Shown one piece after another: positions 1-64,000 of a DNA stretch of 64,000 nucleotides. Origin of the DNA: a bacterium BMS3Abin14 (GTDB lineage: Bacteria > BMS3Abin14); NCBI GenBank assembly GCA_002897695.1, contig BDTG01000046.1, positions 1-64,000 of the forward strand, written 5' to 3'. The stretch's first letter is position 1, and each line of letters begins with the position of its first letter. The notes under the pieces were generated by a model. It had not been told where the DNA came from. It ran no database searches and was given only the letters and a program-made list of their open reading frames with translations. A program made the translations under genes and the position numbers.

Positions 1-20
1 CTTGTTTTTCTGTCCGTCAT
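1..20 (-). CDS. possible 5' end of a gene running off the left edge
   Basis: On the minus strand an ATG at 20-18 opens a frame beginning MTDRKT that runs off the window. A GAAGGG purine tract lies only two to three bases upstream, closer than ideal for a ribosome binding site. Six codons are too few to assign anything, so this is only a flag. Between it and the next gene (21-223) I see no convincing coding frame. Confidence 0.2.
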
Positions 21-223
21 ATCCCTTCGTCTCCACCCCTATGAATGGCCACTTTTTAAAGCAACCATTTTATCGAGCAACATCTGCTCAAATGAAAAAT
101 ATTTCCGCAACCGCATTATCCCGGCGACTGTGCAAAAGTGCTCTGACACCGGGGAGCTTTCCAGTGGCCCTTGAACAGATCGTCTATCGCCTTCTGCTCA
201 AAGATGCCGGTATTTTCAAATTA

Positions 224-619
224 TCACTCACCGGACTTAGAGGCCTCCTCGTGCCATTGAGCTACGGTGAATTTCCTGAGTTTTTCATGGTACTGCATAT
301 CGAGTTCAACACCATCAGTGGAATTATGCACGGCATCGAACATATGTTGGGAGAGTACCCACCCGACCGCATGGATCGTTTCGTGACGGGACAGGCCATC
401 AGTCATCAGGCGCCGGAACGTCTCGGCAACAGGGATCTCGTCGTCCATAGCCACCTGGGTTTCCACCACCGCGTGGAAATGGCCGTGCAGGAGAACGTTC
501 GACAGGTCCGTCTCGTTGGCCTCGCGGTAATCCAACACCGCATCCGCCCGCTCGGATTCTTCGGCCTCAAGCCACAGCTTCGGCTCAGGTTCGACCTCAG
601 GATCGTAATCGCTGATCAT
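224..619 (-). CDS. DUF1841-like conserved hypothetical protein
   Basis: This 131-residue acidic protein resembles the DUF1841 family. The resemblance rests on the segment with HGHFHAVVETQ (about residues 45-55), the basic stretch around FRRLMTDGLSRHETIHAVGWVLS (68-90), and a length close to the family norm. The family has no established biochemical role; the conserved histidines could bind metal, but that is inference. The start is supported by AAAGGGGAG five bases before the ATG. It is followed upstream on the same strand by another conserved hypothetical with about 35 bases between them, so the two may be co-transcribed. No signal peptide or membrane segment is visible, so it is probably cytoplasmic. 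Confidence 0.6.
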   Translation of the reverse strand: MISDYDPEVEPEPKLWLEAEESERADAVLDYREANETDLSNVLLHGHFHAVVETQVAMDDEIPVAETFRRLMTDGLSRHETIHAVGWVLSQHMFDAVHNSTDGVELDMQYHEKLRKFTVAQWHEEASKSGE

Positions 620-654
620 TTCAACTCCCCTTTGTCATTGGAGGTAACGGGTTA

Positions 655-1218
655 TCACTCTTCGTAATAACCATACTCCGACATTAAGTCGCCCATGTCA
701 TCGTTGACACCGTAGCCATAGTCGCGGCTCTCGAGAAAAACTTGCTCCAAGCGTTCAATGAAAGATGTCTGCAATTCTGTATTAACGTTGGTTGTAGCTT
801 TCAATGCCCTCTCGAACATGAGAACCAGCGCATCGTAATACCCCTCGTCATCCATGCCGCAGAAATTCAGCAACGAGACGCACTCCTCGCAGTAGAAAAC
901 GGTAAGTTCAGCCAGTCCTTCCGGTCTGCCAATCGCTTTTTTGTAGTCCGAGATGGCTTTTTTAGCCCTGGCGATGGAGATATCCTGGCCTCTGATTACA
1001 TCGGGACAGACCCACCGCGAGATCGTGGCCTTGTAGGGGCTCAATACATCGTCACCCAGGCTGAAACGCGCATGAAGGAAATTCTGGTTATCCTTATTGG
1101 CGGCGTAAAGGTCCTGGATCAGCTCCAACAAGCCGGCCCGATCAAGTCCGGCCAGACCTCGTTTGAGATCGGTCCATGTCGGTTTGTTTTTGGGCTTTTT
1201 GGGTACGATTTTCATCAT
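655..1218 (-). CDS. DUF6155-like conserved hypothetical protein
   Basis: The protein (about 187 residues from this start) begins MMKIVPKKPKNKPTW. Its LIQDLYAANKDNQNFLHARF segment is typical of DUF6155-like proteins, a soluble family of unknown function. The start is uncertain. An upstream ATG at 1239 has no ribosome binding site, while GGGAGG lies about 13 bases before the ATG at 1218 and 16 before that at 1215; conservation appears to begin at MKIVPKK. The C-terminus is very acidic and tyrosine-rich (DYGYGVNDDMGDLMSEYGYYEE region). It lies just upstream of the DUF1841-like gene on the same strand. Confidence 0.55.
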   Translation of the reverse strand: MMKIVPKKPKNKPTWTDLKRGLAGLDRAGLLELIQDLYAANKDNQNFLHARFSLGDDVLSPYKATISRWVCPDVIRGQDISIARAKKAISDYKKAIGRPEGLAELTVFYCEECVSLLNFCGMDDEGYYDALVLMFERALKATTNVNTELQTSFIERLEQVFLESRDYGYGVNDDMGDLMSEYGYYEE

Positions 1219-1288
1219 ATTAGTGCCTGTGCCTCCCATTAAAAGGCGCCCGTCAACAGCCCCATCGCATCCGGTTTTTCTTGAAAAT

Positions 1289-1603
1289 TCATGCCGCGCT
1301 TAGCGGATTGATTCGATCGATCTCACTCCTGATCGCCTGCGCCGCTTCCCAAAGATCTACTGAGCGCTGCGCGTTCAACCAGAACTCCGCTGTATTGCCG
1401 AACAGGCGTGAGAGTCGCAGGGCCATCTCCGGGCTCACCGCACGCCGTTCGCGCAGCAGCTCGTTCACGGTCTGCCGGGACACGCCTATGGCTTTGGCGA
1501 AGACCGAAACAGTCAATCCGTAATCCGACAGAAAATCCTCTCTCAGCATCGCCCCGGGATGGGTCGGGCGAATTTTCCTCTTCCCTCTGTTAAGAATGCT
1601 CAT
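1289..1603 (-). CDS. higA: HigA-family antitoxin (XRE helix-turn-helix)
   Basis: This 104-residue protein matches the HigA/VapI family. HPGAMLREDFLSDYGLTVSVFAKAIGVSRQTVNELL (about residues 15-49) is the characteristic helix-turn-helix entry, followed by MALRLSRLFGNTAEFWLNAQRSVDLW. HigA binds and neutralises the mRNA-cleaving HigB toxin and represses the operon. The usual order is toxin then antitoxin, and the HigB gene should end about 15 bases upstream; only a stump of it is present (1618-1677). The antitoxin is therefore an orphan here unless it pairs with a toxin elsewhere. The antitoxin frame itself looks intact. Confidence 0.85.
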   Translation of the reverse strand: MSILNRGKRKIRPTHPGAMLREDFLSDYGLTVSVFAKAIGVSRQTVNELLRERRAVSPEMALRLSRLFGNTAEFWLNAQRSVDLWEAAQAIRSEIDRINPLSAA

Positions 1604-1617
1604 GAAACACCTCGCAT

Positions 1618-1677
1618 CTAATGATAATCCGTCAATTCCACATTGAACGCGTCACCATCTTCAAATCGAAAACCTGA
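1618..1677 (-). pseudogene. higB: 3' remnant of a HigB-type toxin gene
   Basis: Reading into the stop codon at 1618-1620, the last residues are FRFEDGDAFNVELTDYH. This is the signature C-terminus of RelE/HigB toxins (FRF..GDAY.V...DYH). Upstream of roughly position 1677 the frame becomes low-complexity (CRRSTSFSRRHHPSPRLRPPG), unlike HigB, and coincides with a GAAGC-rich repeat block. At most about 20 of the roughly 90 residues expected for HigB survive, so no active toxin can be made. The position just before higA fits the normal operon order. Confidence 0.7.
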
Positions 1678-1718
1678 GAATGTGCCTGTCCACCATCCTG
1701 TCAGCCATAGCCCCCTGT

Positions 1719-1796
1719 CAGCCGAAGCTCCTGGCGGCCGAAGCCTTGGCGAAGGATGATGGCGACGGCTGAAGCTCGTGGAGCGCCGGCAGAAGC
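1719..1796. repeat. GAAGC-rich low-complexity repeat block
   Basis: Words such as GCCGAAGCTCCTGG, GCCGAAGCCTTGGCGAAGG and GCTGAAGCTCGTGG follow one another here. They resemble the GAAGC/GCGAAGG dispersed repeats common in intergenic DNA of several environmental bacteria. The block sits exactly where the body of higB should be, so an insertion or replacement by repeat DNA is a reasonable explanation of the truncation. The boundaries are approximate. Confidence 0.35.
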
Positions 1797-1852
1797 AGGA
1801 CCCATGCAAAGCTGCAGGTCGCCGCGGTGAAGCTCGACGGCGGCGGAAGGAA

Positions 1853-2258
1853 CTATTTCAGATACTTCTTGATAAAGTCTGAGGGGGAAACGATTTTCAG
1901 GCTCTTGAAATCATCGACGGCCAGCAAGTGTCTGTCACCGCTGATGAGGAACTCGGCCTTTGATTCCATGCCACAGGCGATAAACTTGTCGTCATCTGGG
2001 TCGGCGCTGACCTGTTTATCCAGGGGGGGGAACTGCAATTATTTCGGTTCCTGTGAGAAGAAGTCCGATAACAGGTTCTGCTTCAATGGGGGGGTATCGT
2101 TTTTCCAGGCGATGCAGGACATCAATATACTCTTCAACTATCGCTGAGGATAAAGTAATCTGAATTTTACCATCACGCCAGGCTCTGAGAATTTTTCCTG
2201 GAACACCACCAAAAAACACGGCTGAGATGAAAACGTTTGTGTCCAGGACAACTTTCAT
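1853..2258 (-). pseudogene. PIN-domain toxin of a TA pair, frameshifted in a G8 tract
   Basis: Two overlapping frames together give one PIN-family toxin of the COG1569 type. The N-terminal part (from 2258) starts MKVVLDTNVFISAVFFGG with the first catalytic Asp and has the Glu of SAIVEEYIDVLHR. The C-terminal part has the ADPDDDKFIACGMESKAEFLISGDRHLL acidic centre and ends DFIKKYLK at 1853. The frame breaks at the run of eight G (2023-2030): with seven, VPPLDKQVSADPDDD reads through. As written, translation stops at 2016 and loses the second half of the active site. PIN toxins are Mg-dependent RNases. The start overlaps the stop of the upstream antitoxin by four bases (ATGA). A homopolymer sequencing error or phase-variable slippage could equally explain the break. 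Confidence 0.75.
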
Positions 2259-2518
2259 CCAGACTTCCTGGTCTGGTCGATCATCTCCTTAACATCTGCA
2301 CGGGTAAGTCCGGCTTTTTTGGCCTGGCGTCTTGCTTTCGAAATGACATTGTCGAACGCATCCATGGATGGCGGTGTGATTGTTTTCAGGATAACAACGT
2401 CACCCTCCGCGACCACCACGAACTGAGTCCCGGTTTCAAGATTGAGGGACTTTCGGATGGACTCGGGTATAACAACCTGCCCTTTAGAGGACATCTTTGT
2501 CGTCGCAACTGGTTTCAT
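2255..2518 (-). CDS. AbrB/MazE-type antitoxin paired with the PIN toxin
   Basis: This 87-residue protein has an N-terminal swapped-hairpin AbrB domain: TTKMSSKGQVVIPESIRKSLNLETGTQFVVVAEGDVVILK (about residues 6-45). A basic C-terminal tail follows that would bind the toxin. GAGGAGG lies about four bases before the ATG. The toxin gene follows with a four-base overlap, so the pair is translationally coupled. A perfect palindrome (2531-2552) immediately upstream is the likely operator through which the antitoxin, alone or with toxin, represses the operon. The antitoxin looks intact although its toxin is frameshifted. Confidence 0.8.
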   Translation of the reverse strand: MKPVATTKMSSKGQVVIPESIRKSLNLETGTQFVVVAEGDVVILKTITPPSMDAFDNVISKARRQAKKAGLTRADVKEMIDQTRKSG

Positions 2519-2530
2519 GGCGCCTCCTCA

Positions 2531-2552
2531 TTATTCTTACTGGTAAGAATAA
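2531..2552. promoter_or_regulatory. perfect palindromic operator of the AbrB/PIN operon
   Basis: The arms TTATTCTTAC and GTAAGAATAA are exact inverted repeats of 10 bp around a TG centre, and end 13 bases before the antitoxin ATG. Position and symmetry fit an autorepression site. Which protein binds is inferred from how such operons usually work. Confidence 0.6.
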
Positions 2553-2901
2553 CATGGTTTGTCCTTCGTCTCAACTCTTTTACCTCGCAATGACAGCAAA
2601 ATAATAAAGGTACGCATTAACCGGTTGAACCACCTTTGTTGGGTTCCCTCTGCGTAACCCTCTTTTAAAACCCTGCCTGTCCTGAGCAAGCCACGGGTCC
2701 TGAGCCAGGTCGAAGGACGCAGCGCGTCGAAAGGGCGGAACGGTCCGTGAGCGACCGACTCTGCGGTCCTCTGCGTTAAGGCTCTTGATCTTCGGGATTG
2801 CCGCGGTCTGTCACCCCCACCTCGGTCCTCCCCCTTCAAGGGGGAGGAAGAATATGGAATAAGACTGTTCGATGCCCTACTCCCCCCGGTCCCCGATACC
2901 G
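2553..2901. other. gene-free spacer with dispersed repeat fragments
   Basis: No coding frame here is convincing. The spacer holds a CCTCGCAATGACA fragment (about 2583-2595), a GTCCTGAGCCAGGTCGAAGG-like repeat word (about 2698-2718), and the palindrome at 2826-2848. All belong to short repeat types that recur elsewhere in this window or are common in intergenic DNA. Confidence 0.5.
2826..2848. repeat. REP-like palindrome, copy 1 (CCTCGGTCCTC family)
   Basis: TCCTCCCCCT and AGGGGGAGGA form exact 10-bp arms around TCA, preceded by CACCTCGG. The same leader and a very similar stem occur at 40732-40762 inside a coding sequence, which marks this as a dispersed element rather than a local terminator. 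There is no T-run on either side. Confidence 0.6.
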
Positions 2902-3948
2902 TTACTGCAGGGAATACCACGTCCCCTTGCCGGCGCCGTGCTGCGCCAGGCGGCCCTGCTTCACCAGGCGGCGCAGATGCACCTTGAGGGTGTTGCGGTT
3001 CGCCCCGGTCAGGGTGACGGCCTCGGCCATCGTCAGCCTCCCCCGCTCCTTCACCACCTGAAGGATCTCCGAGGACAGGGCCGGAACCCTGTACAGCTCC
3101 TTTTCGCGATCAAGCTTCCTCGCCAGGTTATCCTTTTGCGCCTTGAGTGCCTTTAAGAAGAAAAGGGTCCAGTGGTTCAGGTTCTCGTCCCTTGTCCTGA
3201 TCCCCGCTTGGGAGGACCTGAGTGCCTGGTAATACCCATCCTTGTTCTCCTCCACCATGCGCTCAAGAGAACTATAGGGAACATATCCATACCCGTTATG
3301 GAGCAGCATGAGTGTGGTCAGAATACGGGACAGGCGCCCGTTGCCGTCCTGGAATGGGTGGATAGCCAGGAAGTGGATCACGCCGGCGGCGATGACGAGC
3401 AGGGGATGAAGATCATCCCGGTCAAAAGCGTCGTTTACGCTTTTAGTCAATCGGGTCATCAATCCGGGAGTGGCGAACGGCGAGGCGGTTTCAAACACGA
3501 TCCCCAGGCTTTTCCCTTCGCTGTCGAAGGCTTCTACATGATTTGGATTTTTCTTGTACTCACCCCGGTGCGGCGCATCCCGGACGCTGTGGCGAAGCAG
3601 GATTCCGTGGAGCTGCTTGAGGTGGTTCTCGTCCAGCGGAATATGCTCCCAGGACTCGAATACCGTGTTCATTGCCTCGGCGTACCCGGCCACCTCCTCT
3701 TCGTCCCTGGACCTGAAGGAGGTGGTGTCCAGACCTCTCAGGAGAGCTTCGACCTGCCCATCCGTGAGCCTGGCTCCCTCGATACGGGTGGATGAACCGA
3801 TGGACTCGATGGAGGAAACCCGGCGCAGCCTGGCCATGGCGTCGGGCGGCAGGTGATCGAGCGTGGTCCACCGCCCCTTAAACTCGTCGATCTCGGCGAT
3901 GAGCTTGAGAACCTCCGGGGTTATGGTGAAAACGCGGGCATGGATCAT
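2902..3948 (-). CDS. Fic family protein (putative AMPylase) with self-inhibition motif
   Basis: This 348-residue Fic protein carries the full catalytic motif HPFQDGNGRLSR at residues 197-208. Fic enzymes usually transfer AMP from ATP to a hydroxyl side chain of a target protein. An inhibitory helix motif of the (S/T)xxxE(G/N) type, SSTRIEG, lies N-terminal (52-58), placing it in class II (N-terminal inhibition). The C-terminus (about 290-348) forms a winged helix-turn-helix (TMAEAVTLTGANRNTLKVHLRRLVKQGRL), so it may regulate its own promoter. AAGGAG stands eight bases before the ATG. It is complete in length for this Fic/wHTH architecture. No partner gene adjoins; the target is unknown. Confidence 0.9.
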   Translation of the reverse strand: MIHARVFTITPEVLKLIAEIDEFKGRWTTLDHLPPDAMARLRRVSSIESIGSSTRIEGARLTDGQVEALLRGLDTTSFRSRDEEEVAGYAEAMNTVFESWEHIPLDENHLKQLHGILLRHSVRDAPHRGEYKKNPNHVEAFDSEGKSLGIVFETASPFATPGLMTRLTKSVNDAFDRDDLHPLLVIAAGVIHFLAIHPFQDGNGRLSRILTTLMLLHNGYGYVPYSSLERMVEENKDGYYQALRSSQAGIRTRDENLNHWTLFFLKALKAQKDNLARKLDREKELYRVPALSSEILQVVKERGRLTMAEAVTLTGANRNTLKVHLRRLVKQGRLAQHGAGKGTWYSLQ

Positions 3949-4039
3949 ATCAGTATCTCCTTACCCACAACGATACCCATAATTACCCGTATGTCAAGAA
4001 CAATGGCAACCATGCGGAGGAAGAAGACCTCGCTCCATT

Positions 4040-4429
4040 TTACTGCGGCGGCAAACGGGTTGCCGTATTCAAACCGGGCCTGCTGCCTTCCAGGTCCATT
4101 TTCTTTCCAATCCTGTAGGCGTCTACTATCCCATAAATCCAGAAGATAACTATAAAAGATAACCCGAGATTGTATACGAGGTTGGCGGAGGTGGAAGATA
4201 CCTGGGCGGCTGCGTCTGTAACTGTTTTTGTATTGATTACGCCCCCCGCCAGATCAATTTTTTCGAGAATGGCAAGTATCTGCCGGACCGCTGTAACCAC
4301 GATTACAATCAGGCCGGCGAATACCGTAAGCATCAAAACAATGCCGCGTTTATACTGTCTAAAGACAACCTGACCAAAGCCCGGGAATACCACACCGGAC
4401 AACAGCGCCCCTTTTAATGATTTTTTCAT
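4040..4429 (-). CDS. small membrane protein, function unknown
   Basis: This 129-residue protein has three likely membrane segments: a short one at GALLSGVVFPGFGQVVF (about 7-23), a strong one at GIVLMLTVFAGLIVIVVTAV (29-48), and LVYNLGLSFIVIFWIYGIV (84-102). The PGFGQ and Y-RG pattern resembles TM2/DUF5683-like small inner-membrane proteins that have no assigned role. AGAGGAG lies four bases before the start. It is monocistronic, between the Fic gene and a non-coding stretch. Confidence 0.65.
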   Translation of the reverse strand: MKKSLKGALLSGVVFPGFGQVVFRQYKRGIVLMLTVFAGLIVIVVTAVRQILAILEKIDLAGGVINTKTVTDAAAQVSSTSANLVYNLGLSFIVIFWIYGIVDAYRIGKKMDLEGSRPGLNTATRLPPQ

Positions 4430-5118
4430 AATGCTCCTCTTATCCTTTCAGGCAGCCTTTTACAGGATTCCCTTGTCCCCCTCGTTCTCAATATTCCTGC
4501 AGATGATCACATAAGGTCTGAAATCTGGGAATCCGGGGGACGGTTTCATGAATCGCTTCAGGCATATCATAAGTAAAAGCCTGTCAATGGGCAAGAGATC
4601 CTGGTGAAAAATGGATTACAGCTTCCCATGAGCCCGAGGCGGCCCTTCGCCACAAAGCATATTGTTTCACCACCCGTTTGTCACGCTTTAGCGTGACTCG
4701 CTGGAGGCACGGAGTTCCCGTTGGACGTTGGACCCGCTTTATCTACCGATGCGGGTATAAAGGACGGGTTTCGGGTTAAACGCGAAGCGAAGCTGGTTCA
4801 CGGCGAAGCCGAGCGCTCAAACCCGGAAGCCGTCGCTAAGTGCTTAGGTAAGAACAGGACCTAGTTCCTGGTGCCTGGTGCCTAGGGAAATCAGTGCTTA
4901 GTGCCTGGTGCCTTGGAAAGTAAACTACCAGGAACTAGGGCTAGGAACTAGGAACTGGGTCCTAGGACCACCCTGCGCATAAACTGCGCGCAGGGGTGCC
5001 GATTACATTCCACGGTGCGCAAATTGTAACCTGCAGGATAAATACGAATATCTACCCATGACCCATGAAAGCATGAATTTGCATTATATTACAATGACAT
5101 ACGATGGTGGAAAAGAAG
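4430..5118. other. non-coding, repeat-rich stretch
   Basis: No gene is supported over almost 700 bases. Visible structure includes an 8-bp hairpin GTCACGCT/AGCGTGAC at 4680-4697 and short GCGAAGC words around 4780-4815. From 4860 to 4970 there is a block of repeated CCTGGTGCC, TAGTTCCTGG and AGGAACTAGG words. In that block CCTAGTTCCTGGT (4860-4872) and ACCAGGAACTAGG (4927-4939) are exact 13-bp inverted repeats. The rest looks like unconstrained intergenic DNA. Confidence 0.5.
4860..4970. repeat. inverted/tandem word block (CCTAGTTCCTGGT)
   Basis: A 13-bp exact inverted repeat (4860-4872 and 4927-4939) brackets two copies of a GTGCCTGGTGCCT word and is followed by CTAGGAACTAGGAACT. Related words (TTCCAAGTTCCAGG) occur at 8868-8880, between the VTT gene and arsS. 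The origin is unknown; it looks like intergenic expansion rather than a CRISPR. Confidence 0.4.
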
Positions 5119-5135
5119 TTGGCACGGGGGTTGCT
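5119..5135 (+). promoter_or_regulatory. sigma-54 (RpoN) promoter
   Basis: TTGGCAC, five bases (GGGGG), TTGCT matches the -24/-12 consensus exactly: GG at 5121-5122 and GC at 5133-5134 are separated by ten bases. The predicted transcription start is near 5146. There is no protein gene on the plus strand downstream, but a strong intrinsic terminator follows within 100 bases, so the promoter most likely serves a small RNA. No enhancer site for an activator was identified. Confidence 0.7.
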
Positions 5136-5145
5136 ATAACCGAGG

Positions 5146-5232
5146 GTGAAGGCTCCTTTCTCACCCCGGTTGCACGGCAGCGGCAAACCCTTTCTCCCCT
5201 CCTTTAACCCTGCCGAGCGACCGGGTTTTTTT
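5146..5232 (+). ncRNA. candidate sigma-54-dependent small RNA
   Basis: The unit runs from the predicted sigma-54 start to the end of a T7 run, about 87 nt. The 3' half is a 16-bp stem (5165-5180 with 5210-5225, two mismatches: CCCGGTTGCACGGCAG against CTGCCGAGCGACCGGG) followed directly by seven T. Its 29-nt loop (5181-5209) is pyrimidine-rich and contains CCCCTCCTTT, complementary to AAAGGAGGGG-type ribosome binding sites. This is the hallmark of small RNAs that block translation initiation. The RNA would end ten bases before the 3' end of the convergent glycosyltransferase gene. Existence and targets are inference; promoter, stem and loop are seen. Confidence 0.55.
5165..5232 (+). terminator. 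intrinsic terminator of the candidate sRNA
   Basis: This is a 16-bp GC-rich stem with two mismatches, a 29-nt loop, and TTTTTTT at 5226-5232. On the minus strand the same stem is not followed by a T-run, so it acts as a terminator for plus-strand transcription only. It may still help end the minus-strand operon that stops at 5242. Confidence 0.6.
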
Positions 5233-5241
5233 GCGCCCGGG

Positions 5242-6567
5242 TCACCCGATCAAACGACGGTACGTCCTCGCGAGCCGTTCGGGCCCCACCCCGAGGACAT
5301 AGAGCCAGGTGACAAGCTGATTGACGATGGTCACCCGGAAAACACCTTTCTTCCTCCACTTCCTGGCGGAGGTCACGGCGGTCTCATCGAGAAGGACCAC
5401 CCGGCCCTGACCGCGAAGGTGCCGCATGAGCTGGTAGTCCTCCATGATGGGCTGATCCGGGAAACCTCCGGCCAGCCGGAAGGCGGGCGCCCTGACGAAG
5501 ATCGCCTGATCCCCGAAGACGATCCCCAGACGTGAGCGCCGATTGGCAAGCCGCTCGACGATGCCCATGGCAGCGGACCGGTAATCCACCGCGAAACGGA
5601 AAGCCCCCGCGACCACGTCCTCCCTGATCATGGCTCTTCCGATGGCCGTCTCGAACCCGTCCGGCAGGGACGTATCGGCGTGGAGAAACAGGAGGATGTC
5701 CCCGTGGGCAACCTCCGCCCCGCGGTTCATCTGGGCAGCCCGGCCAGGTTGGGAATCGACGACATGGATCTTATGTGCCAGGCAGGCCTCCAGGGTCCCG
5801 TCGGTGCTTCCGCCATCGGAAACGATCACCTCGACCCCGGGAACCGATTCCAGCCTTTCAAGCAGGGAATCGATCCACTCCTTTTCATTGAAGGTGGGGA
5901 TGACGATGGAAATGGTAAGCTTCCGGTGCGCCTTCGGCGCCGCGGCGGCGGCCTTCTCCCAGTGGACAAGGTCCTCCGGCCCGTCAACATCGTCGAGGTC
6001 ATCCAGCAGCCCAAGGTCGAGACCTGTTTCCGCCACAGCATTGATCGTTTCGGACAGAACGTTCCCGGTGCCCCACGGGATGTCCCTGAAAACTGCGTTG
6101 AAAAGGCCCTCCGGAGCTCCCGACCGGATGCCGATGAGGTAGTAGCCCCCATCGGTGGACGGCCCCAGGACGATGGGGTTGTCCTCCAGAAGGACCAGGG
6201 CCTCATCCACGTGGCCCCGGCCAAGCTCCGGGCAGTCCGTGCCGATAATAACGACCTTCCGGTACCCGCTCCCGAACGACTCCCTGAATGCCCGCTCCAT
6301 CCTTGATCCCAGGTCGCCGTCTCCCTGAGGCACATAGTCCACTTCATCCCCCAGCCAGTTCTTCACGGCTGCCGGGTCCCCATCCGTGAAGCGGACCTGC
6401 ATCTCCACAGTGCCGGCCCCATGGAGCTGAACTGCGGCCAGCGTGTGTTCGGTCATATCCCGGGAAAGATCGGCCGCACCCTGCTCACCGAGGACGGGGA
6501 TCAACCGGGTCTTTGCTTTTCCCGGGACTGGATATCGGGTAAAAAGGATCAGGAGGGAGGAGGGCAT
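5242..6567 (-). CDS. fused arsenosugar-type glycosyltransferases (TIGR04282 + TIGR04283)
   Basis: Two families that are usually separate genes are joined in 441 residues. The N-terminal half (1-205) is a DUF2064/TIGR04282 nucleotidyltransferase-fold glycosyltransferase: LILFTRYPVPGKAKTRL, IIGTDCPEL at 107-115, GPSTDGGYYLIG at 135-146. After an Ala-rich linker (206-215) comes a GT2/TIGR04283 domain: ISIVIPTFNE 219-228, DGGSTDGT 251-258, FLHADTSLP. Both families are annotated with arsenosugar biosynthesis because they travel with the radical SAM protein ArsS. That gene is in this operon, with a flavoprotein and a VTT protein between. The fusion suggests the two act in consecutive steps; the sugar acceptor is not known from sequence. 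Confidence 0.85.
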   Translation of the reverse strand: MPSSLLILFTRYPVPGKAKTRLIPVLGEQGAADLSRDMTEHTLAAVQLHGAGTVEMQVRFTDGDPAAVKNWLGDEVDYVPQGDGDLGSRMERAFRESFGSGYRKVVIIGTDCPELGRGHVDEALVLLEDNPIVLGPSTDGGYYLIGIRSGAPEGLFNAVFRDIPWGTGNVLSETINAVAETGLDLGLLDDLDDVDGPEDLVHWEKAAAAAPKAHRKLTISIVIPTFNEKEWIDSLLERLESVPGVEVIVSDGGSTDGTLEACLAHKIHVVDSQPGRAAQMNRGAEVAHGDILLFLHADTSLPDGFETAIGRAMIREDVVAGAFRFAVDYRSAAMGIVERLANRRSRLGIVFGDQAIFVRAPAFRLAGGFPDQPIMEDYQLMRHLRGQGRVVLLDETAVTSARKWRKKGVFRVTIVNQLVTWLYVLGVGPERLARTYRRLIG

Positions 6568-6584
6568 GGCATCAGAAACCAGGG

Positions 6585-8126
6585 CTATCGCCGCTGAAAG
6601 CGGAGGAGCCGGTCGAATATCCCCTTCACCGCCGGGGTGAGGCGGGTACGGTTGTAGGCGTCAGCCGCCCTCCGGATGGCTTCGGCCTGGGTGGGATAGG
6701 GGTGGATGACACTCGAAAGGGAACCTAATCCCATCTTGGCCTGCATGGCCACACTGATCTCACTTATCATTTCCCCCGCGTGACGGGCGACGATAGTAGC
6801 TCCCAGGATGGTGTCGGTCCCCTTTTTCACATGTACCCGGACCATCCCATCCTCCTCCCCGTCGGCCAAAGCTCTGTCCACATCGCCCATGGGAACGGTG
6901 TAGGTCTGGACCGGGATCCCTCTGGCTTCAGCGTCCTTATCGTACATCCCCACGTGGGCAATCTCCGGATCGGTGAAGGTGCACCATGGGATGGTGAGAA
7001 CGCCGGCTTTCTTGCGGCCCCAGAAAAGGGCGTTCTGAATGACGATCCTGGCTGAGGCGTCTGCAGTGTGGGTAAACTTGTACGCAAGACAGATATCGCC
7101 GGCGGCAAAGATTTTGGGATTTGTCGTACGCAGGCGATCGTCCACATGGACCCCTTTGCGAGCGTCGTACCCGACCCCAACCGATTCGAGATTAAGCCCA
7201 TCAACGTTGGGCACTCTGCCCACTCCCACCAGTATCTCGTCCACCTCGATGCGCCTGGCCTCATCGCCGCACGACAGGGAAAGGACCTTTCCACCCGGGC
7301 CGGTCTCCACTTTTTTCAAGCTGCACGAAAGGACCAGTTCGATGCCGTCCGTCGCGAAAGCCCTCTCCACGATATTGGCGGCATCCCTGTCCTCGCGGGG
7401 AAGGATCTGCGGCCCCATTTCGAGGACGTACACCTCGGAGCCAAGGCGTCGGAAGGTCTGGGCCAGTTCGCACCCCAGAGGCCCGGCGCCGATGACCGCC
7501 AATCTGGCGGGGCGCTCGGTCAGCGAAAAAACCGTCTCGTTGGTGAGAAATCCGGCCTTCTTGAGCCCTTCTATGGGCGGTTCGAAGGCCCTCGCCCCGG
7601 TGGCGATGACTGCCTTGCGGTATCTCAGCTTCAGCTCCTCGACCTCAACAATGCCGGGCCCGGCGAAACGGCCGTCCCCGACAAAGACGTCCACGCCCAA
7701 CTCGTCCCTGTATCTCGCGGCGGAATCGTTGGCGCTGATCCTCGCGCGCAGCCTCCGCATCCTCTCCATTACAGCCGGAAAATCCACCTCCGAACCATCG
7801 GGCACGATGACCCCAAAATCCCGGGCATCCCGTACGTCCGCAAACGCCCTCGATGATCGAATCAGGCACTTGGAGGGGACACATCCAACGTTCAGGCAGT
7901 CGCCGCCCATCAGATGCCTCTCCACCAGGGCGACTTTAGCCCCAAGGCCGGCTGCTCCTGCTGCTGTTACAAGACCCGCCGTTCCCGCGCCGATTACGAC
8001 CAGGTTGTACATGGGCGCCGGCGCTGGATTATTCCAATCCGGGGGATGGACATTGGAAACCAGGGACCGGTTGTACTCGTCCATAGGATTGATCTCAACG
8101 GGCTGAATATCAACTTCGTTCGTCAT
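6585..8126 (-). CDS. MerA-like class I pyridine nucleotide-disulfide oxidoreductase
   Basis: A 513-residue flavoprotein of the mercuric reductase/dihydrolipoamide dehydrogenase family. FAD binding is at VVIGAGTAGLVTAAGAAGLGAKVALVE (about 43-69), the redox-active disulfide in GGDCLNVGCVPSK (Cys77, Cys82), NAD(P) binding at LAVIGAGPLGCELAQTFRRLG, and the dimerisation domain with HPYPTQAEAIR. It lacks the C-terminal vicinal cysteines and the N-terminal metal-binding domain of MerA, so mercury reduction is unlikely. Proteins of this type often sit beside a VTT protein and arsenosugar genes. The start at 8126 is chosen because GGAGGAGGG lies eight bases upstream; it overlaps the preceding VTT gene by 17 bases. 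A 39-residue N-terminal extension precedes the FAD domain. Confidence 0.85.
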   Translation of the reverse strand: MTNEVDIQPVEINPMDEYNRSLVSNVHPPDWNNPAPAPMYNLVVIGAGTAGLVTAAGAAGLGAKVALVERHLMGGDCLNVGCVPSKCLIRSSRAFADVRDARDFGVIVPDGSEVDFPAVMERMRRLRARISANDSAARYRDELGVDVFVGDGRFAGPGIVEVEELKLRYRKAVIATGARAFEPPIEGLKKAGFLTNETVFSLTERPARLAVIGAGPLGCELAQTFRRLGSEVYVLEMGPQILPREDRDAANIVERAFATDGIELVLSCSLKKVETGPGGKVLSLSCGDEARRIEVDEILVGVGRVPNVDGLNLESVGVGYDARKGVHVDDRLRTTNPKIFAAGDICLAYKFTHTADASARIVIQNALFWGRKKAGVLTIPWCTFTDPEIAHVGMYDKDAEARGIPVQTYTVPMGDVDRALADGEEDGMVRVHVKKGTDTILGATIVARHAGEMISEISVAMQAKMGLGSLSSVIHPYPTQAEAIRRAADAYNRTRLTPAVKGIFDRLLRFQRR

Positions 8127-8844
8127 CGCCATTGCCCTCCTCCGGCACGGTTTTCTCGGCTTCATTCTCCCTCAGCCTCTTTCTGGCCTGTCGGGCGAGA
8201 ACGGTGATAATACCAAGAATAATGGCCACAACGACGATCAGGACCCAGGGAACGCGCCCTTCCGCAATGGCCTCAAAAAGGGCGGCCGATCCCACGACGT
8301 AGAGGATCGTGCCCGGGAGCATGCAGAGACCCGACCACATGACGTAGGTGCGGAAAGGAACCTTCGTCAGTCCAAAACCGTAGTTGAGCAGGTTGAACGG
8401 GAAGATCGGCACCAGCCTGGTGATAGCGACGATAATATCGCCGTGCTTCTCCGTGAGATTATCGAGTTTCTGGAACTTCTCACTTTTTGAAAGCCACCCG
8501 GCGATGGCCTCCCGGGCGAAGTACCTGGAGACCAGGAAGGCCAGGCTCGCCCCCACTGTGGCGGCAATAATTACGACGATTACTCCAATCCACGGGCCGA
8601 AGAGAACGGCGGCGACTATGGAAAGGGCCGACCCGGGAAGTGCGGCCACAGTTGCGGCCGCATAGATCGCCATGAAAACGATGGGGCCCAGGATGCCAAG
8701 GGAGTGTATCCAGCTCCGAAGGGCGATGAGCTTGTCGCCCACATGGAACACCGACGAGAGAACGACTATGGCAACGATGATGCCCAGGAGCAAAGCGGGT
8801 TTCCAGAGACCCGACCTTTTTTTGGGGATCTCATCCTGAGTCAT
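8110..8844 (-). CDS. VTT-domain (TVP38/TMEM64, DedA-like) membrane protein
   Basis: This 244-residue integral membrane protein has an N-terminal membrane segment (15-33) and the VTT core: GPIVFMAIYAAATVAALPGSALSIVAAVLFGPWIGVIVVIIAATVGASLAFLVSRYFAR, then the conserved RLVPIFPFNLLNYGFGLTKVPFRTYV. A C-terminal helix at 200-220 is followed by a charged tail. VTT proteins are thought to act in lipid movement across membranes; substrate here is unknown. It is co-directional with and overlaps the MerA-like gene (17 bp), and this pairing is common in bacteria. It lies between arsS and the glycosyltransferase fusion. Confidence 0.85.
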   Translation of the reverse strand: MTQDEIPKKRSGLWKPALLLGIIVAIVVLSSVFHVGDKLIALRSWIHSLGILGPIVFMAIYAAATVAALPGSALSIVAAVLFGPWIGVIVVIIAATVGASLAFLVSRYFAREAIAGWLSKSEKFQKLDNLTEKHGDIIVAITRLVPIFPFNLLNYGFGLTKVPFRTYVMWSGLCMLPGTILYVVGSAALFEAIAEGRVPWVLIVVVAIILGIITVLARQARKRLRENEAEKTVPEEGNGDDERS

Positions 8845-8942
8845 ACGGGCCTCCGGAATTCAGTTCCAAGTTCCAGGCCTGCCGCGGCGTAGTCCGCAGG
8901 ACGAAGACAGGTTTCAGGTTCCACGTAACTTCGATACCAAAC

Positions 8943-8969
8943 AACATCGGTCTCTGACACCGATGTTGA
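8943..8969. repeat. 10-bp hairpin between arsS and the VTT gene
   Basis: CAACATCGGT and ACCGATGTTG are exact inverted repeats around CTCTGAC. Only a short T-rich tract follows on the minus strand (GTTTGG), so it may be a weak terminator or RNA-processing site between the two minus-strand genes. A fragment of the ATTGC...CTCGCAATG repeat lies next to it at 8974-9005. Confidence 0.4.
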
Positions 8970-9008
8970 CGGGATTGCTTCGCATGGGACTCTGCTCGCA
9001 ATGCCATA

Positions 9009-10007
9009 TTATCCTCTGGACGCTGGACGTTGGACACGGGAGCTGGTTCCCGGTTCCGTCAGTGCGCCCCCGCAGGATGACCCGCTGCCTGCGGTGCATC
9101 CGTAGCAGTGGACCCCCGTAACGATCCTCCTTCCGGCAACTGCGGGGAGGTCAAACCTGTCTATGTGGTCCGGCGCCCCGTGGTTCATGGAGTACCCGAG
9201 GGCGAGGTTGAAATCACAATCGTAAAGGGAACCGTCCCAACAGACGCTGATCTGGTAACGGCACATCAGGCCGTCCAGCGTCCCGGGGTTAAAGGACCTC
9301 CGTAGAAGCTCCAGATATTCCTCGTCCTTCCTGTTGGTTTTCAGATTCCCCAGAAAACGGCCGATGGGCATGTTTGCAATGGTCAGAAGGCGGCTGAACC
9401 GGACGCCGAATTTTTCGCCCAACTCCCTGCGGTAGCCCTTTTCCAGGGAAGCCTGATCGCCCGGGAGGTAAGCGCCGCCTGGATTGTATACCAGGTTCAG
9501 CTGAGCATCGGGGTTAACACCGTAGCCTATGGAATTGAGCATCCCGATGGCTTTGAGGCTTTTTCCGTATACCCCCGGGCCGCGTTGGGCGCAGACATTT
9601 TCCTCGAGGTAACACGGCATGGACGCGACCAGCTGGACATCCATCTCCCTGAATGCCTCGGCAAGCCCTTCCAGACCAGGCTCTAAAAACGCAGTCAGGT
9701 TGGTCCGGACCTGCACCCTGTGTCCCCCGTCCCTCAGGGCGGAGATAAAGCGTCTGATATGGGGATTAAGTTCCGGCGCCCCCCCGGTAATATCCATAAG
9801 CCGGGGCTTTGCCTGTCCAGCCACGCCTAAAACCCTTTCCATAACCGGCCAATCCATAACCTCGGTACGCTGAGGCGAACATTCCAGATGACAGTGGGCA
9901 CACGACTGGTTGCACATCAGGCCGACATTGACCTGAACAACATCTATCCCCGTGGCGACAAGCCCCTGCGGCTGCTCTTCGGACGCCCGCAGTTCAAACT
10001 CATTCAT
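9009..10007 (-). CDS. arsS: arsenosugar-type radical SAM protein ArsS
   Basis: From the ATG at 10007 (GGAGGG seven bases upstream) the 332-residue product carries the radical SAM cluster motif at Cys32, Cys36 and Cys39 (CNQSCAHCH). Then come DITGGAPELN, SMPCYLEENVCAQRG, NLVYNPGGAYLPG, a further cysteine set MCRYQISVCWDGSLYDCDFN, and the C-terminal HCYGCTAGSGSSCGG. This is the layout of ArsS (DUF3641 C-terminal domain), which attaches a 5'-deoxyadenosyl group to methylated arsenic. A longer reading frame reaches 10226 but has no family similarity and no ribosome binding site. No arsM methyltransferase is in the window, so the methylated substrate must come from elsewhere. Confidence 0.88.
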   Translation of the reverse strand: MNEFELRASEEQPQGLVATGIDVVQVNVGLMCNQSCAHCHLECSPQRTEVMDWPVMERVLGVAGQAKPRLMDITGGAPELNPHIRRFISALRDGGHRVQVRTNLTAFLEPGLEGLAEAFREMDVQLVASMPCYLEENVCAQRGPGVYGKSLKAIGMLNSIGYGVNPDAQLNLVYNPGGAYLPGDQASLEKGYRRELGEKFGVRFSRLLTIANMPIGRFLGNLKTNRKDEEYLELLRRSFNPGTLDGLMCRYQISVCWDGSLYDCDFNLALGYSMNHGAPDHIDRFDLPAVAGRRIVTGVHCYGCTAGSGSSCGGALTEPGTSSRVQRPASRG

Positions 10008-10297
10008 TACACACCCTCCGTTATAAAGATCATCGCAACAATGAGCCCCGGGGTGGTTAAACTCCAACTTCCTGAAAGCTAACTCACCGCAGACCAGCGC
10101 ATTCCGGATATTAACATTCCGATTGTCCATTAGTATAACAATTCTATAACTTTTCCCAACCCGGCTCCTATTCAACCACTCGGGTGTTATAGTGTCCACA
10201 TGGCGGGGGGGATGCTGAGCTGACATCCCGGGATGAGCAAGACCGTGTGAAGGTATTGTGAGATAATGCTATTACAGATGCAGAAATGGAGGTCCCC

Positions 10298-11998
10298 ATG
10301 AATACCATTCAAAAGGCCATGAAGCTGGGACGCTACACCGACGCTGTGGACAGGACGCTGGAAAAGTTGAAGGATGACCGGATATCCGCGAGGATCTGGA
10401 ACCATGACCATACGGTCTGGAAGCCAGCGCCTTCCGAAATCGCGAACAGGCTCGGCTGGCTCGCCTGCCCGAAAAACATGATGGGGGCGATTCCCCGGAT
10501 CGAACAGCTTGTCGAGCAGGTGTTGAGCGCAGGTTACACCCATGCCCTTCTTTTGGGGATGGGCGGTTCCAGCCTGGCCCCTTTCGTTTTCAGACGGATT
10601 TTCGGTGTGACCGCCGGCCATCTCGACCTGTCGGTATTGGACAGCACCGATCCTTCCGCCGTCCTGGATCAGGCCAGTCGCCTGGACCCCTTAAAAACCC
10701 TCTTTATCGTATCCACCAAATCCGGATCCACCGCGGAGACCCTTTCCTTCTTCAGGTACTTTTTCAACCTGACCGCCGGGGTGGCGGGCCCGGGCGCAGG
10801 GGAGCACTTCATCGCCATCACCGATCCGGGAAGCGCCCTGGAAAGGCTGGCCCAAGAGCACGATTTTCGTCACACTTTCTTAAACGATCCGGATATCGGC
10901 GGAAGATACTCGGCACTTTCCCACTTCGGGCTGGTCCCGGCCGTCCTCATCGGCATGGACGTTCACGCTCTCCTCAATCAGGCATCAAGGGCCGCCAGGG
11001 ACTATGTATCCTCCGACAGCCCCGTTGCCGGGGACAACACCGGAGACCGCCTGGGCGGGGCCTTGGGCCGCCTTGCCCTGGCGGGGGTCGATAAGTGCAC
11101 CATTGTGGCGTCCCCGGCGATCGCATCCTTCGGGGTATGGCTGGAACAGCTTCTGGCTGAGAGTACGGGCAAGGAGGGCAAGGGTATTCTTCCTGTGGAA
11201 GGCGAGAGCATGGGCGATGTGGATACCTATGGGGATGACCGACTTTTCGTCTACCTGAGACTTGACGGCGACGACACCCATGACGCGGCCATGGACGGGG
11301 TGTCCGGTGCAGGACATCCGGTGATTCGCATCAACCTCAAGGATCTGTATGACCTGGGCGGGGAGTTCTTCCATTGGGAGATGGCCACCGCCGTGGCCGG
11401 GCACGTCATGGGGATCAATCCGTTCGATCAGCCCAATGTCGAGTCCGCCAAGATACAGGCACGGGGAATGATCGAAGAGTTCAAAAGGGAGGGGAAACTT
11501 CCGGAACTCACGCCCACACTGGAGGAAAACGGTATTGCGGTCTATGCCGGCCGAAAGTGGACCACCTTGTCCGAGGCGATCAATGGATTTCTGGCCCTGG
11601 CACAGCCCGGCGACTATGCGGCCATCCAGGCGTACATTGCACCCACAGAGGAGTTTGCCGCACTCCTGAATGAATTTCGCATCACGATCCGTGACCGGCA
11701 CAAGATCGCCACCACCGTCGGGTTCGGTCCCCGGTTTCTGCATTCAACCGGCCAACTGCACAAGGGGGACGGGGGCAACGGCCTGTTCATCCAGATAACA
11801 TCCAGGGATGCTGTGGATGTCCCCATCCCCGATGTGACGGGATCGGATGCATCAACCGTGTCCTTCGGTGTACTGAAAGCCGCCCAGGCCCTGGGTGACC
11901 GCCGGGCGCTGCTGGACGCCGGCCGAAGGGTCATCAGGTTTCATCTATCGGACGATTTGGCCGACGGGGTCCAGACCCTGGCCCGAAACATCAGTTGA
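10298..11998 (+). CDS. pgi: glucose-6-phosphate isomerase, Tal-Pgi type
   Basis: This 566-residue protein matches the isomerase half of bifunctional transaldolase/phosphoglucose isomerases rather than the classical PGI. It has two SIS-type sugar-phosphate domains: LLGMGGSSLAPFVFRR near 88-103, IVSTKSGSTAETLSFF near 141-156, a second with LLAESTGKEGKGILPVEGE near 290-308, and GINPFDQPNVESAK near 371-384. It interconverts glucose-6-phosphate and fructose-6-phosphate. The start at 10298 follows GGAGG by five bases; an ATG at 10286 overlaps that ribosome binding site. It is divergent from arsS, with about 290 bases between them. Glucokinase and fructose bisphosphatase nearby make this a scattered hexose-phosphate neighbourhood. 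Confidence 0.85.
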   Translation: MNTIQKAMKLGRYTDAVDRTLEKLKDDRISARIWNHDHTVWKPAPSEIANRLGWLACPKNMMGAIPRIEQLVEQVLSAGYTHALLLGMGGSSLAPFVFRRIFGVTAGHLDLSVLDSTDPSAVLDQASRLDPLKTLFIVSTKSGSTAETLSFFRYFFNLTAGVAGPGAGEHFIAITDPGSALERLAQEHDFRHTFLNDPDIGGRYSALSHFGLVPAVLIGMDVHALLNQASRAARDYVSSDSPVAGDNTGDRLGGALGRLALAGVDKCTIVASPAIASFGVWLEQLLAESTGKEGKGILPVEGESMGDVDTYGDDRLFVYLRLDGDDTHDAAMDGVSGAGHPVIRINLKDLYDLGGEFFHWEMATAVAGHVMGINPFDQPNVESAKIQARGMIEEFKREGKLPELTPTLEENGIAVYAGRKWTTLSEAINGFLALAQPGDYAAIQAYIAPTEEFAALLNEFRITIRDRHKIATTVGFGPRFLHSTGQLHKGDGGNGLFIQITSRDAVDVPIPDVTGSDASTVSFGVLKAAQALGDRRALLDAGRRVIRFHLSDDLADGVQTLARNIS

Positions 11999-12007
11999 GA
12001 TATGATA

Positions 12008-12034
12008 GCAAAAAGTCCATTCGTGACTTTTTGC
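12008..12034. repeat. dispersed hairpin repeat (AAAAAGTCCATTCG family)
   Basis: GCAAAAAGTC and GACTTTTTGC are perfect 10-bp arms around CATTCGT. The same arms and loop recur at 17490-17516, so this is a mobile or dispersed palindrome rather than a unique terminator, although lying just after pgi it might serve as one. Confidence 0.6.
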
Positions 12035-12068
12035 GGAATCATCATCAATTGAAAGGACCAGGTGAGCA

Positions 12069-12538
12069 ATGAGTCTTGAATACTGGTACATGTTCCCCGT
12101 CTCAATCCTGATAGCCACCACGGCCATGGCCTCGGGCGTCGGGGGAGCAACATTTTTCTCCCCCATCTTCATCCTCGCCCTTCGGCTCCCCCCGGAGGTG
12201 GCCATCGGCATAGCACTGATAACCGAGGTCTTCGGGTTCGCCAGCGGCGTGTTCGCCTACGCAAAGAAGAGACTCATCGACTATCGGCTGGGAAGGGCTC
12301 TTCGTGGGGATGATATCCACCGGCCTCCGGGAGCTACCTGGTCCAGTTCTTCAACATGGGCCATGATACATTGGCCACCGTGCTTGACATGGTGATCTTC
12401 ACTGTCCCCGGCGTGATAATCGGGGGACAGCTGGGTTCCATGGCGGCCGATAAACTTCCCCAGAAGACCATGGAGAGAACCCTGGGAGTCCTTTTCATCC
12501 TGGTGGCGGCCGTCACCTTGGGGGAGGTGTTGTTTTAA
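12069..12538 (+). pseudogene. TSUP (TauE/SafE) permease gene with internal deletion
   Basis: The start is clear (MSLEYWYMFPVSILIATTAMASGVGGATFFSPIF, the TSUP N-terminal repeat), and so is the end (NMGHDTLATVLDMVIFTVPGVIIGGQLGSMAADKLPQKTMERTLGVLFILVAAVTLGEVLF, the C-terminal repeat). The middle is not: after YAKKRLIDYRLGRA near 12296 the sequence jumps to FVGMISTGL in another frame, and one more base slip near 12327 is needed to reach GSYLVQFFNMG. Only about 156 codons remain of the roughly 250 expected. The family exports sulfite, sulfonates or similar anions. No functional product can be made as written. Confidence 0.75.
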
Positions 12539-12562
12539 GAGGGCGCATCCTTTCTGATGGAC

Positions 12563-12919
12563 CTATGGCGAATCTATCAGGCTTCCTTCTTTCATGGCCA
12601 AGGCGATTTCATGTTCTATTTTTTCCCGTAACCGGTCATCCTGCTTGTCGTCTCGCTGCAGGTCAAACAGGCGGAGGAGCAGATCGGATACCGGCGATTG
12701 AATGACCCAGAGATGTGCTTCCATCAGTTCCCGCATCTCGCCTGGATTGGCAAGCATGAGGTAGTCATTGGAGGCAAGCCGGGTTTTATGTTCGCAGATG
12801 CGGTCTGAAATCCCTTCCGGACAGTTGCAGCGGATGGTCAGCTTGCCGTCCTCCCGGGTGAAAACGACCTCGAATGGTTCCTCGGCGTCGCTTTGGGCAA
12901 AAAGGGTGATCCGGGCCAT
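12563..12919 (-). CDS. SWIM-type zinc-finger mini-protein, function unknown
   Basis: This 118-residue soluble protein has the pattern CNC at about 32-34 and CEH at about 43-45 (CxCx8CxH), matching the SWIM zinc finger. It is embedded in a beta-rich segment (FEVVFTREDGKLTIRCNCPEG). SWIM domains bind DNA or proteins in recombination-related and helicase proteins, but here the finger stands alone. The C-terminal half is helical and acidic. GGAAGG precedes the start by seven bases. A second cysteine-containing small gene lies 50 bases upstream on the same strand. Confidence 0.6.
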   Translation of the reverse strand: MARITLFAQSDAEEPFEVVFTREDGKLTIRCNCPEGISDRICEHKTRLASNDYLMLANPGEMRELMEAHLWVIQSPVSDLLLRLFDLQRDDKQDDRLREKIEHEIALAMKEGSLIDSP

Positions 12920-12968
12920 CCTTATACCTTCCTTTCCTACGACCGGCAGCCTCAGGCCGCCCTTAAGT

Positions 12969-13226
12969 TCAGTCCTTTTTAAACCTTGAATTTACCCCAT
13001 CTATACGTTCGTAGATCCTGTGGAGGACGGTTACGACCTCCATGAAATCCTCTCCCTTGACGGGGCAGGGGAACATGGTCTCCACCCTGGTGACCACCTC
13101 GTCCGTCTCCTTGTCCGGCGTCAGGTAAGCCATTATAGGTTTGCGGATAAATTCCAGGTCATATTCATGGGATCCGGAACACACCGGGCATTTTTTTACT
13201 TTCAAACAGCCGTCATCAAAGCTCAT
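12969..13226 (-). CDS. small CPxC protein, function unknown
   Basis: 85 residues beginning MSFDDGCLKVKKCPVCSGSHEYDLEF. CPVC with a further cysteine in FPCPVKGEDF could form a small metal-binding knuckle. The rest is alpha/beta with TVLHRIYERIDGV near the end. AAGGAG is five bases before the ATG. It lies upstream of and probably co-transcribed with the SWIM mini-protein. I do not recognise a family. Confidence 0.5.
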   Translation of the reverse strand: MSFDDGCLKVKKCPVCSGSHEYDLEFIRKPIMAYLTPDKETDEVVTRVETMFPCPVKGEDFMEVVTVLHRIYERIDGVNSRFKKD

Positions 13227-13575
13227 TTTTTCTCCTTGTTAACAAAATTACCTCAGAATTATTTTCCATGTTTCAGGAGCTGCCGCGTTATCATCGCGAA
13301 CAATTTCCAACGCATAGCGATCCCGCCATTATTTACGAGATTGCCGCGCTCCTTTCAGTCGCTCGCAATGACTGTGCTTAGCTCTCCGCGTCTCCGTAGC
13401 CGCTTTTTTCCATTGGACATTGCTCCAAGGCATGCCGAAGGGATTATATGGAAAAACCCGAACAAATCAAGGAGAAGAAACGAGGCACCTGCCTCTGATG
13501 CCTTTTTTCCCGCATGAACCCGTGATATTCTGGTGAAAATGACGGGATATCGATACACAATGAAAGGAGGTGCCC
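13227..13575. other. gene-free spacer with a dispersed repeat
   Basis: Nothing here reads as coding. It contains the repeat at 13337-13372 and, next to glucokinase, a strong AAAGGAGG ribosome binding site at 13563-13570. No clear -35/-10 pair was found. Confidence 0.5.
13337..13372. repeat. dispersed GTCATTGCGAGCGACTGAAAG-type repeat
   Basis: The word GAGATTGCCGCGCTCC...CTCGCAATGAC, read on the other strand as GTCATTGCGAGCGACTG, is a widespread intergenic repeat type in environmental bacteria. Partial relatives in this window lie at 8974-9005 and 52065-52096, with a fragment near 2583. Confidence 0.5.
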
Positions 13576-14574
13576 ATGCTCCTTGCCGGCGATATAGGCG
13601 GCACGAAAACTGTGCTGGCTGTATTCTCCCCGGAAACGGGACCCAGGGAACCGCTGTTTGAGGCCGTTTACCGAAGCGCGGATTATGTCGGGCTGGAAAC
13701 GATAGCAGCCGACTTCCTTGAAAAATCCGGTTTCTCAGTCAACCGTGCCAGTTTCGGCGTTGCAGGTCCGGTGCTCAGGGGGAAGGCATCTATAACGAAT
13801 TTGCACTGGAACCTGGACGAGGATTACCTGAGCAGGCGGCTTCGTATTCCGGAGGTACATCTCATCAACGACCTGGAAGCCGTGGCCCACGCCCTCCCCC
13901 ATGTGGTGCCGTCGGACCTGCACGCGCTTAACATCGGCAGGCCCGCGCCCCGCAGCACCATGGCAATCATCGCTCCGGGCACCGGCATGGGCGAGGCCTT
14001 CCTGGCCTGGGACGGCGCACATTACAGGGTCTGCCCTTCCGAAGGGGGGCACAGCGACTTCGCCCCCGGCACACCTCTCGAAGGCGAGCTGCTGAAACAC
14101 CTGCAGGGAAAAATGGATCATGTAAGCCTCGAAATGGTCTGCTCGGGAAAGGGTATCCCTCACATTTACGGATTCCTGAGGGACACCGGGTTCGGTGAAG
14201 AGCCCGCATGGCTGTCGGATAAAATTCAGGCGGCGGAGGACCCGACTCCGGTCATTATGAAAACGGCTCTCGATGACCCCGCAATCAGTCCGATGTGCGC
14301 GAAAACCGTGGAGATGTTCGTTTCCATCCTCGGGTCCGCGGCAGGGAACCTCGCCCTTACGGTCATGTCCACAAGAGGTGTGTTTATCGGTGGCGGAATA
14401 CCTCCCCGTATCATCCCGGCGCTTGACAACGGCCGTTTCATGAAATCGTTTTCCCGGAAAGGCCGAATGGCGGCCTTTCTGAAAAAGGTCCCGGTTCATA
14501 TTATCCTTAACCCCAGACTCCCCCTGATCGGGGCGGCCTGCCTCGGCGTGGGGGGAAACCGGGAAAGCTCCTAA
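13576..14574 (+). CDS. glk: glucokinase
   Basis: 332 residues from the ATG at 13576 (AAAGGAGG five bases upstream; a GTG at 13570 would sit inside the ribosome binding site). Glucokinase features are GDIGGTKTVLAVF (ATP phosphate loop, about 5-17), FGVAGPV near 60, TNLHW, the catalytic INDLEAVAHALP near 97-108, the ATP loop GTGMGEAFL near 134-142, and the substrate site CPSEGGHSDFAP near 151-162. It phosphorylates glucose to glucose-6-phosphate, feeding pgi upstream. The next gene starts about 34 bases downstream on the same strand. Confidence 0.9.
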   Translation: MLLAGDIGGTKTVLAVFSPETGPREPLFEAVYRSADYVGLETIAADFLEKSGFSVNRASFGVAGPVLRGKASITNLHWNLDEDYLSRRLRIPEVHLINDLEAVAHALPHVVPSDLHALNIGRPAPRSTMAIIAPGTGMGEAFLAWDGAHYRVCPSEGGHSDFAPGTPLEGELLKHLQGKMDHVSLEMVCSGKGIPHIYGFLRDTGFGEEPAWLSDKIQAAEDPTPVIMKTALDDPAISPMCAKTVEMFVSILGSAAGNLALTVMSTRGVFIGGGIPPRIIPALDNGRFMKSFSRKGRMAAFLKKVPVHIILNPRLPLIGAACLGVGGNRESS

Positions 14575-14608
14575 AATAAACCGCCTGATGAAAAACAGGA
14601 GAATGAAC

Positions 14609-15994
14609 ATGGAACATTATGACGCGATAATTATCGGAAGCGGCCAGTCGGGCAACCCCCTGGCCGTAAAGCTGGCAGTCTCTGGATGGAATGTCGCCCT
14701 GGTGGAGAAGGAACACATCGGAGGTTCGTGTGTAAACGTGGGATGCTCACCGACCAAGACCATGGTTGCCAGTGCCAGGGCCGCCTATGTGGCGGGCAGG
14801 GCCGCCGACTACGGGGTCAGCATCGACGGCAGCGTCGGGATGGATATGAGACGGGTCCGCGAGAGAAAACGGGCCATCGTTGATAGCTTCAGCGGCGGGG
14901 ACCAGGCCAAACTGGAACGGAAGGGCGTCCGGATAATATGGGGAGAAGCCGGTTTCACTGGGCCCAGGGAGATCGAGGTGGCCTTAAACGACGGCGGGAC
15001 GGAACGGATCTCCGGGGACAAGATCTTCATAGACACGGGCACACGGCCGGCCATTCCCGAGATCGATGGTCTGGACAGGTGCGCTATTCATGACAACGCG
15101 ACCATCATGGAACTTTCATCCGTCCCGGAACATTTACTGGTCATCGGTGGTGGGTACATAGGGGTCGAGTTTGCCGGGATGTTCAGGAGGTTCGGGGCAA
15201 AGGTCACCATCGTCCACAACTGCGAATACCTTCTGTGCCGGGAGGACCAGGACGTTGGGGAGGCCATACAGGATATTTTTCGCGAGGACGGCATAGAGAT
15301 CATGCTGAATGCCAGGACCTCCTCAGCCACGCAGGATGCCGACGGCACGGTTCACCTCGCGGTCACGACTCCCGACGGTGAGAAAACCATAACGGGCTCG
15401 CACCTGCTCATTTCCGCCGGACGCATCCCCAACACCGACATGCTCAACCTCGAAACCGCTGGATTGAAGGTCGATGACAGGGGCTTTATACCGACGAACG
15501 ACCGCCTGGAGACCGCGGTTCCCGGGATTTACGCCATGGGGGACGTAAAGGGAGGCCCCGCCTTTACCCACATCTCCTACGACGACTACAGGGTTATCCG
15601 GGACAACCTGTTCGGCGGCGGCGGGGCGTCCATAACCGACCGCATGGTACCCTACGTGGTATTCATGGATCCGCAGTTGGGCAGGATAGGGCTGTCGGAA
15701 GTTGCAGCCGCAGAGGCAGGCGTGGAGTTCAACGTGGTGAAGATGCCCATGGCCTATGTGGCACGGGCAATCGAAATGGACGAAACGAGGGGCTTCATGA
15801 AGGCTCTGGTTGATCCAGACTCCGGCAAGATCCTCGGGTTTTCCTGTCTGGGAATGGAGGGAGGAGAGCTGATGGCCGTGGTCCAGGTGGCCATGATGGG
15901 CGGCTTGACATACAGGGATCTGAGAGAGGGGATCTTCGCCCATCCCACCCTCGCCGAATCACTTAACAACCTCTTTTCCCTCGTGGACCAATGA
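14609..15994 (+). CDS. second MerA-like flavoprotein disulfide oxidoreductase
   Basis: 461 residues from the ATG at 14609, chosen because AGGAG lies seven bases upstream; ATGs at 14588 and 14603 are worse placed. FAD domain AIIIGSGQSGNPLAVKLA (7-24), active disulfide GGSCVNVGCSPTK with Cys41 and Cys46, NAD(P) domain LLVIGGGYIGVEFAGMF, and GDVKGGPAFTHISYDDY followed by the interface domain. Ser replaces the usual Asp in GGDC and the P-T-K motif replaces P-S-K, as in many uncharacterised mercuric-reductase-like proteins. No vicinal C-terminal cysteines are present, so the substrate is unknown. It follows glucokinase directly and may be co-transcribed. Confidence 0.8.
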   Translation: MEHYDAIIIGSGQSGNPLAVKLAVSGWNVALVEKEHIGGSCVNVGCSPTKTMVASARAAYVAGRAADYGVSIDGSVGMDMRRVRERKRAIVDSFSGGDQAKLERKGVRIIWGEAGFTGPREIEVALNDGGTERISGDKIFIDTGTRPAIPEIDGLDRCAIHDNATIMELSSVPEHLLVIGGGYIGVEFAGMFRRFGAKVTIVHNCEYLLCREDQDVGEAIQDIFREDGIEIMLNARTSSATQDADGTVHLAVTTPDGEKTITGSHLLISAGRIPNTDMLNLETAGLKVDDRGFIPTNDRLETAVPGIYAMGDVKGGPAFTHISYDDYRVIRDNLFGGGGASITDRMVPYVVFMDPQLGRIGLSEVAAAEAGVEFNVVKMPMAYVARAIEMDETRGFMKALVDPDSGKILGFSCLGMEGGELMAVVQVAMMGGLTYRDLREGIFAHPTLAESLNNLFSLVDQ

Positions 15995-16051
15995 GACCCA
16001 TCGCAATGAGTACCTGTTTTACGACTGGGATCTGAACCGCCGGGGGACGAA

Positions 16052-16864
16052 TTATCGCTCCGTTGCCCCCTCGCCCTGAAGCGCCCTTTCGCCCCGGAAT
16101 CTGGAAATATCGGCATCTCCGGGAAACATCCGTTCTCCTTTCGACAGAACCTTTTCCGCCTCATCCAGACGGTTCTGCCGATCCAGCACCCGGGCAAGAA
16201 GAACTGACGTCTTCCCCCCGATTGGATCGGCGGGATACTCCACAAGCAGCCTCCTCAGGAGGACCTCCGCCCCGGACAGGTCGCCGGCCTTAAAGGCGGA
16301 CTCCGCGCGGGCATAAAGCGCGGACGCCGGAATCCCTGAGGCCGCCCTCGCCTTCCTGTACGATTCTCCGGCTATTTCACCGCCTACAGTCATTTTCGAA
16401 GGGATGGCCGCCGGAGCCTCGTTCCTGTCCATGCCGGATTTCATTTCCACTTTATCCTGTTGAACGGATAAAATCGCCGGTGCGGGGCCGGCTTTTCGGG
16501 TCTTTTCAAAGACCATGTCCGACCCGGGTGGAAGCTTCACCCGATTACCGAGGTAAAGACCCAGGGCGACCACGAAGACCAAAGCAATCGAAACAGCCGG
16601 GACAAACCGTAGAAATACCGGACGGGCCGGGACCTGGACCGACTCCTTCCTCACTGAAACCATGACCCGGCCGGTAAAGGAATCCCAGTACTCCTGTCCC
16701 GGGCCGGGCATATCCACGGCGCTGTCAGCACGAACAAGGTCCGCCAGCATTCCCGAACAGCCGGGACATGCGTTCAGGTGTTCTTCAACCCTGCCGCGTT
16801 CAGACTGCGGGAGCTCCCCGTCGTGGTAGGCCATAAGCTTTCTCCTGACACTGCCGCATCTCAT
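16052..16864 (-). CDS. anti-sigma factor with zinc finger, membrane segment and TPR-like tail
   Basis: 270 residues. The N-terminal zf-HC2 anti-sigma domain has the pattern H14...C33xxC36 in YHDGELPQSERGRVEEHLNACPGCSGML. One membrane segment (FVPAVSIALVFVVALGLYLG, about 86-105) follows. The C-terminal part is outside the membrane and carries helical repeats ASALYARAESAFKAGDLSGAEVLLRRLLVEYPADP resembling TPRs, a plausible sensing region. It overlaps the ECF sigma factor gene by four bases (ATGA), so the two are translationally coupled. It would hold the sigma factor at the membrane until released. Confidence 0.85.
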   Translation of the reverse strand: MRCGSVRRKLMAYHDGELPQSERGRVEEHLNACPGCSGMLADLVRADSAVDMPGPGQEYWDSFTGRVMVSVRKESVQVPARPVFLRFVPAVSIALVFVVALGLYLGNRVKLPPGSDMVFEKTRKAGPAPAILSVQQDKVEMKSGMDRNEAPAAIPSKMTVGGEIAGESYRKARAASGIPASALYARAESAFKAGDLSGAEVLLRRLLVEYPADPIGGKTSVLLARVLDRQNRLDEAEKVLSKGERMFPGDADISRFRGERALQGEGATER

Positions 16865-17436
16865 GTCCCTTCACCTCCCTCAGGCCGGCCCTCTGCCGCC
16901 TGGAGACTACCGAGGACCTTTTCCCTGGCCCTGGACAGCCTCGACATGACTGTTCCTATCCTGACCCCCGTGACCCTGGCGATATCCCTATACGACATGC
17001 CCTCCGCCGCCCTCAGGTGCAGGGTTGTACGAAGCTCGGACGACAGATTCTTCAGGGCCGTCTCAATTCCGCGTCTTGATTCCCGGCCCTCCATCGCCGC
17101 CTCCGGATTTGGGGAAGGGTCCGGATGTTGGGGCGCTTCGCCCGTGGAAAACCTGCGTGCCCTGCCGGCGGCTGCCCGGAGAACGTTGAGGCTTGTGTTG
17201 TGAGCGATCTTCCTGAGCCATGGTCTGAAGGGCCTGGATGCATCGTAAGAGCCCAGTGAGCGGTAAGCACGGATGAAGGTCTCCTGGGCCGCGTCGTCAG
17301 CGTCAGCGTGGCTGCCGGTGACAGCCCTCGCCATCCGGTAGACCGCCGCTCGATGCCGGTTGACCAGTTCCTCGAACGCATCGAGGTCGCCCTCTGCCGC
17401 CAACTCCGCAAGGGCTTCGTCCCTGACTTCCCGCAA
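16861..17436 (-). CDS. ECF-family RNA polymerase sigma factor
   Basis: 191 residues. Sigma region 2 spans about 15-85 (FEELVNRHRAAVYRMARAVTGSHADADDAAQETFIRAYRSL...FRPWLRKIAHN). Region 4 spans about 125-180 (LSSELRTTLHLRAAEGMSYRDIARVTGVRIGTVMSRLSRAREKV). The start codon is TTG at 17436 with GGAGG six bases upstream; no better in-frame ATG exists. It is coupled to the anti-sigma gene and divergent from a secreted VWA protein, an association seen with YfbK-like VWA proteins. The promoter it recognises is not identifiable by eye. Confidence 0.9.
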   Translation of the reverse strand: MREVRDEALAELAAEGDLDAFEELVNRHRAAVYRMARAVTGSHADADDAAQETFIRAYRSLGSYDASRPFRPWLRKIAHNTSLNVLRAAAGRARRFSTGEAPQHPDPSPNPEAAMEGRESRRGIETALKNLSSELRTTLHLRAAEGMSYRDIARVTGVRIGTVMSRLSRAREKVLGSLQAAEGRPEGGEGT

Positions 17437-17489
17437 GCCGATCCTCCCTTCACCTTTTTATACCACATCGGGCCCTGTCTTAAAGGGTC

Positions 17490-17616
17490 GTAAAAAGTCC
17501 ATTCGCGGCTTTTTACTCAACGGAAAGCGAAAAGTGTCATTTTCACTTTCCTCTCAAATCTTCGATTTGGGCGCCCTCCCCGGGCGCATTGATGGACTTT
17601 TACAAAGTCCATCAAT
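17490..17616. repeat. composite palindromic repeat block
   Basis: Three or more hairpins are stacked. 17490-17516 is GTAAAAAGTC/GGCTTTTTAC around CATTCGC, the same element as at 12008-12034. A CAAATC/GATTTG hairpin follows. 17588-17616 is a perfect 13-bp inverted repeat ATTGATGGACTTT/AAAGTCCATCAAT around TAC. The shared word ATGGACTTTT also occurs at 22583-22593. The block lies in the divergent region between the sigma factor and the VWA gene and could contain their promoters. Confidence 0.6.
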
Positions 17617-17755
17617 AGTTTATTCCCCCCGGGAATAAACGGGTACCTGGCCGGGTATAGGGGGTAAAGGGGCTGAAGCCTCCCTTCATTACCCTGAAAC
17701 ACAACAGACAACCACTGCCGCATTGATCGGCAGGGGCACGAAAAGGAGAAATAAA

Positions 17756-19126
17756 ATGGAAGCGAAAATCAAAGGACACAGGTTGTTTTTCGTTCTCTGG
17801 GGCCTGGTGGCTGCCGGAGCCATGGTCTTTCATCTGTTCTCGGCTATCCCGGCCGCAGGTTCGGCCATCGGACTGGAGGTAAAACCCGAGAACCGCACAA
17901 TCCTGGTCCCGGGTAACGGATTGGGAAACATCCTCATCCGCATAACCGCTCCGGATGACCTTCGAAACCCCGACAGGCCCCTCCTGAACCTGACGCTGGT
18001 TCTCGACAAGAGCGGTTCCATGGGGGACCAGGGAAAGATCCGGTTCGCCAGGCTGGCGGCACATCAGCTTATCGATCGCCTTGGACCATCGGACATCCTG
18101 TCCATAGTCACATACGATGACCACGTAAGAATCGTGTCACCTTCAGGGAAAGTCAGGAATCGCGCCCGCCTGCACCGGATCATAGACTCCATATACCCCG
18201 GCGGCAGGACGTACCTGTCCGGAGGCCTGGAGAAGGGGTTTGCGCAAGCAAAAAGGGGCCGCAGGAAAGGCTACGTCAGCCGTATCCTTCTCCTTTCCGA
18301 CGGGCTGGCCAATGTAGGGAACGTGAACAGGGACCTCCTGAGGATAAGGGCCGGCAGCATATCGGAATCGGGTGTGGGTGTCTCCACCTTCGGCGTGGGA
18401 TACGACTTCGATGAGGATCTCCTGGCCTCCCTGGCCACAGGCGGGGGTGGTTCATACTATTACATCGCCGATCCCAGGGACATCGCTGCCGCCCTTTCCA
18501 GGGAATTCCAGATGGCTTCGGCCACGGTCGCTACGGACGTTCAGATAGTCATCCGCCTGCTGGACGGCTGCCGGTTTGACTCCGCCATCGGTCACGAGTG
18601 GAAAAGGAATGGTGACTCGGTGATCATCCGGTTGGGTGATCTGTCCGCCGGTGAAAAGAGAAGCCTCATGGCCAGGGTCAACGTTCCGGGGAGCGAACTC
18701 GGGGAGCAGAGGGTAGCCGACGTGTCGTTGCAATACCGTGACCCTGTGTCTGGACGGATGACCAGGTACGGTCCTCATCGGGTTTCCCTCAAGCTTGTGC
18801 AGGATCCCATGGTCTATAGAAAAAATTTCGACGATAAGGTCCGGGAGGAGGGCGCTGTCCTCCAGTCCAACGCCAGGATGAAGGACGCCGCCGCCAGGGT
18901 GGATCAAGGCGACCGGAAAGGCGCAATCGTCATACTCAAGGAAGCCGCCAAAGCTCTCATGAGCATGCCTGCAACGGAAGCCACCAGAAAGGAGCTCGAA
19001 AAGAACGAATCCTACCAAGACCAGGTCGGGGGAATGGACTCCATGGATGCCGATGAGGTCAAGCAGATGCAAAAGGGCGTGAAATACCGCGCATACCGGG
19101 AGTTGAACGGCCGGGAGTTGAACTGA
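17756..19126 (+). CDS. secreted VWA-domain protein linked to the ECF sigma pair
   Basis: 456 residues from the ATG at 17756 (AAGGAG seven bases upstream). An N-terminal signal or anchor segment (LFFVLWGLVAAGAMVFHLFSAIPAAGSA, about 10-37) precedes a beta-domain. A von Willebrand A domain follows with the metal site DKSGSM near 83-88, the TYLSGGL threonine and the LLLSDGLANVG aspartate. After it lie a beta-rich module and a helical, charged C-terminus (LKEAAKALMSMPATEATRKELEKN). VWA domains bind protein partners through Mg at the MIDAS site. Divergence from the sigma/anti-sigma genes suggests it is part of their regulon or sensing route; that is inference. Confidence 0.8.
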   Translation: MEAKIKGHRLFFVLWGLVAAGAMVFHLFSAIPAAGSAIGLEVKPENRTILVPGNGLGNILIRITAPDDLRNPDRPLLNLTLVLDKSGSMGDQGKIRFARLAAHQLIDRLGPSDILSIVTYDDHVRIVSPSGKVRNRARLHRIIDSIYPGGRTYLSGGLEKGFAQAKRGRRKGYVSRILLLSDGLANVGNVNRDLLRIRAGSISESGVGVSTFGVGYDFDEDLLASLATGGGGSYYYIADPRDIAAALSREFQMASATVATDVQIVIRLLDGCRFDSAIGHEWKRNGDSVIIRLGDLSAGEKRSLMARVNVPGSELGEQRVADVSLQYRDPVSGRMTRYGPHRVSLKLVQDPMVYRKNFDDKVREEGAVLQSNARMKDAAARVDQGDRKGAIVILKEAAKALMSMPATEATRKELEKNESYQDQVGGMDSMDADEVKQMQKGVKYRAYRELNGRELN

Positions 19127-19157
19127 AAGTAGAATAGAAAATCAGAACCCCTTTGAC

Positions 19158-19191
19158 GCCAGACACCGCGAGCGTGCCCACGGTGTCTGGC
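19158..19191. terminator. hairpin after the VWA gene
   Basis: GCCAGACACCG and CGGTGTCTGGC are exact 11-bp inverted repeats with a 12-base loop, 31 bases after the VWA stop codon and before the riboswitch. There is no T-run on the plus strand, so it may be factor-dependent or a barrier rather than a classical intrinsic terminator. Confidence 0.5.
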
Positions 19192-19249
19192 TGATTTACT
19201 TGACAATCCTGCCTTTTCATGCGAGTCACACAACATGGGACAAAGGTTG

Positions 19250-19335
19250 TCCTGCGTTAGGGGTGCTCGGGTTTCCGGGCTGAGAACAGACCCTTACGAA
19301 CCTGATCCGGATAATGCCGGCGAAGGGAAACGGGA
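19250..19335 (+). promoter_or_regulatory. TPP riboswitch (THI element)
   Basis: The thi-box signatures are all present in order: GGGGTGC (19260-19266), GGGCTGAGA (19277-19285), ACCCTTACGAACCTGATCCGG (around 19290-19310), ATAATGCCGGCGAAGGGAA (to about 19329). This aptamer binds thiamine pyrophosphate. It is followed within 35 bases by an intrinsic terminator that ends two bases before thiG, so ligand binding should end transcription of the thiamine operon. Confidence 0.92.
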
Positions 19336-19367
19336 TCAGATACACCGGATCAAAGGTGATTTATTTG

Positions 19368-19398
19368 GCCGCTTCCCGCCGGGGAAGGGGCTTTTTTT
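19368..19398 (+). terminator. riboswitch expression-platform terminator before thiG
   Basis: GCC-G-CTTCCC pairs with GGGAAG-G-GGC around GCCG and is followed by T7 (19392-19398). The purine-rich right arm GGGAAGGGG is also the only candidate ribosome binding site for thiG, so the closed hairpin would block both transcription and translation. Confidence 0.75.
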
Positions 19399-19400
19399 AT

Positions 19401-20171
19401 ATGGACGGACCGCTTGTAATTGGAGATCACACATTTTCCTCCCGCCTGCTGGTGGGAACGGGCAAGTTCTCCTCTCCCGAGGCGATGAGGGACGCTCTGG
19501 ATGCATCGGAAACCGAGATGGTGACCGTAGCCCTCAGACGGGTGGACCTGGCAAATCCCGAGGATAGCATTCTCTCTTTCGTGGATCGGGATCGCTATGT
19601 CCTGCTCCCCAACACCTCGGGGGCGCGGGATGCCGATGAAGCGGTGCGTCTCGCCCGCCTGGCCAGGGCCGCCGGCTGCGGCCCCTACGTCAAGCTGGAG
19701 GTCACACCGGATCCCAATTATCTCCTTCCCGATCCGGTTGAAACCCTCAAAGCCGCAGAGGTCCTGGTAAGGGAAGGGTTCGTGGTCCTTCCGTACATCC
19801 CGGCCGACCCGATACTGGCCAAGCACCTCGAGGAAGCTGGAACTGCCACCGTGATGCCGCTGGGTTCGCCCATCGGGTCCAACCGTGGATTGAGGACCAG
19901 GGATGCCATTGAGATCATCATCGAGATGGTCAACATCCCGGTGGTAGTCGATGCCGGTCTGGGTGCCCCATCCCACGCCGCCGAGGCGATGGAGTTGGGC
20001 GCCGATGCGGTTCTTGTCAACACGGCCATCGCTGTGGCGGGAGATCCCGCCATCATGGCCCGTGCATTCAAAAAGGGTGTTGAGGCGGGAAGAGAGGCTT
20101 ATCTCGCCGGGATGGGCTGTCCAGGTAAAAAAGCGGTGCCCTCCAGCCCTTTAACCGGCTTCCTGAGGTAG
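19401..20171 (+). CDS. thiG: thiazole synthase ThiG
   Basis: 256 residues from the ATG at 19401, right after the riboswitch terminator; the longer upstream frame runs through the riboswitch and is not coding. The TIM-barrel synthase joins deoxyxylulose phosphate, dehydroglycine and ThiS thiocarboxylate into the thiazole ring. Seen: the start [12 protein letters not shown], the loop around [95 protein letters not shown], all highly conserved in ThiG. It is followed by thiH after three bases. Confidence 0.95.
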
Positions 20172-20174
20172 AAC

Positions 20175-21287
20175 ATGACATTTTTCGACGAGATGCAGCT
20201 GCACCCGTGGGACCAGGTCGAGAAGGATCTAATGCATCGCACCACAGTGGACGTGGAACGTGCGCTTTCCTCGGACCGGTATGGTCTGAACGATATGATC
20301 AGCCTTCTGTCACCCGCCGCCGATCCCATGATCGAGGAGATCGCCCGGCAGGCGCAGGCCCTCACCAGACAACGATTCGGCAGAACCATGGGGCTTTTCG
20401 CCCCTTTATACCTGTCCAGCAGCTGCACCAACTCCTGCGTTTACTGCAGCTTCAACACGGCCAACCCGATCCGGCGAGTTACTCTCAGCTCCAATCAGGC
20501 AAGATCCGAAGGCGTCTATCTGCACGACCAGGGATTCCGGCACATCCTGCTTGTCTCCGGGGAGGACCGCAAAGCGGCCGGACCCGATTATCTGGTTGAG
20601 GTGGTAAGGCAGCTCAGACCATTGTTCGATTCCATCTCCATTGAAGTCTACCCTATGGAAACGACCGAATACAGGAAACTTGCCGAAAACGGTGTGGATG
20701 GACTGGCCGTCTACCAGGAGACCTACAACACCGTACGTTATGGCAAGGTACACCGGGCCGGCCGAAAGAGGGACTTCCGCTGGAGGCTGGAAACACCGGA
20801 AAGGGGCGGCGAGGCGGGCTTTAGACGCATCGGGCTCGGCGCTCTGCTGGGTTTGAGCGATTGGAGGATCGAGGCCGTATTTCTCGCTCTCCATGCCCGA
20901 TACCTGATGCGCAGGCATTGGAAATCACAGTTGACCATCTCTTTCCCCAGGCTCCGGCCGGCAGTTGGAAGCTATTGTCCACCCTGTCCGGTGACGGATC
21001 GGGACTTTGTCCATATGCTGACCGCGTTTCGCCTCTTCCTTCCTGACGGGGGGCTCGTGCTTTCCACCCGCGAGTCACCCCTTCTGAGGGATCACCTGAT
21101 ATCCCTCGGGGTCACCTCCATGAGCGCCGGGTCCTGTACCGAGCCTGGAGGATACACACAGCACGACGGATCTGAAGGGCAGTTTCAGATATCGGACCAC
21201 CGGAGCCCTGTTGAGATCGCCGAGGTCATACGAAGGCATGGTTATGATCCCATCTGGAAGGACTGGGACGCCGAGTTCGTACGTTAA
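20175..21287 (+). CDS. thiH: 2-iminoacetate synthase ThiH (radical SAM)
   Basis: 370 residues. The radical SAM cluster cysteines are Cys84, Cys88 and Cys91 (CTNSCVYCSFN). ThiH splits tyrosine into p-cresol and dehydroglycine, which ThiG uses; it needs an oxygen-free setting, in line with an anaerobic or microaerobic host. Family landmarks are HILLVSGED, YPMETTEYRKLAENGVDGLAVYQETYN, RIGLGALLGLSDWR, ISFPRLRPA and the C-terminal QFQISDHRS. It lies three bases after thiG and about 68 bases before thiS, in one operon. Confidence 0.95.
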   Translation: MTFFDEMQLHPWDQVEKDLMHRTTVDVERALSSDRYGLNDMISLLSPAADPMIEEIARQAQALTRQRFGRTMGLFAPLYLSSSCTNSCVYCSFNTANPIRRVTLSSNQARSEGVYLHDQGFRHILLVSGEDRKAAGPDYLVEVVRQLRPLFDSISIEVYPMETTEYRKLAENGVDGLAVYQETYNTVRYGKVHRAGRKRDFRWRLETPERGGEAGFRRIGLGALLGLSDWRIEAVFLALHARYLMRRHWKSQLTISFPRLRPAVGSYCPPCPVTDRDFVHMLTAFRLFLPDGGLVLSTRESPLLRDHLISLGVTSMSAGSCTEPGGYTQHDGSEGQFQISDHRSPVEIAEVIRRHGYDPIWKDWDAEFVR

Positions 21288-21355
21288 TATGTGATGGACG
21301 TTTTGCGATGGTATCAAATGAATGCCCGCAAAAGGAGTTCGTAAGGAGAATGACA

Positions 21356-21556
21356 ATGGAGATAGATGTAAATGGTGAGAGACAAACCATGGTGTATCCG
21401 CTGACGGTGGCAGAACTCCTCTGTGAACTTGCCATCGATCCGAAGACTGTGATCGTGGAACGAAACATGAAAATATTGAAACGGGAGGATCACGGGGCTC
21501 AATCTCTTGCAGAGGGTGATGTCCTGGAGATCATTCAGATGGTGTCCGGTGGCTAG
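21356..21556 (+). CDS. thiS: sulfur carrier protein ThiS
   Basis: 66 residues from the ATG at 21356 (AAGGAG seven bases upstream). A ubiquitin-like fold ends in the required Gly-Gly (IIQMVSGG), which is adenylated and thiocarboxylated to carry sulfur to ThiG. The conserved TVAELLCELAID and VIVERNMKILKRE are visible. No thiF adenylyltransferase follows, so activation must rely on an enzyme coded elsewhere. thiE overlaps its 3' end. Confidence 0.9.
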   Translation: MEIDVNGERQTMVYPLTVAELLCELAIDPKTVIVERNMKILKREDHGAQSLAEGDVLEIIQMVSGG

Positions 21557-22211
21557 CGCACGGAGGAGGAAAAGGATTGAGGATTTCCGGGGCATTGATA
21601 TCTATCCGGTGACCTGCGAAAATCTGTCGTCGGGAAGATCCAACATGGAGGTCCTCGACGGGCTGATCAGGGGCGGGGCCCGCATCGTGCAATTGAGAGA
21701 CAAGGATGCCTCAAAAGGTGATCTTTACCAGGTGGCCATGCGCTTCCGTGAAATAACCTCGAAAGCCGGTATCCTGCTGATCATCAACGACCACGTCGAC
21801 ATTGCCCTTGCAGTGGACGCGGACGGCGTTCACCTGGGCCAGGACGATCTGCCGGTGGAAGCGGCACGCCGTATAGGTCCTGACCTTCTCGTGGGAATAT
21901 CAACGCACACACTGGGCGAGGCCTTGGCTGCGCAGTCCAGTGGGGCGGACTACATCAACATCGGTCCCATATTTTACACCGGCACAAAGGGAGGGATCAG
22001 CGATTTCCTGGGACCGGAAGCCATAACCGCAATAGGCAGCGGTCTTGAGATCCCGTTCACCGTCATGGGGGGCATCAAACAAACAAACATTCACGAGGTG
22101 CTCGCACGGGGAGCGAGGCGAATCGCGGTTGTCACTGCTCTGACGCAGGCCACGGACATCGCCGCGGCTGTACGGGCCATGAGGGGCGCCATTTCGAACT
22201 GGAATGGATAG
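21549..22211 (+). CDS. thiE: thiamine phosphate synthase ThiE
   Basis: About 220 residues. The enzyme joins thiazole phosphate and hydroxymethylpyrimidine diphosphate. Seen: YPVT, VQLRDKDASKGDL, IINDHVDIALAVDADGVHLGQDDLP, VGISTHTLGEAL, DYINIGPIFYTGTKGG, FTVMGGIKQTNI, AVVTALTQA. The start is uncertain: I chose GTG at 21549, overlapping the thiS stop, because conserved sequence begins only some 15 codons later; GGAGGAGG at about 21563-21570 could also serve a non-canonical ATT just after it. ThiC and ThiD, which supply the pyrimidine, are absent from the window. Confidence 0.88.
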   Translation: MASARRRKRIEDFRGIDIYPVTCENLSSGRSNMEVLDGLIRGGARIVQLRDKDASKGDLYQVAMRFREITSKAGILLIINDHVDIALAVDADGVHLGQDDLPVEAARRIGPDLLVGISTHTLGEALAAQSSGADYINIGPIFYTGTKGGISDFLGPEAITAIGSGLEIPFTVMGGIKQTNIHEVLARGARRIAVVTALTQATDIAAAVRAMRGAISNWNG

Positions 22212-22291
22212 TGACGCAGATCCACAAATTCGGGAAGCATGAAAACCTGCTCTGACCCCGGATCACCCATCATGCTCTCCCACACTGAAAG

Positions 22292-22537
22292 TCAAGGCGC
22301 CTGACTTTTCAGTTTAAACATCTCCAGTAACCCTTTCAGTATCAGGAGTGCCCATGGAGCGCCGTGTATTATGAAATCGAACCAGTCAAGGGGCCGAACC
22401 AGCTTTCCCCTGACCAGCATCTTAAGCTTCTCCCAGATATGGGGGGGAGCGAAAGGCGCCAGACCCAGCGTCAGGCACACAACAATCAGGATCGTCCAGT
22501 CCAGTTTCGCAAGCCATTGAGTAAATGCATGGAACAT
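22292..22537 (-). CDS. small membrane protein often annotated 'RND transporter'
   Basis: 81 residues from the ATG at 22537 (GGAGG eight bases upstream). Two membrane segments: DWTILIVVCLTLGLAPFAPP (13-32) and FIIHGAPWALLILKGLLEMF (54-73), joined by HIWEKLKMLVRGKLVRPLDWFD. This matches a short protein family carried in databases under the misleading name RND transporter; it has no RND domain. Function unknown. Its stop region overlaps a CTGAAAAGTCA/TGACTTTCAG hairpin (about 22288-22313) that may end both this gene and the thi operon. Confidence 0.6.
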   Translation of the reverse strand: MFHAFTQWLAKLDWTILIVVCLTLGLAPFAPPHIWEKLKMLVRGKLVRPLDWFDFIIHGAPWALLILKGLLEMFKLKSQAP

Positions 22538-22582
22538 GAAAAAACCTCCATTTGAAAAAATTCGGGGAATCAACCTCCTGTC

Positions 22583-22593
22583 TGATGGACTTT
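22583..22593. repeat. solo copy of the ATGGACTTTTTT word
   Basis: TGATGGACTTTTTTCGAG matches the arm of the hairpins at 17588-17616, and a relative (GGACTTTTTTCGAG on the minus strand) lies at 27811-27824. No hairpin forms here. Confidence 0.35.
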
Positions 22594-22684
22594 TTTCGAG
22601 GCTATCGAATTCTTTTACCTTCACCAATTTAAAGGGTCAATCGAAGAATTGTGCTAAACTCTTTTTTTAGGGAGGACATTTTGT

Positions 22685-23836
22685 ATGCCGGGACACCTTG
22701 TACTTGTGGGTGGCGGTCATGCCCACCTCACGACCCTGTCTAACATCAGAAAGTTTATCGCTCGCGGGCACCGGGTGACCGTCATAGGTCCGTCACCTTA
22801 CCATTACTACTCCGGCATGGCTCCAGGAATGATTTCCGGCCTGTACCGACCCCAGGAGATCCGCTTCAACATCCGGAAGATGGTGGAAGACCGGGGAGGC
22901 GAATTTGTCCTTGACCGGGCCACGGGAATCCAGGCTCGATCCCGGGAGGTGCTTTTAAAATCGGGGAGCAGGATCTCTTATGACATCGTCTCTTTCAACA
23001 TCGGCAGCCGTGTACCGCGGGAAAGCATCGCGGCTGACAACGGCACGGTAATTACCGCCAAACCCATCGAGAATCTGGTGAGAGGCAGAATGGCGGTCCT
23101 GGATTCCATTAAAGGCGTCTCCCCTCATAATCCAGCCAGACTTGTTGTCGTAGGGGGAGGTCCCGCGGGGGTGGAGATCTCCGCGGCCCTCTGGAAGCTT
23201 GCCGCGGACGCCGGCGGCAAGACCAGGGTCATCCTCATCGCAGGTGGCAGCCTTTTGCGAAATTTCCCCCGCAAGATGCACGAACTGGCCCTGAACTCTC
23301 TCAAAAACAGAGGGATAAAGGTAATTGAGGGCCCCCGTGTGCAATCGACGGAAGGGGGGGTGGTTTCCCTGTCGGACGGAACAGCTTTAGAGGCCGACCA
23401 TATCTTCCTCGCCGTCGGGGTCAGAGCCACAGAGATCTTCATGAACACCTTCGTTCCAACCGATGAAGACGGCGGACTCCTTGTCAACCCTTACCTGCAA
23501 AGCATTGAATTTCCGGAGATCTTCGGCGCCGGGGACTGTATCACTTTTCTGGGAAAGGATCTGGCAAAGGTGGGAGTCTATGCTGTCCGCCAGAACCCGG
23601 TCCTATACCACAATCTTCTTGCGGGGCTTGAAAGGACTTCTCTGCGACAGTTCAAACCCGGCAACCCTGATTTCCTCGTTCTGCTTAACATGGGAGATGG
23701 TACCGGCATTTTCAGACGGGGAGAGTGGGTCTGGCAGGGACGGGCAGCGTTCCGGCTCAAGGACTTTATCGACAGGCGTTTCATGAAAAAGTTTCAACTG
23801 TCAGGAGAACCGAATGAACCCATGGGAAAAGTGTAA
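22685..23836 (+). CDS. NDH-2-like FAD oxidoreductase of the SelD-associated type
   Basis: 383 residues. FAD-binding LVLVGGGHAHLTTLSNIRKF (5-24), SYDIVSFNIGS, the NAD(P)-binding LVVVGGGPAGVEISAALWKLA, and IFGAGDCITFL near 280. The HAHL variant of the dinucleotide motif is typical of the TIGR03169 family, which occurs alone or fused to the N-terminus of selenophosphate synthase SelD. No selD is present here, so a selenium link is only a possibility. Its 3' end overlaps the next gene by 23 bases, a tight coupling. Confidence 0.8.
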   Translation: MPGHLVLVGGGHAHLTTLSNIRKFIARGHRVTVIGPSPYHYYSGMAPGMISGLYRPQEIRFNIRKMVEDRGGEFVLDRATGIQARSREVLLKSGSRISYDIVSFNIGSRVPRESIAADNGTVITAKPIENLVRGRMAVLDSIKGVSPHNPARLVVVGGGPAGVEISAALWKLAADAGGKTRVILIAGGSLLRNFPRKMHELALNSLKNRGIKVIEGPRVQSTEGGVVSLSDGTALEADHIFLAVGVRATEIFMNTFVPTDEDGGLLVNPYLQSIEFPEIFGAGDCITFLGKDLAKVGVYAVRQNPVLYHNLLAGLERTSLRQFKPGNPDFLVLLNMGDGTGIFRRGEWVWQGRAAFRLKDFIDRRFMKKFQLSGEPNEPMGKV

Positions 23837-24371
23837 TGAAGTCAGGAGAGGGGAAAACGGATGGGAGGGGCAGACAGCAGACGGTCCACCCATCGCCGGC
23901 ATTACCTGTTTTGACGAGACCCGGGCCCCTGAGGAATGCGCAGCCCTGGCATGGCATCTGGAGGAAAACACACGACTCCTTTATCTGGCAATGGCAGGCA
24001 TCCCATCCGAACCTGAGGATGGGGCCATTTTCCTCGAGCTGGCCGCAGACGAGGAGCATCACAGGGAATTCCTTGCTGAAGTATACCGGAGATATTCCCA
24101 TAGCTCCTCGTCAATCCCCGCATTTCCCGGGCAAGGCAGAAGCCTTGAAGGCGGGATGGATCTTGAGGAGGCCCTTCAATGGATCGGCAAAAAGCAGGTT
24201 GCCGACATCCTGGAGTTGGCGCTGTCCATTGAGGCCAATGCCTACGACCGCTATCTGAAGATGCTCAGAAAAGTGAAGGACGAATCATCCCGGGCGATTT
24301 TCCGCCTTATCGCCGGGGAAGAAAGATCTCACCTGAAACGCCTTACGTCACTCCTGGACAAAAAACTCTAA
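23814..24371 (+). CDS. ferritin-like (rubrerythrin-type) diiron protein
   Basis: 185 residues with a four-helix ferritin-like core. Carboxylate motifs run EECAALAWHLEENTRLLY, AADEEHHREFLAEVY (ExxH), LELALSIEANAYDRYLKM and IAGEERSHLKRL (ExxH). The two ExxH motifs and the spacing suit a diiron site like that of rubrerythrin, without its rubredoxin domain (no CxxC). Such proteins reduce peroxide or store iron. The overlap with the FAD oxidoreductase gene suggests that enzyme supplies electrons. The N-terminal 35 residues are unlike the family. Its 3' end overlaps the convergent fbp gene by 24 bases. Confidence 0.7.
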   Translation: MNPWEKCNEVRRGENGWEGQTADGPPIAGITCFDETRAPEECAALAWHLEENTRLLYLAMAGIPSEPEDGAIFLELAADEEHHREFLAEVYRRYSHSSSSIPAFPGQGRSLEGGMDLEEALQWIGKKQVADILELALSIEANAYDRYLKMLRKVKDESSRAIFRLIAGEERSHLKRLTSLLDKKL

Positions 24372-25394
24372 TCTCCCATCGTACTTTGCGATGAACCTCT
24401 CCAGATCCCTGATATTTTCCACGGACCCCGCGTAGAAGGGGGTCCTCTGGTGCAGTCCGGTAGGCAGCACATCCAGCACCGGTCCCGTGCCGGTGCTGGC
24501 CGCCCCGCCGGCATGCTCCACTAAAAACGCCATGGGAGCACACTCATAAAGGATGCGGAGCTTGCCGTTGGGCTTCTTCGGGTCCTTGGTGTCGGCCGGA
24601 TACATGAAGCTGCCACCCTTTATGAGGGTTCTGTGCATGTCCGCCACCATGGACCCGATGTATCTGGCGCTGTGTGGACGCCCGGTGGCCCTGTCCTTTT
24701 CCTTGATGTGACCGATGTATTGCCTTACCCCCTCGGACCAGTAGGGGGAATTCCCCTCATTGATGGAGTAGATATCCCCCTTTTCGGGAATCCTGATAAA
24801 CGGGTGGGACTCCAGGAACTCCCCGACAGACGGATCCAGGGTGAACCCGTGCACACCATTTCCGGTGCTGATTACCAGTATGGTGCTGCTGCCATAAACA
24901 ATGTAACCGGCGGCCACAAGTTTCCTCCCAACCTGAAGAAGGTCTGCCACAACCCCCTTGTCGCCACCGCTCACCTTTCTATGTATGGCAAAAATAGTGC
25001 CGATATTGACGTTGACGTCGATATTGGAAGATCCATCCAGCGGATCGAATGCGATGGAGTATTGCCCGGAGTTATAACCGTCCGGGATGAGAATGGCATT
25101 GGTTTCCTCCTCCGTCGCCATAATGCAGAAATGACCCGACTTACCCAGAATATTGACGAACACGGAGTTGGCAAAATCGTCGAGCTTTTGAACCTCCTCG
25201 CCCTGCACGTTCTTCTCCCCGGTCAGGCCGAGAATCTCCACTAACCCCGCCTTGTTGACCTCTCTGGAAACAATCTTGGCGGCAAAGGCAACCTGGTTGA
25301 GGATCCCGGTCAACTCCCCGGTAGCCTGGGGATACTCCTTCTGTTTCTCAGCGATGTGCCTGGTCAGATTAACACCGATCATGCTGTCGGACAT
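24348..25394 (-). CDS. fbp: class I fructose-1,6-bisphosphatase
   Basis: 348 residues; GGAGGGG is five bases before the ATG. The metal site FDPLDGSSNID (about 115-125), ATEEE near 93-97, GSSTILVIST, the substrate segment YIGSMVADMHRTLIKGGSFMYP near 242-263, and GKLRILYECAPMAFLVEHAGG near 275-295 identify class I FBPase. It makes fructose-6-phosphate in gluconeogenesis. It fits with pgi, glk and the class II aldolase also in this window. Its 3' end overlaps the ferritin-like gene on the other strand by 24 bases. Confidence 0.95.
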   Translation of the reverse strand: MSDSMIGVNLTRHIAEKQKEYPQATGELTGILNQVAFAAKIVSREVNKAGLVEILGLTGEKNVQGEEVQKLDDFANSVFVNILGKSGHFCIMATEEETNAILIPDGYNSGQYSIAFDPLDGSSNIDVNVNIGTIFAIHRKVSGGDKGVVADLLQVGRKLVAAGYIVYGSSTILVISTGNGVHGFTLDPSVGEFLESHPFIRIPEKGDIYSINEGNSPYWSEGVRQYIGHIKEKDRATGRPHSARYIGSMVADMHRTLIKGGSFMYPADTKDPKKPNGKLRILYECAPMAFLVEHAGGAASTGTGPVLDVLPTGLHQRTPFYAGSVENIRDLERFIAKYDGRLEFFVQE

Positions 25395-25683
25395 GTTTAC
25401 CCCTCCTGTGTAAAATCTCCCCGTAGGTAACGCTCTTCGTGACAGATGAAATGCCTGTGCATGAAACGGTGAAAATTATAGCAGAAACACAGGGCAATAA
25501 AAAAGGGGCATAAAACCCCATAATTTTCCTTTGCAAATGGCTCTCGCATTCCTATAATATCGCCCACTGTAGTATCGCCCATTTGATGCCGCCTCGGGAA
25601 CCTGCTTCAGACACTCCCCCGCTGGATGGCTGAACCGACCGTTGGCCTTTCGGGCTCGGTCACAAAATCAAAAAGACGGGAAT
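25395..25683. promoter_or_regulatory. divergent spacer upstream of fbp with tandem operator-like repeats
   Basis: 25555-25581 carries two copies of TA(A/G)TATCGCCCA spaced 15 bp. A hairpin GGGG/CCCC (25505-25519) followed by T6 on the minus strand could attenuate the fbp leader. Both are seen; function is inference. No coding frame here is convincing. Confidence 0.35.
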
Positions 25684-27513
25684 ATGAACAAAATACATCA
25701 CCCATCGTCAAACAGCGCACATACCTTTTTCATACCGGTTATGGGTACTGGCTTCACGATCGACTCACCCCTCATGATCGCCAGGTACGGCATCTCTTCG
25801 ACAATTTCCCTCGTTGACGACACATTCATCGAACAGATGCGCCGGTTTCATTGCGAGCAGGTGGGGGAACCTTACAAGGAAATCTCCAGGGACCAGGACG
25901 ACCACCGGGCCAGGAGAATCACCGCCTACCTTAACCTCATCGACAGGCTTGTTGAAAAAGGGACCGACGAACTGAGGGCCTCCACCTTCGAGCCAGGTAG
26001 CGAGATAACCCGATATTTTGAGCTTCTTCCGGACTGTCCCCTGAAATCATCCTACGTTCAGATGCTCGGGACCAGCGATCCCGGCGAGATGGCACACAAG
26101 CAGGAGGCCCTGCGCCGTCAGGTTTTACCCGGAAGCATAGATGTCAATATAATGACCAAGCTTGACCGGAATTATTTTAAAAATGGGCAGGCGCTTCCCC
26201 GGGAATTTTCCGACGCGCTGGCCGCTCTTCGTGGCTACGCCAACAGCACCCTAAGTTCCTCTGTTGTCTTTTCCGCGGGTTTAAATCCCCATCTTTACAG
26301 CTACGCCGCCGACTTCAAGGATTTTATGCCTGATGAAGCAGGATCCCTGAAAAAACAGATTGTTCTCAAAGTGAGTGATTACCGTTCAGCCGTGGTCCAG
26401 GGCAAGTTCCTTGCTAAGCGGGGCCTTTGGGTTTCAGAATACCGCATCGAATCCGGCCTTAACTGCGGAGGACACGCTTTCCCGTCCAAGGGAAACCTCA
26501 TGGGGCCGATTCTCGAGGAGTTCAAACAGAAAAATGAGGAACTGATCGGCCAGACCCACAAGCTCTATTCCACAGCCCTCTCATTACGCGGATTATCCCC
26601 CACTCCCGACCCCCACGAGGTACGCTTCAGGGTATCGGGTGGCATCGGCACCGCCGAGGAGCACGCGTTTTTACTGAACTTCTACGGGATAAGCAAGGTT
26701 GGGTGGGGCACCCCATTCCTCCTGGTCCCCGAGGTGACCAATGTTGACGATGAGCATATCGAAAAACTCATCAACGCCACCGACGACGATGTCTGCCTGA
26801 GTGCATCTTCGCCGCTGAATGTGCCATTCTGGAACCTCATGACCTCCGCCAGCGAGGAAGCACGCCGGAAACGAATATCCGAAGGGCGGCCGGGCAGCCC
26901 TTGCCCCAAGGGCCATGCAAAAATCTTCAACACTGAATTTACGCCACGTCCTGACTGCATTGCTTCCAGAAGCTACATCAGCAAAAAACTGCCCCATATG
27001 GGAGAAGAGGGGCTTACGGAAGAACAGTTCAAATGGATTAAAGAGAACGTTCTGAACAAGTCGTGCATCTGTCACGACCTCTCCGGAGGCGCCACGGTTA
27101 AAACCGGCATCGATCCCGAGGCAACACCCTCCATTTGCTGCGGGCCGGCCATCGTAAATTTTTCGAAGATCGCGACACTGGAGGAGATGGCGGGACACAT
27201 CTACGGACGGCTTTCCCTGCTGACCAGTGCGGACCGGCCTCACATGTTCATCCGGGAATTGTCCCTTAACCTGGATTACCTTAGGGGCGAGATGGAGAAG
27301 TTTTCCCTGGGCGTCATGAACACAGCTCCAAAGTACTTCCGTGAATTCAAGGATAACCTTGCCGCAGGCATCGAGTACTACGGAAAACTTGCGGAACAGT
27401 TCGTGGAGGGGAAACGTACGCATTTTCTCGATGACCTCACAAAACAGAAGGAAGTCCTGGAAAAGATGATCGCGGGAATGGCCCGGGAACCGGGCCTCAA
27501 TGCGGTCGGCTAG
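25684..27513 (+). CDS. large conserved protein of unknown family
   Basis: 609 residues from the ATG at 25684 (weak GACGGGA upstream; the next ATG is far inside). No signal peptide or membrane segments. I do not recognise a family with a known function. Striking segments: FFIPVMGTGFTIDSPLMIARYGISSTISLVDD at the start, LNCGGHAFPSKGNLMGPILEEFK (about 262-284), RVSGGIGTAEEHAFLLNFYGISKVGWGTPFLLVPEVTNVD (about 316-355), SASSPLNVPFW, and a cysteine set at LNKSCICHDLSGGA and ATPSICCGPAIV near 460-490. The opening and the G-rich middle recall flavin-binding TIM barrels such as nitronate monooxygenase and glutamate synthase, and the Cys cluster could bind metal. Both are guesses. It is monocistronic. 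Confidence 0.6.
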   Translation: MNKIHHPSSNSAHTFFIPVMGTGFTIDSPLMIARYGISSTISLVDDTFIEQMRRFHCEQVGEPYKEISRDQDDHRARRITAYLNLIDRLVEKGTDELRASTFEPGSEITRYFELLPDCPLKSSYVQMLGTSDPGEMAHKQEALRRQVLPGSIDVNIMTKLDRNYFKNGQALPREFSDALAALRGYANSTLSSSVVFSAGLNPHLYSYAADFKDFMPDEAGSLKKQIVLKVSDYRSAVVQGKFLAKRGLWVSEYRIESGLNCGGHAFPSKGNLMGPILEEFKQKNEELIGQTHKLYSTALSLRGLSPTPDPHEVRFRVSGGIGTAEEHAFLLNFYGISKVGWGTPFLLVPEVTNVDDEHIEKLINATDDDVCLSASSPLNVPFWNLMTSASEEARRKRISEGRPGSPCPKGHAKIFNTEFTPRPDCIASRSYISKKLPHMGEEGLTEEQFKWIKENVLNKSCICHDLSGGATVKTGIDPEATPSICCGPAIVNFSKIATLEEMAGHIYGRLSLLTSADRPHMFIRELSLNLDYLRGEMEKFSLGVMNTAPKYFREFKDNLAAGIEYYGKLAEQFVEGKRTHFLDDLTKQKEVLEKMIAGMAREPGLNAVG

Positions 27514-27716
27514 CGCCCCAGAGCCACCAGCGCCTTTTCCACATCCTCCTCCCTGACCTGGAGTTCCACCTCTCCCAGCAGGCCGGGATACAGTGCGTTT
27601 GCAAAAAGGTTCCGGATAAAACCTTCGATTCCCTCCGATTCCAGGAGGGATTTTTCAATTTCGGCATCCATGATCGTACCGTGGGTCGATATTGTTACGA
27701 GCTTTTCATCCATCAT
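27510..27716 (-). CDS. DUF2007-type small protein
   Basis: 68 residues: LVTISTHGTIMDAEIEKSLLESEGIEGFIRNLFANALYPGLLGEVELQVREEDVEKALVALGR. This is the short alpha/beta pattern of DUF2007 (putative signal-transducing protein; ACT-like fold). AGAGGGGG lies about nine bases upstream. It converges on the unknown 609-residue gene with a four-base overlap. Function unknown. Confidence 0.65.
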   Translation of the reverse strand: MMDEKLVTISTHGTIMDAEIEKSLLESEGIEGFIRNLFANALYPGLLGEVELQVREEDVEKALVALGR

Positions 27717-27846
27717 TCACCAAAACCCCCTCTGGACCTTGCTGCCGAAAATCATCATAATGAGTTATCCAGTCTGCAATCCAGTTTACCATTTTTAACC
27801 CCGGCGGACTCGAAAAAAGTCCACCATTGAGGTCGAGGTGCCATGA

Positions 27847-28101
27847 GGAAGGCAGGGGTCGGGTCCGGAGACCCGGTGGCCCTTTTTCGTCGAGGATAAA
27901 AAGAGTACCAACGGCATCTTTGTAAACGGGAGCGCCATTAACTGGAAGTGTGGGTTAAAGGACAACGACGAGATCACAATCGGAAAACACACACTGCTCT
28001 TCCAGGAGGACGCCTCCGATCATCCGGATGGAAAACCGAAGGACATTGCCCACTTTGAAGGGACGATTGTCGTGAATCCGGATAAGGCGAAGAGATCCTG
28101 A
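27847..28101 (+). pseudogene. 3' remnant of an FHA-domain gene
   Basis: In frame, from about 27886, one reads FVEDKKSTNGIFVNGSAINWKCGLKDNDEITIGKHTLLFQED, the second half of an FHA domain (STNG loop, ITIGKH.L.F strand), then a polar tail ending at 28101. The first half (the Arg and SxxH phosphothreonine loops) is missing, an in-frame stop lies at 27844-27846, and there is no start codon. Related intact FHA genes are in the operon at 41143-46364. Confidence 0.7.
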
Positions 28102-28122
28102 TCGCAGGTAAATTTCTCTTTC

Positions 28123-28299
28123 TCAGGCTTCGGGGACGTCTTCCGGCGCATCCTCGGTGGGCTGTTCTTGAACTTCTTCCTGATTTTCTTCGGATTTTGC
28201 GTTTTTTCTGTCCAGCTTTTTCTGTCTTTTTTCCTCTTTCTTCTTCTTCTTGGCTATCTCTTTCTGTCGTTTCTCAAACCCATAGTTATTTCGCGCCAT
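28123..28299 (-). CDS. short lysine-rich protein, function unknown
   Basis: 58 residues, MARNNYGFEKRQKEIAKKKKKEEKRQKKLDRKN, then an acidic Glu/Pro tail. The basic-then-acidic layout is a recognised small hypothetical family in Deltaproteobacteria and relatives. The start at 28299 is chosen from the MARNNYGFEKRQKE family beginning and an AAGGA upstream; a longer frame to 28563 is unrelated sequence crossing the lexA promoter. A nucleic-acid or ribosome role is possible but unproven. It is divergent from lexA. Confidence 0.6.
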   Translation of the reverse strand: MARNNYGFEKRQKEIAKKKKKEEKRQKKLDRKNAKSEENQEEVQEQPTEDAPEDVPEA

Positions 28300-28398
28300 T
28301 CTTCCATCCTTTGCGGGGGTGTCTGTATAGTTAAGCAAGAAGCGATGTGTGCAGGATACCAGTAAGTTATCCTGTTGACCAGAATATTTCCGTAGGCC

Positions 28399-28427
28399 TT
28401 GACTTGCGCATAACTTACGCTTATACT
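28399..28427 (+). promoter_or_regulatory. sigma-70 promoter of lexA
   Basis: TTGACT, 17 bases, TATACT: two near-consensus hexamers at optimal spacing, about 80 bases before the lexA start. Between the hexamers ATAA-CTTACGC-TTAT forms a weak dyad that could be part of a LexA box, but no known LexA consensus is matched convincingly. Confidence 0.7.
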
Positions 28428-28507
28428 TGAATTTCGGGATTGGCAAATCCGGATTGTCGCAAAGATGCGTGCCTAACAGCGTGAGACAAAAATACGGAGG
28501 TACCGAC

Positions 28508-29110
28508 GTGAGCCCATTGACCCCCAAACAGAAGCTGATTCTGGATTTCATCCGCTCCCACATCAGGGATAAAGGCTACGCCCCTTCACAGAGGGAAATT
28601 GCCGAGACGTTCGGGTTCCGGTCCCTGGGGACCGTCCAGAACTATCTGGTGCGCCTGGAAAGGGAGGGGTTTCTTACCCGGGAATGGAACGCCCGGAGGG
28701 GCCTGAGGGTCTCCGGAACGGTGGCACGGGGATATGAGCTTCCTCTGGCCGGGACTGTGGCAGCGGGGAAACCCATCGAGGCGATCGAGACATCGGACAC
28801 CATCGAGGTGCCCAGTTCCATGGCCGGGACCGGAGAGAACTTCGTTCTCCGCGTCAAGGGTAGCTCCATGATCGAGGACGGCATCCTGGACGGGGATTTC
28901 GTTATCGTAAGAAAGCAGAGAACCGCCGACAACGGCCAGACAGTGGTGGCACTCATGGAAGGCGAGGCCACCGTCAAGCGCTTTTTCAGCAACGCGGATA
29001 CAATCGAGCTGCGTCCCGCCAATACAGGGATGGAGCCCATTGTGGTCGGGAAAAACGAGGACCTTCAAATAGAAGGGGTTGTGATCGGGGTTATCCGGCA
29101 TTGCGGGTGA
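28508..29110 (+). CDS. lexA: SOS repressor LexA
   Basis: 200 residues from GTG at 28508 (GGAGG seven bases upstream). A winged-helix DNA-binding domain (LTPKQKLILDFIRSHIRDKGYAPSQREIAETFGFRSLGTVQNYLVRLEREG) precedes the self-cleaving domain. Ala86-Gly87 is the cleavage bond (VAAGKP), Ser120 in GSSM and Lys157 in EATVKRF are the catalytic dyad. It is intact, so it may still control other SOS genes. It opens a cassette (lexA, dinB/imuB-like, dnaE2-like) known in many bacteria for SOS mutagenesis, whose other members are broken here. Confidence 0.93.
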   Translation: MSPLTPKQKLILDFIRSHIRDKGYAPSQREIAETFGFRSLGTVQNYLVRLEREGFLTREWNARRGLRVSGTVARGYELPLAGTVAAGKPIEAIETSDTIEVPSSMAGTGENFVLRVKGSSMIEDGILDGDFVIVRKQRTADNGQTVVALMEGEATVKRFFSNADTIELRPANTGMEPIVVGKNEDLQIEGVVIGVIRHCG

Positions 29111-29128
29111 TACAGGTTCACACTCCCC

Positions 29129-29994
29129 ATGACCCGCGATATCCTGCACATTAACATCCCCCACTTTCCCATCGCACTGGCAAGGGTAGTTGATCCCTCG
29201 CTTTACGAACGGCCGGTGGCGGTGGTTCCGCGTCATTCTGATCGGGCCATCATTCAGTGCGCATCCCCTGAGGCTGTCGCTGAAAGGGTGTCCGAGGGAA
29301 TGCCGGCAACAAGCTTGTCTCCCGGATCGCCTCAGCCTGCCTGAGAAGCCACGGCGTCTGCGACATCATGCGAGGCAGCGACGGCATTTTCCTCGCCCCT
29401 TTCAGTATGTCTGTTCTTCCCGGGGTGGGCAGAACACGCGCGGGCCTTCTGCTCACAGATCTGAACCTGACCCGAGTCGGTGAGATCGCCGCCACCCAGA
29501 CCCACCATCTGGCGCTGATCTTCGGTCCTTTTGCGCATCTACTTCACCAGCGATCACTCGGCATCGATCCATCTCCCGTTCTCCTTCCGAATCGGATTCA
29601 GGAAATAACGGAGGAATCATTCATGACTGTGGAGAACAATTGCGACTTCGTCCTGAGGTCGGAGCTGTGCCGGCTGGTGGAGGGGTGCGGAATACGTATC
29701 CGGCGCATGGGCAGGACAGCGGGCGAACTCACCTTGACCATATATTACACGGATGGGGTAACCGCAAAACGTGCTTCACCCCTGCCCTTACGGACATGGA
29801 TATCCTTCTGTTTGCCGCTGCAGAGGAACTCTTTGAAAGAACGTGCCGAAGACGTGTTCGTGTCAAGGGGATGCGCCTCGTTCTGGGGCGGATCACCGAC
29901 ACCGACCGACAGCTCAGGCTGTTTCCCGCCAGGGGGGCCTGGGAAAAGACGCAAAAAATCACCGCGTTGCAGGGCGCCCTCGACCAGGTGAGGG
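29129..29994 (+). pseudogene. Y-family polymerase (DinB/ImuB-like), palm deleted
   Basis: Pieces of a DinB/ImuB-like polymerase are in order but in three frames: the N-terminus (DILHINIPHFPIALARVVDPSLYERPVAVVPRHSDRAIIQCASPEAVAERVSEGMP), then a jump near 29305 to NKLVSRIASACLRSHGVCDIMRG...FSMSVLPGVGRTRAGLLLTDLNLTRVGEIA (helix-hairpin-helix), the little finger, then a frameshift near 29780 into TDMDILLFAAAEELFERTCRRRVRVKGMRLVLGRITD.DRQLRLFP. The stretch lost at 29305 is the one carrying the SIDE/D catalytic motif. The end is fused near 29995 to the dnaE2-like remnant. No polymerase activity is possible. Confidence 0.85.
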
Positions 29995-31536
29995 AAGCCG
30001 GAATACAACCGATCATCGGCGCGGAGGCTGATGCCGGCGGTTACAGAGCGGTCATCCTGGCCCGCAACACCGATGGATATTCCAACCTGTGCCGCCTTCT
30101 CTCCGACCTGCACTGCAAGAAAGGCTTTCACCTGCCCGGCGCCCTGGAAAACTATCGTGAGGGGCTCATCGTAATTAGTGATGATAGCAAATTGATATCA
30201 TATCTGCGTAAGTACTCCTCCGGGAACCTCTTTGTGGAGATGTCCCCCGGGCACCTGATGCGCAGGGCACTGGCGCTCGCCGGGAGGTTCAGGCTCCCCC
30301 CCGTCGCCACATCAAGGGCCGTCCTGTTAAACGAGAGCGACCATGAAATTCACAGGGTTCTCAGGGCCATCGCCCTTAATAAGAAGCTGTCCCGCCTGTC
30401 CGCGGATGACCAGGCCAGTGAGATGGATGTCCTTCTGTCGCCGGACCGCATCGCCGATCTCTACCCTCACTGCCCCGAGGCGCTGGAAAACGCTGCCGCC
30501 ATCGCCCAGGAATGCGTTGCAGACTGGGATTTTCAGGGCACGATCTTTCCGCCCTTCAGGGACATGGACAGGGACGAGGCTATCTGCGAGCTCGAAAAAC
30601 GCACGCGGCAGGGGGCTCTTCGGCGTTATGGAACAATTTCGGACAACATCGAAAGGCGATTAAAAAAGGAACTTTCCCTCATACGGGACAAGGGCTTCGC
30701 GCACTACTTTCTCGTCGTGGAGGAGCTTGTGGACCCAGAGCCGCCATGCGCGAACTGGCAAAAGTATACGGTATCCCCGCGCATGAGATAAGGGACTTCA
30801 CCGGGGAAGCCCTCGACAGGAACTGGGAGAAGATCCTCCAATCCATCCATCTCCTTGAAGGACGGATGAGACACCTTTCACTGCACTGCGGCGGTCTGGT
30901 GATCGTGCCCGACGAGATACGTAAATACGTCCCGGTCGAGATATCCGCCAAGGGCCTGCAGGTGATCCAATGGGAAAAGGATACCTGTCCGAGGCCCGCC
31001 GAATGGGGCTTAGAGTCCTGCCGCCTGATATCAATGCCAGTGGTTACCACTATACGGGCATGGATAGGGTCATCCGGGCGGGGCTGATGCAGATACAGGG
31101 ACTCTCTGGAGAGGGGTTGGATTCCCTGCTGGATGAGAGGGAAAAGCATGGCCCCTTCATCCGATTCGGCGAATTTATGGCGCGGGCTCCGCTGGACCTC
31201 CACCGTGACGCCATGCGAGGAATCAGGGCAGTTCCGGCCAGGAAAATGAAAGGGTGGGCAGGCAGGCACATCACCATGGTCGGCTGGTGGGTAACGGGAA
31301 AGCCGGTCCGGACGAAGAACGGAAGACCCATGGAATTCGCCACTTTCGAGGACACTACGGACATCTTCGACGCGACCTTTTTCCCCGGTGCCTACGCACG
31401 ATTTCACAAGAAACTCGCCCAACAGCGCCCCTACATCCTCAAGGGCAGGGTGGAGGTGGAATACGGCGTCGCCACCCTCAATGTCGGGTGGGTCGGCTTT
31501 CTGGACGATGCCCGGACCGGAGAAGAGCTAACTTGA
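29995..31536 (+). pseudogene. dnaE2: dnaE2-like error-prone polymerase III alpha, palm deleted
   Basis: Roughly half of a DnaE2-type protein remains. The N-terminal HxH of the PHP domain is missing: the text begins at REAGIQPIIGAEADAGG, joined to the dinB end. PHP and thumb continue to RDKGFAHYFLVVEELV. Near 30735 the frame jumps to RAAMRELAKVYGIPAHEIRDF, skipping the palm with its PDIDxDF aspartates. Near 30977 it jumps again from VIQWEKD to GYLSEARRMGLRVLPPDINASGYHYTG, ending in the helix-hairpin-helix and OB-fold (RPYILKGRVEVEYGVATLNV). About 510 codons remain of about 1,000. Not functional. Confidence 0.85.
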
Positions 31537-31563
31537 TCATGCCATCGGTGTGGCTGTGATAAA

Positions 31564-32811
31564 TTATCTTTTGAACCGGGGAAGCGTTGCGAGGACCAGC
31601 AGCGCCGCGGTGGCGAGGCCGGCGCCGATGAGAAAGGCAGTTCGGGGGCCAAGTGCGGCCCAGAGGACCCCGAAGACGAGGCTTGCGGGAAGGGCGGCCA
31701 GACCGACAGAAGCATGGTAAAGGCCGTAGGCCCTGCCGCGGCTCGTGGAAGGGACGAAATCCGAGATAAGAGCGCGTTCGGCCCCTTCGGTGAGACCGTA
31801 ATAGAGACCGTATAGGATGAACAGCGCCCATACAACCTCCAGCTTTCCGGCCCACGGCATGGCAAGATACACGATGATGTAGACAATCCACCCGGAGGTG
31901 ATGGCCGGGCGCCTTCCCATCCGGTCGGAAAGCCTCCCCCCCGGCAGGCTGAAAACGGTCTTGGAGATGTGCAGGGTCACCCACAGGGCGATGACATACC
32001 CCACTCCAAGCCCGAATTTTTCCTTCGCATAGAGCACCAGAAAGAGGTCGGAACTGTTGCCCAACGCAAACAGGGTAACGGCCGCAAGGAAAAGGTAGAA
32101 CCCGGAGGAAAGGGACAAGCGGGAACGTCCGGAAATTCCCACTGACTCCACGTGATCCTCAGGAACACCGGGGCTTTCCGGCTCCCTGACGCCCTTCCAG
32201 AGGACCGCCACTCCCCCCAGCGCCGGCAGGATAGCGAGGGCAAAGAGCCACCGCAGGGCATTCATCTCCTCTGCTCCGGGCGCCCCGCTGCCGCGTGTCC
32301 AAAGCAGAGCATTACCCAAAACGGCATAAAGGAAGGCGGCGGCGATAAGGGGGCCCGACACCGCTCCGGCGTGGTCCATCATCCGGTGGAAACTGAAGGC
32401 GGTCCCACGGTTCCCCTCATCGGCCGATTCGCTGATCAGGGCATCCCTTGGGGAAGTTCGGATGCCCTTGCCCACACGGTCAATAAGGCGGAAGACGATC
32501 ACATGCCATCCGGCGCCGGCGATGGCCATAAGCGGCCTCGTGATGGAGGATATCCCGTATCCCGCCACCGCAAGCGGCTTCCTGAGCCCGAGGTGGTCGC
32601 TTAACCTTCCGGAGTAGAGCTTCAAAATGCTGGAGACACTGTCGGCCAGGCCGTCCATGAGCCCGATGTAAACGGCGGCCATGGATACGGGCACCAGCCC
32701 CGTGAAGAAAATGGGGAGAAGAGGATAGATCATCTCGCTGGACATGTCGTTCAAAAAGCTGACGACCCCCAGCCAGAAAATATTCCCGCGTATAGCGCCC
32801 CAAAAGCCCAT
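31564..32811 (-). CDS. MFS transporter
   Basis: 415 residues with about twelve membrane helices, the MFS loop GRLSDHLGLRKPL after helix 2 and GGRLSDRMGRRPAI after helix 8, and the helix-4 segment RLIDRVGKGIRTSPRDALISES. That last pattern is typical of a family of uncharacterised drug- or metal-related MFS proteins. The ATG at 32811 is preferred to GTG at 32820; neither has a good ribosome binding site. It follows emrB by 17 bases, so it is probably the last gene of the efflux operon. Substrate unknown. Confidence 0.8.
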   Translation of the reverse strand: MGFWGAIRGNIFWLGVVSFLNDMSSEMIYPLLPIFFTGLVPVSMAAVYIGLMDGLADSVSSILKLYSGRLSDHLGLRKPLAVAGYGISSITRPLMAIAGAGWHVIVFRLIDRVGKGIRTSPRDALISESADEGNRGTAFSFHRMMDHAGAVSGPLIAAAFLYAVLGNALLWTRGSGAPGAEEMNALRWLFALAILPALGGVAVLWKGVREPESPGVPEDHVESVGISGRSRLSLSSGFYLFLAAVTLFALGNSSDLFLVLYAKEKFGLGVGYVIALWVTLHISKTVFSLPGGRLSDRMGRRPAITSGWIVYIIVYLAMPWAGKLEVVWALFILYGLYYGLTEGAERALISDFVPSTSRGRAYGLYHASVGLAALPASLVFGVLWAALGPRTAFLIGAGLATAALLVLATLPRFKR

Positions 32812-32828
32812 GACCTTCACCCTACCCT

Positions 32829-34361
32829 CTACCCTCTCCCGGCATCCCCCGGGGGGGGTTTTATCAGAAGGACGAGCACCAATGATGAGAGGAGCATCAT
32901 GGCCGTGAGGAAGAACGCGTCGTTAAAACCCAGCATTCGGGCCTGGAAGACCAGTTGCCGGTAGATCCCGGCGTCGGGGGGGAGGGAATGTACACCCTTC
33001 CAGGACAGTACGGCGGCCGCCTTCGCCTTGGCCATGGCGTAGGATGGGTCAAGGGCGGAGAGGTGATCCACAAGCCGGGACTGGTGAAACTGCCCTCTTC
33101 TTGCCGCCATGGTTCCCGCAAACGCAATGCCCACACTGCCCCCCAGGTTGCGCAGCATGTTGTACATGGATGTAGCCTCCCCCATATTTTCTTTGGGGAT
33201 GGGCGACAGGGTCAGGATTGTGAGAGGAATAAAGATCAAGGGCATTCCTATCCCCAGACTCACCCGCGGCCATACGAAGCTCCAGAAATCTGTGCTCAGG
33301 TTAAATAACGACATGGCATACGTCGTACCGGCACAGATCAGAATCCCCGCCGTCAACACTTTTTTCGGGTTTACCCTGGTGACCAGCATCCCCGCGATGG
33401 GCATTACCAGAATGGCGGCAAACCCGCCGGGACCCAGGACCAGCCCGGCCTGCAGCGATGTATATCCCATGAGAGTCTGAAGGAAAATGGGAAGGAGTAT
33501 GAGGCTGGCGAAGAGATTGAACATGACGAAGAACATGACCACGCTGCCGCTGGCAAAGCTCCTGTTCTTAAAAAGCCGGAGGTTGATAATCGGTTCGTCG
33601 GTGAACATCTCGTTCAAAACCAGGAAGATCAGGCACACAGCCGAGATGGCGGCGATCCATGAAACATAAGGAGAGTCGAACCAGTCTTTCCGCTGTCCGG
33701 TGTCCAGGACGTACTGCAGGGCGCCCAATCCCACCGCCAGAAAGAAAAAGCCCATGAAGTCGATCTTCATTTTACGCCGCTTCATATAGGGCGGATCGTG
33801 GATGAAAAGGACGCTCAACAGGATTGCGAGCAGACCGATGGGTATGTTGATAAAGAAAATCCAACGCCAGGAAAAATTGTATGTAATGTATCCGCCCAGA
33901 AGCGGCCCGACAATGGGCCCTACCAGTACCCCCATCCCGAACAATGCCATGGCCATCCCGTGCTCTTTCTTTGGAAATGCTTCCAGGAGGATAGCCTGGC
34001 TCACGGGAACGAGACCGCCGCCCCCAAACCCCTGCAAAACCCGAAATGCAATGAGGCTCTGCAAACTCCAGGCAGCCCCGCACATTAAAGAGCTGGTGGT
34101 AAACAGGAGGATGGACCCGATCTGGAATCTTTTCCTCCCGAACAGCCTGCTCAGCCACCCGGACATGGGGATGACGATGGCGTTGGAGACGAGGTAGGCG
34201 CTGATAGCCCAGGTGGCCTCATCGATGCCCGCCGACAGTGCTCCGCGGATATGATCCAGGGACACGTTGACGATGGACGTGTCGATTATCTCGATGACCG
34301 TCGGCAACATTACCACAATGGCTATCAGCCACTTGTTGGTCTGGCGGGATTGATCAGTCAT
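32829..34361 (-). CDS. emrB: DHA2-family (EmrB/QacA) drug efflux MFS transporter
   Basis: 510 residues, fourteen membrane helices. Family motifs: the start IAIVVMLPTVIEIIDTSIVNVSLDHIRGAL, GWLSRLFGRKRFQIGS (motif A), RVLQGFGGGGLVPVSQAILLEAFPKKEHGMAMALFGMGVLVGPIVGPLLGGYI (motifs B and C). EmrB exports hydrophobic drugs and uncouplers by proton exchange, through a membrane-fusion protein and TolC, both encoded just upstream. Spacing to emrA is 27 bases. Weak ribosome binding site. Confidence 0.92.
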   Translation of the reverse strand: MTDQSRQTNKWLIAIVVMLPTVIEIIDTSIVNVSLDHIRGALSAGIDEATWAISAYLVSNAIVIPMSGWLSRLFGRKRFQIGSILLFTTSSLMCGAAWSLQSLIAFRVLQGFGGGGLVPVSQAILLEAFPKKEHGMAMALFGMGVLVGPIVGPLLGGYITYNFSWRWIFFINIPIGLLAILLSVLFIHDPPYMKRRKMKIDFMGFFFLAVGLGALQYVLDTGQRKDWFDSPYVSWIAAISAVCLIFLVLNEMFTDEPIINLRLFKNRSFASGSVVMFFVMFNLFASLILLPIFLQTLMGYTSLQAGLVLGPGGFAAILVMPIAGMLVTRVNPKKVLTAGILICAGTTYAMSLFNLSTDFWSFVWPRVSLGIGMPLIFIPLTILTLSPIPKENMGEATSMYNMLRNLGGSVGIAFAGTMAARRGQFHQSRLVDHLSALDPSYAMAKAKAAAVLSWKGVHSLPPDAGIYRQLVFQARMLGFNDAFFLTAMMLLSSLVLVLLIKPPPGDAGRG

Positions 34362-34388
34362 GCGGTTTAGTCACTTTTTTGCTCGGGC

Positions 34389-35573
34389 TCATTCGCTGGT
34401 CAGGATGGTCGGCACTACGGACATACCCACCCTCAGATATGGGATCACCTCCCGGATATTGTCAAAAACCATCTTCACCGGGATCCGCTGGACAACCTTT
34501 ACGTAGTTGCCGCTGGCGTTTTCAGGGGGGAAGAGTGAAAATGCCGCCCCGGTTCCTACCATGATGCTGTCCACGCGGCCGTCAAACCTTTTTTCGGGAT
34601 ATGCATCGAGCCTGAACCTCACCCTTTGCCCCGGCTTGATCAGGTGAAGCTGGGTTTCCTTGTAATTCGCGACGATGTACGCCTCTTTGAGTGAAACCAC
34701 TGCCAGAAGCGGCTGCCCGGCCTGTACCTGATTCCCAACCTCCACGGATTTTTTCGTAACGAAACCGTCTACCGGGGAAGTGATCTTCGTGTAGGAGAGG
34801 TTGAGCCTGGCAAGCTCCACTTGCGCCTCTCTTCTCTGTATCTGGCCTTTCTGACCCTTGATCGACTGACGAACCCGTACACGCACGGCTTCCTCAGCGT
34901 TCAGTGCGGCTTTGGCCTGGAGGACAGTGCTGGCATGTGCCCGCAATGCGGCCGCTGCCCCTTCTTTTTGTTTTTTGGCCGCCTGAAGGGCCGCGGCTGC
35001 CGCCTCGAACCCGGTCCTGGCCCGATCATAGCGGTCCCTGGGTATGACACCCTCGGCGAGGAGCCTCTGCGCCCTGGCAAGGTCAATGTCAGCCATGTCT
35101 TTGACCGCCTGTTTGGCGCGGATTTCGGCATACCGGACCGCTACGACGGCCTTGAGCTCATCCCCAGCTATGATCGTTCTTTTCAATGATGCCCTGGCCG
35201 ACAAGACCCGCTTATCCTGTGCATGCACCTGCGCCCTGAGCTCCGCCGGCTTCTCTTTTTCCGACTGAAGGCCTCCCCGGGCTTCGGCCAGCCTTTGTAC
35301 GTAAACATCGTCATCGAGGTCAACCAGCTCTTCCCCCGCCCGGACGCGCTGGTTGTTGGTCACACGGACCATGCTCACCGTTCCCGGCACACGGGACGCT
35401 ACCAGGTGGATCGCTCCTTTCACGAAAGCATCGTCGGTTCTAAGGTGAGCACGCGAATACCCGCGATACCATAACCCTGCGACCAGTCCTATGATCACCA
35501 CCATTGTGAAAATGGCGAAGGCCATGCGCTTTTTTTTGCCGTTCTTCCCCGGTGCGGGTGCCGTTTCCGTCAT
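34389..35573 (-). CDS. emrA: HlyD/EmrA-type membrane-fusion protein
   Basis: 394 residues. One N-terminal membrane anchor (MAFAIFTMVVIIGLVAGLWY, about 16-35), a lipoyl half-motif (HLVASRVPGTVSMVRVTNNQRVRAGEELVDLDD), a long coiled-coil hairpin (about 95-220, rich in A/Q/R), then ITSPVDGFVTKKSVEVGNQVQAGQPLLAVV and the beta-barrel YIVANYKETQLHLIKPGQRVRFRLDAYPEKRFDGRVDSI. It bridges EmrB and the outer-membrane channel. GGAGG is six bases before the ATG; 12 bases separate it from the tolC-like gene. Confidence 0.92.
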   Translation of the reverse strand: MTETAPAPGKNGKKKRMAFAIFTMVVIIGLVAGLWYRGYSRAHLRTDDAFVKGAIHLVASRVPGTVSMVRVTNNQRVRAGEELVDLDDDVYVQRLAEARGGLQSEKEKPAELRAQVHAQDKRVLSARASLKRTIIAGDELKAVVAVRYAEIRAKQAVKDMADIDLARAQRLLAEGVIPRDRYDRARTGFEAAAAALQAAKKQKEGAAAALRAHASTVLQAKAALNAEEAVRVRVRQSIKGQKGQIQRREAQVELARLNLSYTKITSPVDGFVTKKSVEVGNQVQAGQPLLAVVSLKEAYIVANYKETQLHLIKPGQRVRFRLDAYPEKRFDGRVDSIMVGTGAAFSLFPPENASGNYVKVVQRIPVKMVFDNIREVIPYLRVGMSVVPTILTSE

Positions 35574-35585
35574 CTCAAACCTCCA

Positions 35586-36896
35586 TCATTTTCCATGGTT
35601 ATATGCTTCAACAAGGTCCAAGCCCTGGGCAAAAATAAGGAGCGCCGTTTCCCGCTGCAGTCCGTAAAGGGCGCTCCAGTAACTGGTTTTGGCCCGCGCC
35701 AGCAATGTCACAGAATCCTGGACGCCGGTGGCGGTGGATTCACCTTCCTCGTAGCGCAGGGTCAGTAGCCTCAGGTTCTCCTCTGCCTGTTTCACCCCAT
35801 CCTGCGCAGCCGCCAATCGTTCATCCGCGCTCCTCAACCCGAGGACTGCCTCCCTGACCTCCAGTCCCACCCTCCCGACTGCGGCCTCTCTCTCTACCCT
35901 CAGCGCATCCAGTTGGGCCTCGGCCTGCCTGAGTTTTGCGCCCATTCTCCCACCTGAGTAAAGGTTCAGAGTTACCCCGGCCGTCAAATTCCAGTTGGAC
36001 TCATGGACCATATACTCGTTCTCCTCATAATCGAATCCTCCATTAAGGGAGATGGTCGGATAGGACGAAGCCCGGAGAGAGCGGACGGTCGCCTCCTTTG
36101 CCTCGATCCTTGATTGCAGTTCCCTCAATTCCGGCCGCAGATTCTCAGCAGTACGGGTGGCCAGATCGAGATCCGGTTTCGGATAAAATGTGGCTGTGGA
36201 GATCTCATCCGGCTTTACCTGTGCCGACAGGGGACGGAGAAGGAGGTTGTTGACCACCGATGCCCGGACGGAAAGGGCGCTTTGGGCGGAGACTTTTTTT
36301 TGCATGGCGTCCGAAAGGACAACCTTGGCTCGCAGGAGATCGTTCACGGTTACGAGACCCTCCTCGTACATCGCCTTTGCCTCTCCCATGTGGCTTTCGT
36401 ACCGGCTGACCTCGTCCTGGGCCACATCCAGCTGTTTTTCAGCCTCCAGAAGGGCGATGTAGGCCATTATGAAATCGCGTGCGACAGCGTTCCGCGTTGT
36501 TTCGGTACTGAATCCCTGCGCCCTGGACCTCAGGGCGGCGGCCCTGAGCGAGGATGAACTTCTCCCGAAATCGTAGAGGAGCTGACTCGCCCTGAAACCG
36601 TAGGACAGTGAGTTCTTGTCGGCCACGGGAACCGGGCCGGACGGACCGAAACGGGCCTCCGGCTGATAGGCGAGCAATGACTGCCTCGCGAACAGCGCCA
36701 CTTGGGGAAGCCGCTTTGAACGGGAAAGTGATATTTCCTCCGCGGCGGCATCCTGATTGGCAGCGGCAATTTGAACCCTTCTGCCCCTGGAAGTGACGAT
36801 CCCCAGCCCCTCCTGGAGCGTCAGTGCATGGCCGGTGCCTGGAACGGTCCACGGCAGCAGCAAAACCAACAGTAAAATCAGCAATGAGCGTCTCAT
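35586..36896 (-). CDS. tolC: TolC-family outer-membrane efflux channel
   Basis: 436 residues with a signal peptide (LLILLLVLLLPWTVPGTGHA, about 5-24) and two structural repeats of the outer-membrane efflux family. Long coiled helices appear (LEAEKQLDVAQDEVSRYESHMGEAKAMYEEGLVTVNDLLRAKVVLSDA and the parallel ADERLAAAQDGVKQAEENLRLLTLRYEEGESTATGVQDSVTLLARAKTSYWSALY). It would form the trimeric exit duct for the EmrAB pair that follows. GGAAGAGG is five bases before the start. The gene symbol indicates family only. Confidence 0.9.
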   Translation of the reverse strand: MRRSLLILLLVLLLPWTVPGTGHALTLQEGLGIVTSRGRRVQIAAANQDAAAEEISLSRSKRLPQVALFARQSLLAYQPEARFGPSGPVPVADKNSLSYGFRASQLLYDFGRSSSSLRAAALRSRAQGFSTETTRNAVARDFIMAYIALLEAEKQLDVAQDEVSRYESHMGEAKAMYEEGLVTVNDLLRAKVVLSDAMQKKVSAQSALSVRASVVNNLLLRPLSAQVKPDEISTATFYPKPDLDLATRTAENLRPELRELQSRIEAKEATVRSLRASSYPTISLNGGFDYEENEYMVHESNWNLTAGVTLNLYSGGRMGAKLRQAEAQLDALRVEREAAVGRVGLEVREAVLGLRSADERLAAAQDGVKQAEENLRLLTLRYEEGESTATGVQDSVTLLARAKTSYWSALYGLQRETALLIFAQGLDLVEAYNHGK

Positions 36897-36908
36897 GTCA
36901 GCCTCTTC

Positions 36909-37514
36909 CTACTCCTTATTGTCCTGCACGATAATTCCGTTCATGAAGATGTCCACGAAATCCTTGACGGTCCCGGCGACCTCCATGGGCGGAAGTTCCC
37001 GTCCCCTTATGATGCACTCCACCACAAAGTGGGAAAAAAGCGTTCGCAGAAATATCCTCGCCGCCGTGCCTGAATCCAATTGCCGCATCTTCCCTTCAGC
37101 CCTCAGGCCCTCAAGATACCCCTCAACGGCCTTTTCCATGTCCCTGACGAATCGCATGTGAACACGCCGCACCTTTTCGGGGTAGGTGTTGAATTCGGAG
37201 AGGATGATCCTGACCATCCTTTTCCTCTCCTTGAGAGTCTCGACATATTGGATTCCGATGGTCTCCAGAGCTTCCCGGCAAGACATTCCCTGAACCTCTT
37301 CCAGGAGGTGGATGAGCCGGGGAAGAAATGTACGGGAATTTAAGACCTCCTCGAAAAGCGCTTCCTTCTTTCCAAAATGCCGGAACAGTGTAAGCTCCGA
37401 GACCTCGGCCAGGTTGGCTATCTCACGGGTAGAGGCGCCGAGATATCCTTTTTCGGATATCAGTTCCAGTGTTGCCTCGATGAGTTTTTCCTTTGTATCG
37501 GACTTCTCAGCCAT
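36909..37514 (-). CDS. TetR-family repressor of the efflux operon
   Basis: 201 residues from the ATG at 37514. The helix-turn-helix is KEKLIEATLELISEKGYLGASTREIANLAEVSELTLFRHFGKKEALFEEVL (about 8-58); the C-terminal ligand domain is variable. A TTG at 37544 could extend it by ten residues, but neither start has a clear ribosome binding site. It lies 12 bases before tolC on the same strand and is preceded by a palindromic operator (37572-37591), so it likely represses itself and the pump and is released by a pump substrate. Confidence 0.88.
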   Translation of the reverse strand: MAEKSDTKEKLIEATLELISEKGYLGASTREIANLAEVSELTLFRHFGKKEALFEEVLNSRTFLPRLIHLLEEVQGMSCREALETIGIQYVETLKERKRMVRIILSEFNTYPEKVRRVHMRFVRDMEKAVEGYLEGLRAEGKMRQLDSGTAARIFLRTLFSHFVVECIIRGRELPPMEVAGTVKDFVDIFMNGIIVQDNKE

Positions 37515-37571
37515 ATTAAGTATTTCTGCCTGTTCCGGTTCCAATGTAGATAGGGTCGCAAAAAACCATTA

Positions 37572-37591
37572 ATGTAAGTAAGCGCTTACAT
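37572..37591. promoter_or_regulatory. TetR-type operator upstream of the efflux operon
   Basis: ATGTAAG-TAAGCG-CTTACAT: 7-bp inverted arms with a 6-bp spacer, containing the nested perfect palindrome GTAAGCGCTTAC. It lies 58-77 bases before the repressor start, the usual place and form of a TetR-family operator. Confidence 0.65.
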
Positions 37592-37783
37592 AATAGGCGG
37601 AGGGAGAAAATTGTCAAGCCGGTTGGGACAGGAAAAACGGGCCTGCCGTGACGGCCGTGTGAGGATTATGATATAGTTCTCACGGTGCCACTTGCCGAAG
37701 GCAGCCCTTGCGGCAGTTGAGGGAGACCGTGTGGGAGACACGGTGGAGATGAAGATCGGCAGGACACCGTCAAGGAGGTCGGG

Positions 37784-38659
37784 ATGGGGAAAACAGCGTT
37801 GGTACTTAGCGGCGGGGGCGCCAAGGGCGCCTTCCAGGTAGCAGCGGAAAAGTACGCCAGGGAGGAACACGGCTACCACTGGGACATCATCGCGGGCGTT
37901 TCGGTGGGAGCTCTCAACGGGGCCATGCTGGCCATGGAGAAATTCGACCAGCTCGATCAGCTCTGGAAAACCCTCTCGAACAGGTGCGTTTATACGGGGA
38001 AGTGGAACTTATGGGCGGCCATCCGGCTCCTGTTTGGAGCCAAATCCATCTATGGCAACGAACCCCTTCGGGAGATCATCGAAAGAGAGGTCGAGCCTGA
38101 CAAAATCAAGGCGGACCTGCGTGTGGGCGCGGTTTCCCTCAGCAACGGAAACTACACCATATACCGTAAGGACGATCCCAATCTCAAACATGCCATCCTG
38201 GCTTCCACTGTCATGCCTATTATCTGGCCCCCGCAGCATGTATCTGCAGAATGTCAGTACATGGTCGATGGGTCCCTGAGGAGGTTCAGCCCTATCGGTG
38301 ATGTTCTTGACACGGATCCTGACGAGGTGGTTATCATCAGCTGCAGGCCTCAAAAGCCCGGCATTATTGACAAACCGTTCAAAAACATCCTGGATATCGG
38401 GATCCGGACCTACGACATCGCATCCGACGAAATCGTCTCCGGGGACATCGCGGAGTTCCTGCACATTAACAGAAACGTCCGTGAGGCAGCCAACGGCGGG
38501 GTAACCCTTCACAACGTCAAGGGCAAAGAGTACAGGGAGTACCGGTGCCGGATCATTGAACCCGTGGAGTCGCTTGGCAGCATGATGGACTTTTCCCACG
38601 ATGCGATCAAACGATCCATGAAAATCGGCAGGGAGAGGGCAAAAGAGATCCTCGGTTAA
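37784..38659 (+). CDS. patatin-like phospholipase
   Basis: 291 residues. The oxyanion loop SGGGAKGAFQ (9-18), nucleophile Ser40 in GVSVG (38-42) and the dyad Asp162 in VDGSLRR are present; Ser replaces the usual Gly/Ala after DG. These proteins hydrolyse acyl chains from lipids. There is no signal peptide, so it probably acts from the cytoplasm on the inner membrane. GGAGG is five bases before the ATG. Just upstream, CCGTGT/ACACGG (37727-37743) forms a small hairpin. The DedA-PAP2 lipid phosphatase fusion starts 24 bases after it, suggesting a shared role in lipid turnover. Confidence 0.85.
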   Translation: MGKTALVLSGGGAKGAFQVAAEKYAREEHGYHWDIIAGVSVGALNGAMLAMEKFDQLDQLWKTLSNRCVYTGKWNLWAAIRLLFGAKSIYGNEPLREIIEREVEPDKIKADLRVGAVSLSNGNYTIYRKDDPNLKHAILASTVMPIIWPPQHVSAECQYMVDGSLRRFSPIGDVLDTDPDEVVIISCRPQKPGIIDKPFKNILDIGIRTYDIASDEIVSGDIAEFLHINRNVREAANGGVTLHNVKGKEYREYRCRIIEPVESLGSMMDFSHDAIKRSMKIGRERAKEILG

Positions 38660-38683
38660 CCTCGTCAATCAAAGGGCCGCCTT

Positions 38684-40891
38684 TTGGAACATGCCGCAAA
38701 TAATTTCCTGACGGGGTTGAGCCAGCATGCTCTTCTCGTCTACATCTTTATCTTCGTCGTAGCTTTTTCAGAATCGTTCGCCTTTGTCGGCCTCTTCGTC
38801 CCCGGCGCCGTTTTCGCGGTTACCGCCGGGTTCCTCGCCGCGAGGGGGTTATTCGACTTCCAGGCCCTGGCCCTGGCCGGAGCGGCGGGCGCCGTTCTGG
38901 CAGACCTCGCCAGTTATTACCTGGCCCGTTTCTATGGATCGAGAATCACCGGAGGAAAACTCTACGTAAAATATCAACCATACCTGGAGAGGGGAAACAG
39001 GTTTATAGAAAAACACGGCGGCAAGAGCGTCTTCTTCGGACGATTTGTAGGCTTCATTCGCCCCGTAGTCCCATTCCTGGCCGGCCTGCTGAAGATGAAT
39101 TCGGTCAAATTCACCATCTACGCCACTGTGAGCGGGATCCTGTGGGCCTACCTCTATATAGGCGCCGGGTACCTTTTCGGTGAAAGCTGGAAGGTGGTGG
39201 AGGCCTGGACAGGCAAATTAAGCATCCTTCTCCTTTTGATCGTTATTATCCTTTATTTGGCAAGGCACGTTGCCAGGCTGACGGGAAGGAAGTTGGCAGG
39301 TGCCGGAAGTTTTCTTGGTTCAGTTGTGGGTAGTGTGGCGGCTTCGCTTTCGGAAAATCCGTATGTTTCCGGTTTTTCGTCCCGCCATCCCTCGCTTGCC
39401 GGGTTTTTCAAACGACGATTTGACAAGAACAGTGCTTCGGGCATCCTTCTGACCACCGGTTTCCTGGTTACAGCCTTTTTTTTCTATCTCTTTATCGCCG
39501 TGGTTGAGGACGTTGTTTTTCACGACCCGTTGACCAGCCTTGACAGGACCATCTTCTACGCCCTGCAGGGTGTCCATTCACGGTTCGCCGACGAGTTCTT
39601 CGTCTTTATCACCACCATGGGAAGCTCGGTGCCGGTCATGATCTCCTTTCTGGTAATTCTGGGTATCCTGGCAGTCAATCGAAAAAGGCTGGAAGCATTT
39701 TTCTTCGCATTCAACTTCATCGGTGGCGTGGTTTTTCTCATGGCCATGAAGTATCTCTTCCAGAGACCGCGCCCGGAAGCTATTTATCAGTTCTTCAGTG
39801 AAACGACTCCATCCTTCCCAAGCGGGCACACTTTCATTGCCACGGCGGTACTGGGGCTCGGGCTCTATTTCCTGATCCGTTTCGTGAGGACCGGCGGCGC
39901 TAGAACCGCCGCAGTCTTTTCCTATCTCCTCTTCATCTTCCTTGTGGGTCTCAGCCGTATTTACCTTGGGGTCCACTGGTTCAGCGACGTGCTGGGGGCC
40001 TGTTTCGCCGGATTCGTCTGGATCAGCATGGTGATCACCTCCTATGAATATGTTATCAAGCGCGACAGTCCAAAAAACAGGGGCGCCGATAGATCAAGGT
40101 GGATTCCAGTGGCAGTTGCCGTTCTGGCCGTATTGGGCGTGGTGGGAAATGTGTCCTACTCCATCCGAAAGACCGGTTCTATTATCAGAAATGTCCAGGT
40201 GGTCCCCCCGGTGGTCAGGAAGTTTTCCGGTGAAATGGGGAAGGTTGTAAGGAAGGAGATCCCACCCTTTACCGAGACCATTCTCGGAAACCGGGCCGCA
40301 CCTATCCAGGTGGTTTTTTCAGGGGGCCCGAAATGGACCGAAGGGATTCTCAGGGCTTCCGGCTTCGTCCGTAAAGATGAGATGCGAGTGAGGGACCTTT
40401 TCGACTACCTTGTCATGACCCTGAAACAACGGATCCGGGACCCGTTGCCATCCGTCCTTTACTACTACCGCAACCGCTCCCAGGGGGGCACGTGGGTAAA
40501 ATCCGGACCGGACGGCACGTACCCTGAGATGGTCATCCGTTTATGGAACGCACAGACCACGGTGAACGGGTCCCCTGTCTCGGTTGCGACGGTTGATATT
40601 GAGAAGGGCCTCTACCGGGCCCTTCCGTGGCTGGAACTTCCAATCCCCGTCTGCAACGTCTCTCTGCCGGACGCCAGGAGGGAGTTTCGAGCCTACCTTG
40701 AGAAGAGGAATGTGATATCCCCTATTCCCTCACCTCGGTCCTCTCCCCCGACGGGGAGAGGAAAAACCCGAACAGGGCTCGACATTGAGTCCCTGAAAAT
40801 CATGGATTCCGTGGTGGGAAGGAATATCCTTCACCAGCAATACTACTGGGATGGGAAGATCCTGCTGGTGAGGCCCACCGGGGTTCCATGA
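38684..40891 (+). CDS. DedA-PAP2-LssY_C fusion membrane protein
   Basis: 735 residues in three parts. DedA domain (about 1-205): FSESFAFVGLFVPGAVFAVTAGFLAARG and FFGRFVGFIRPVVPFLAG. PAP2 phosphatase (about 255-455): KYLFQRPRP, PSFPSGHTF and SRIYLGVHWFSD, the three catalytic motifs. Soluble LssY C-terminal domain (about 510-735). It should dephosphorylate a lipid phosphate or undecaprenyl pyrophosphate. The start is TTG at 38684 with AAAGGG upstream. Oddly, residues about 683-703 (SPIPSPRSSPPTGRGKTRTG) are encoded by a REP-like palindrome (40732-40762) also found at 2817-2848, an in-frame repeat insertion inside LssY_C. Confidence 0.85.
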   Translation: MEHAANNFLTGLSQHALLVYIFIFVVAFSESFAFVGLFVPGAVFAVTAGFLAARGLFDFQALALAGAAGAVLADLASYYLARFYGSRITGGKLYVKYQPYLERGNRFIEKHGGKSVFFGRFVGFIRPVVPFLAGLLKMNSVKFTIYATVSGILWAYLYIGAGYLFGESWKVVEAWTGKLSILLLLIVIILYLARHVARLTGRKLAGAGSFLGSVVGSVAASLSENPYVSGFSSRHPSLAGFFKRRFDKNSASGILLTTGFLVTAFFFYLFIAVVEDVVFHDPLTSLDRTIFYALQGVHSRFADEFFVFITTMGSSVPVMISFLVILGILAVNRKRLEAFFFAFNFIGGVVFLMAMKYLFQRPRPEAIYQFFSETTPSFPSGHTFIATAVLGLGLYFLIRFVRTGGARTAAVFSYLLFIFLVGLSRIYLGVHWFSDVLGACFAGFVWISMVITSYEYVIKRDSPKNRGADRSRWIPVAVAVLAVLGVVGNVSYSIRKTGSIIRNVQVVPPVVRKFSGEMGKVVRKEIPPFTETILGNRAAPIQVVFSGGPKWTEGILRASGFVRKDEMRVRDLFDYLVMTLKQRIRDPLPSVLYYYRNRSQGGTWVKSGPDGTYPEMVIRLWNAQTTVNGSPVSVATVDIEKGLYRALPWLELPIPVCNVSLPDARREFRAYLEKRNVISPIPSPRSSPPTGRGKTRTGLDIESLKIMDSVVGRNILHQQYYWDGKILLVRPTGVP
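40739..40762. repeat. REP-like palindrome, copy 2, inside a coding sequence
   Basis: TCCTCTCCCC and GGGGAGAGGA form exact 10-bp arms around CGAC, preceded by CACCTCGG exactly as in the intergenic copy at 2826-2848. The reading frame of the LssY_C domain continues through it. Confidence 0.6.
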
Positions 40892-41142
40892 GGCCGGCAA
40901 GCGAATGTTTGCGGCATATTTTCGGTCCGGTTCTGAAACACCCGTTCGATAATCGAACACCCCATGCGGGGACAAATCTGATCTTCGCTTCATTGCTGCA
41001 TCGCGCAACACACTGATAACATTAAAATATTTCCTTTTTACCATTCACCGCTCTTCAGTGGCCCGCCTCTTGCTCTGTTGACCATCGACAGTGGGCATCA
41101 GAACCACGACCATATCAACCATATTTTCTCAGGAGGTGGGAC

Positions 41143-41520
41143 ATGAACGAGTATCAGAGCAGTGAAGTGGAGACAGACGAAAGCCGGGCCTGTCTCGTGC
41201 TGGAAGATGGAGGACGCCTGGAACTTACAGGCGATGAGATCGTCATCGGCCGGATGGATCCCCTGGAGGACATTCATCCGGATATAGATCTTGGCGCCCT
41301 GGGCGGCCTGGAAATGGGTGTCTCACGACGCCACGCCGCGATTTTCCTGGAGGACGAAAAATTCTCGCTGGAGGATCTTGGCAGCGCCAACGGAACTATT
41401 ATCAATCGCGAGAGGGTCCAGGCCGGCGACAGGGTTACGCTCAACGAGGGGGACGTTATTTACCTGGGACGGTTTAAAGCCGTCTTCCAGGCATCCCACA
41501 ACGATGGAGGTTCACTATGA
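41143..41520 (+). CDS. FHA-domain protein (first gene of a phospho-signalling operon)
   Basis: 125 residues; AGGAGG is seven bases before the ATG. A single FHA domain fills about 16-118: IVIGRMDPLEDIHPDIDLG (Arg), GVSRRHAAIF (SxxH loop) and DLGSANGTIINRERV (the STNG-like loop with Ala). It should bind phosphothreonine peptides. No other domain or membrane segment. It overlaps the next gene by four bases (ATGA). The kinase three genes on is the natural source of phosphothreonine. Confidence 0.9.
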   Translation: MNEYQSSEVETDESRACLVLEDGGRLELTGDEIVIGRMDPLEDIHPDIDLGALGGLEMGVSRRHAAIFLEDEKFSLEDLGSANGTIINRERVQAGDRVTLNEGDVIYLGRFKAVFQASHNDGGSL

Positions 41521-43634
41521 AAGCCATAGGCAACAGGGTTGCCAGAATGTCGTTCGTCGGGTGCAGTGCGGCCCTCTGCGCAGCTTTACCCCTGGGGTTG
41601 ATCCTGTCCCTCTCGCCCGGTGCATCCCTGCTGGCCGTACTTTTCGGTTTCATCGTCGGGGGCGCCCTCGCCGGTTTTCTAACGGCGTTCGATCTCCTGT
41701 GGACCCAGCGAAACGGTGAACTGGTCAATCGCGTGCTGCAAGCGGTGGCTGCGGGTTCCACGGGCGGCGCATTGGGCGCATGGCTGGGTCAGGTTCTGTT
41801 TCGTCTGTGGGGAAACCGTCTCGTGGCCGGCCCTGCCGCGGGAATTATCCTCCCTCTGTCTTTCGGAACGGCAGTCGGCTGGGGAGTGACAGGCCTTGGG
41901 GTCGGTCTGGCCATTACGCTTCCTTTCCAATCCGCCAGACCCCGTTGGCTCATCGCCGCCATCGGCGGAACGGTGGGCGGCGCGGTGGGTGGTCTGTTGA
42001 TGCAGTTCCTGCAGCCGCTAATGGGTCCCGTAAGCCTGATCTTCGGCCTGCCCGTGTTTGGCGCGGCTGTTGGATTCGGCATTTCGTGGGCTGAAAGGGC
42101 GCTTTCATCCCTGCGCCTTCAGATACTCGAGGGTCCCGGGCGGGGATCGGAGTTTACCCTTGGGAAAAATACCCTCATAGGAAGCGAGGGGAAATGCACC
42201 GTCCGCCTGACCGAAGCCGGGGTGGCGCCCAGGCATGCCCGCATTTTCCGCAAGGGGAGCGGGCTTTTCTTCGAAGATCTGGGCTCATCGGCAGGAAGCG
42301 TCCTGAACGAACGCAAGGTGGCAGGCACGGCAGCCGGTGTTTCCCATGGCGACCTGATCACCATCGGCAAAACACTTCTGCGGGTCAATGCTCCCGGTCT
42401 GAAAACAGGCATGGCTTCCACCGCCTCCCTGGCAGCACTCGCGGGGCTGTGCATCATGGGCCTTTTCCCGGCTCCATCTGCCGCTTCCGGGCTGAATGCA
42501 GCTTCGGCCGGCCGGCTCGCCCGCATCACCCAGGTTGACACGTCAAGATACCCTGTCGTGGATCTTTACGCCGTGCTTCCGGGCGACCTGAGGCCAGGAA
42601 GCATCCATGGCCTGGCCGTGCTGGAGGGAAAGAAGGAAACGTCTCTTCTCGAGGTGAGGGACCTTAAAAAGGGTTCCAGGGATGCCCCGCTCTCCATCTC
42701 CATCGTCCTTGACACGAGCTCAAGCATGCGAGGCCGGAAACTGGCCGAGGCCAAGGACGCCGTATACAGGTTTTCCAGGAGCATCCCCACTGAGGCCAGG
42801 ATCAACCTCATATCATTCAACGATGCCGTCCATGTAATATCGACCGGGCTTCCGGCGAGCCTCATCTACAGGAACGTCGCGGATCTCTCCGCCTCGGGAC
42901 ATACAGCGTTGTTCGACGGAATTGTCACGGGGTCCAACCTGATCCGCAACGAAGCCGGAAGAAAGGTGGTCATAACACTGACCGATGGCATGGCAAACAG
43001 AGGTGAAAGCTCCATGGGAGACGCGGTTGCAGCCGCTGAAAATGATGGGGTAAGCCTTCTTTTCGTAGGGCTTGGCCCGGATGCCAGACGTGTGAGATTG
43101 GGCGATATGGCCGCCAGAACAGGAGGAAGAGCGGTATTTACCTCGGATCCATCCGAGCTTTCAACCCTGTTTGAGACCTACGCTGCGGAACTTTCCAGGG
43201 AGGTGCTTGTCCGGTACCGTTCAACCATTCCGGACGCTCCTGTTGTGCCTGTGACACTACGCCTTACATCGGGGAACACTGAGTCCATTCTCAACGCACG
43301 CTACCTGTCTCCCCGGGCCTCCTTCATGGGGACATCCGGTACATCCTCCTGGGTTCTCTTTCTACTCGGATTTATCGGGCCGGTGGGGCTTCTCGCCGCT
43401 GGACGCCTTACATCCTACAATATGGCCAAGGATCCGTTTCTTCTCGTGGAGGGTTCCTCCAGAGCGACCCGTCTCATCACCAGGGTCCTTTCCAACGATG
43501 GAATGACGGTTCCGATGTCCATCGGCGGCAAGACTGTTCTCGTCAACAACCAACCCGTAAAGGGCACCCGCACCCTAAGGAGTGGAGAGGCCCTGACCTG
43601 GGGCGACACAACCATCCTGTTCAGAAAGGGTTGA
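41517..43634 (+). CDS. membrane-anchored FHA-VWA protein
   Basis: 705 residues with an unusual order. About 1-195 form several glycine-rich membrane helices. About 198-295 is an FHA domain: LQILEGPGRGSEFTLGKNTLIGSEGKCTVRL, APRHARIF, DLGSSAGSVLNERKV. A membrane segment with a signal-like end lies at TASLAALAGLCIMGLFPAPSAA. A VWA domain follows (about 392-570) with MIDAS DTSSSM near 398-403 and LTDGMANRG, a membrane helix WVLFLLGFIGPVGLLAAG near 607-624, and a C-terminal beta domain resembling a degenerate FHA (NNQPVKGTRTLRSGEALTWGDTTILF). Topology puts FHA in the cytoplasm and VWA probably outside, a potential link from phosphorylation to an envelope partner. Confidence 0.85.
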   Translation: MKAIGNRVARMSFVGCSAALCAALPLGLILSLSPGASLLAVLFGFIVGGALAGFLTAFDLLWTQRNGELVNRVLQAVAAGSTGGALGAWLGQVLFRLWGNRLVAGPAAGIILPLSFGTAVGWGVTGLGVGLAITLPFQSARPRWLIAAIGGTVGGAVGGLLMQFLQPLMGPVSLIFGLPVFGAAVGFGISWAERALSSLRLQILEGPGRGSEFTLGKNTLIGSEGKCTVRLTEAGVAPRHARIFRKGSGLFFEDLGSSAGSVLNERKVAGTAAGVSHGDLITIGKTLLRVNAPGLKTGMASTASLAALAGLCIMGLFPAPSAASGLNAASAGRLARITQVDTSRYPVVDLYAVLPGDLRPGSIHGLAVLEGKKETSLLEVRDLKKGSRDAPLSISIVLDTSSSMRGRKLAEAKDAVYRFSRSIPTEARINLISFNDAVHVISTGLPASLIYRNVADLSASGHTALFDGIVTGSNLIRNEAGRKVVITLTDGMANRGESSMGDAVAAAENDGVSLLFVGLGPDARRVRLGDMAARTGGRAVFTSDPSELSTLFETYAAELSREVLVRYRSTIPDAPVVPVTLRLTSGNTESILNARYLSPRASFMGTSGTSSWVLFLLGFIGPVGLLAAGRLTSYNMAKDPFLLVEGSSRATRLITRVLSNDGMTVPMSIGGKTVLVNNQPVKGTRTLRSGEALTWGDTTILFRKG

Positions 43635-43769
43635 TGATTTGCTATAGACCATATTGCCGCTGGTTTGACCTCTTCTCCCAACTATGATAGCTAAAAAAGG
43701 GCTTTTTCCGACGTGTACGGCGCCTCTCCGGTGCCGGCACGATTCCTTCTACAGTTGGGGTTGATGCCG

Positions 43770-44186
43770 ATGCCTATTGACGACAAAAACGACTTTTTCC
43801 CTACCCAGACCATCCCCAAAAGGAGAGGAGCAGCCAAACCGGACCGGCCGGCTAAAGCATACATGGCTGTTCTCACCGGCGCCAAGGCAGGCAGTCAGTA
43901 TCCATTGTTGAACGACAGGCAGACGGTCATCGGCCGATCCCCTGGTTGTGAAATACATATCGACGACCCCGACGCGTCCCGTCGGCACGCCGCCGTTCAA
44001 CCCTTCGGAAATGACTACTACCTCATGGACATGGGCAGCACAAACGGGACATTGGTTAACGGAAAGCCTGTTGAGAAGCGCATTCTCAAACACGGCGACA
44101 AGATCACCCTTGGCAAACAGGTCCTTCAATTCATCATCCTCGGCCCGGATGGGGGACCTTATGCCGGCGAGTTAATGAAAGGCTAG
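43770..44186 (+). CDS. FHA-domain protein
   Basis: 138 residues from the ATG at 43770 (GGGG nine bases upstream; the ATG at 43764 is too close). About 40 disordered residues (FFPTQTIPKRRGAAKPDRPAK; the TQT sequence is a possible kinase target) precede a full FHA domain: AVLTGAKAGSQYPLLNDRQTVIGRSPGCEIHIDDPDASRRHAAVQPFG and MDMGSTNGTLVNGKPVEKRILKHGDKITLG. The N-terminal threonine before FHA resembles kinase substrates such as GarA, an inference worth testing. The kinase gene starts 22 bases later. Confidence 0.85.
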   Translation: MPIDDKNDFFPTQTIPKRRGAAKPDRPAKAYMAVLTGAKAGSQYPLLNDRQTVIGRSPGCEIHIDDPDASRRHAAVQPFGNDYYLMDMGSTNGTLVNGKPVEKRILKHGDKITLGKQVLQFIILGPDGGPYAGELMKG

Positions 44187-44208
44187 GAGCAAAAATCCTG
44201 CACGTCAT

Positions 44209-45468
44209 ATGAGCCATAAACTTGGGAAATATGTGGTCCTTGATGAGATTGGCCGGGGGGGTATGGCGACAGTATACCGCGCCAGGCAGGAATCTCTTGA
44301 CCGGATCGTGGCCATCAAAGAGCTTAACCTTTCCAGCACAACTTCCGACATCAAGGCAAAAGAGAGGTTCCAGATGGAGGCCCGGGCAGCGGCATCACTC
44401 GACCATCCCAATATCATTACCATCCACGACTTCTGGGAAAAGGGCAGCAAGGCATATATCGCCATGGAATACGTCGAGGGCCTGGAACTGAAGGAGGCCC
44501 TTGACCATCACGGCGCTCTGGATTCTGTCCTCGCCGCCCAGGTCTGCATCCAGGTTTGTGCTGCACTAAGTTACGCACACGAACGGGGAATGATCCACAG
44601 GGATGTCAAGCCGGGCAACATCATGCTGTCGGCCCGTGGTGATGTCAAGCTGGCCGACTTCGGCATTGTCTTCATTGCGGGAACCGCTGATCTGACAACG
44701 ACCGGACAGATCATCGGCACCCCGTCCTATATGTCTCCCGAACAGATCAGGGGGGAGGACCCCGGTCCGGTGTCGGACATCTTCAGCCTCGGCATTGTCC
44801 TTTACGAATGCGTTACCGGCGCCAAGCCGTTCAGCGGCCCCAACGATGTAGCCCTGACCCACGCCATCATTCGGAAACGGCCGGTCAGACCCCGGCGCCT
44901 GAACTCCCGTATTTCCAGAAGGCTGTCAGGCATTATCATGAAGTGCCTGCGAAAAAAATCCCGCCGGCGTTTTGCCACCATGGATGAACTGGCAGCCGCC
45001 CTTCAGCGCACCCTTCCGAGGAGGGCTCCCGATGCCGCCAGGGCTCTGGCCAGGCTTGTCACCGGGATACAGCGTGAGGGAGAGGCCGGCGCCACCGTCC
45101 CAATGTCGCCATCGAAGGCCATGCTCTCCGGGAGGAGTATCTTCATACCCGCAGTGGTCACGATCGTGCTGGCCGCTGTGTTTCTCCTGGCAGTTCTGTC
45201 CGGCTCCCTCAGGGAAGCAACGCATTTCGACAGCGGTGGAGCTTTGGGAACCGTTCCCCTCATGATTGTCGCCTATCCATGGGCAGAGGTCACCGTGGAC
45301 GGCAGCACGCTCGGCTATACTCCATCGGCCAGACCCTTTCAGGTTTCCCCGGGACGCCACACCCTGGTCCTGACAAACACCAGGTTCGGTTCCCGAACCT
45401 TCAAACTCGACATTACCCGGGAAAAGCCCATAAGCATCAGGGTTGATTTTCTGCAGGAGAAAAAATGA
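44209..45468 (+). CDS. membrane Ser/Thr protein kinase with PEGA domain
   Basis: 419 residues. All Hanks motifs are present: GRGGMATVYRA (15-25), Lys37 in VAIKE, HRDVKPGN (130-137, catalytic Asp132), DFG (150-152), SPEQ near 176-179. One membrane helix (about 311-331) places a short external part made of a PEGA domain (about 349-415: VTVDGSTLGYTPSARPFQVSPGRHTLVLTNTRFG) outside the cell. The kinase is in an operon with three FHA proteins, which would read its phosphothreonines, and a LysM protein that may bind peptidoglycan. The next gene overlaps by four bases. Confidence 0.92.
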   Translation: MSHKLGKYVVLDEIGRGGMATVYRARQESLDRIVAIKELNLSSTTSDIKAKERFQMEARAAASLDHPNIITIHDFWEKGSKAYIAMEYVEGLELKEALDHHGALDSVLAAQVCIQVCAALSYAHERGMIHRDVKPGNIMLSARGDVKLADFGIVFIAGTADLTTTGQIIGTPSYMSPEQIRGEDPGPVSDIFSLGIVLYECVTGAKPFSGPNDVALTHAIIRKRPVRPRRLNSRISRRLSGIIMKCLRKKSRRRFATMDELAAALQRTLPRRAPDAARALARLVTGIQREGEAGATVPMSPSKAMLSGRSIFIPAVVTIVLAAVFLLAVLSGSLREATHFDSGGALGTVPLMIVAYPWAEVTVDGSTLGYTPSARPFQVSPGRHTLVLTNTRFGSRTFKLDITREKPISIRVDFLQEKK

Positions 45469-46364
45469 CTTCCGCGGAACAGGTCGTCAGATCGGTGACA
45501 TTTACCCTTGTTGCAATGTTTATCCTCTCCGTATTTCCCCCGAGCCCGCATGCCGCGTCGATCCGGCATACTGTTGCGAAGGGGGAATCGCTGGCCGGGA
45601 TAGCACTGCAATTTTACGGGGACAGGTCACATTTTAGGGAGATCGCTCTGTATAACGGGATCGAAAATCCCGCCTTGGTTCGGCCGTCCATGAAGATCCG
45701 GCTGCCTTTTTCAGAAATGGTCACCATGCAGCGTGGGGAAAGCATAAGCGTGCTGGCTAAAAAGGCATGGGGAAATCCCAAACTTTTCCCCATCCTCGCA
45801 GTGGCCAACGGAATTCGCAACCCACAATCGGTTTCGGCCGGGACCAGGCTGAGAATTCCTGTTATGGTCCCGTACAAACTGGGCAGAGGGGAGAGCCTCT
45901 CCACGGTAGCGAAGAACTTTTACGGCAACCCCAAAGCGTACACCAGTATCGCGCTGGCAAGCGGCATTGCCCGACCCGACCGGGTTCCAGTCGGTACGGC
46001 CCTGAGAATACCGTTGATCCTGATACGTTCTTCGGGCCGAAGGAACGCTGGAATCGCAGTTGCCCATCCCGGTTCCAAGATCGCGAAAGTTGCAGCCTCA
46101 GGGCCGAAAGAGGCCCAGAGGGCCTTCAGGAGAGGAGAGTTTGAAAAAGCCAGGGACCTGATGGAGAGCGGCCTTCCCATGCTCAGGGGAAAAGATCGGG
46201 CAAAAACCCTTCGCCTGCTGGCCTCATGTTATTATGCGTTCGGGGAAAGGAAAAAGGCCATAATGGCGCTAAGGGAATCGTATGTCCTCGATCCAGGATT
46301 CGTCCCGGACCCGGCCATGGTAAACCCGGAGATGATGGCCCTTTACGGCAAGGCCAGGAAATAA
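45465..46364 (+). CDS. secreted LysM-repeat protein with TPR-like tail
   Basis: 299 residues. Signal peptide (SVTFTLVAMFILSVFPPSPHAAS, about 10-32). Three LysM modules follow: HTVAKGESLAGIALQFYGDRSHFREIALYNGIENP, VTMQRGESISVLAKKAWGNPKLFPILAVANGI, YKLGRGESLSTVAKNFYGNPKAYTSIALASGI. A helical repeat tail (AQRAFRRGEFEKARDLMESG...LRLLASCYYAFGERKKAIMALRESYVLDPGF) resembles TPR. LysM binds peptidoglycan or chitin-like glycans. Overlap with the kinase gene (ATGA) says the two are made together; it could present a cell-wall signal to the kinase's external domain. Confidence 0.88.
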   Translation: MTSAEQVVRSVTFTLVAMFILSVFPPSPHAASIRHTVAKGESLAGIALQFYGDRSHFREIALYNGIENPALVRPSMKIRLPFSEMVTMQRGESISVLAKKAWGNPKLFPILAVANGIRNPQSVSAGTRLRIPVMVPYKLGRGESLSTVAKNFYGNPKAYTSIALASGIARPDRVPVGTALRIPLILIRSSGRRNAGIAVAHPGSKIAKVAASGPKEAQRAFRRGEFEKARDLMESGLPMLRGKDRAKTLRLLASCYYAFGERKKAIMALRESYVLDPGFVPDPAMVNPEMMALYGKARK

Positions 46365-46404
46365 AAACGGGTCATTTCTCACGCCCGCGAGAAACATGAT
46401 TAAT

Positions 46405-46836
46405 TTACCTGTCGTCGGCTCGGCGTGTGTTGTATACCGCCCTGCCTTCCGCAACGATCGTGCTCCTGTCGCCGGCGGGATACACAATGGAATGGACGAC
46501 GCTGACACGGTTGCCCATGCGGACCACATTGGACTCAACACAGATATCGCAGTTCGGGCCGGGCCTGAGAAAATCGGTTCTCATGTCAACAGTGGCGATG
46601 AGATCCCGAAGCTCGAACCGGGACCACACCGCAAGGCCGCCGCACGCGTCGATCACGGCGGAGAGGACCCCGCCGTGCAAAGCGGGCCTCCTGGCGTCAC
46701 CAACCAGCTCATCCCTGAAGGGAACCGTTACCCTGGCAAACCCCTCCCTGCACTCTTCCACTTTAATGCCCAGCAGCTTGTTGAACGGGATATCTTCCTC
46801 CATGAAACGCACAAGCTCACCGCAGTCCTTCGCCAT
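46405..46836 (-). CDS. PaaI-type hotdog-fold thioesterase
   Basis: 143 residues. GFARVTVPFRDELVGDARRPALHGGVLSAVIDACGGLAVWS carries the LHGGVLSAVID active-site helix of 4HBT/PaaI thioesterases. DLIATVDMRTDFLRPGP and YPAGDRSTIVAEGRAVYNTRR follow. It should hydrolyse an acyl-CoA of unknown chain. GAGGAG is six bases before the start, and it follows the cupin gene by 12 bases, probably in one unit. Confidence 0.85.
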   Translation of the reverse strand: MAKDCGELVRFMEEDIPFNKLLGIKVEECREGFARVTVPFRDELVGDARRPALHGGVLSAVIDACGGLAVWSRFELRDLIATVDMRTDFLRPGPNCDICVESNVVRMGNRVSVVHSIVYPAGDRSTIVAEGRAVYNTRRADDR

Positions 46837-46848
46837 CAGGATCTCCTC

Positions 46849-47193
46849 TTACCCCCGGATCATTACCAGCAGCATCTTGAAGCGTTCAGGCGCATTGACC
46901 GCGTGTGGTATGTCGGCGGGCATGAGGACCGTCTGGCCGGCGGATGTCAACACCGGTTCTCCTCCGATAACCACCTCCGCCGTCCCGTCAAGAACCTGCA
47001 CGATGGCGTCAAACGGCGCCGAGTGCTCACTTAATCCCTGCCCCTTATCGAAAGCAAAGAGGGTCACCGTTCCCACTTTGCTCTGGACGAGGGCTCTGCT
47101 CACGATGGAACCATCTGAATATTCCACCATCTTTTCAAGATCGACTGCCTTCGAGGGAGGAAGCCCCCCTGAAATACCTTTGATCTGCGCCAT
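46849..47193 (-). CDS. single-domain cupin protein
   Basis: 114 residues. Cupin barrel: GLSEHSAPFDAIVQVLDGTAEVVIGGEPVLTSAGQTVLMPADIPHAVNAPERFKMLLVMI. The metal positions are partly present (His in SEHSAPFD, His in IPHAV). Such proteins are common small metal-binding or sensor proteins without a fixed function. AGGGAG is six bases before the ATG. It is first of a two-gene unit with the thioesterase. Confidence 0.8.
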   Translation of the reverse strand: MAQIKGISGGLPPSKAVDLEKMVEYSDGSIVSRALVQSKVGTVTLFAFDKGQGLSEHSAPFDAIVQVLDGTAEVVIGGEPVLTSAGQTVLMPADIPHAVNAPERFKMLLVMIRG

Positions 47194-47272
47194 GTTTTTC
47201 TCCCTGTGAAGTTGCTTCAGTTACTTTGGACGGATTGAATAAATTCATATTGATAGAGTCGTGAAAAGCATC

Positions 47273-48391
47273 TTATATCTTATCACGGCGAGAGGCATTG
47301 ACCCCTGTCAATAAATCCTCATACTTCCCGGCCATTGTCCGCCATGAGAGCCATTCGAGGGAAGGGGGAGCAATTTCCCTGACAGCCAGTGGGTCCAAGC
47401 ACATCATATGAAGCCGGCGGGCCAGTTCGTCTATTTCCTTCTCTACGTTGTCCGGCATGGATGGATATCGGAACAATTCCGGGAAGAACTCCGCGTAGGC
47501 AAGCCGTTCCGGGACCATGGGTATACACCCCGCGGCCACGGCCTCAAGTACAGCTAATCCCTGGAAATCGTGGAGGGCGGTGGAAACTACCACATCGCTT
47601 GTCTGGAGAATCCTGCGATAATCGTCACCGTCCTTCGCAAAGCCCCATGTGGCAATATGGTCCCCCAGCCGATCTCGCGCCTCATCGAATATGGGTGGAC
47701 AGTCCCTGAATCTTTGCCCCACCACGTGCACCCTGAACGGCGCCTCCAGGTCCGCGAGCCTGAAAAGGACCGCGAAGAACCGTTCCGGCGCCTTATCATG
47801 TTCCCACCGGTGATTCCACACCAGCGTCAGTGGGACCGAACGGGCCGGCTGCCGGTGCTCCACAAAACAATGACCTGGAAGGGGGACCGGGAGAATTGCA
47901 GAACGGGATGCTAAATCCTCGACAATACCGGGAGGCACGCAGTCCGGGAATCCCTTGAGAAGCCTCACCGCTCCCTCAATCATGGTGTCATGGTTGAAGG
48001 CAGAATTAAAGACCACCCGGTCAGCCGCAAGCGCTGTAAAAAGATTGGTGAGCTTGTAGTTCTGCCCTTCTTTTCTCGCCAGGCGTTCCGGATAGGCAAA
48101 CTGGTTCTCGTGAAAATAGGCCACCGTGGGGATGCCCGCCAGCTCCGGCACGAGTCCCCGCAATTCAGCCAGATTCGTCATGGAGGTGGCGATAATTCTA
48201 TCGTACCCTGCCAAGAGGATTTCCCGTGATCCGTACGCCCATGAGAGTGCGTTCCCGCGGCTGCGCCAGGCAAACATCCTGGGAGGAAGGGTCAGAACCG
48301 TCCACTCATGAGCGGAAAGGTGACGGACCAGCCCTTCCCGCCACATCCTGTGGCTGGAAGCATCGTACGCCGACAGAAGGAGAATTTTCAA
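47273..48391 (-). CDS. DUF3524 / tRNA-queuosine mannosyltransferase-like glycosyltransferase
   Basis: 372 residues. Its N-terminus (MKILLLSAYDASSHRMWREGLVRHL, FAWRSRGNALSWAY) and middle (AYFHENQFAYPERLARKEGQNYKLTNLFTALAADRVVFNSAFNH) are diagnostic of DUF3524. The C-terminal GT4 domain has LVWNHRWEHDKAPERFF and DVVVSTALHDFQGLAVLEAVAAGCIPMVPERLAYAEFFPE. In animals this family attaches mannose to queuosine in tRNA-Asp; the bacterial role is inferred by homology. The start is TTG at 48391 with no good ribosome binding site. No queuosine genes adjoin. Confidence 0.8.
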   Translation of the reverse strand: MKILLLSAYDASSHRMWREGLVRHLSAHEWTVLTLPPRMFAWRSRGNALSWAYGSREILLAGYDRIIATSMTNLAELRGLVPELAGIPTVAYFHENQFAYPERLARKEGQNYKLTNLFTALAADRVVFNSAFNHDTMIEGAVRLLKGFPDCVPPGIVEDLASRSAILPVPLPGHCFVEHRQPARSVPLTLVWNHRWEHDKAPERFFAVLFRLADLEAPFRVHVVGQRFRDCPPIFDEARDRLGDHIATWGFAKDGDDYRRILQTSDVVVSTALHDFQGLAVLEAVAAGCIPMVPERLAYAEFFPELFRYPSMPDNVEKEIDELARRLHMMCLDPLAVREIAPPSLEWLSWRTMAGKYEDLLTGVNASRRDKI

Positions 48392-48415
48392 GTTGAACCC
48401 GGCAGGAAGGACCGT

Positions 48416-49702
48416 TCAGTCGTCGAAATCCCCACCCTGACCCCTGTCGGTGTTGATCTCGCCGGCCATCTTGATAATCTGTTTTTCCGTCCACTGTTCC
48501 GGGTCCTCGATCCTCCCCACTTTGGGACCCAGGTCGAAGGAGCCGGCCTGAAGGATAGACCGGATGGCCAGAGGAGCTGTGTCCACGGCGTTAAAAACAT
48601 CCTTAAGCAGATGGTATACGAAGTCCTCAACGGCCTGAACACTCCTCTCCCTTATTTCCGCAGGCTGGCTGAGAAGGTGGTTTTCGAAAGGACGGTTCAG
48701 CTTCTTGTAGTTGACGCCCCTGATCCCGTTCTCCTTTGCGTATGCCACCATCTTCGCCCACAGTTCGTCGGAGACCCCATCACCCGACACCTTTGCAAAC
48801 TCACCATCGTCGTCTAAAAACGCGTTTCCGTAATCGTTGACCCGAACTCCCCAGCTCACCATCTGCAAAGCGGTGGCAACATTGGCTTTGGTGGTGAAGG
48901 TCTCCCCGACGATTTTTCGAAGCCTGTCACTGCTGTTCCCGGATGTGCCGTGCTGGGCGCCGGAAACCATGTAAGGCTTCAGGGCGGCGTGGATTCGTGT
49001 GGTGAGACCCACCTGGATGCCGGCGTCGCTCTGTTCGATCCCGTGGGTCGTGCCGTTGTTCAGGGCGATCCAGTCCGGAAATATGCCGTGAGCGTTAAGC
49101 CCCCTGATCAGAAAAAGGGCCTCGGCCTCGGTGGACAGCCCTTCTTTGCCCTTGATCTCACCTACCTCCGTTTCCAGGCCGGCCCACCCGGGGACATAGC
49201 CCGCAAGTTCGATACCGGCCAGCAGGTTCCTGTCGTCTTGGAGGTGCGAAGCATCGATGGCAATGGAAGTGATCCCAGCGCCAAACAGGGTGGGGATCTC
49301 CACACGGGCCGCCGCGACATCGACATCGTTCTTGATGCCATAATGGTCAGCATGGATGGCAACCGGAACGGTGATGCCCATCTCGTTGGCCAGGGAATCG
49401 GCCACCCGGGCCAGGTTCCAGAAGCTGACATCACAGTAGGCGCTGACGCCGCCCTCGGACTTGGCAATCTCCAGAATGATGGCGGCGTTGGCTCTCTGGG
49501 CTGCACGCAGAACTCCCCTGATGACGAACTGGTTCCTGCCGTTGGCTGCGATTGTCATTGCCCGGCCCTTGGCTATCATGGCCCGATCAATGGCTTTTCC
49601 GCTCACGAGGAGAGCTCTGGAATTTGGAAACAGCTTGACTATATTTGGTGGACGCCCTATCTCCAGCGCTCTATTGAAATCCTTCGTGGATACGGCTGAC
49701 AT
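48416..49702 (-). CDS. fba: class II fructose-bisphosphate aldolase
   Basis: 428 residues from the ATG at 49702 (GGAGG nine bases upstream). Zinc and substrate residues are in VAIHADHYG, SIAIDASHLQD, GWAGLETEVGEIKGKEG, ALNNGTTHG and YMVSGAQHGTSGN. This long class II form (over 400 residues) cleaves fructose-1,6-bisphosphate to two triose phosphates. With fbp, pgi and glk it completes a set of hexose-phosphate enzymes in the window. It precedes the mannosyltransferase-like gene by 24 bases on the same strand. Confidence 0.9.
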   Translation of the reverse strand: MSAVSTKDFNRALEIGRPPNIVKLFPNSRALLVSGKAIDRAMIAKGRAMTIAANGRNQFVIRGVLRAAQRANAAIILEIAKSEGGVSAYCDVSFWNLARVADSLANEMGITVPVAIHADHYGIKNDVDVAAARVEIPTLFGAGITSIAIDASHLQDDRNLLAGIELAGYVPGWAGLETEVGEIKGKEGLSTEAEALFLIRGLNAHGIFPDWIALNNGTTHGIEQSDAGIQVGLTTRIHAALKPYMVSGAQHGTSGNSSDRLRKIVGETFTTKANVATALQMVSWGVRVNDYGNAFLDDDGEFAKVSGDGVSDELWAKMVAYAKENGIRGVNYKKLNRPFENHLLSQPAEIRERSVQAVEDFVYHLLKDVFNAVDTAPLAIRSILQAGSFDLGPKVGRIEDPEQWTEKQIIKMAGEINTDRGQGGDFDD

Positions 49703-49855
49703 TTTTGACTTCCTCCCGTAACAAACGGCTCCAGCCACTCGAACCGGTTTCGAGATGGCTGCCCCTCTCCCTGCACTTAGATTACACGCTCACATGGGAG
49801 AAAATCAAGTCCGTCAATCTTGATATGTTAATTTTGACAGGGTCGTAAAAAGTCA

Positions 49856-52015
49856 TCAACTTTTCCTCGTGATCCTCCAGCAGTTGTGTACCCCCGGGTT
49901 TCTGGCGAAGTCCCTGGGAATTGTTCGGGCGGTGATGTCCTCAACATTGAGGTCGGCAAGGGAGTCGGAGCCCATCTCAAATCCCCGACGATTATTGGAG
50001 AAAATGAGTGTGCCGTCCCCGTACAGGAGTTTAGCGGTCTCCGTTATCAGCGTTATGTGGTCCCTTTGAACATCGAAGGTGCCTTCCATCCCCCTGGATG
50101 CCGAAAAGGTGGGGGGGTCCAGGAAGATCAGGTGATAGCGGGCCTTCGTATTCCTGACCCATTTGATGCAGTCGGCCTTGATGAAACGGTGGTCCTTCCC
50201 CTTCAGGCCGTTCAATGCCATGTTTTTTCGAGCCCAATCGGTATAGGTGTTGGACATGTCCACGGAGGTGGTGGAGGAAGCGCCGCCCGCAGCTGCGTAG
50301 ACAGAGGCTGCGCCAGTGTATGCGAAAAGGTTCAAAAATGTTTTTCCCCGGGCCATTTCCCGGATCATCGCCCGCGTTAGCCGATGGTCCAGAAAAAGAC
50401 CGGTGTCGAGGTAGTCCTCCAGGTTGACGAGGAACTTCAGCCCTCCCTCGACCATCTCGTGAAAACGCCCCGATTCACGCAGTTTTTCATACTGGCTCCG
50501 GCCCCTCTGACGCTCCCTGACTTTCAGAAAAATCTTTTCCGCGGGGGTCTTCAACACTTCCGGGATGATGGACATCACCTGCTGTAGCCGGGCTTTGGCA
50601 TCCTCCGCGTCTACCGTGACCGGCGCACGGTACTCCTGAACATGAACCAGGTCTCCGTAAAGATCCACCGCGACATTGTACTCCGGGACATCCGCCCCGT
50701 AGATTCGGTAACAGGAGATCCCTTCCTTCTTTGCCCACTTGCCGATGGTACGGATGTTTTTGCGAAGGCGGTTGGCAAACATCTCCCCGCCGGTCTCCCG
50801 AAAGGCGGTGGGATTCGGAATTTTGGGCCACCCCCCCGCCGTCAGTGTTTCCTGGAAAAAACGGTCTTTTTCGACATTAAAGTGGATGAGCTTGCACCTG
50901 ATAGCGCCATTATACAGGGTGTGAGTCCTGGTGGCCCGCATTCCCATCATCTTTCCGAGGTCGGGGTTTCCCGTAAAAACAGAGGCGTTCCAGCCCTCAA
51001 AATTTTTCCTGAGCGTATCCCCCAGCATTTCGTAAAGCCCCTTTAATCTGTCAAGCTCGCCCTGCCGGACCCCGTAGGGCGGGTTGACCGCCACGAGGCC
51101 ACGAATTCCCTCCTCCGGGGAACGAAGAGCACCTATATCCCTGCGCTGGAAGGTTATTTTTCCCTCCAGTCCCGCCCGATTCACATTTTCGCGGGCAGAT
51201 TTCAGGATTTTGCCGTCCGAATCATATCCATTTATAATCGGCAAACGGGTGAGCCCATCCTGTTTCCGGTATCGGGCCTCCACCTGCAAATGTGTCCAGA
51301 CCCTTGGGTCGAACCCCTTCCAGCCCGTAAACCCGAAATAGGTTCGTAAAAGCCCCGGGGCAATATCCGCGGCCATGAGGGCCGCCTCGATGGGCAGGGT
51401 TCCCGCACCGCACATCGGGTCGATAAACGACCGGCCCTCGGCTGCCATCTGCGGCCAACCGGCTCTGGCGAGAATGGCGGCGGCAAGGTTCTCCTTCAGG
51501 GGGGCAGTCCCCTTATTGCGGCGATATCCGCGTTTGTGGAGACTCTCACCGGAAAGGTCGAGGCTGATGGTCGCCTCGTTTCGGTGGATGTGGGCGTTTA
51601 TGCGCAGATCGGGATTATTGACCTGTACGGATGGGCGCCGGCCAAACTGGTCCCGAAAGCGGTCAACTACCGCGTCCTTGATCTTCAGTGCGGCGTACCG
51701 GGAGTGTGATATTTCCGAGCCGGAGACGGTCGCGTCTACGGCCAGGGTGCTGTCCGGGGAAAGGTGGTCCTCCCAGGGGATGGACCGGGCGCCATCATAA
51801 AGATCCTCGGGGGTCGCAGCATGAAAGACCGCCAGGGGCATCAGAACACGATTGGCAAACCTCGACCAGAGGCAGACCCGGAGGGCCGTTTCCACAGCGC
51901 CATCGAAGGACACCCCGGAACGGGTCTCCTTCACGTTTGAAGCTTCCATGCCGCGCAGTTCGTCGGCGAGAAGCGATTCGATCCCGAGGGGGCATGTGAC
52001 GAAAAATGAATGCAT
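49856..52015 (-). CDS. rlmKL: bifunctional 23S rRNA methyltransferase RlmKL
   Basis: 719 residues. An N-terminal THUMP region is followed by the RlmL methyltransferase (FIDPMCGAGTLPIEAALMA, VAVNPPYGVRQGE), which makes m2G2445. The C-terminal RlmK half (FLNLFAYTGAASVYAAAGGA, LIFLDPPTFSASRGMEG) makes m7G2069. Length and order match the fused E. coli protein. It acts on the ribosome in the cytoplasm. Weak ribosome binding site. A partial copy of the TAAAAAGTC repeat lies just after its 3' end (about 49846-49858). Confidence 0.93.
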   Translation of the reverse strand: MHSFFVTCPLGIESLLADELRGMEASNVKETRSGVSFDGAVETALRVCLWSRFANRVLMPLAVFHAATPEDLYDGARSIPWEDHLSPDSTLAVDATVSGSEISHSRYAALKIKDAVVDRFRDQFGRRPSVQVNNPDLRINAHIHRNEATISLDLSGESLHKRGYRRNKGTAPLKENLAAAILARAGWPQMAAEGRSFIDPMCGAGTLPIEAALMAADIAPGLLRTYFGFTGWKGFDPRVWTHLQVEARYRKQDGLTRLPIINGYDSDGKILKSARENVNRAGLEGKITFQRRDIGALRSPEEGIRGLVAVNPPYGVRQGELDRLKGLYEMLGDTLRKNFEGWNASVFTGNPDLGKMMGMRATRTHTLYNGAIRCKLIHFNVEKDRFFQETLTAGGWPKIPNPTAFRETGGEMFANRLRKNIRTIGKWAKKEGISCYRIYGADVPEYNVAVDLYGDLVHVQEYRAPVTVDAEDAKARLQQVMSIIPEVLKTPAEKIFLKVRERQRGRSQYEKLRESGRFHEMVEGGLKFLVNLEDYLDTGLFLDHRLTRAMIREMARGKTFLNLFAYTGAASVYAAAGGASSTTSVDMSNTYTDWARKNMALNGLKGKDHRFIKADCIKWVRNTKARYHLIFLDPPTFSASRGMEGTFDVQRDHITLITETAKLLYGDGTLIFSNNRRGFEMGSDSLADLNVEDITARTIPRDFARNPGVHNCWRITRKS

Positions 52016-52064
52016 AGGGTACTGTTACCGGGCAGGAATCAACGCAAAGCAATACCGGCATGCA

Positions 52065-52096
52065 CGATTGCTTCACACGGGTTAAGTTCGCAATGA
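52065..52096. repeat. degenerate ATTGC...GCAATGAC repeat
   Basis: GATTGCTTCAC...AGTTCGCAATGAC, followed by TGCCACTGCGAGGC, belongs to the same repeat type as 13337-13372. It fills part of the 139-base gap between the MCP and rlmKL genes. Confidence 0.4.
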
Positions 52097-52154
52097 CTGT
52101 TTCTGCCACTGCGAGGCCGAGCCCCGAACCGCGGCAGCCTCAGGAGGCCTATAG

Positions 52155-54152
52155 CTATTCCTCTGTACGGAAGCGGTCGATTTCCTCTTTCAGGAGACCG
52201 GCCTGATCGGTCAATTTTTTGACCATCGTGTCAAGATGTTTTGCTGCACTGAGGCTGGATTGGGTAATGTTCTTGATTTCCAGAACATTGCCGACAATCG
52301 TATCACTGGCCATGGCCTCCTCCTTGATTGATTCCAGAATTCTCTTTGCCATCATCATCGTCTCTTCGCTGGATTTTCCGATCCCGGTGACACCCTTGGC
52401 CTGTTCGCTGGTGGCCATTGTCACGACCCCGGCCAGATTTTTCATGTTTTCCACCGCCAGGATGATCTGTTCACTGCCCAGAGACTGCTCCCTGGTGGCC
52501 TCGGCTATCTGCTGAAACTTTTCGGACATACCGTTGGCCATCACCATGAGCTGCCTGATGGAGTCCGCCTGCTCCGTCGTTGTGAGGGCTATGGCCTTGG
52601 ATGCCTCCGCCGCCTCCTGTGTGTTTTCGCCGGCAATCTTGAATGTCTCACTTACCGCCCTGATGAGTTCGACCCCCTCTTCGACCCTTCTTACTCCAAG
52701 GTTCACGCTCTCAACAGCTTTTTTCGATTCTTTCTGTGTGCTGGAAATCAGTGTGGTAATTTCCTTGGTTGAGTCCGTTGTCTTATCGGCCAGGTCACGC
52801 ATTTCGCCGGCTACCACCGCAAAACTCTTTCCATGCTCACCGGCCTGAGCCGCAATAATAGCGGCGTTAAGGGCCAGCAGACCAGTTTGATCGTTGACCT
52901 CCTCAATGATCTCGACGATTTTTCCTATATCCTTGGTTTTCTCGGCCAGATTTTCAATTGCGCCGGCCGCAGTGTCCACAATCTCCTTGGCCTCGACAAT
53001 GCCGGTGACTGCTTTTTCGACCGATTTTACGCCCTCCAGCGCCACGGCCCCCGAGACCATCTCAGAAAGTTCATAGGCCCTTTTCGCCTTCTCTTCCACC
53101 GCCTTGATGGATTGGTCCGTTTCAGTAATTGCGGATGTGACCTCGGAAATGCCCGCCGACAGTTTCTCCACGTTTTCGGCAACGCCATGAATGGATGAAT
53201 TCATCTGGTTGATTGAGGACGATGTCTGCTCAATAGAGGTTGACAGGCTCCCGGCGCTTTCGGAAACCTTCTCGATAGAGGCTCCGATTTCAAGGACAGA
53301 CGAGGAATTTTCCTCGGCCGATCTTGACATTCCTTCCACACTTTCGGAGATCGTTTTCATGGTCCTGCTCATCTCCTCAATGGAGACGGAGGCGTCATTG
53401 ACCGCACCGGTCTGACGATCGGTCCCCATGGACAGGTCACTGGATACGTTGGATATCTCCATCGCCCCGGCATTCAAATCCGCGAAAGTGTTTCGAACCC
53501 TGCCGACCATGTCAACCAGGCTGCCCCGCATCTGATTGAACGTATCCGAAAGTTGGCCAAACTCATCATTGGTAGCTACTTTCGTCTCTGCCAGCAGATT
53601 TCCAGCCGCTATTTCCCTTGTGTTCTTGACAAGTGTAACCAGAGGCCTGTTAACAAGGAAGACGACCAAACCATAGAGTGAAACCAGGAGGATGACCACG
53701 GTGACTGCGGCGCCCAGGCCGAGCATTCTTATCAGGGAGGCGAGTTTCTCCTCAATAACACCGGTTGAATAGTGGATGGTAACCTTTCCCATGGTTTTAC
53801 CGTCCTCAACAATGTTGAACACGTATTCCCTGTAGGGCCCTTTTCCAGGGTCACCGGCTTCCTTCATCTCGGAGAGGTCGGTTCCGAACTGGACAAGGCC
53901 GTAAACCAGGTTCCCGTCCTGTTGAACATCGTCGGTCAATGTCTGCTCAATGGCCTGGTAATCGAAATAATGGAGGCTTTCCAGCGTCTTGCTCCCAATG
54001 GAGGCAGCCAGGGTCTGGGCATTGCCGTCAAACCATTTATACATCTCGGAACGCACACCCTTAATGGAACTGTATGTAATCGTGCCTCCCAAAAACAGGC
54101 CAACCCCGAAAAAAACCAGCATAAAAAGGGAAATCTTATGGACTATTTTCAT
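52155..54152 (-). CDS. methyl-accepting chemotaxis protein
   Basis: 665 residues. Membrane segment 1 at about 7-29, a short external domain of about 120 residues (too small for a full double Cache), membrane segment 2 at about 147-170, HAMP (NRPLVTLVKNTREIAAGN...DEFGQLSDTFNQM), then a long signalling coil. Its tip reads EEVNDQTGLLALNAAIIAAQAGEHGKSFAVVAGEMRDLADKT, where Ile replaces the Glu of the usual NAAIEAARAGE. No CheR/CheB pentapeptide at the C-terminus. It lies 55 bases after a PhnD-like binding protein, its probable ligand-delivering partner. Confidence 0.92.
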   Translation of the reverse strand: MKIVHKISLFMLVFFGVGLFLGGTITYSSIKGVRSEMYKWFDGNAQTLAASIGSKTLESLHYFDYQAIEQTLTDDVQQDGNLVYGLVQFGTDLSEMKEAGDPGKGPYREYVFNIVEDGKTMGKVTIHYSTGVIEEKLASLIRMLGLGAAVTVVILLVSLYGLVVFLVNRPLVTLVKNTREIAAGNLLAETKVATNDEFGQLSDTFNQMRGSLVDMVGRVRNTFADLNAGAMEISNVSSDLSMGTDRQTGAVNDASVSIEEMSRTMKTISESVEGMSRSAEENSSSVLEIGASIEKVSESAGSLSTSIEQTSSSINQMNSSIHGVAENVEKLSAGISEVTSAITETDQSIKAVEEKAKRAYELSEMVSGAVALEGVKSVEKAVTGIVEAKEIVDTAAGAIENLAEKTKDIGKIVEIIEEVNDQTGLLALNAAIIAAQAGEHGKSFAVVAGEMRDLADKTTDSTKEITTLISSTQKESKKAVESVNLGVRRVEEGVELIRAVSETFKIAGENTQEAAEASKAIALTTTEQADSIRQLMVMANGMSEKFQQIAEATREQSLGSEQIILAVENMKNLAGVVTMATSEQAKGVTGIGKSSEETMMMAKRILESIKEEAMASDTIVGNVLEIKNITQSSLSAAKHLDTMVKKLTDQAGLLKEEIDRFRTEE

Positions 54153-54207
54153 TTTTTCTCACTCGCCCTCGCATAAAAACAGCAACATTTTCGTATAGCA
54201 AATCCGA

Positions 54208-54954
54208 TCAGAAACTGAAGTTGAAGGTTTCAGGATCAATGTGGGCTTTTTTAATATTATCGTAGGTATGGCTGAAGTCACCCTCCGTTGTCCTGATGAA
54301 CGTCCTGGCCTTAAAGGCCTCTTTGACCTCCATGGCCAACGGTGACCTGTCGTTGCCAAGCCCGGTAAGCACGTTCCCCAGTTTCTTTCCAAGCCTGTCG
54401 TAGGTCCTGTTGGTCAGGATAAGGGTGTTGTTGGGATTTTCAGCAACATCCCCTCCAATAATCTCCAGGTCGGGGTACTTGCTCTGGTCCCACACCAGGT
54501 TCTTGAAAATCGCATAGTCCGCAGCGCCGTTTCTGACCGCGTTGAGTGCGGTCTGATGTGACTTTACTATAAGTGGGGTGAAATAATTCTCGGGTTTTGT
54601 CCCTTCCTTCAGCAGGGTTCGGGCAAATATCTCTCCCGACGAGGCCAAAGCAGTGTATGCAACCCGCTTCCCTTGAAATGTGCTCATACCCCTGAAGGCG
54701 CCGGAAAACATCCCGTCAGCCTCTCCCGACCGAAAAAGGTTCACGGCATCGGGGTAGTCTTTAGCTATCTTGAGCCTGATGGATGGAAAACCATCGATCC
54801 TGGCCTGGATATATTTACTGAGCACGGCATATTTCGGGCCCTCCACCCTGGCATTCCTGGAGGCCATAATAACCAGGTTGAAGGTATCAGCAGCCTGTAC
54901 AGACCCGCAAAGAAGAAAAGACCCCGCTGCAAGTAAAATGATGATCTTTTTCAT
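54208..54954 (-). CDS. PhnD-like periplasmic substrate-binding protein
   Basis: 248 residues from the ATG at 54954 (GGTGAG five bases upstream). Signal peptide MKKIIILLAAGSFLLCGSVQAAD, then a phosphonate-type binding fold: LSKYIQARI, DYPDAVNLFRSGEADGMFSGAFRGM, TPLIVKSHQTALNAVRNGAADYAIFKNLVW, GLGNDRSPLAMEVKEAF. PhnD-like proteins bind phosphate, phosphite, phosphonate or other oxyanions. There is no ABC permease or ATPase beside it; instead it is followed by a chemoreceptor, so a sensing role is more likely than uptake. Confidence 0.8.
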   Translation of the reverse strand: MKKIIILLAAGSFLLCGSVQAADTFNLVIMASRNARVEGPKYAVLSKYIQARIDGFPSIRLKIAKDYPDAVNLFRSGEADGMFSGAFRGMSTFQGKRVAYTALASSGEIFARTLLKEGTKPENYFTPLIVKSHQTALNAVRNGAADYAIFKNLVWDQSKYPDLEIIGGDVAENPNNTLILTNRTYDRLGKKLGNVLTGLGNDRSPLAMEVKEAFKARTFIRTTEGDFSHTYDNIKKAHIDPETFNFSF

Positions 54955-55133
54955 TTTTCTCACCTTTCTTTTCAAAAAAAACTACCGAATATCCGGTGTC
55001 CATACGGAATCGTCATGAATCTGGACTCATTACAGGCAATGTACTATACATCCACAGCGGATGGCAACCTGCGGCCTGTTAACACCTGCAGTTTGCCATG
55101 GGAGGGTGTGAGCGGCGCCGAAAATGAGGCCTT

Positions 55134-55625
55134 TCAGCTTTTCATGTTGACGAACTGAAGCGGGATTTCCAGATCCGTGCCCTTAAGCATCCCTATGACA
55201 TTCTGGAGGTCATCGAGCTTTTTCCCGGTCACCCTCACCTGGTCATCCTGGATGGCGGCCTGAACCTTGAGCTTCCGGTCCTTAATCAGCTTGACTATCT
55301 TTTGGGCAAGGTCCCTTTCGATGCCCTGATTGATCACAGCCTCGCATTTCAGCTGTCCTCCGGAGGTTCCCTCCGGGTCGCCTACAGCAAGACATTTCGG
55401 GTCGATCTTGCGGCGGACCAGATTGGAGACAATAATATCCTGGATCGCCTTCATCTTCATCTTGTCCTCAGCGACCATTTTTATGGTGCCCCCTTCCCGG
55501 TTGAGATCCACCTCTGATTTACCCCGGCGGAGATCATAGCGTGTCATAATCTCTTTTCTGGTATTGTTGATCGCATTGTCCACTTCCTGCATATCCACCT
55601 TGCTTACAATGTCAAACGACGGCAT
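55134..55625 (-). CDS. yajQ: YajQ-family nucleotide-binding protein
   Basis: 163 residues: MPSFDIVSKVDMQEVDNAINNTRKEIMTRYDLR, EVDLNREGGTIKMVAEDKMKMKAIQDI, IVKLIKDRKLKVQAAIQDDQVRVTGKKLDDLQNVI and the end LEIPLQFVNMKS are near-invariant YajQ sequence. The family has two ferredoxin-like folds and binds cyclic di-GMP in Xanthomonas; in others it binds RNA or nucleotides. GGAGG lies nine bases upstream. It stands alone between the PhnD-like gene and a sensor kinase. Confidence 0.93.
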   Translation of the reverse strand: MPSFDIVSKVDMQEVDNAINNTRKEIMTRYDLRRGKSEVDLNREGGTIKMVAEDKMKMKAIQDIIVSNLVRRKIDPKCLAVGDPEGTSGGQLKCEAVINQGIERDLAQKIVKLIKDRKLKVQAAIQDDQVRVTGKKLDDLQNVIGMLKGTDLEIPLQFVNMKS

Positions 55626-55700
55626 ATCCCTTGACCTCCTGTTTGTTCCGGTTTTCCACAGTCCATCCGCCTTCTCTCAATGAGCTACGGCGCGACATGG

Positions 55701-55744
55701 AGTCCAGAGTCCAGAGTCCAGAGTCCAGAGTCCAGAGTCCAGAG
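55701..55744. repeat. tandem heptamer AGTCCAG, about six copies
   Basis: A perfect 7-bp unit repeats over 44 bases in the gap between yajQ and the kinase gene. It is a simple-sequence tract; copy number could vary by slippage. It is far from both start codons in the sense direction, so it has no obvious phase-variation role. Confidence 0.8.
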
Positions 55745-55785
55745 AAAATCATAACACAGTGGGCCTGCCCCCCATCCATTCACCG

Positions 55786-57528
55786 CTAATACAGCGCAGT
55801 GCCGGCCTCCAGGTACTCGTGGAATCTCATCGAAAATCGGGCCCCATCCCCGCCGGACACATCAAGAGCGCCGCCGAGCTGGTCAACCAGAAGCGCCACA
55901 AGTTGCAGGCCCATGGATTTTGTTTCGCGAACATCAAACCCGTCCGGCAACCCTACTCCATTGTCTGAAACAGTCAACTCATACTCACCGCGGGCCAACT
56001 CCCTGAATCCGATGCGTATCTCGCCCTCCCTCCCACCGGGAAAAGCGTGCTGGAGAGAGTTGGATATCAGCTCGTTGATGATGAGACCGCACGGAATGGC
56101 GGTATCCACCACCATCTCGATATGTTCCGTCTCCAGGATGAGCTTAACCCGGTCCTGCTTTGCCCCGTATGACTGGAACAGGTTGGACGTCAGGTTCTGT
56201 ATGTAGGCGGCCAGATCCACATGAGCCAGGTCAGCGGCCTGGTAGAGCTCCTCGTGAATGAGCGCCATGGTGATGACCCTGTTCTGGCTCTCCCTGTAGA
56301 TATTCCTTGTCTCATCGTCAGTGACGTGATGCGCCTGAAGATTCATGAGCCCGGAGATAACCTGAAGGTTGTTCTTGACGCGGTGGTGGATCTCCTTGAG
56401 AAGCAGATCCTTTTCCTCCACTGACGCGGTCAGCATGTCCTGAGCCGCCTTGAGTTCATTGATGTCCCGCGTTACGGAAAGGATGTGCGGCACCCCTCTC
56501 AGGCTGAAGGATTTGGCTGACATGAGGCCCGTTACCAACCGGCCGTCTTTCATGCGAAAGATAGCCTCCATATTTTCCACCTTGCCGGTCCTCTTCAAAC
56601 CTTCGACAAGCTTTTCCCTGTCCCCGGGGTCGGCCCAGACGTCTATTTCCAAAGAGGATTTTCCCAGAACATCCTCCCTGGAGTACCCGGTAATACCAGT
56701 GAAGCCCTCGTTGATGTCGATGTATATCCCATCTTCCAGCCGGTTGATGTTGATGGAATCGGGGCTGGTCCTGAACGCCGTCCTGAACCGTTCCTCCGAC
56801 TCTTTCAGGGCATCCTCGGCCAGCTTTCTCTTGCTGATATCACGGGTCACCCCCATCAGGCCGATGGCCTTCCCGTCCGTATCACGAAGAAACCGGATCG
56901 TAACCTCCCCCCAGACCGTGCCACCATCCTTATGGATAAACTCCAGCTCAAGGGTCCTGGACCGGTCGGGGTCCCCGCCGCCTGTGGACTCAAGAGCGAT
57001 TTCCTCTTCAAAGTATCGCTGGACTATCCTGAAGGAATCCGGGGTAACCGTATCCTTCAGTTTCATCTGAATCATTTCGTCCACCGAATAGCCACGCATG
57101 CGCGTTACCGACGGGCTGATGTATGTCCAGTTGAAATCGAGGTTCATGGTCCAGATGATATCGGTGACGTTTTCTGTGAGAAACCTGTACTTTACCTCGC
57201 TTTCCCTCATCCTCCCTATGCCGCCGGCCAGGCGCTCAAACTCCCGGGTTCCCCGACAGGCAGGGAGATCATCCTTCTCCATGGAACGGATTATCTGCCC
57301 AATAGGCCTGTTGATATTCCAGCGCAGCAAAAGGTAAAGGAGGACCGCGGCGAACGCAAGTATGAGAACCGTGGTCAGGTAAGCGTAGTTGATGAAACGG
57401 ACCTGATAATCCCTGAGGGCGCCAAAGACGAAAACGCGCAACCCAACCCCTATGAGCGACAGGATGAATACAACCGGCGCGATGATTCGGAAATTAAGCC
57501 CGTTAATGATGTCAGGTTTACTTTTCAT
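55786..57528 (-). CDS. PAS-containing sensor histidine kinase (HisKA_2)
   Basis: 580 residues from the ATG at 57528 (AGGAA nine bases upstream); the longer frame to 57669 lies inside the ABC-F gene. Two membrane helices (about 15-35 and 45-68) are followed by two PAS domains (about 110-235 and 245-360). A HisKA_2 phosphoacceptor KEIHHRVKNNLQVISGLMNLQ and HATPase with IINELISNSLQHAFPGG, DNGVGLPDGF and GLQLVALLVDQLGG follow. No response regulator adjoins. It overlaps the end of the ABC-F gene by 11 bases and closely resembles the kinase on the other side of that gene. Confidence 0.9.
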   Translation of the reverse strand: MKSKPDIINGLNFRIIAPVVFILSLIGVGLRVFVFGALRDYQVRFINYAYLTTVLILAFAAVLLYLLLRWNINRPIGQIIRSMEKDDLPACRGTREFERLAGGIGRMRESEVKYRFLTENVTDIIWTMNLDFNWTYISPSVTRMRGYSVDEMIQMKLKDTVTPDSFRIVQRYFEEEIALESTGGGDPDRSRTLELEFIHKDGGTVWGEVTIRFLRDTDGKAIGLMGVTRDISKRKLAEDALKESEERFRTAFRTSPDSININRLEDGIYIDINEGFTGITGYSREDVLGKSSLEIDVWADPGDREKLVEGLKRTGKVENMEAIFRMKDGRLVTGLMSAKSFSLRGVPHILSVTRDINELKAAQDMLTASVEEKDLLLKEIHHRVKNNLQVISGLMNLQAHHVTDDETRNIYRESQNRVITMALIHEELYQAADLAHVDLAAYIQNLTSNLFQSYGAKQDRVKLILETEHIEMVVDTAIPCGLIINELISNSLQHAFPGGREGEIRIGFRELARGEYELTVSDNGVGLPDGFDVRETKSMGLQLVALLVDQLGGALDVSGGDGARFSMRFHEYLEAGTALY

Positions 57529-59365
57529 TCTCCCACTTCCTGCGGGTGGTCTCCAGATCTTCGGTTGCCAGGCATAAAAGTTCATAATGTCTTTCGATGT
57601 CGGCTGAAAGCCCATGGTTTTGTCTTGAAAGTTCCGGGATCCTTTCCACGGTTCCGGCGGTGGATGCATTTACCAGGGCTTCCTCATTTTCCCGTAAGCT
57701 CCGCTCCAGGACCGCAATAGTTTTCTCCAGCTCATCGGCCTTGGCCTCAAGGGGCCGGAGAGTCCGGGAACGTTCGCGGATGGCATCGGCTCTTTCTTTG
57801 CGAGCTGCCTTGCTTCGAGTCGACCTGGATACCCTGTCCTTTTTTCTCTGGCCCTTGTGACCCTCGACGGGTTCCTCTGCCCGCCAGCCCATCTCCCGGA
57901 TAAACTGTTTATATGTCCCTTCAAAAACAGATACCGCGCCATTGTCAAACACGATCAAACGGTTGGCAAACGCATCCAGAAACCGCTCATTGTGGGTAAC
58001 CATGACAAGCGCCCCGTCAAACCGCCCCAGCGCGTCGAAAAGGGCCTCGCCGGACTCCATGTCAAGATGGTTGGTAGGCTCATCGAGAAGAAGGAGGTGA
58101 ACAGGATCCAGCAGAAGCTTTCCCAGAAGGACCCTGCATTTCTCGCCGCCTGACAGGACAGAGATTCTTTTCGAGGCGTCGTCGGAGACGAACATCATCC
58201 TCCCGCAGATGGACATGGCCTTCTGGAGGGACCCATCAGGGTCGGAGGACCTGATCTCCTCAACCACGGAGCGCTCCGGCAGAAGGCGTTCCACATTGGT
58301 CTGGCCATAGTAACCCACCTTGAGCCTGGGGTGGGATTTAACCTCCCCTCGCCCCGGGGAGAGTTCCCCGGCCAGGAGGCGCAACAGTGTGGATTTGCCC
58401 TTCCCGTTGGCACCGATCACCCCGATGCGGTCTCCCTGGCCCACAACCACATTCAGATCCTCCATCAGTTCTATCTGCTGCCCGGGGTAGCAGAAGGAAA
58501 GGCCGGAGACATCCAGCATCACCCTGGACCTGAAGGGCATCGACCTGAAGGAAAAATGTAGTGATCGGATCTGATCGAGCTTCTGCGAAACGCCAAGCTT
58601 CTCCAGTGTCTTTATGCGGGACTGGACAAGGCCTCCGAGTCTGGCTTTTGCCCTGAACTTTCTGATAAACTCCTCTGTATGCCGCCTTTTTTTCTCCAGG
58701 TTCACTCGGGATTTTTCAAAAATCTCCTCCTCCGTTGCAATCTGGCAATAGTATTTCACGGTATCGCCGGGGATCTTCCGGAATTTCCTGCGATGGATCC
58801 CCATGGTGTGGGTGGTCACCTTGTCCATGAACCCCCTGTCATGCGTAATAAGCAGCATTTCGCCGCTCCATGCCTTGAAAAACCTCTCCAGCCACCTGAT
58901 GGCAATGATATCCAGATAGTTGGTGGGTTCATCGAGGAGGAGGAGATCAGGCCGGGAGACCAGAAGCCTCGCAAGGTTCAGGCGTACCTGGAAGCCGCCG
59001 GAAAATTCCAGAGGGGAACGTCCCTGGTCACCGCTGGAAAATCCAAGCCCGGCCAGAACCTTTTCGGCCTTCCACAGATCGTCACGCTCACTGTGCTGCA
59101 GACCCTGAGCCGCCTCCATGAGAGCGGTCGGCTGGGAAAACTGGAGTGTTTGAGCAAGATGTCCAATACGGTAACCTCTGGGAATCGCGAGACTTCCCGA
59201 GTCCGGAGACTCCTCACCGGTGACAAGACGAAGGAGAGTGGTCTTGCCATGCCCGTTTCGGCCCACAAGTCCCACCCGTTCGCCCCGGTTGATGCTGAAA
59301 GTCACCTCGTCGAAAAGGACGTTGGAGCCGTATGATTTGGAGAGATTTACCACCTTGAGCATCAT
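57518..59365 (-). CDS. ABC-F family ATPase
   Basis: 615 residues with two ATPase domains on one chain and no membrane part. Walker A GRNGHGKTT and GANGKGKST; Walker B LLLLDEPTNYLD and LLLLDEPTNHLD; signatures FSGGFQVRL (first, L to F) and LSGGEKCRV; linker (RVNLEKKRRHTEEFIRKFRAKARLGGLVQSRIKTLEK) and a C-terminal coiled coil (about 535-615). ABC-F proteins act on the ribosome to relieve stalling. The type (Uup/YheS-like housekeeping) cannot be settled by eye; resistance is not implied. No clear ribosome binding site. Confidence 0.9.
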   Translation of the reverse strand: MMLKVVNLSKSYGSNVLFDEVTFSINRGERVGLVGRNGHGKTTLLRLVTGEESPDSGSLAIPRGYRIGHLAQTLQFSQPTALMEAAQGLQHSERDDLWKAEKVLAGLGFSSGDQGRSPLEFSGGFQVRLNLARLLVSRPDLLLLDEPTNYLDIIAIRWLERFFKAWSGEMLLITHDRGFMDKVTTHTMGIHRRKFRKIPGDTVKYYCQIATEEEIFEKSRVNLEKKRRHTEEFIRKFRAKARLGGLVQSRIKTLEKLGVSQKLDQIRSLHFSFRSMPFRSRVMLDVSGLSFCYPGQQIELMEDLNVVVGQGDRIGVIGANGKGKSTLLRLLAGELSPGRGEVKSHPRLKVGYYGQTNVERLLPERSVVEEIRSSDPDGSLQKAMSICGRMMFVSDDASKRISVLSGGEKCRVLLGKLLLDPVHLLLLDEPTNHLDMESGEALFDALGRFDGALVMVTHNERFLDAFANRLIVFDNGAVSVFEGTYKQFIREMGWRAEEPVEGHKGQRKKDRVSRSTRSKAARKERADAIRERSRTLRPLEAKADELEKTIAVLERSLRENEEALVNASTAGTVERIPELSRQNHGLSADIERHYELLCLATEDLETTRRKWENEK

Positions 59366-59396
59366 TTAATACCGGTTGGATTTTTTCGATGAATGA

Positions 59397-60959
59397 TCAG
59401 GTCATGTCGATTCCGGCCTCGCGGTACTCCTCAAAGGAAACGGTGAACCGTGCCCCTCCCTTCCTTTCCAGTTCTATTGTACCGCCAAGCTGTTCGACCA
59501 GGAGACTGACCAGCTTCAAGCCGAGAGATTTGATCCTGAAAACATCCAGATCCTTCGGAAAGCCCACACCGTCGTCGGCCACGGATAAAGTATATCTCTT
59601 TTCGCCGTTGGATACGAACCGAACCTTTATAGTTCCGTGCCGGCCTCCAGGAAAAGCATGTTTAAGCGAATTACTCACCAGCTCATTGAGGATCAGGCCG
59701 CATGGAATGGCCGTATCCACGACCATATTGACATCCTCGAGATCCAGCTCAAGGGACAGGGCATCAGGATCGATAATGTAGGATGTGAAAAGATTTTTGA
59801 CAAGGGTCCTGATGTAGTCGGAAAAAACCACACTTGCCAGATCCCTGGCCTGGTACAGTTCCTCGTGGATCAGCGCCATCGTCTTCACCCTGTTCTGGCT
59901 CTCCTTGAAGATGGCTTTAACATCCTCATCCCGGACATAATGGGACTGGAGGTTAAGGAGGCCGGAAACAACCTGCAGGTTGTTCTTCACCCTGTGATGT
60001 ATCTCCTTCAGGAGGATCTCTTTCTCGGCCAGGGAGTCCCTGATCCTGTCCTCGGCCAGCTTGCGGCCCGTGATGTCCCGAATGATGCCCAACACAACCC
60101 CGGAACCTGAAAATTCGAAGAAGTGGGAACTTACCTCCACCGGCACTTTCTCACCGTCCTTCGATACCAGAATTCTTTCGAAGACAGCGCTGCCCACGGT
60201 CCGGAACTTTTCCCCAACCTCAACCAGGTCGGTTATGGACTCCGGCTTGACGAAATCCAGGGGGGTCATTTCCAGGAGTTCCTCCCTGGTGTAGCCGATC
60301 ATGGCGCAAAGCCTGTCGTTCACCTCGAGGACTCTTCCGGGCCGTCCATCCTTCTGGACTTCGTGGAACACAAGGCCATCGTTGGCCTTATTGAAAAGTA
60401 TGCGGTATTTCTCCTCGCTGCTCTTGAGCACCATCTCCAGCCGCTTAAGATCTGTGATGTCCTCCAGAACGCTCAGCGCATGGGACACGTTGCCCTGGTC
60501 GTCAAAAAGGGGCAGGATGGTCTCCTTCGTATATCGCCCGGGAAGTGGGGCGGTGATGTCCTGAGGGCCGATGATCGTCCCCTGCTCAATCACCCTGGTG
60601 AGGTTCCGAATGACTCCTGATTTACCTGGGCCCTCCGGCATGAAATCCTCAGGTTTTTTACCAAGAACCTCGTCCGGGTCAAAGCCGGTGACAGAGCTGA
60701 ATGCGCGGCTGACCCTGACAACCCTCATCTCAGCGTCATGCAGGACGAAGGCCACGGGGGATCCATCCAGCATCTTCTCATCAAGTTCCTGCAACTCCGC
60801 CAGTTTCTTTTTTGCCGACGCCAGATCGGACACATCCCCGGCAACGGCAGGGGCTTTCCCCTTTCCCGGGCGGCCAGGAAAAAGGATCGGCCTGAACAGG
60901 CCGACAGCGAAGGCGCAAGCGGCCCCGATTAAAATGCCGACCAACAAAGATCCTGTCAC
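59397..60959 (-). CDS. PAS-containing sensor histidine kinase (HisKA_2), paralogue
   Basis: 520 residues from GTG at 60959 (AAGGAGG five bases upstream); the ATG at 60986 has its purine tract too close. One N-terminal membrane helix (LLVGILIGAACAFAVGLF), a short coil, two PAS domains (about 55-180 and 180-305), HisKA_2 KEIHHRVKNNLQVVSGLLNLQ and an HATPase domain (LILNELVSNSLKHAFPGG, DDGVGFPKDL, LGLKLVSLLVEQLGG). The kinase halves of this protein and that at 55786-57528 are strikingly alike, so they are duplicates that kept different sensor ends. No receiver or output gene is nearby. Confidence 0.9.
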   Translation of the reverse strand: MTGSLLVGILIGAACAFAVGLFRPILFPGRPGKGKAPAVAGDVSDLASAKKKLAELQELDEKMLDGSPVAFVLHDAEMRVVRVSRAFSSVTGFDPDEVLGKKPEDFMPEGPGKSGVIRNLTRVIEQGTIIGPQDITAPLPGRYTKETILPLFDDQGNVSHALSVLEDITDLKRLEMVLKSSEEKYRILFNKANDGLVFHEVQKDGRPGRVLEVNDRLCAMIGYTREELLEMTPLDFVKPESITDLVEVGEKFRTVGSAVFERILVSKDGEKVPVEVSSHFFEFSGSGVVLGIIRDITGRKLAEDRIRDSLAEKEILLKEIHHRVKNNLQVVSGLLNLQSHYVRDEDVKAIFKESQNRVKTMALIHEELYQARDLASVVFSDYIRTLVKNLFTSYIIDPDALSLELDLEDVNMVVDTAIPCGLILNELVSNSLKHAFPGGRHGTIKVRFVSNGEKRYTLSVADDGVGFPKDLDVFRIKSLGLKLVSLLVEQLGGTIELERKGGARFTVSFEEYREAGIDMT

Positions 60960-61202
60960 CTGCGCCTCCTTATTCCCGGGGGTCATACCCCTTCATTTCA
61001 GCCCCTGGCATTCATCCTATCTTTCCTGCCTTTTTACGGCAATACCTTTTGGTTCCGGTAACCTCGATGCTTCGATACCTTCACTCCCCCTTACTCCCAT
61101 ACCGGCAAGGAGTGTAGAGATGAGTGGTTCCCTATGAACCGGAAATATTATACAGTCGGCCCATGAGTGTTCCCGGCATAGAGGACAGGACAGGCGGCTT
61201 GG

Positions 61203-62246
61203 ATGGGAATTGAACAGAACAGGATCTCCGTGGCCCTGCTGGCCGTGTTGACGACTGTGGCGGTGGGTTTCGTATTGCAGCAGGCCCAGTCCGTAATCCT
61301 TCCTCTGATAATTGCGTGGCTGCTCTCCTTCATTCTGGCGCCTGCCGTCAATATGATAGCAGGAAAGAAGGTCCCCAGACCCATAGCCATTTTACTTGTC
61401 CTGGCCCTGCTCATGGGGATCCTCTACATTGGCATCATTTTCCTCAACGGCCGAATAACTACAGTCATCACCGCGTTTCCAAAATATCATAGCCGGTTCA
61501 ATGAGATTGTCCAGCTTGCGGGCAACAGGTTGAACCTGGTCCATAACCCACTTTCCGACGTGAACTGGATGGTCACCCTGCGCACGTTCCTCGTGAAACT
61601 GTCCGGATCGCTCCTGTTCATTCTGAACAACCTGATTCTCGTGATTATCTTCCTGGTGTTCATCCTCCTCGGCAATCCATATCTCAGGTTCAAGATCAAA
61701 AAAGCCCTCTCAGACGAAAATGCCGGGAAGGTTACCCTCATCATCAACACCATATCTTCCCAGTTCAGCCGCTACCTGGTTATGCAGTTCATCATCAGCC
61801 TTGTCACCGGAGTCCTCGTCTGGCTCTCACTGACCGTAATTGGAGTAGACTTCGCGGTAACGTGGGGTGCGTTGGCTTTTCTCCTCAACTTCATCCCCAC
61901 TATTGGATCCATAATCTCTGCGGTTCCTCCCATTCTCCTTGCGTTCATTCAGTTCTTCCCCGCGTTCTGGCCTGGAGTGGCGACGTTGGCCGCGCTTCTG
62001 ACCATTCACATGATCATCGGAGGCGCCGTCGCACCCAAGGTGGTTGGGGACAGATTGAACCTGAGCCCGGTGGTAATCCTTCTGTCCCTGTTGTTCTGGG
62101 GCTGGCTATGGGGAATTATCGGGGCGCTCCTCTCCGTCCCCATCGCCTCGGCTGTCAAGATCCTGTGCGAAAATGTGGAGGAGTTGAAACCCATAAGCAT
62201 AATGATGGGATCGGGAAAAGCTTACCAGAAGGAATTCTCGGAGTAG
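61203..62246 (+). CDS. AI-2E family transporter (TqsA/PerM-like)
   Basis: 347 residues, about eight membrane helices. Family landmarks: the paired N-terminal helices (VALLAVLTTVAVGFVLQQAQSVILPLIIAWLLSFILAPAVN), GKVTLIINTISSQFSRYLVMQFIISLVTGVLVWLSLTVIGVDFAVTWGALAFLLNFIPTIGSIISAVPPILLAF and the final ALLSVPIASAVKIL. The name reflects E. coli TqsA; many members have other or unknown cargo, including ions. It is convergent with nuoN. Poor ribosome binding site. Confidence 0.85.
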   Translation: MGIEQNRISVALLAVLTTVAVGFVLQQAQSVILPLIIAWLLSFILAPAVNMIAGKKVPRPIAILLVLALLMGILYIGIIFLNGRITTVITAFPKYHSRFNEIVQLAGNRLNLVHNPLSDVNWMVTLRTFLVKLSGSLLFILNNLILVIIFLVFILLGNPYLRFKIKKALSDENAGKVTLIINTISSQFSRYLVMQFIISLVTGVLVWLSLTVIGVDFAVTWGALAFLLNFIPTIGSIISAVPPILLAFIQFFPAFWPGVATLAALLTIHMIIGGAVAPKVVGDRLNLSPVVILLSLLFWGWLWGIIGALLSVPIASAVKILCENVEELKPISIMMGSGKAYQKEFSE

Positions 62247-62299
62247 GATTGGGAGGCCAAGCCGCAGGCGTGCCGGACCGGTGGTGAGATATGCAGTTG

Positions 62300-63775
62300 T
62301 TACATGAGAGACAGGACCGACAGCCTCGCAGCCTCCAGAACGCCGCCCGGCAGAATTCCCAGAATGAGAGTGCCGGTCAATGCCAGAGCTATTCCGGCCC
62401 ATAGGATCAGTGAGCGGGGGGAGACGGCAAACTCGCCCTCGGGCTCTCTCATATACATGAGGACAATAATGCGGAGGTAGTAGAACGCCGCTACAACACT
62501 GTTAAGAAGTCCGATCACGACAAGGGTGTAATACCCCCCCTGTATACCGGCATAAAACACATACAGCTTGGCAGCGAATCCTGCCGTGGGGGGAATCCCC
62601 GCCAGGGAAAGCATGAAGATCATCATGGCCAGCGCAGCGCCCGGCGCCCGTCTGGACAGCCCCTGAAAGTCGTCCAGGTTCTCTCCCGTCATATTCTCAC
62701 GTTTGAGATATATAAGGATCGCAAAAGCGCCGATATTCATGAAAGTGTACGACAGAAGGTAAAACATGACGGAAGATATGGCACGATCAGGCCGGCCGTT
62801 CACCGAAGCAACCACTCCAATAAGGATGTATCCAACATGGGCTATTGAGGAATAGGCCAGCATCCGTTTTACGTTTTTTTGTCTCAGCGCAGTGAGGTTT
62901 CCCAGGGTCATTGTCAATACACTGAGGACAACGACGAGGACCTCCCAGTCCCCCTTCATCTGGGGGAGCGCTTCCATTAAAATTCGGATAAGCGCCGCCA
63001 ACCCGGCTGCCTTGGGACCGGCCGACATAAAGCCTGTCACCGGGGTGGGAGCGCCCTGATATACATCGGGGGTCCACATGTGGAATGGAACAACGGATAT
63101 TTTGAAGGAAAAACCAACCAGCACCATGAACATCCCGGCCAGGAGAGGAACGTCTTTGAGTAACGCCGGATGGGAGTTGATGGCGTCGGCGATTTTATCA
63201 AAATGCGTGCTGCCGGTGACACCGTAAATATAGGACATTCCAAAAAGCGTGATGCAGGTGGCAACAGAGCCCAGAATGAAATATTTCAGCCCGGCCTCGT
63301 TTGATTTAAGATCAGTCCTGAAAAATCCGGCCAGAATATAGAGGGAAATAGAGAGTATCTCCAGGCCCAGGAAGATGGTGATAAGTTCCCTTCCCACGGC
63401 CATTACCATCATTCCGACCGTAGCCAGAAGGAGAAGGGCATAATATTCCGCGTGGTCCCCGGTCCCGCCTTCCTTCATGAAGCGGAGCGAAAGCGTCATG
63501 GTAAGAATCAGCCCGAACAGAAATATCACCTTGAAGAAGGTTGCGTAGGGATCAAGAACAATCGAATTTCCGAAAGTCGAGACGTTAAGACCGGCCTCGG
63601 ACAGGGTCACCGCAAGCGCCACAACAGCCCCGGCCATACCGATAGTAAAGGATGCGCTATGCTTCTTCGTCCGGGTGACCAGTTCCCAAAGAACGACCAG
63701 GAATGCGGTCGCCGTGAGTATCAACTCCGGAGCAATGACCCTGAAATCCGGGATAAGAATAGTCAAACTCTGCAT
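62300..63775 (-). CDS. nuoN: NADH-quinone oxidoreductase subunit N
   Basis: 491 residues, about fourteen membrane helices. Antiporter-like proton channel motifs: LLLATVGMMVMAVGRELITIFLGLEILSISLYIL (conserved Glu), GFSFKISVVPFHMWTPDVYQGAPTPVTGFMS (Lys and His), RMLAYSSIAHVGYILIG, LAGIPPTAGFAAKLYVF. It pumps protons as part of complex I. The start at 63775 follows AAGGA by nine bases; GTG at 63781 is too close. nuoM ends 12 bases upstream, as in the usual L-M-N order, so the rest of the nuo operon should lie beyond the right edge. Confidence 0.93.
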   Translation of the reverse strand: MQSLTILIPDFRVIAPELILTATAFLVVLWELVTRTKKHSASFTIGMAGAVVALAVTLSEAGLNVSTFGNSIVLDPYATFFKVIFLFGLILTMTLSLRFMKEGGTGDHAEYYALLLLATVGMMVMAVGRELITIFLGLEILSISLYILAGFFRTDLKSNEAGLKYFILGSVATCITLFGMSYIYGVTGSTHFDKIADAINSHPALLKDVPLLAGMFMVLVGFSFKISVVPFHMWTPDVYQGAPTPVTGFMSAGPKAAGLAALIRILMEALPQMKGDWEVLVVVLSVLTMTLGNLTALRQKNVKRMLAYSSIAHVGYILIGVVASVNGRPDRAISSVMFYLLSYTFMNIGAFAILIYLKRENMTGENLDDFQGLSRRAPGAALAMMIFMLSLAGIPPTAGFAAKLYVFYAGIQGGYYTLVVIGLLNSVVAAFYYLRIIVLMYMREPEGEFAVSPRSLILWAGIALALTGTLILGILPGGVLEAARLSVLSLM

Positions 63776-63787
63776 GGGCACTTTTCC

Positions 63788-64000
63788 TTAATTCAACCCC
63801 TCAACCGGGGGGAGAGCGTTAACGCCGTTGAACGTAATGGAATGCCGATCCACATTCACAGCCAACTTGACCGCGGAAGAATCCACATCCAGGCCGGCGG
63901 ATTGCGCCTTTTTCAGCTCGATCCGTGCGGATTTGGCTGATTCCACCCGCAAGACCACCTGTTTCGCCGCCGGTTCAATAATTTTCAGAAACGGTTTGGG
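63788..64000 (-). CDS. nuoM: NADH-quinone oxidoreductase subunit M, C-terminus (partial)
   Basis: The open frame entering from the right edge reads PKPFLKIIEPAAKQVVLRVES and stops at 63788. PKPFL...EP is the typical C-terminal turn after the last helix of NuoM, and its position just before nuoN fits. After it come about 48 hydrophilic residues (KSARIELKKAQSAGLDVDSSAVKLAVNVDRHSITFNG...), longer than the usual NuoM tail. Only 70 codons are visible, so subunit identity rests mostly on context. Confidence 0.65.
   Translation of the reverse strand, partial: PKPFLKIIEPAAKQVVLRVESAKSARIELKKAQSAGLDVDSSAVKLAVNVDRHSITFNGVNALPPVEGLN

Follow-up and report, generated by a model that had tools for sequence, protein, structure and literature searches.

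A conserved candidate sigma-54-dependent small RNA with an anti-Shine-Dalgarno-like loop in a small uncultivated bacterial phylum

The sequence analysed here, referred to as the window, is a stretch of 64,000 nucleotides from a bacterium BMS3Abin14 (assembly GCA_002897695.1, contig BDTG01000046.1, positions 1 to 64,000). On its forward strand, a sigma-54 promoter of the -24/-12 type, TTGGCACGGGGGTTGCT (TTGGCAC-N5-TTGCT), is located at 5119–5135 and is followed by a predicted small RNA of 87 nt (5146–5232). The RNA is neighboured by a convergent gene on the reverse strand (5242–6567), which encodes a DUF2064/glycosyltransferase-2 protein and lies outside the unit. The promoter had been recognized in the original prediction, and this is borne out: TGGCAC-N5-TTGCT at 5120–5135 is the sole zero-mismatch sigma-54 site (TGGCAC-N5-TTGCW) in the 64 kb window, and it is conserved in all eight known copies of the unit. 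The window also contains a gene for a Fic/DOC-family protein (2902–3948), with a small HTH antitoxin-like ORF (1289–1603) and PIN-like and AbrB-like ORFs (2016–2518) nearby, these small ORFs being named from their translations, and a TPP riboswitch (19249–19345), whose score of 66.6 bits is above the Rfam cut-off.

Transcription is predicted to start at 5146, counted 12 nt after the GC of the promoter. Close to the 5' end, the RNA carries the element GAAGGCTCCTTTCTCA (5148–5163), which includes CTCCTTTCT, is invariant in 8 of 8 copies, and is predicted to form a weak 5-bp hairpin (-0.6 kcal/mol). The two arms of the terminator stem (5165–5180 and 5210–5225) enclose a 29-nt loop, CGGCAAACCCTTTCTCCCCTCCTTTAACC (5181–5209), nearly invariant and predicted to be fully unpaired, in which the putative anti-Shine-Dalgarno core CCCCTCCTTT occupies positions 5196–5205. 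A T7 tail (5226–5232) completes the intrinsic terminator, in agreement with the unit of about 87 nt originally proposed. According to fold and alignment, the RNA has a single stable hairpin, with the loop CCCCUCCUUU. The size of the loop had been predicted correctly, while the stem, described as 16 bp, consists of 15 pairs plus one A.A mismatch, and it begins 19 nt after the predicted start instead of some 30. The fold energy is modestly below that of shuffled sequences (z -2.06, with 7 of 200 shuffles as good). A scan of the window found no Rfam family above its cut-off in the region of the RNA; the best match under relaxed settings was to the Betaproteobacteria toxic small RNA (RF02278; PMC4603805), a weak likeness in loop and terminator which, at 18.2 bits (E 0.11), is far below the 50-bit cut-off.

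A DNA search located another copy, 91% identical, elsewhere in the genome of the window (G000:C45), and six of the 11 other family genomes proved to have a single copy (E values between 1e-21 and 1e-42 for these seven), giving a total of eight copies in seven of 12 genomes, which are all the genomes of the phylum in the collection. The covariance model built from the eight copies found the same eight places (E 1e-23 to 1e-26), in a covariation search of the kind suggested as a check. The aligned copies show compensatory changes in the stem at pairs 7–9: the stem varies (U-A, C-G or U-G at pair 7; G-C, G-U or C-G at pair 8; C-G, G-C or G-U at pair 9), yet it pairs throughout. Promoter, predicted start, the 16-nt 5' element GAAGGCUCCUUUCUCA and loop are fixed across the alignment; the predicted +1 is always 1–2 nt ahead of GAAGGCTCC, and the loop GGCAAACCCUUUCUCCCCUCC is constant except for one A missing in the G001 copy. 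The DNA flanking the unit has diverged between copies. The DUF2064/glycosyltransferase-2 neighbour is shared with the G001 copy, and the remaining copies adjoin other genes; therefore, conservation is not due to the end of an adjacent gene, an explanation that would have counted against the prediction. Outside the family, the covariance model did not find the RNA in about 180 sampled genomes, where the stricter filtering applied may cost weak matches. When 85,000 species were scanned with a two-part pattern, the only hits were three members of the family and two others, evidently due to chance, with neither promoter nor stem; viral sequences, scanned for the neighbour protein and the RNA pattern, gave no match. 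We are highly confident that the gene is real, and its reading as a sigma-54 small RNA is very likely right; at the level of the DNA sequence, the promoter architecture, the terminator and the conservation of the unit are evident.

Upstream of the promoter, a de novo motif search found two dyads with the consensus GYGCA-N5-TGCRC in each of the eight copies, with a total score of 322, whereas shuffled upstream DNA reached no more than 188. In the window, putative activator dyad 1, CCCTGCGCATAAACTGCGCG, is on the forward strand at 4971–4990 and starts at -175, and dyad 2, TGCGCAAATTGTAACCTGCA, is on the reverse strand at 5016–5035 and starts at -130; the two dyads are mutually opposite in orientation in seven of the eight copies. 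The dyad starts are near -163 and -120 in six copies and about one helical turn farther out, at -175/-130, in the window copy and its G001 orthologue, so that in every copy the sites fall within the 80–200 nt from the predicted start expected of sigma-54 small RNA genes. When the interval from -56 to -43 was compared among the eight copies, the IHF consensus was found at exactly this position in six of them (perfect in four, with one mismatch in two), and it was unrecognisable in the window copy and the G001 copy. As far as can be read from the DNA, the arrangement is the one classically seen in sigma-54 promoters served by a remote activator. All 12 family genomes encode RpoN, and they have 10–21 sigma-54 activators each, 20 in the genome of the window. 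NtrC dyads read TGCAC...GTGCA, and an NtrC site was rejected as the identity of the motif because the variants found here read GTGCA...TGCAC. Just upstream of the dyads, the window shows short imperfect repeats of the CCTAGTTCCTGGTGCCTGG type (4860–4970).

In G009 (1.59 Mb read) and G000 (1.2 Mb read), no further dyad pair was found beside any sigma-54 site, and their activator may therefore act mainly or only on the small RNA genes. As for other sigma-54 sites, a perfect one near position 60965 of G000:C33 stands just ahead of a gene for a type IV pilin-like protein (GFTLIELM), and two near-identical ones, TGGCATGTTCCTTGCT, near positions 661479 and 1097253 of G009:C1, both have a leader of one and the same kind after them; a ferredoxin-like gene lies downstream of the first. 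The sequence GGGAGGGGACAAAGGG occurs many times in G010 and G006, which belong to one genus, and looks like a dispersed repeat.

The best explanation of the locus, and in our judgement a probable one, is that a gene standing by itself encodes a trans-acting small RNA which needs no Hfq and blocks translation by pairing with Shine-Dalgarno sequences. The two dyads, lying about 120 and 163 nt upstream of the start (for the window copy, 130 and 175), would be bound by a dedicated enhancer-binding protein, the DNA would be bent, in most copies by an IHF-like protein, and RNA polymerase with sigma-54 would produce an RNA of 83–88 nt ending at its own terminator. This RNA would expose two C/U-rich elements similar to the 16S tail, located respectively at its 5' end and in the open loop of the terminator, which would pair with the Shine-Dalgarno regions of target mRNAs, and ribosome loading would thereby be blocked. 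Both conserved elements do resemble the general sequence of the 16S rRNA 3' tail, ...CCUCCUUUCU..., which may not be exactly that of the host, and an Hfq gene was found in none of the 12 family genomes. While transcription of the RNA, its activator and signal, and Shine-Dalgarno pairing are what we infer from these features, the original proposal of a sigma-54 small RNA with an anti-Shine-Dalgarno loop is sustained as regards promoter, activator sites and loop, which are conserved in all copies, and its pairing with ribosome binding sites is plausible. We consider the anti-Shine-Dalgarno mode of action likely, if unproven.

Possible targets were sought in parts of two genomes (G000 and G009), with gene starts assigned by a simple rule, so that a real target could be missed. 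Duplex energies of the 5' element and the loop against start regions gave no conserved hit beyond shuffles among 375 G000/G009 orthologue pairs, and for the 5' element the correlation of energies between orthologues was 0.03, compared with 0.07 for shuffled elements. The search of the loop against start regions, which had been recommended as a further check, speaks against the prediction, average pairing being no better than with shuffles of the same composition. The 8–9-mers shared between the start regions of the two genomes were few and gave weak leads only, one of them being GAAAGGAG at -16 of a CoA-transferase-like gene, alike in G000 and G009. Complementary 12-mers of the 5' element showed no consistent enrichment over the reversed control, and 12-mer and 16-mer complements across the 12 genomes included no conserved site outside the small RNA itself among the matches listed. 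In the start regions of activator genes (parts of two genomes), no orthologue pair showed good pairing in both genomes. Glucokinase, originally put forward as an example of a target, was rejected as a specific one: the window gene has AAAGGAGG (at 13563) as its Shine-Dalgarno sequence where the G009 orthologue carries GGCGGAGG, and AAAGGAGG occurs in the window at chance frequency (4 found, 3.8 expected).

A loop and a 5' element that are nearly invariant, yet for which a conserved mRNA target was not found, would also fit a non-coding RNA that acts by binding a protein, as a sponge or scaffold, and not by pairing with mRNA, and CrcZ-type sigma-54 small RNAs are indeed known protein sponges. 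However, both elements are C/U-rich and similar to the 16S tail, which favours Shine-Dalgarno pairing, and inspection of the sequence by eye revealed no GGA loops of the CsrA type. We therefore regard protein binding as an unlikely function of this RNA.

The genomic context raises another alternative. In six genomes, a gene for a secreted protein lies 224–820 nt downstream of the small RNA on the same strand. Five of the six members of this protein match Phenol_MetA_deg; it was modelled as a beta-barrel (mean pLDDT 67), the best structural matches of the model being FapF and the COG4313 outer-membrane channel, and in the genomes read further its gene is followed by those for a class V aminotransferase and serA. 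Barrel gene and small RNA co-occur exactly, seven genomes having both and five neither (n = 12), an outcome with a chance of 1 in 792 if the genomes were unrelated; in fact they are related, and the majority of those with neither are incomplete. Position, strand and co-occurrence would all suit a sigma-54-driven leader in which a regulated terminator governs the outer-membrane barrel gene. On the other hand, a conserved -35/-10 promoter belonging to the barrel gene itself, TTGACATC...TA.TTT, lies between the small RNA terminator and the start of that gene (five genomes inspected), which makes the small RNA a separate unit, and the distance from RNA to barrel gene differs almost fourfold. In addition, the window copy and its G001 orthologue both abut the convergent gene, away from the barrel gene, and can therefore act only as free RNA. 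The barrel gene of G001 is cut by a contig end (G001:C11:3-167), and a second small RNA copy of that genome may be hidden there or missing from the assembly. Taken as a whole, a leader function appears quite improbable.

Two other explanations are very poorly compatible with the data. If the unit were a short mRNA, its peptide would begin MKAPFS, and three copies (G000a, G000b and G004) do have an in-frame ATG or GTG. The other copies, however, have ACG or GCG at the start position, the frame is disrupted by 1-nt indels in the loop, and a ribosome binding site could not be accommodated, since the codon is the very point at which the predicted transcript starts; this reading is hardly credible. 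That a promoter-like site stands by chance ahead of an ordinary terminator, a view to which the only modest significance of the fold by itself might lend itself, is in essence refuted by the comparative evidence, since the unit and its activator sites are conserved in eight copies at different places.

Returning to a trans-acting RNA that pairs with ribosome binding sites, the linked barrel gene keeps a strong AAGGAGG, and the energy of its pairing with the small RNA is ordinary (percentiles 17–57). A response to a nitrogen, envelope or stress signal is unproven, the exact co-occurrence with the outer-membrane protein gene being the only hint. More speculatively, and doubtfully at present, the family could possess a sigma-54 activator dedicated to this RNA alone, and the RNA, through two mimics of the 16S anti-Shine-Dalgarno sequence and with no involvement of Hfq, could act as a broad brake on mRNAs with strong Shine-Dalgarno sequences (or on the linked outer-membrane protein) instead of having one target.

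In contrast to the Qrr RNAs, which act with Hfq, the RNA described here comes from a bacterial family in which Hfq is absent from 12 of 12 genomes; CrcZ, for its part, sequesters Hfq/Crc. In its design, the RNA is closest to known examples in two respects. The first is the anti-Shine-Dalgarno loop. NfeR1, of the alpha-r14 family, is a trans-acting small RNA that is independent of Hfq, as would be expected here given that no Hfq gene was found in the 12 genomes, and it blocks the ribosome binding site of ntrB; its anti-Shine-Dalgarno motifs are ultraconserved and unpaired while the stems vary, as in the present family (PMC10746234). However, NfeR1 has 123 nt and three hairpins with CCUCCUCCC on each (PMC10746234), whereas the RNA in question has about 87 nt, one terminator hairpin with CCCCUCCUUU plus the 5' element, and no Rfam match.

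The second respect is transcriptional control. The qrr genes of Vibrionaceae, of which several copies are possible, have a sigma-54 promoter and two upstream dyads for an NtrC-type activator, and in its style the LuxO dyad TTGCAWWWTGCAA broadly resembles the dyads found here (PMC10162802); both the dyad (GYGCA-N5-TGCRC) and the RNA are nevertheless different, and neither the window scan nor the relaxed scan of the region gave a match to the Qrr Rfam family. Pseudomonas CrcZ and CrcY likewise have sigma-54 promoters, with CbrB subsites and an IHF site between subsites and promoter (PMC6296734), an arrangement similar to that of the activator sites here and, in the six of eight copies where it is recognisable, of the IHF-like site, although the sequences are unrelated. 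A precedent for RpoN-dependent small RNAs with an anti-Shine-Dalgarno motif is CJnc230 (FlmE) of Campylobacter jejuni (98/88 nt), whose motif is putative; unlike the RNA reported here, it is processed from the flgE transcript, and its anti-Shine-Dalgarno CCUU is single-stranded between two hairpins (PMC11187230). Finally, Dv_sRNA2 of Desulfovibrio vulgaris is a mapped target of the response regulator DVU0679 (PMC3333781), whose gene it adjoins; the likeness is one of regulation. The kind of small RNA is known, while the family appears to be new and undescribed.

The present results provide a fully legible control region of a small RNA in a small uncultivated phylum, known here from a dozen genomes. 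As we read it, the RNA would join the promoter logic of Qrr and CrcZ to the anti-Shine-Dalgarno loop design of alpha-r14, in hosts without Hfq, and would thus bear on the question of how small RNAs find their targets without a chaperone. Through its activator sites and its link to an outer-membrane gene, the family offers direct handles on the signal to which the RNA may respond and on the targets of the RNA.
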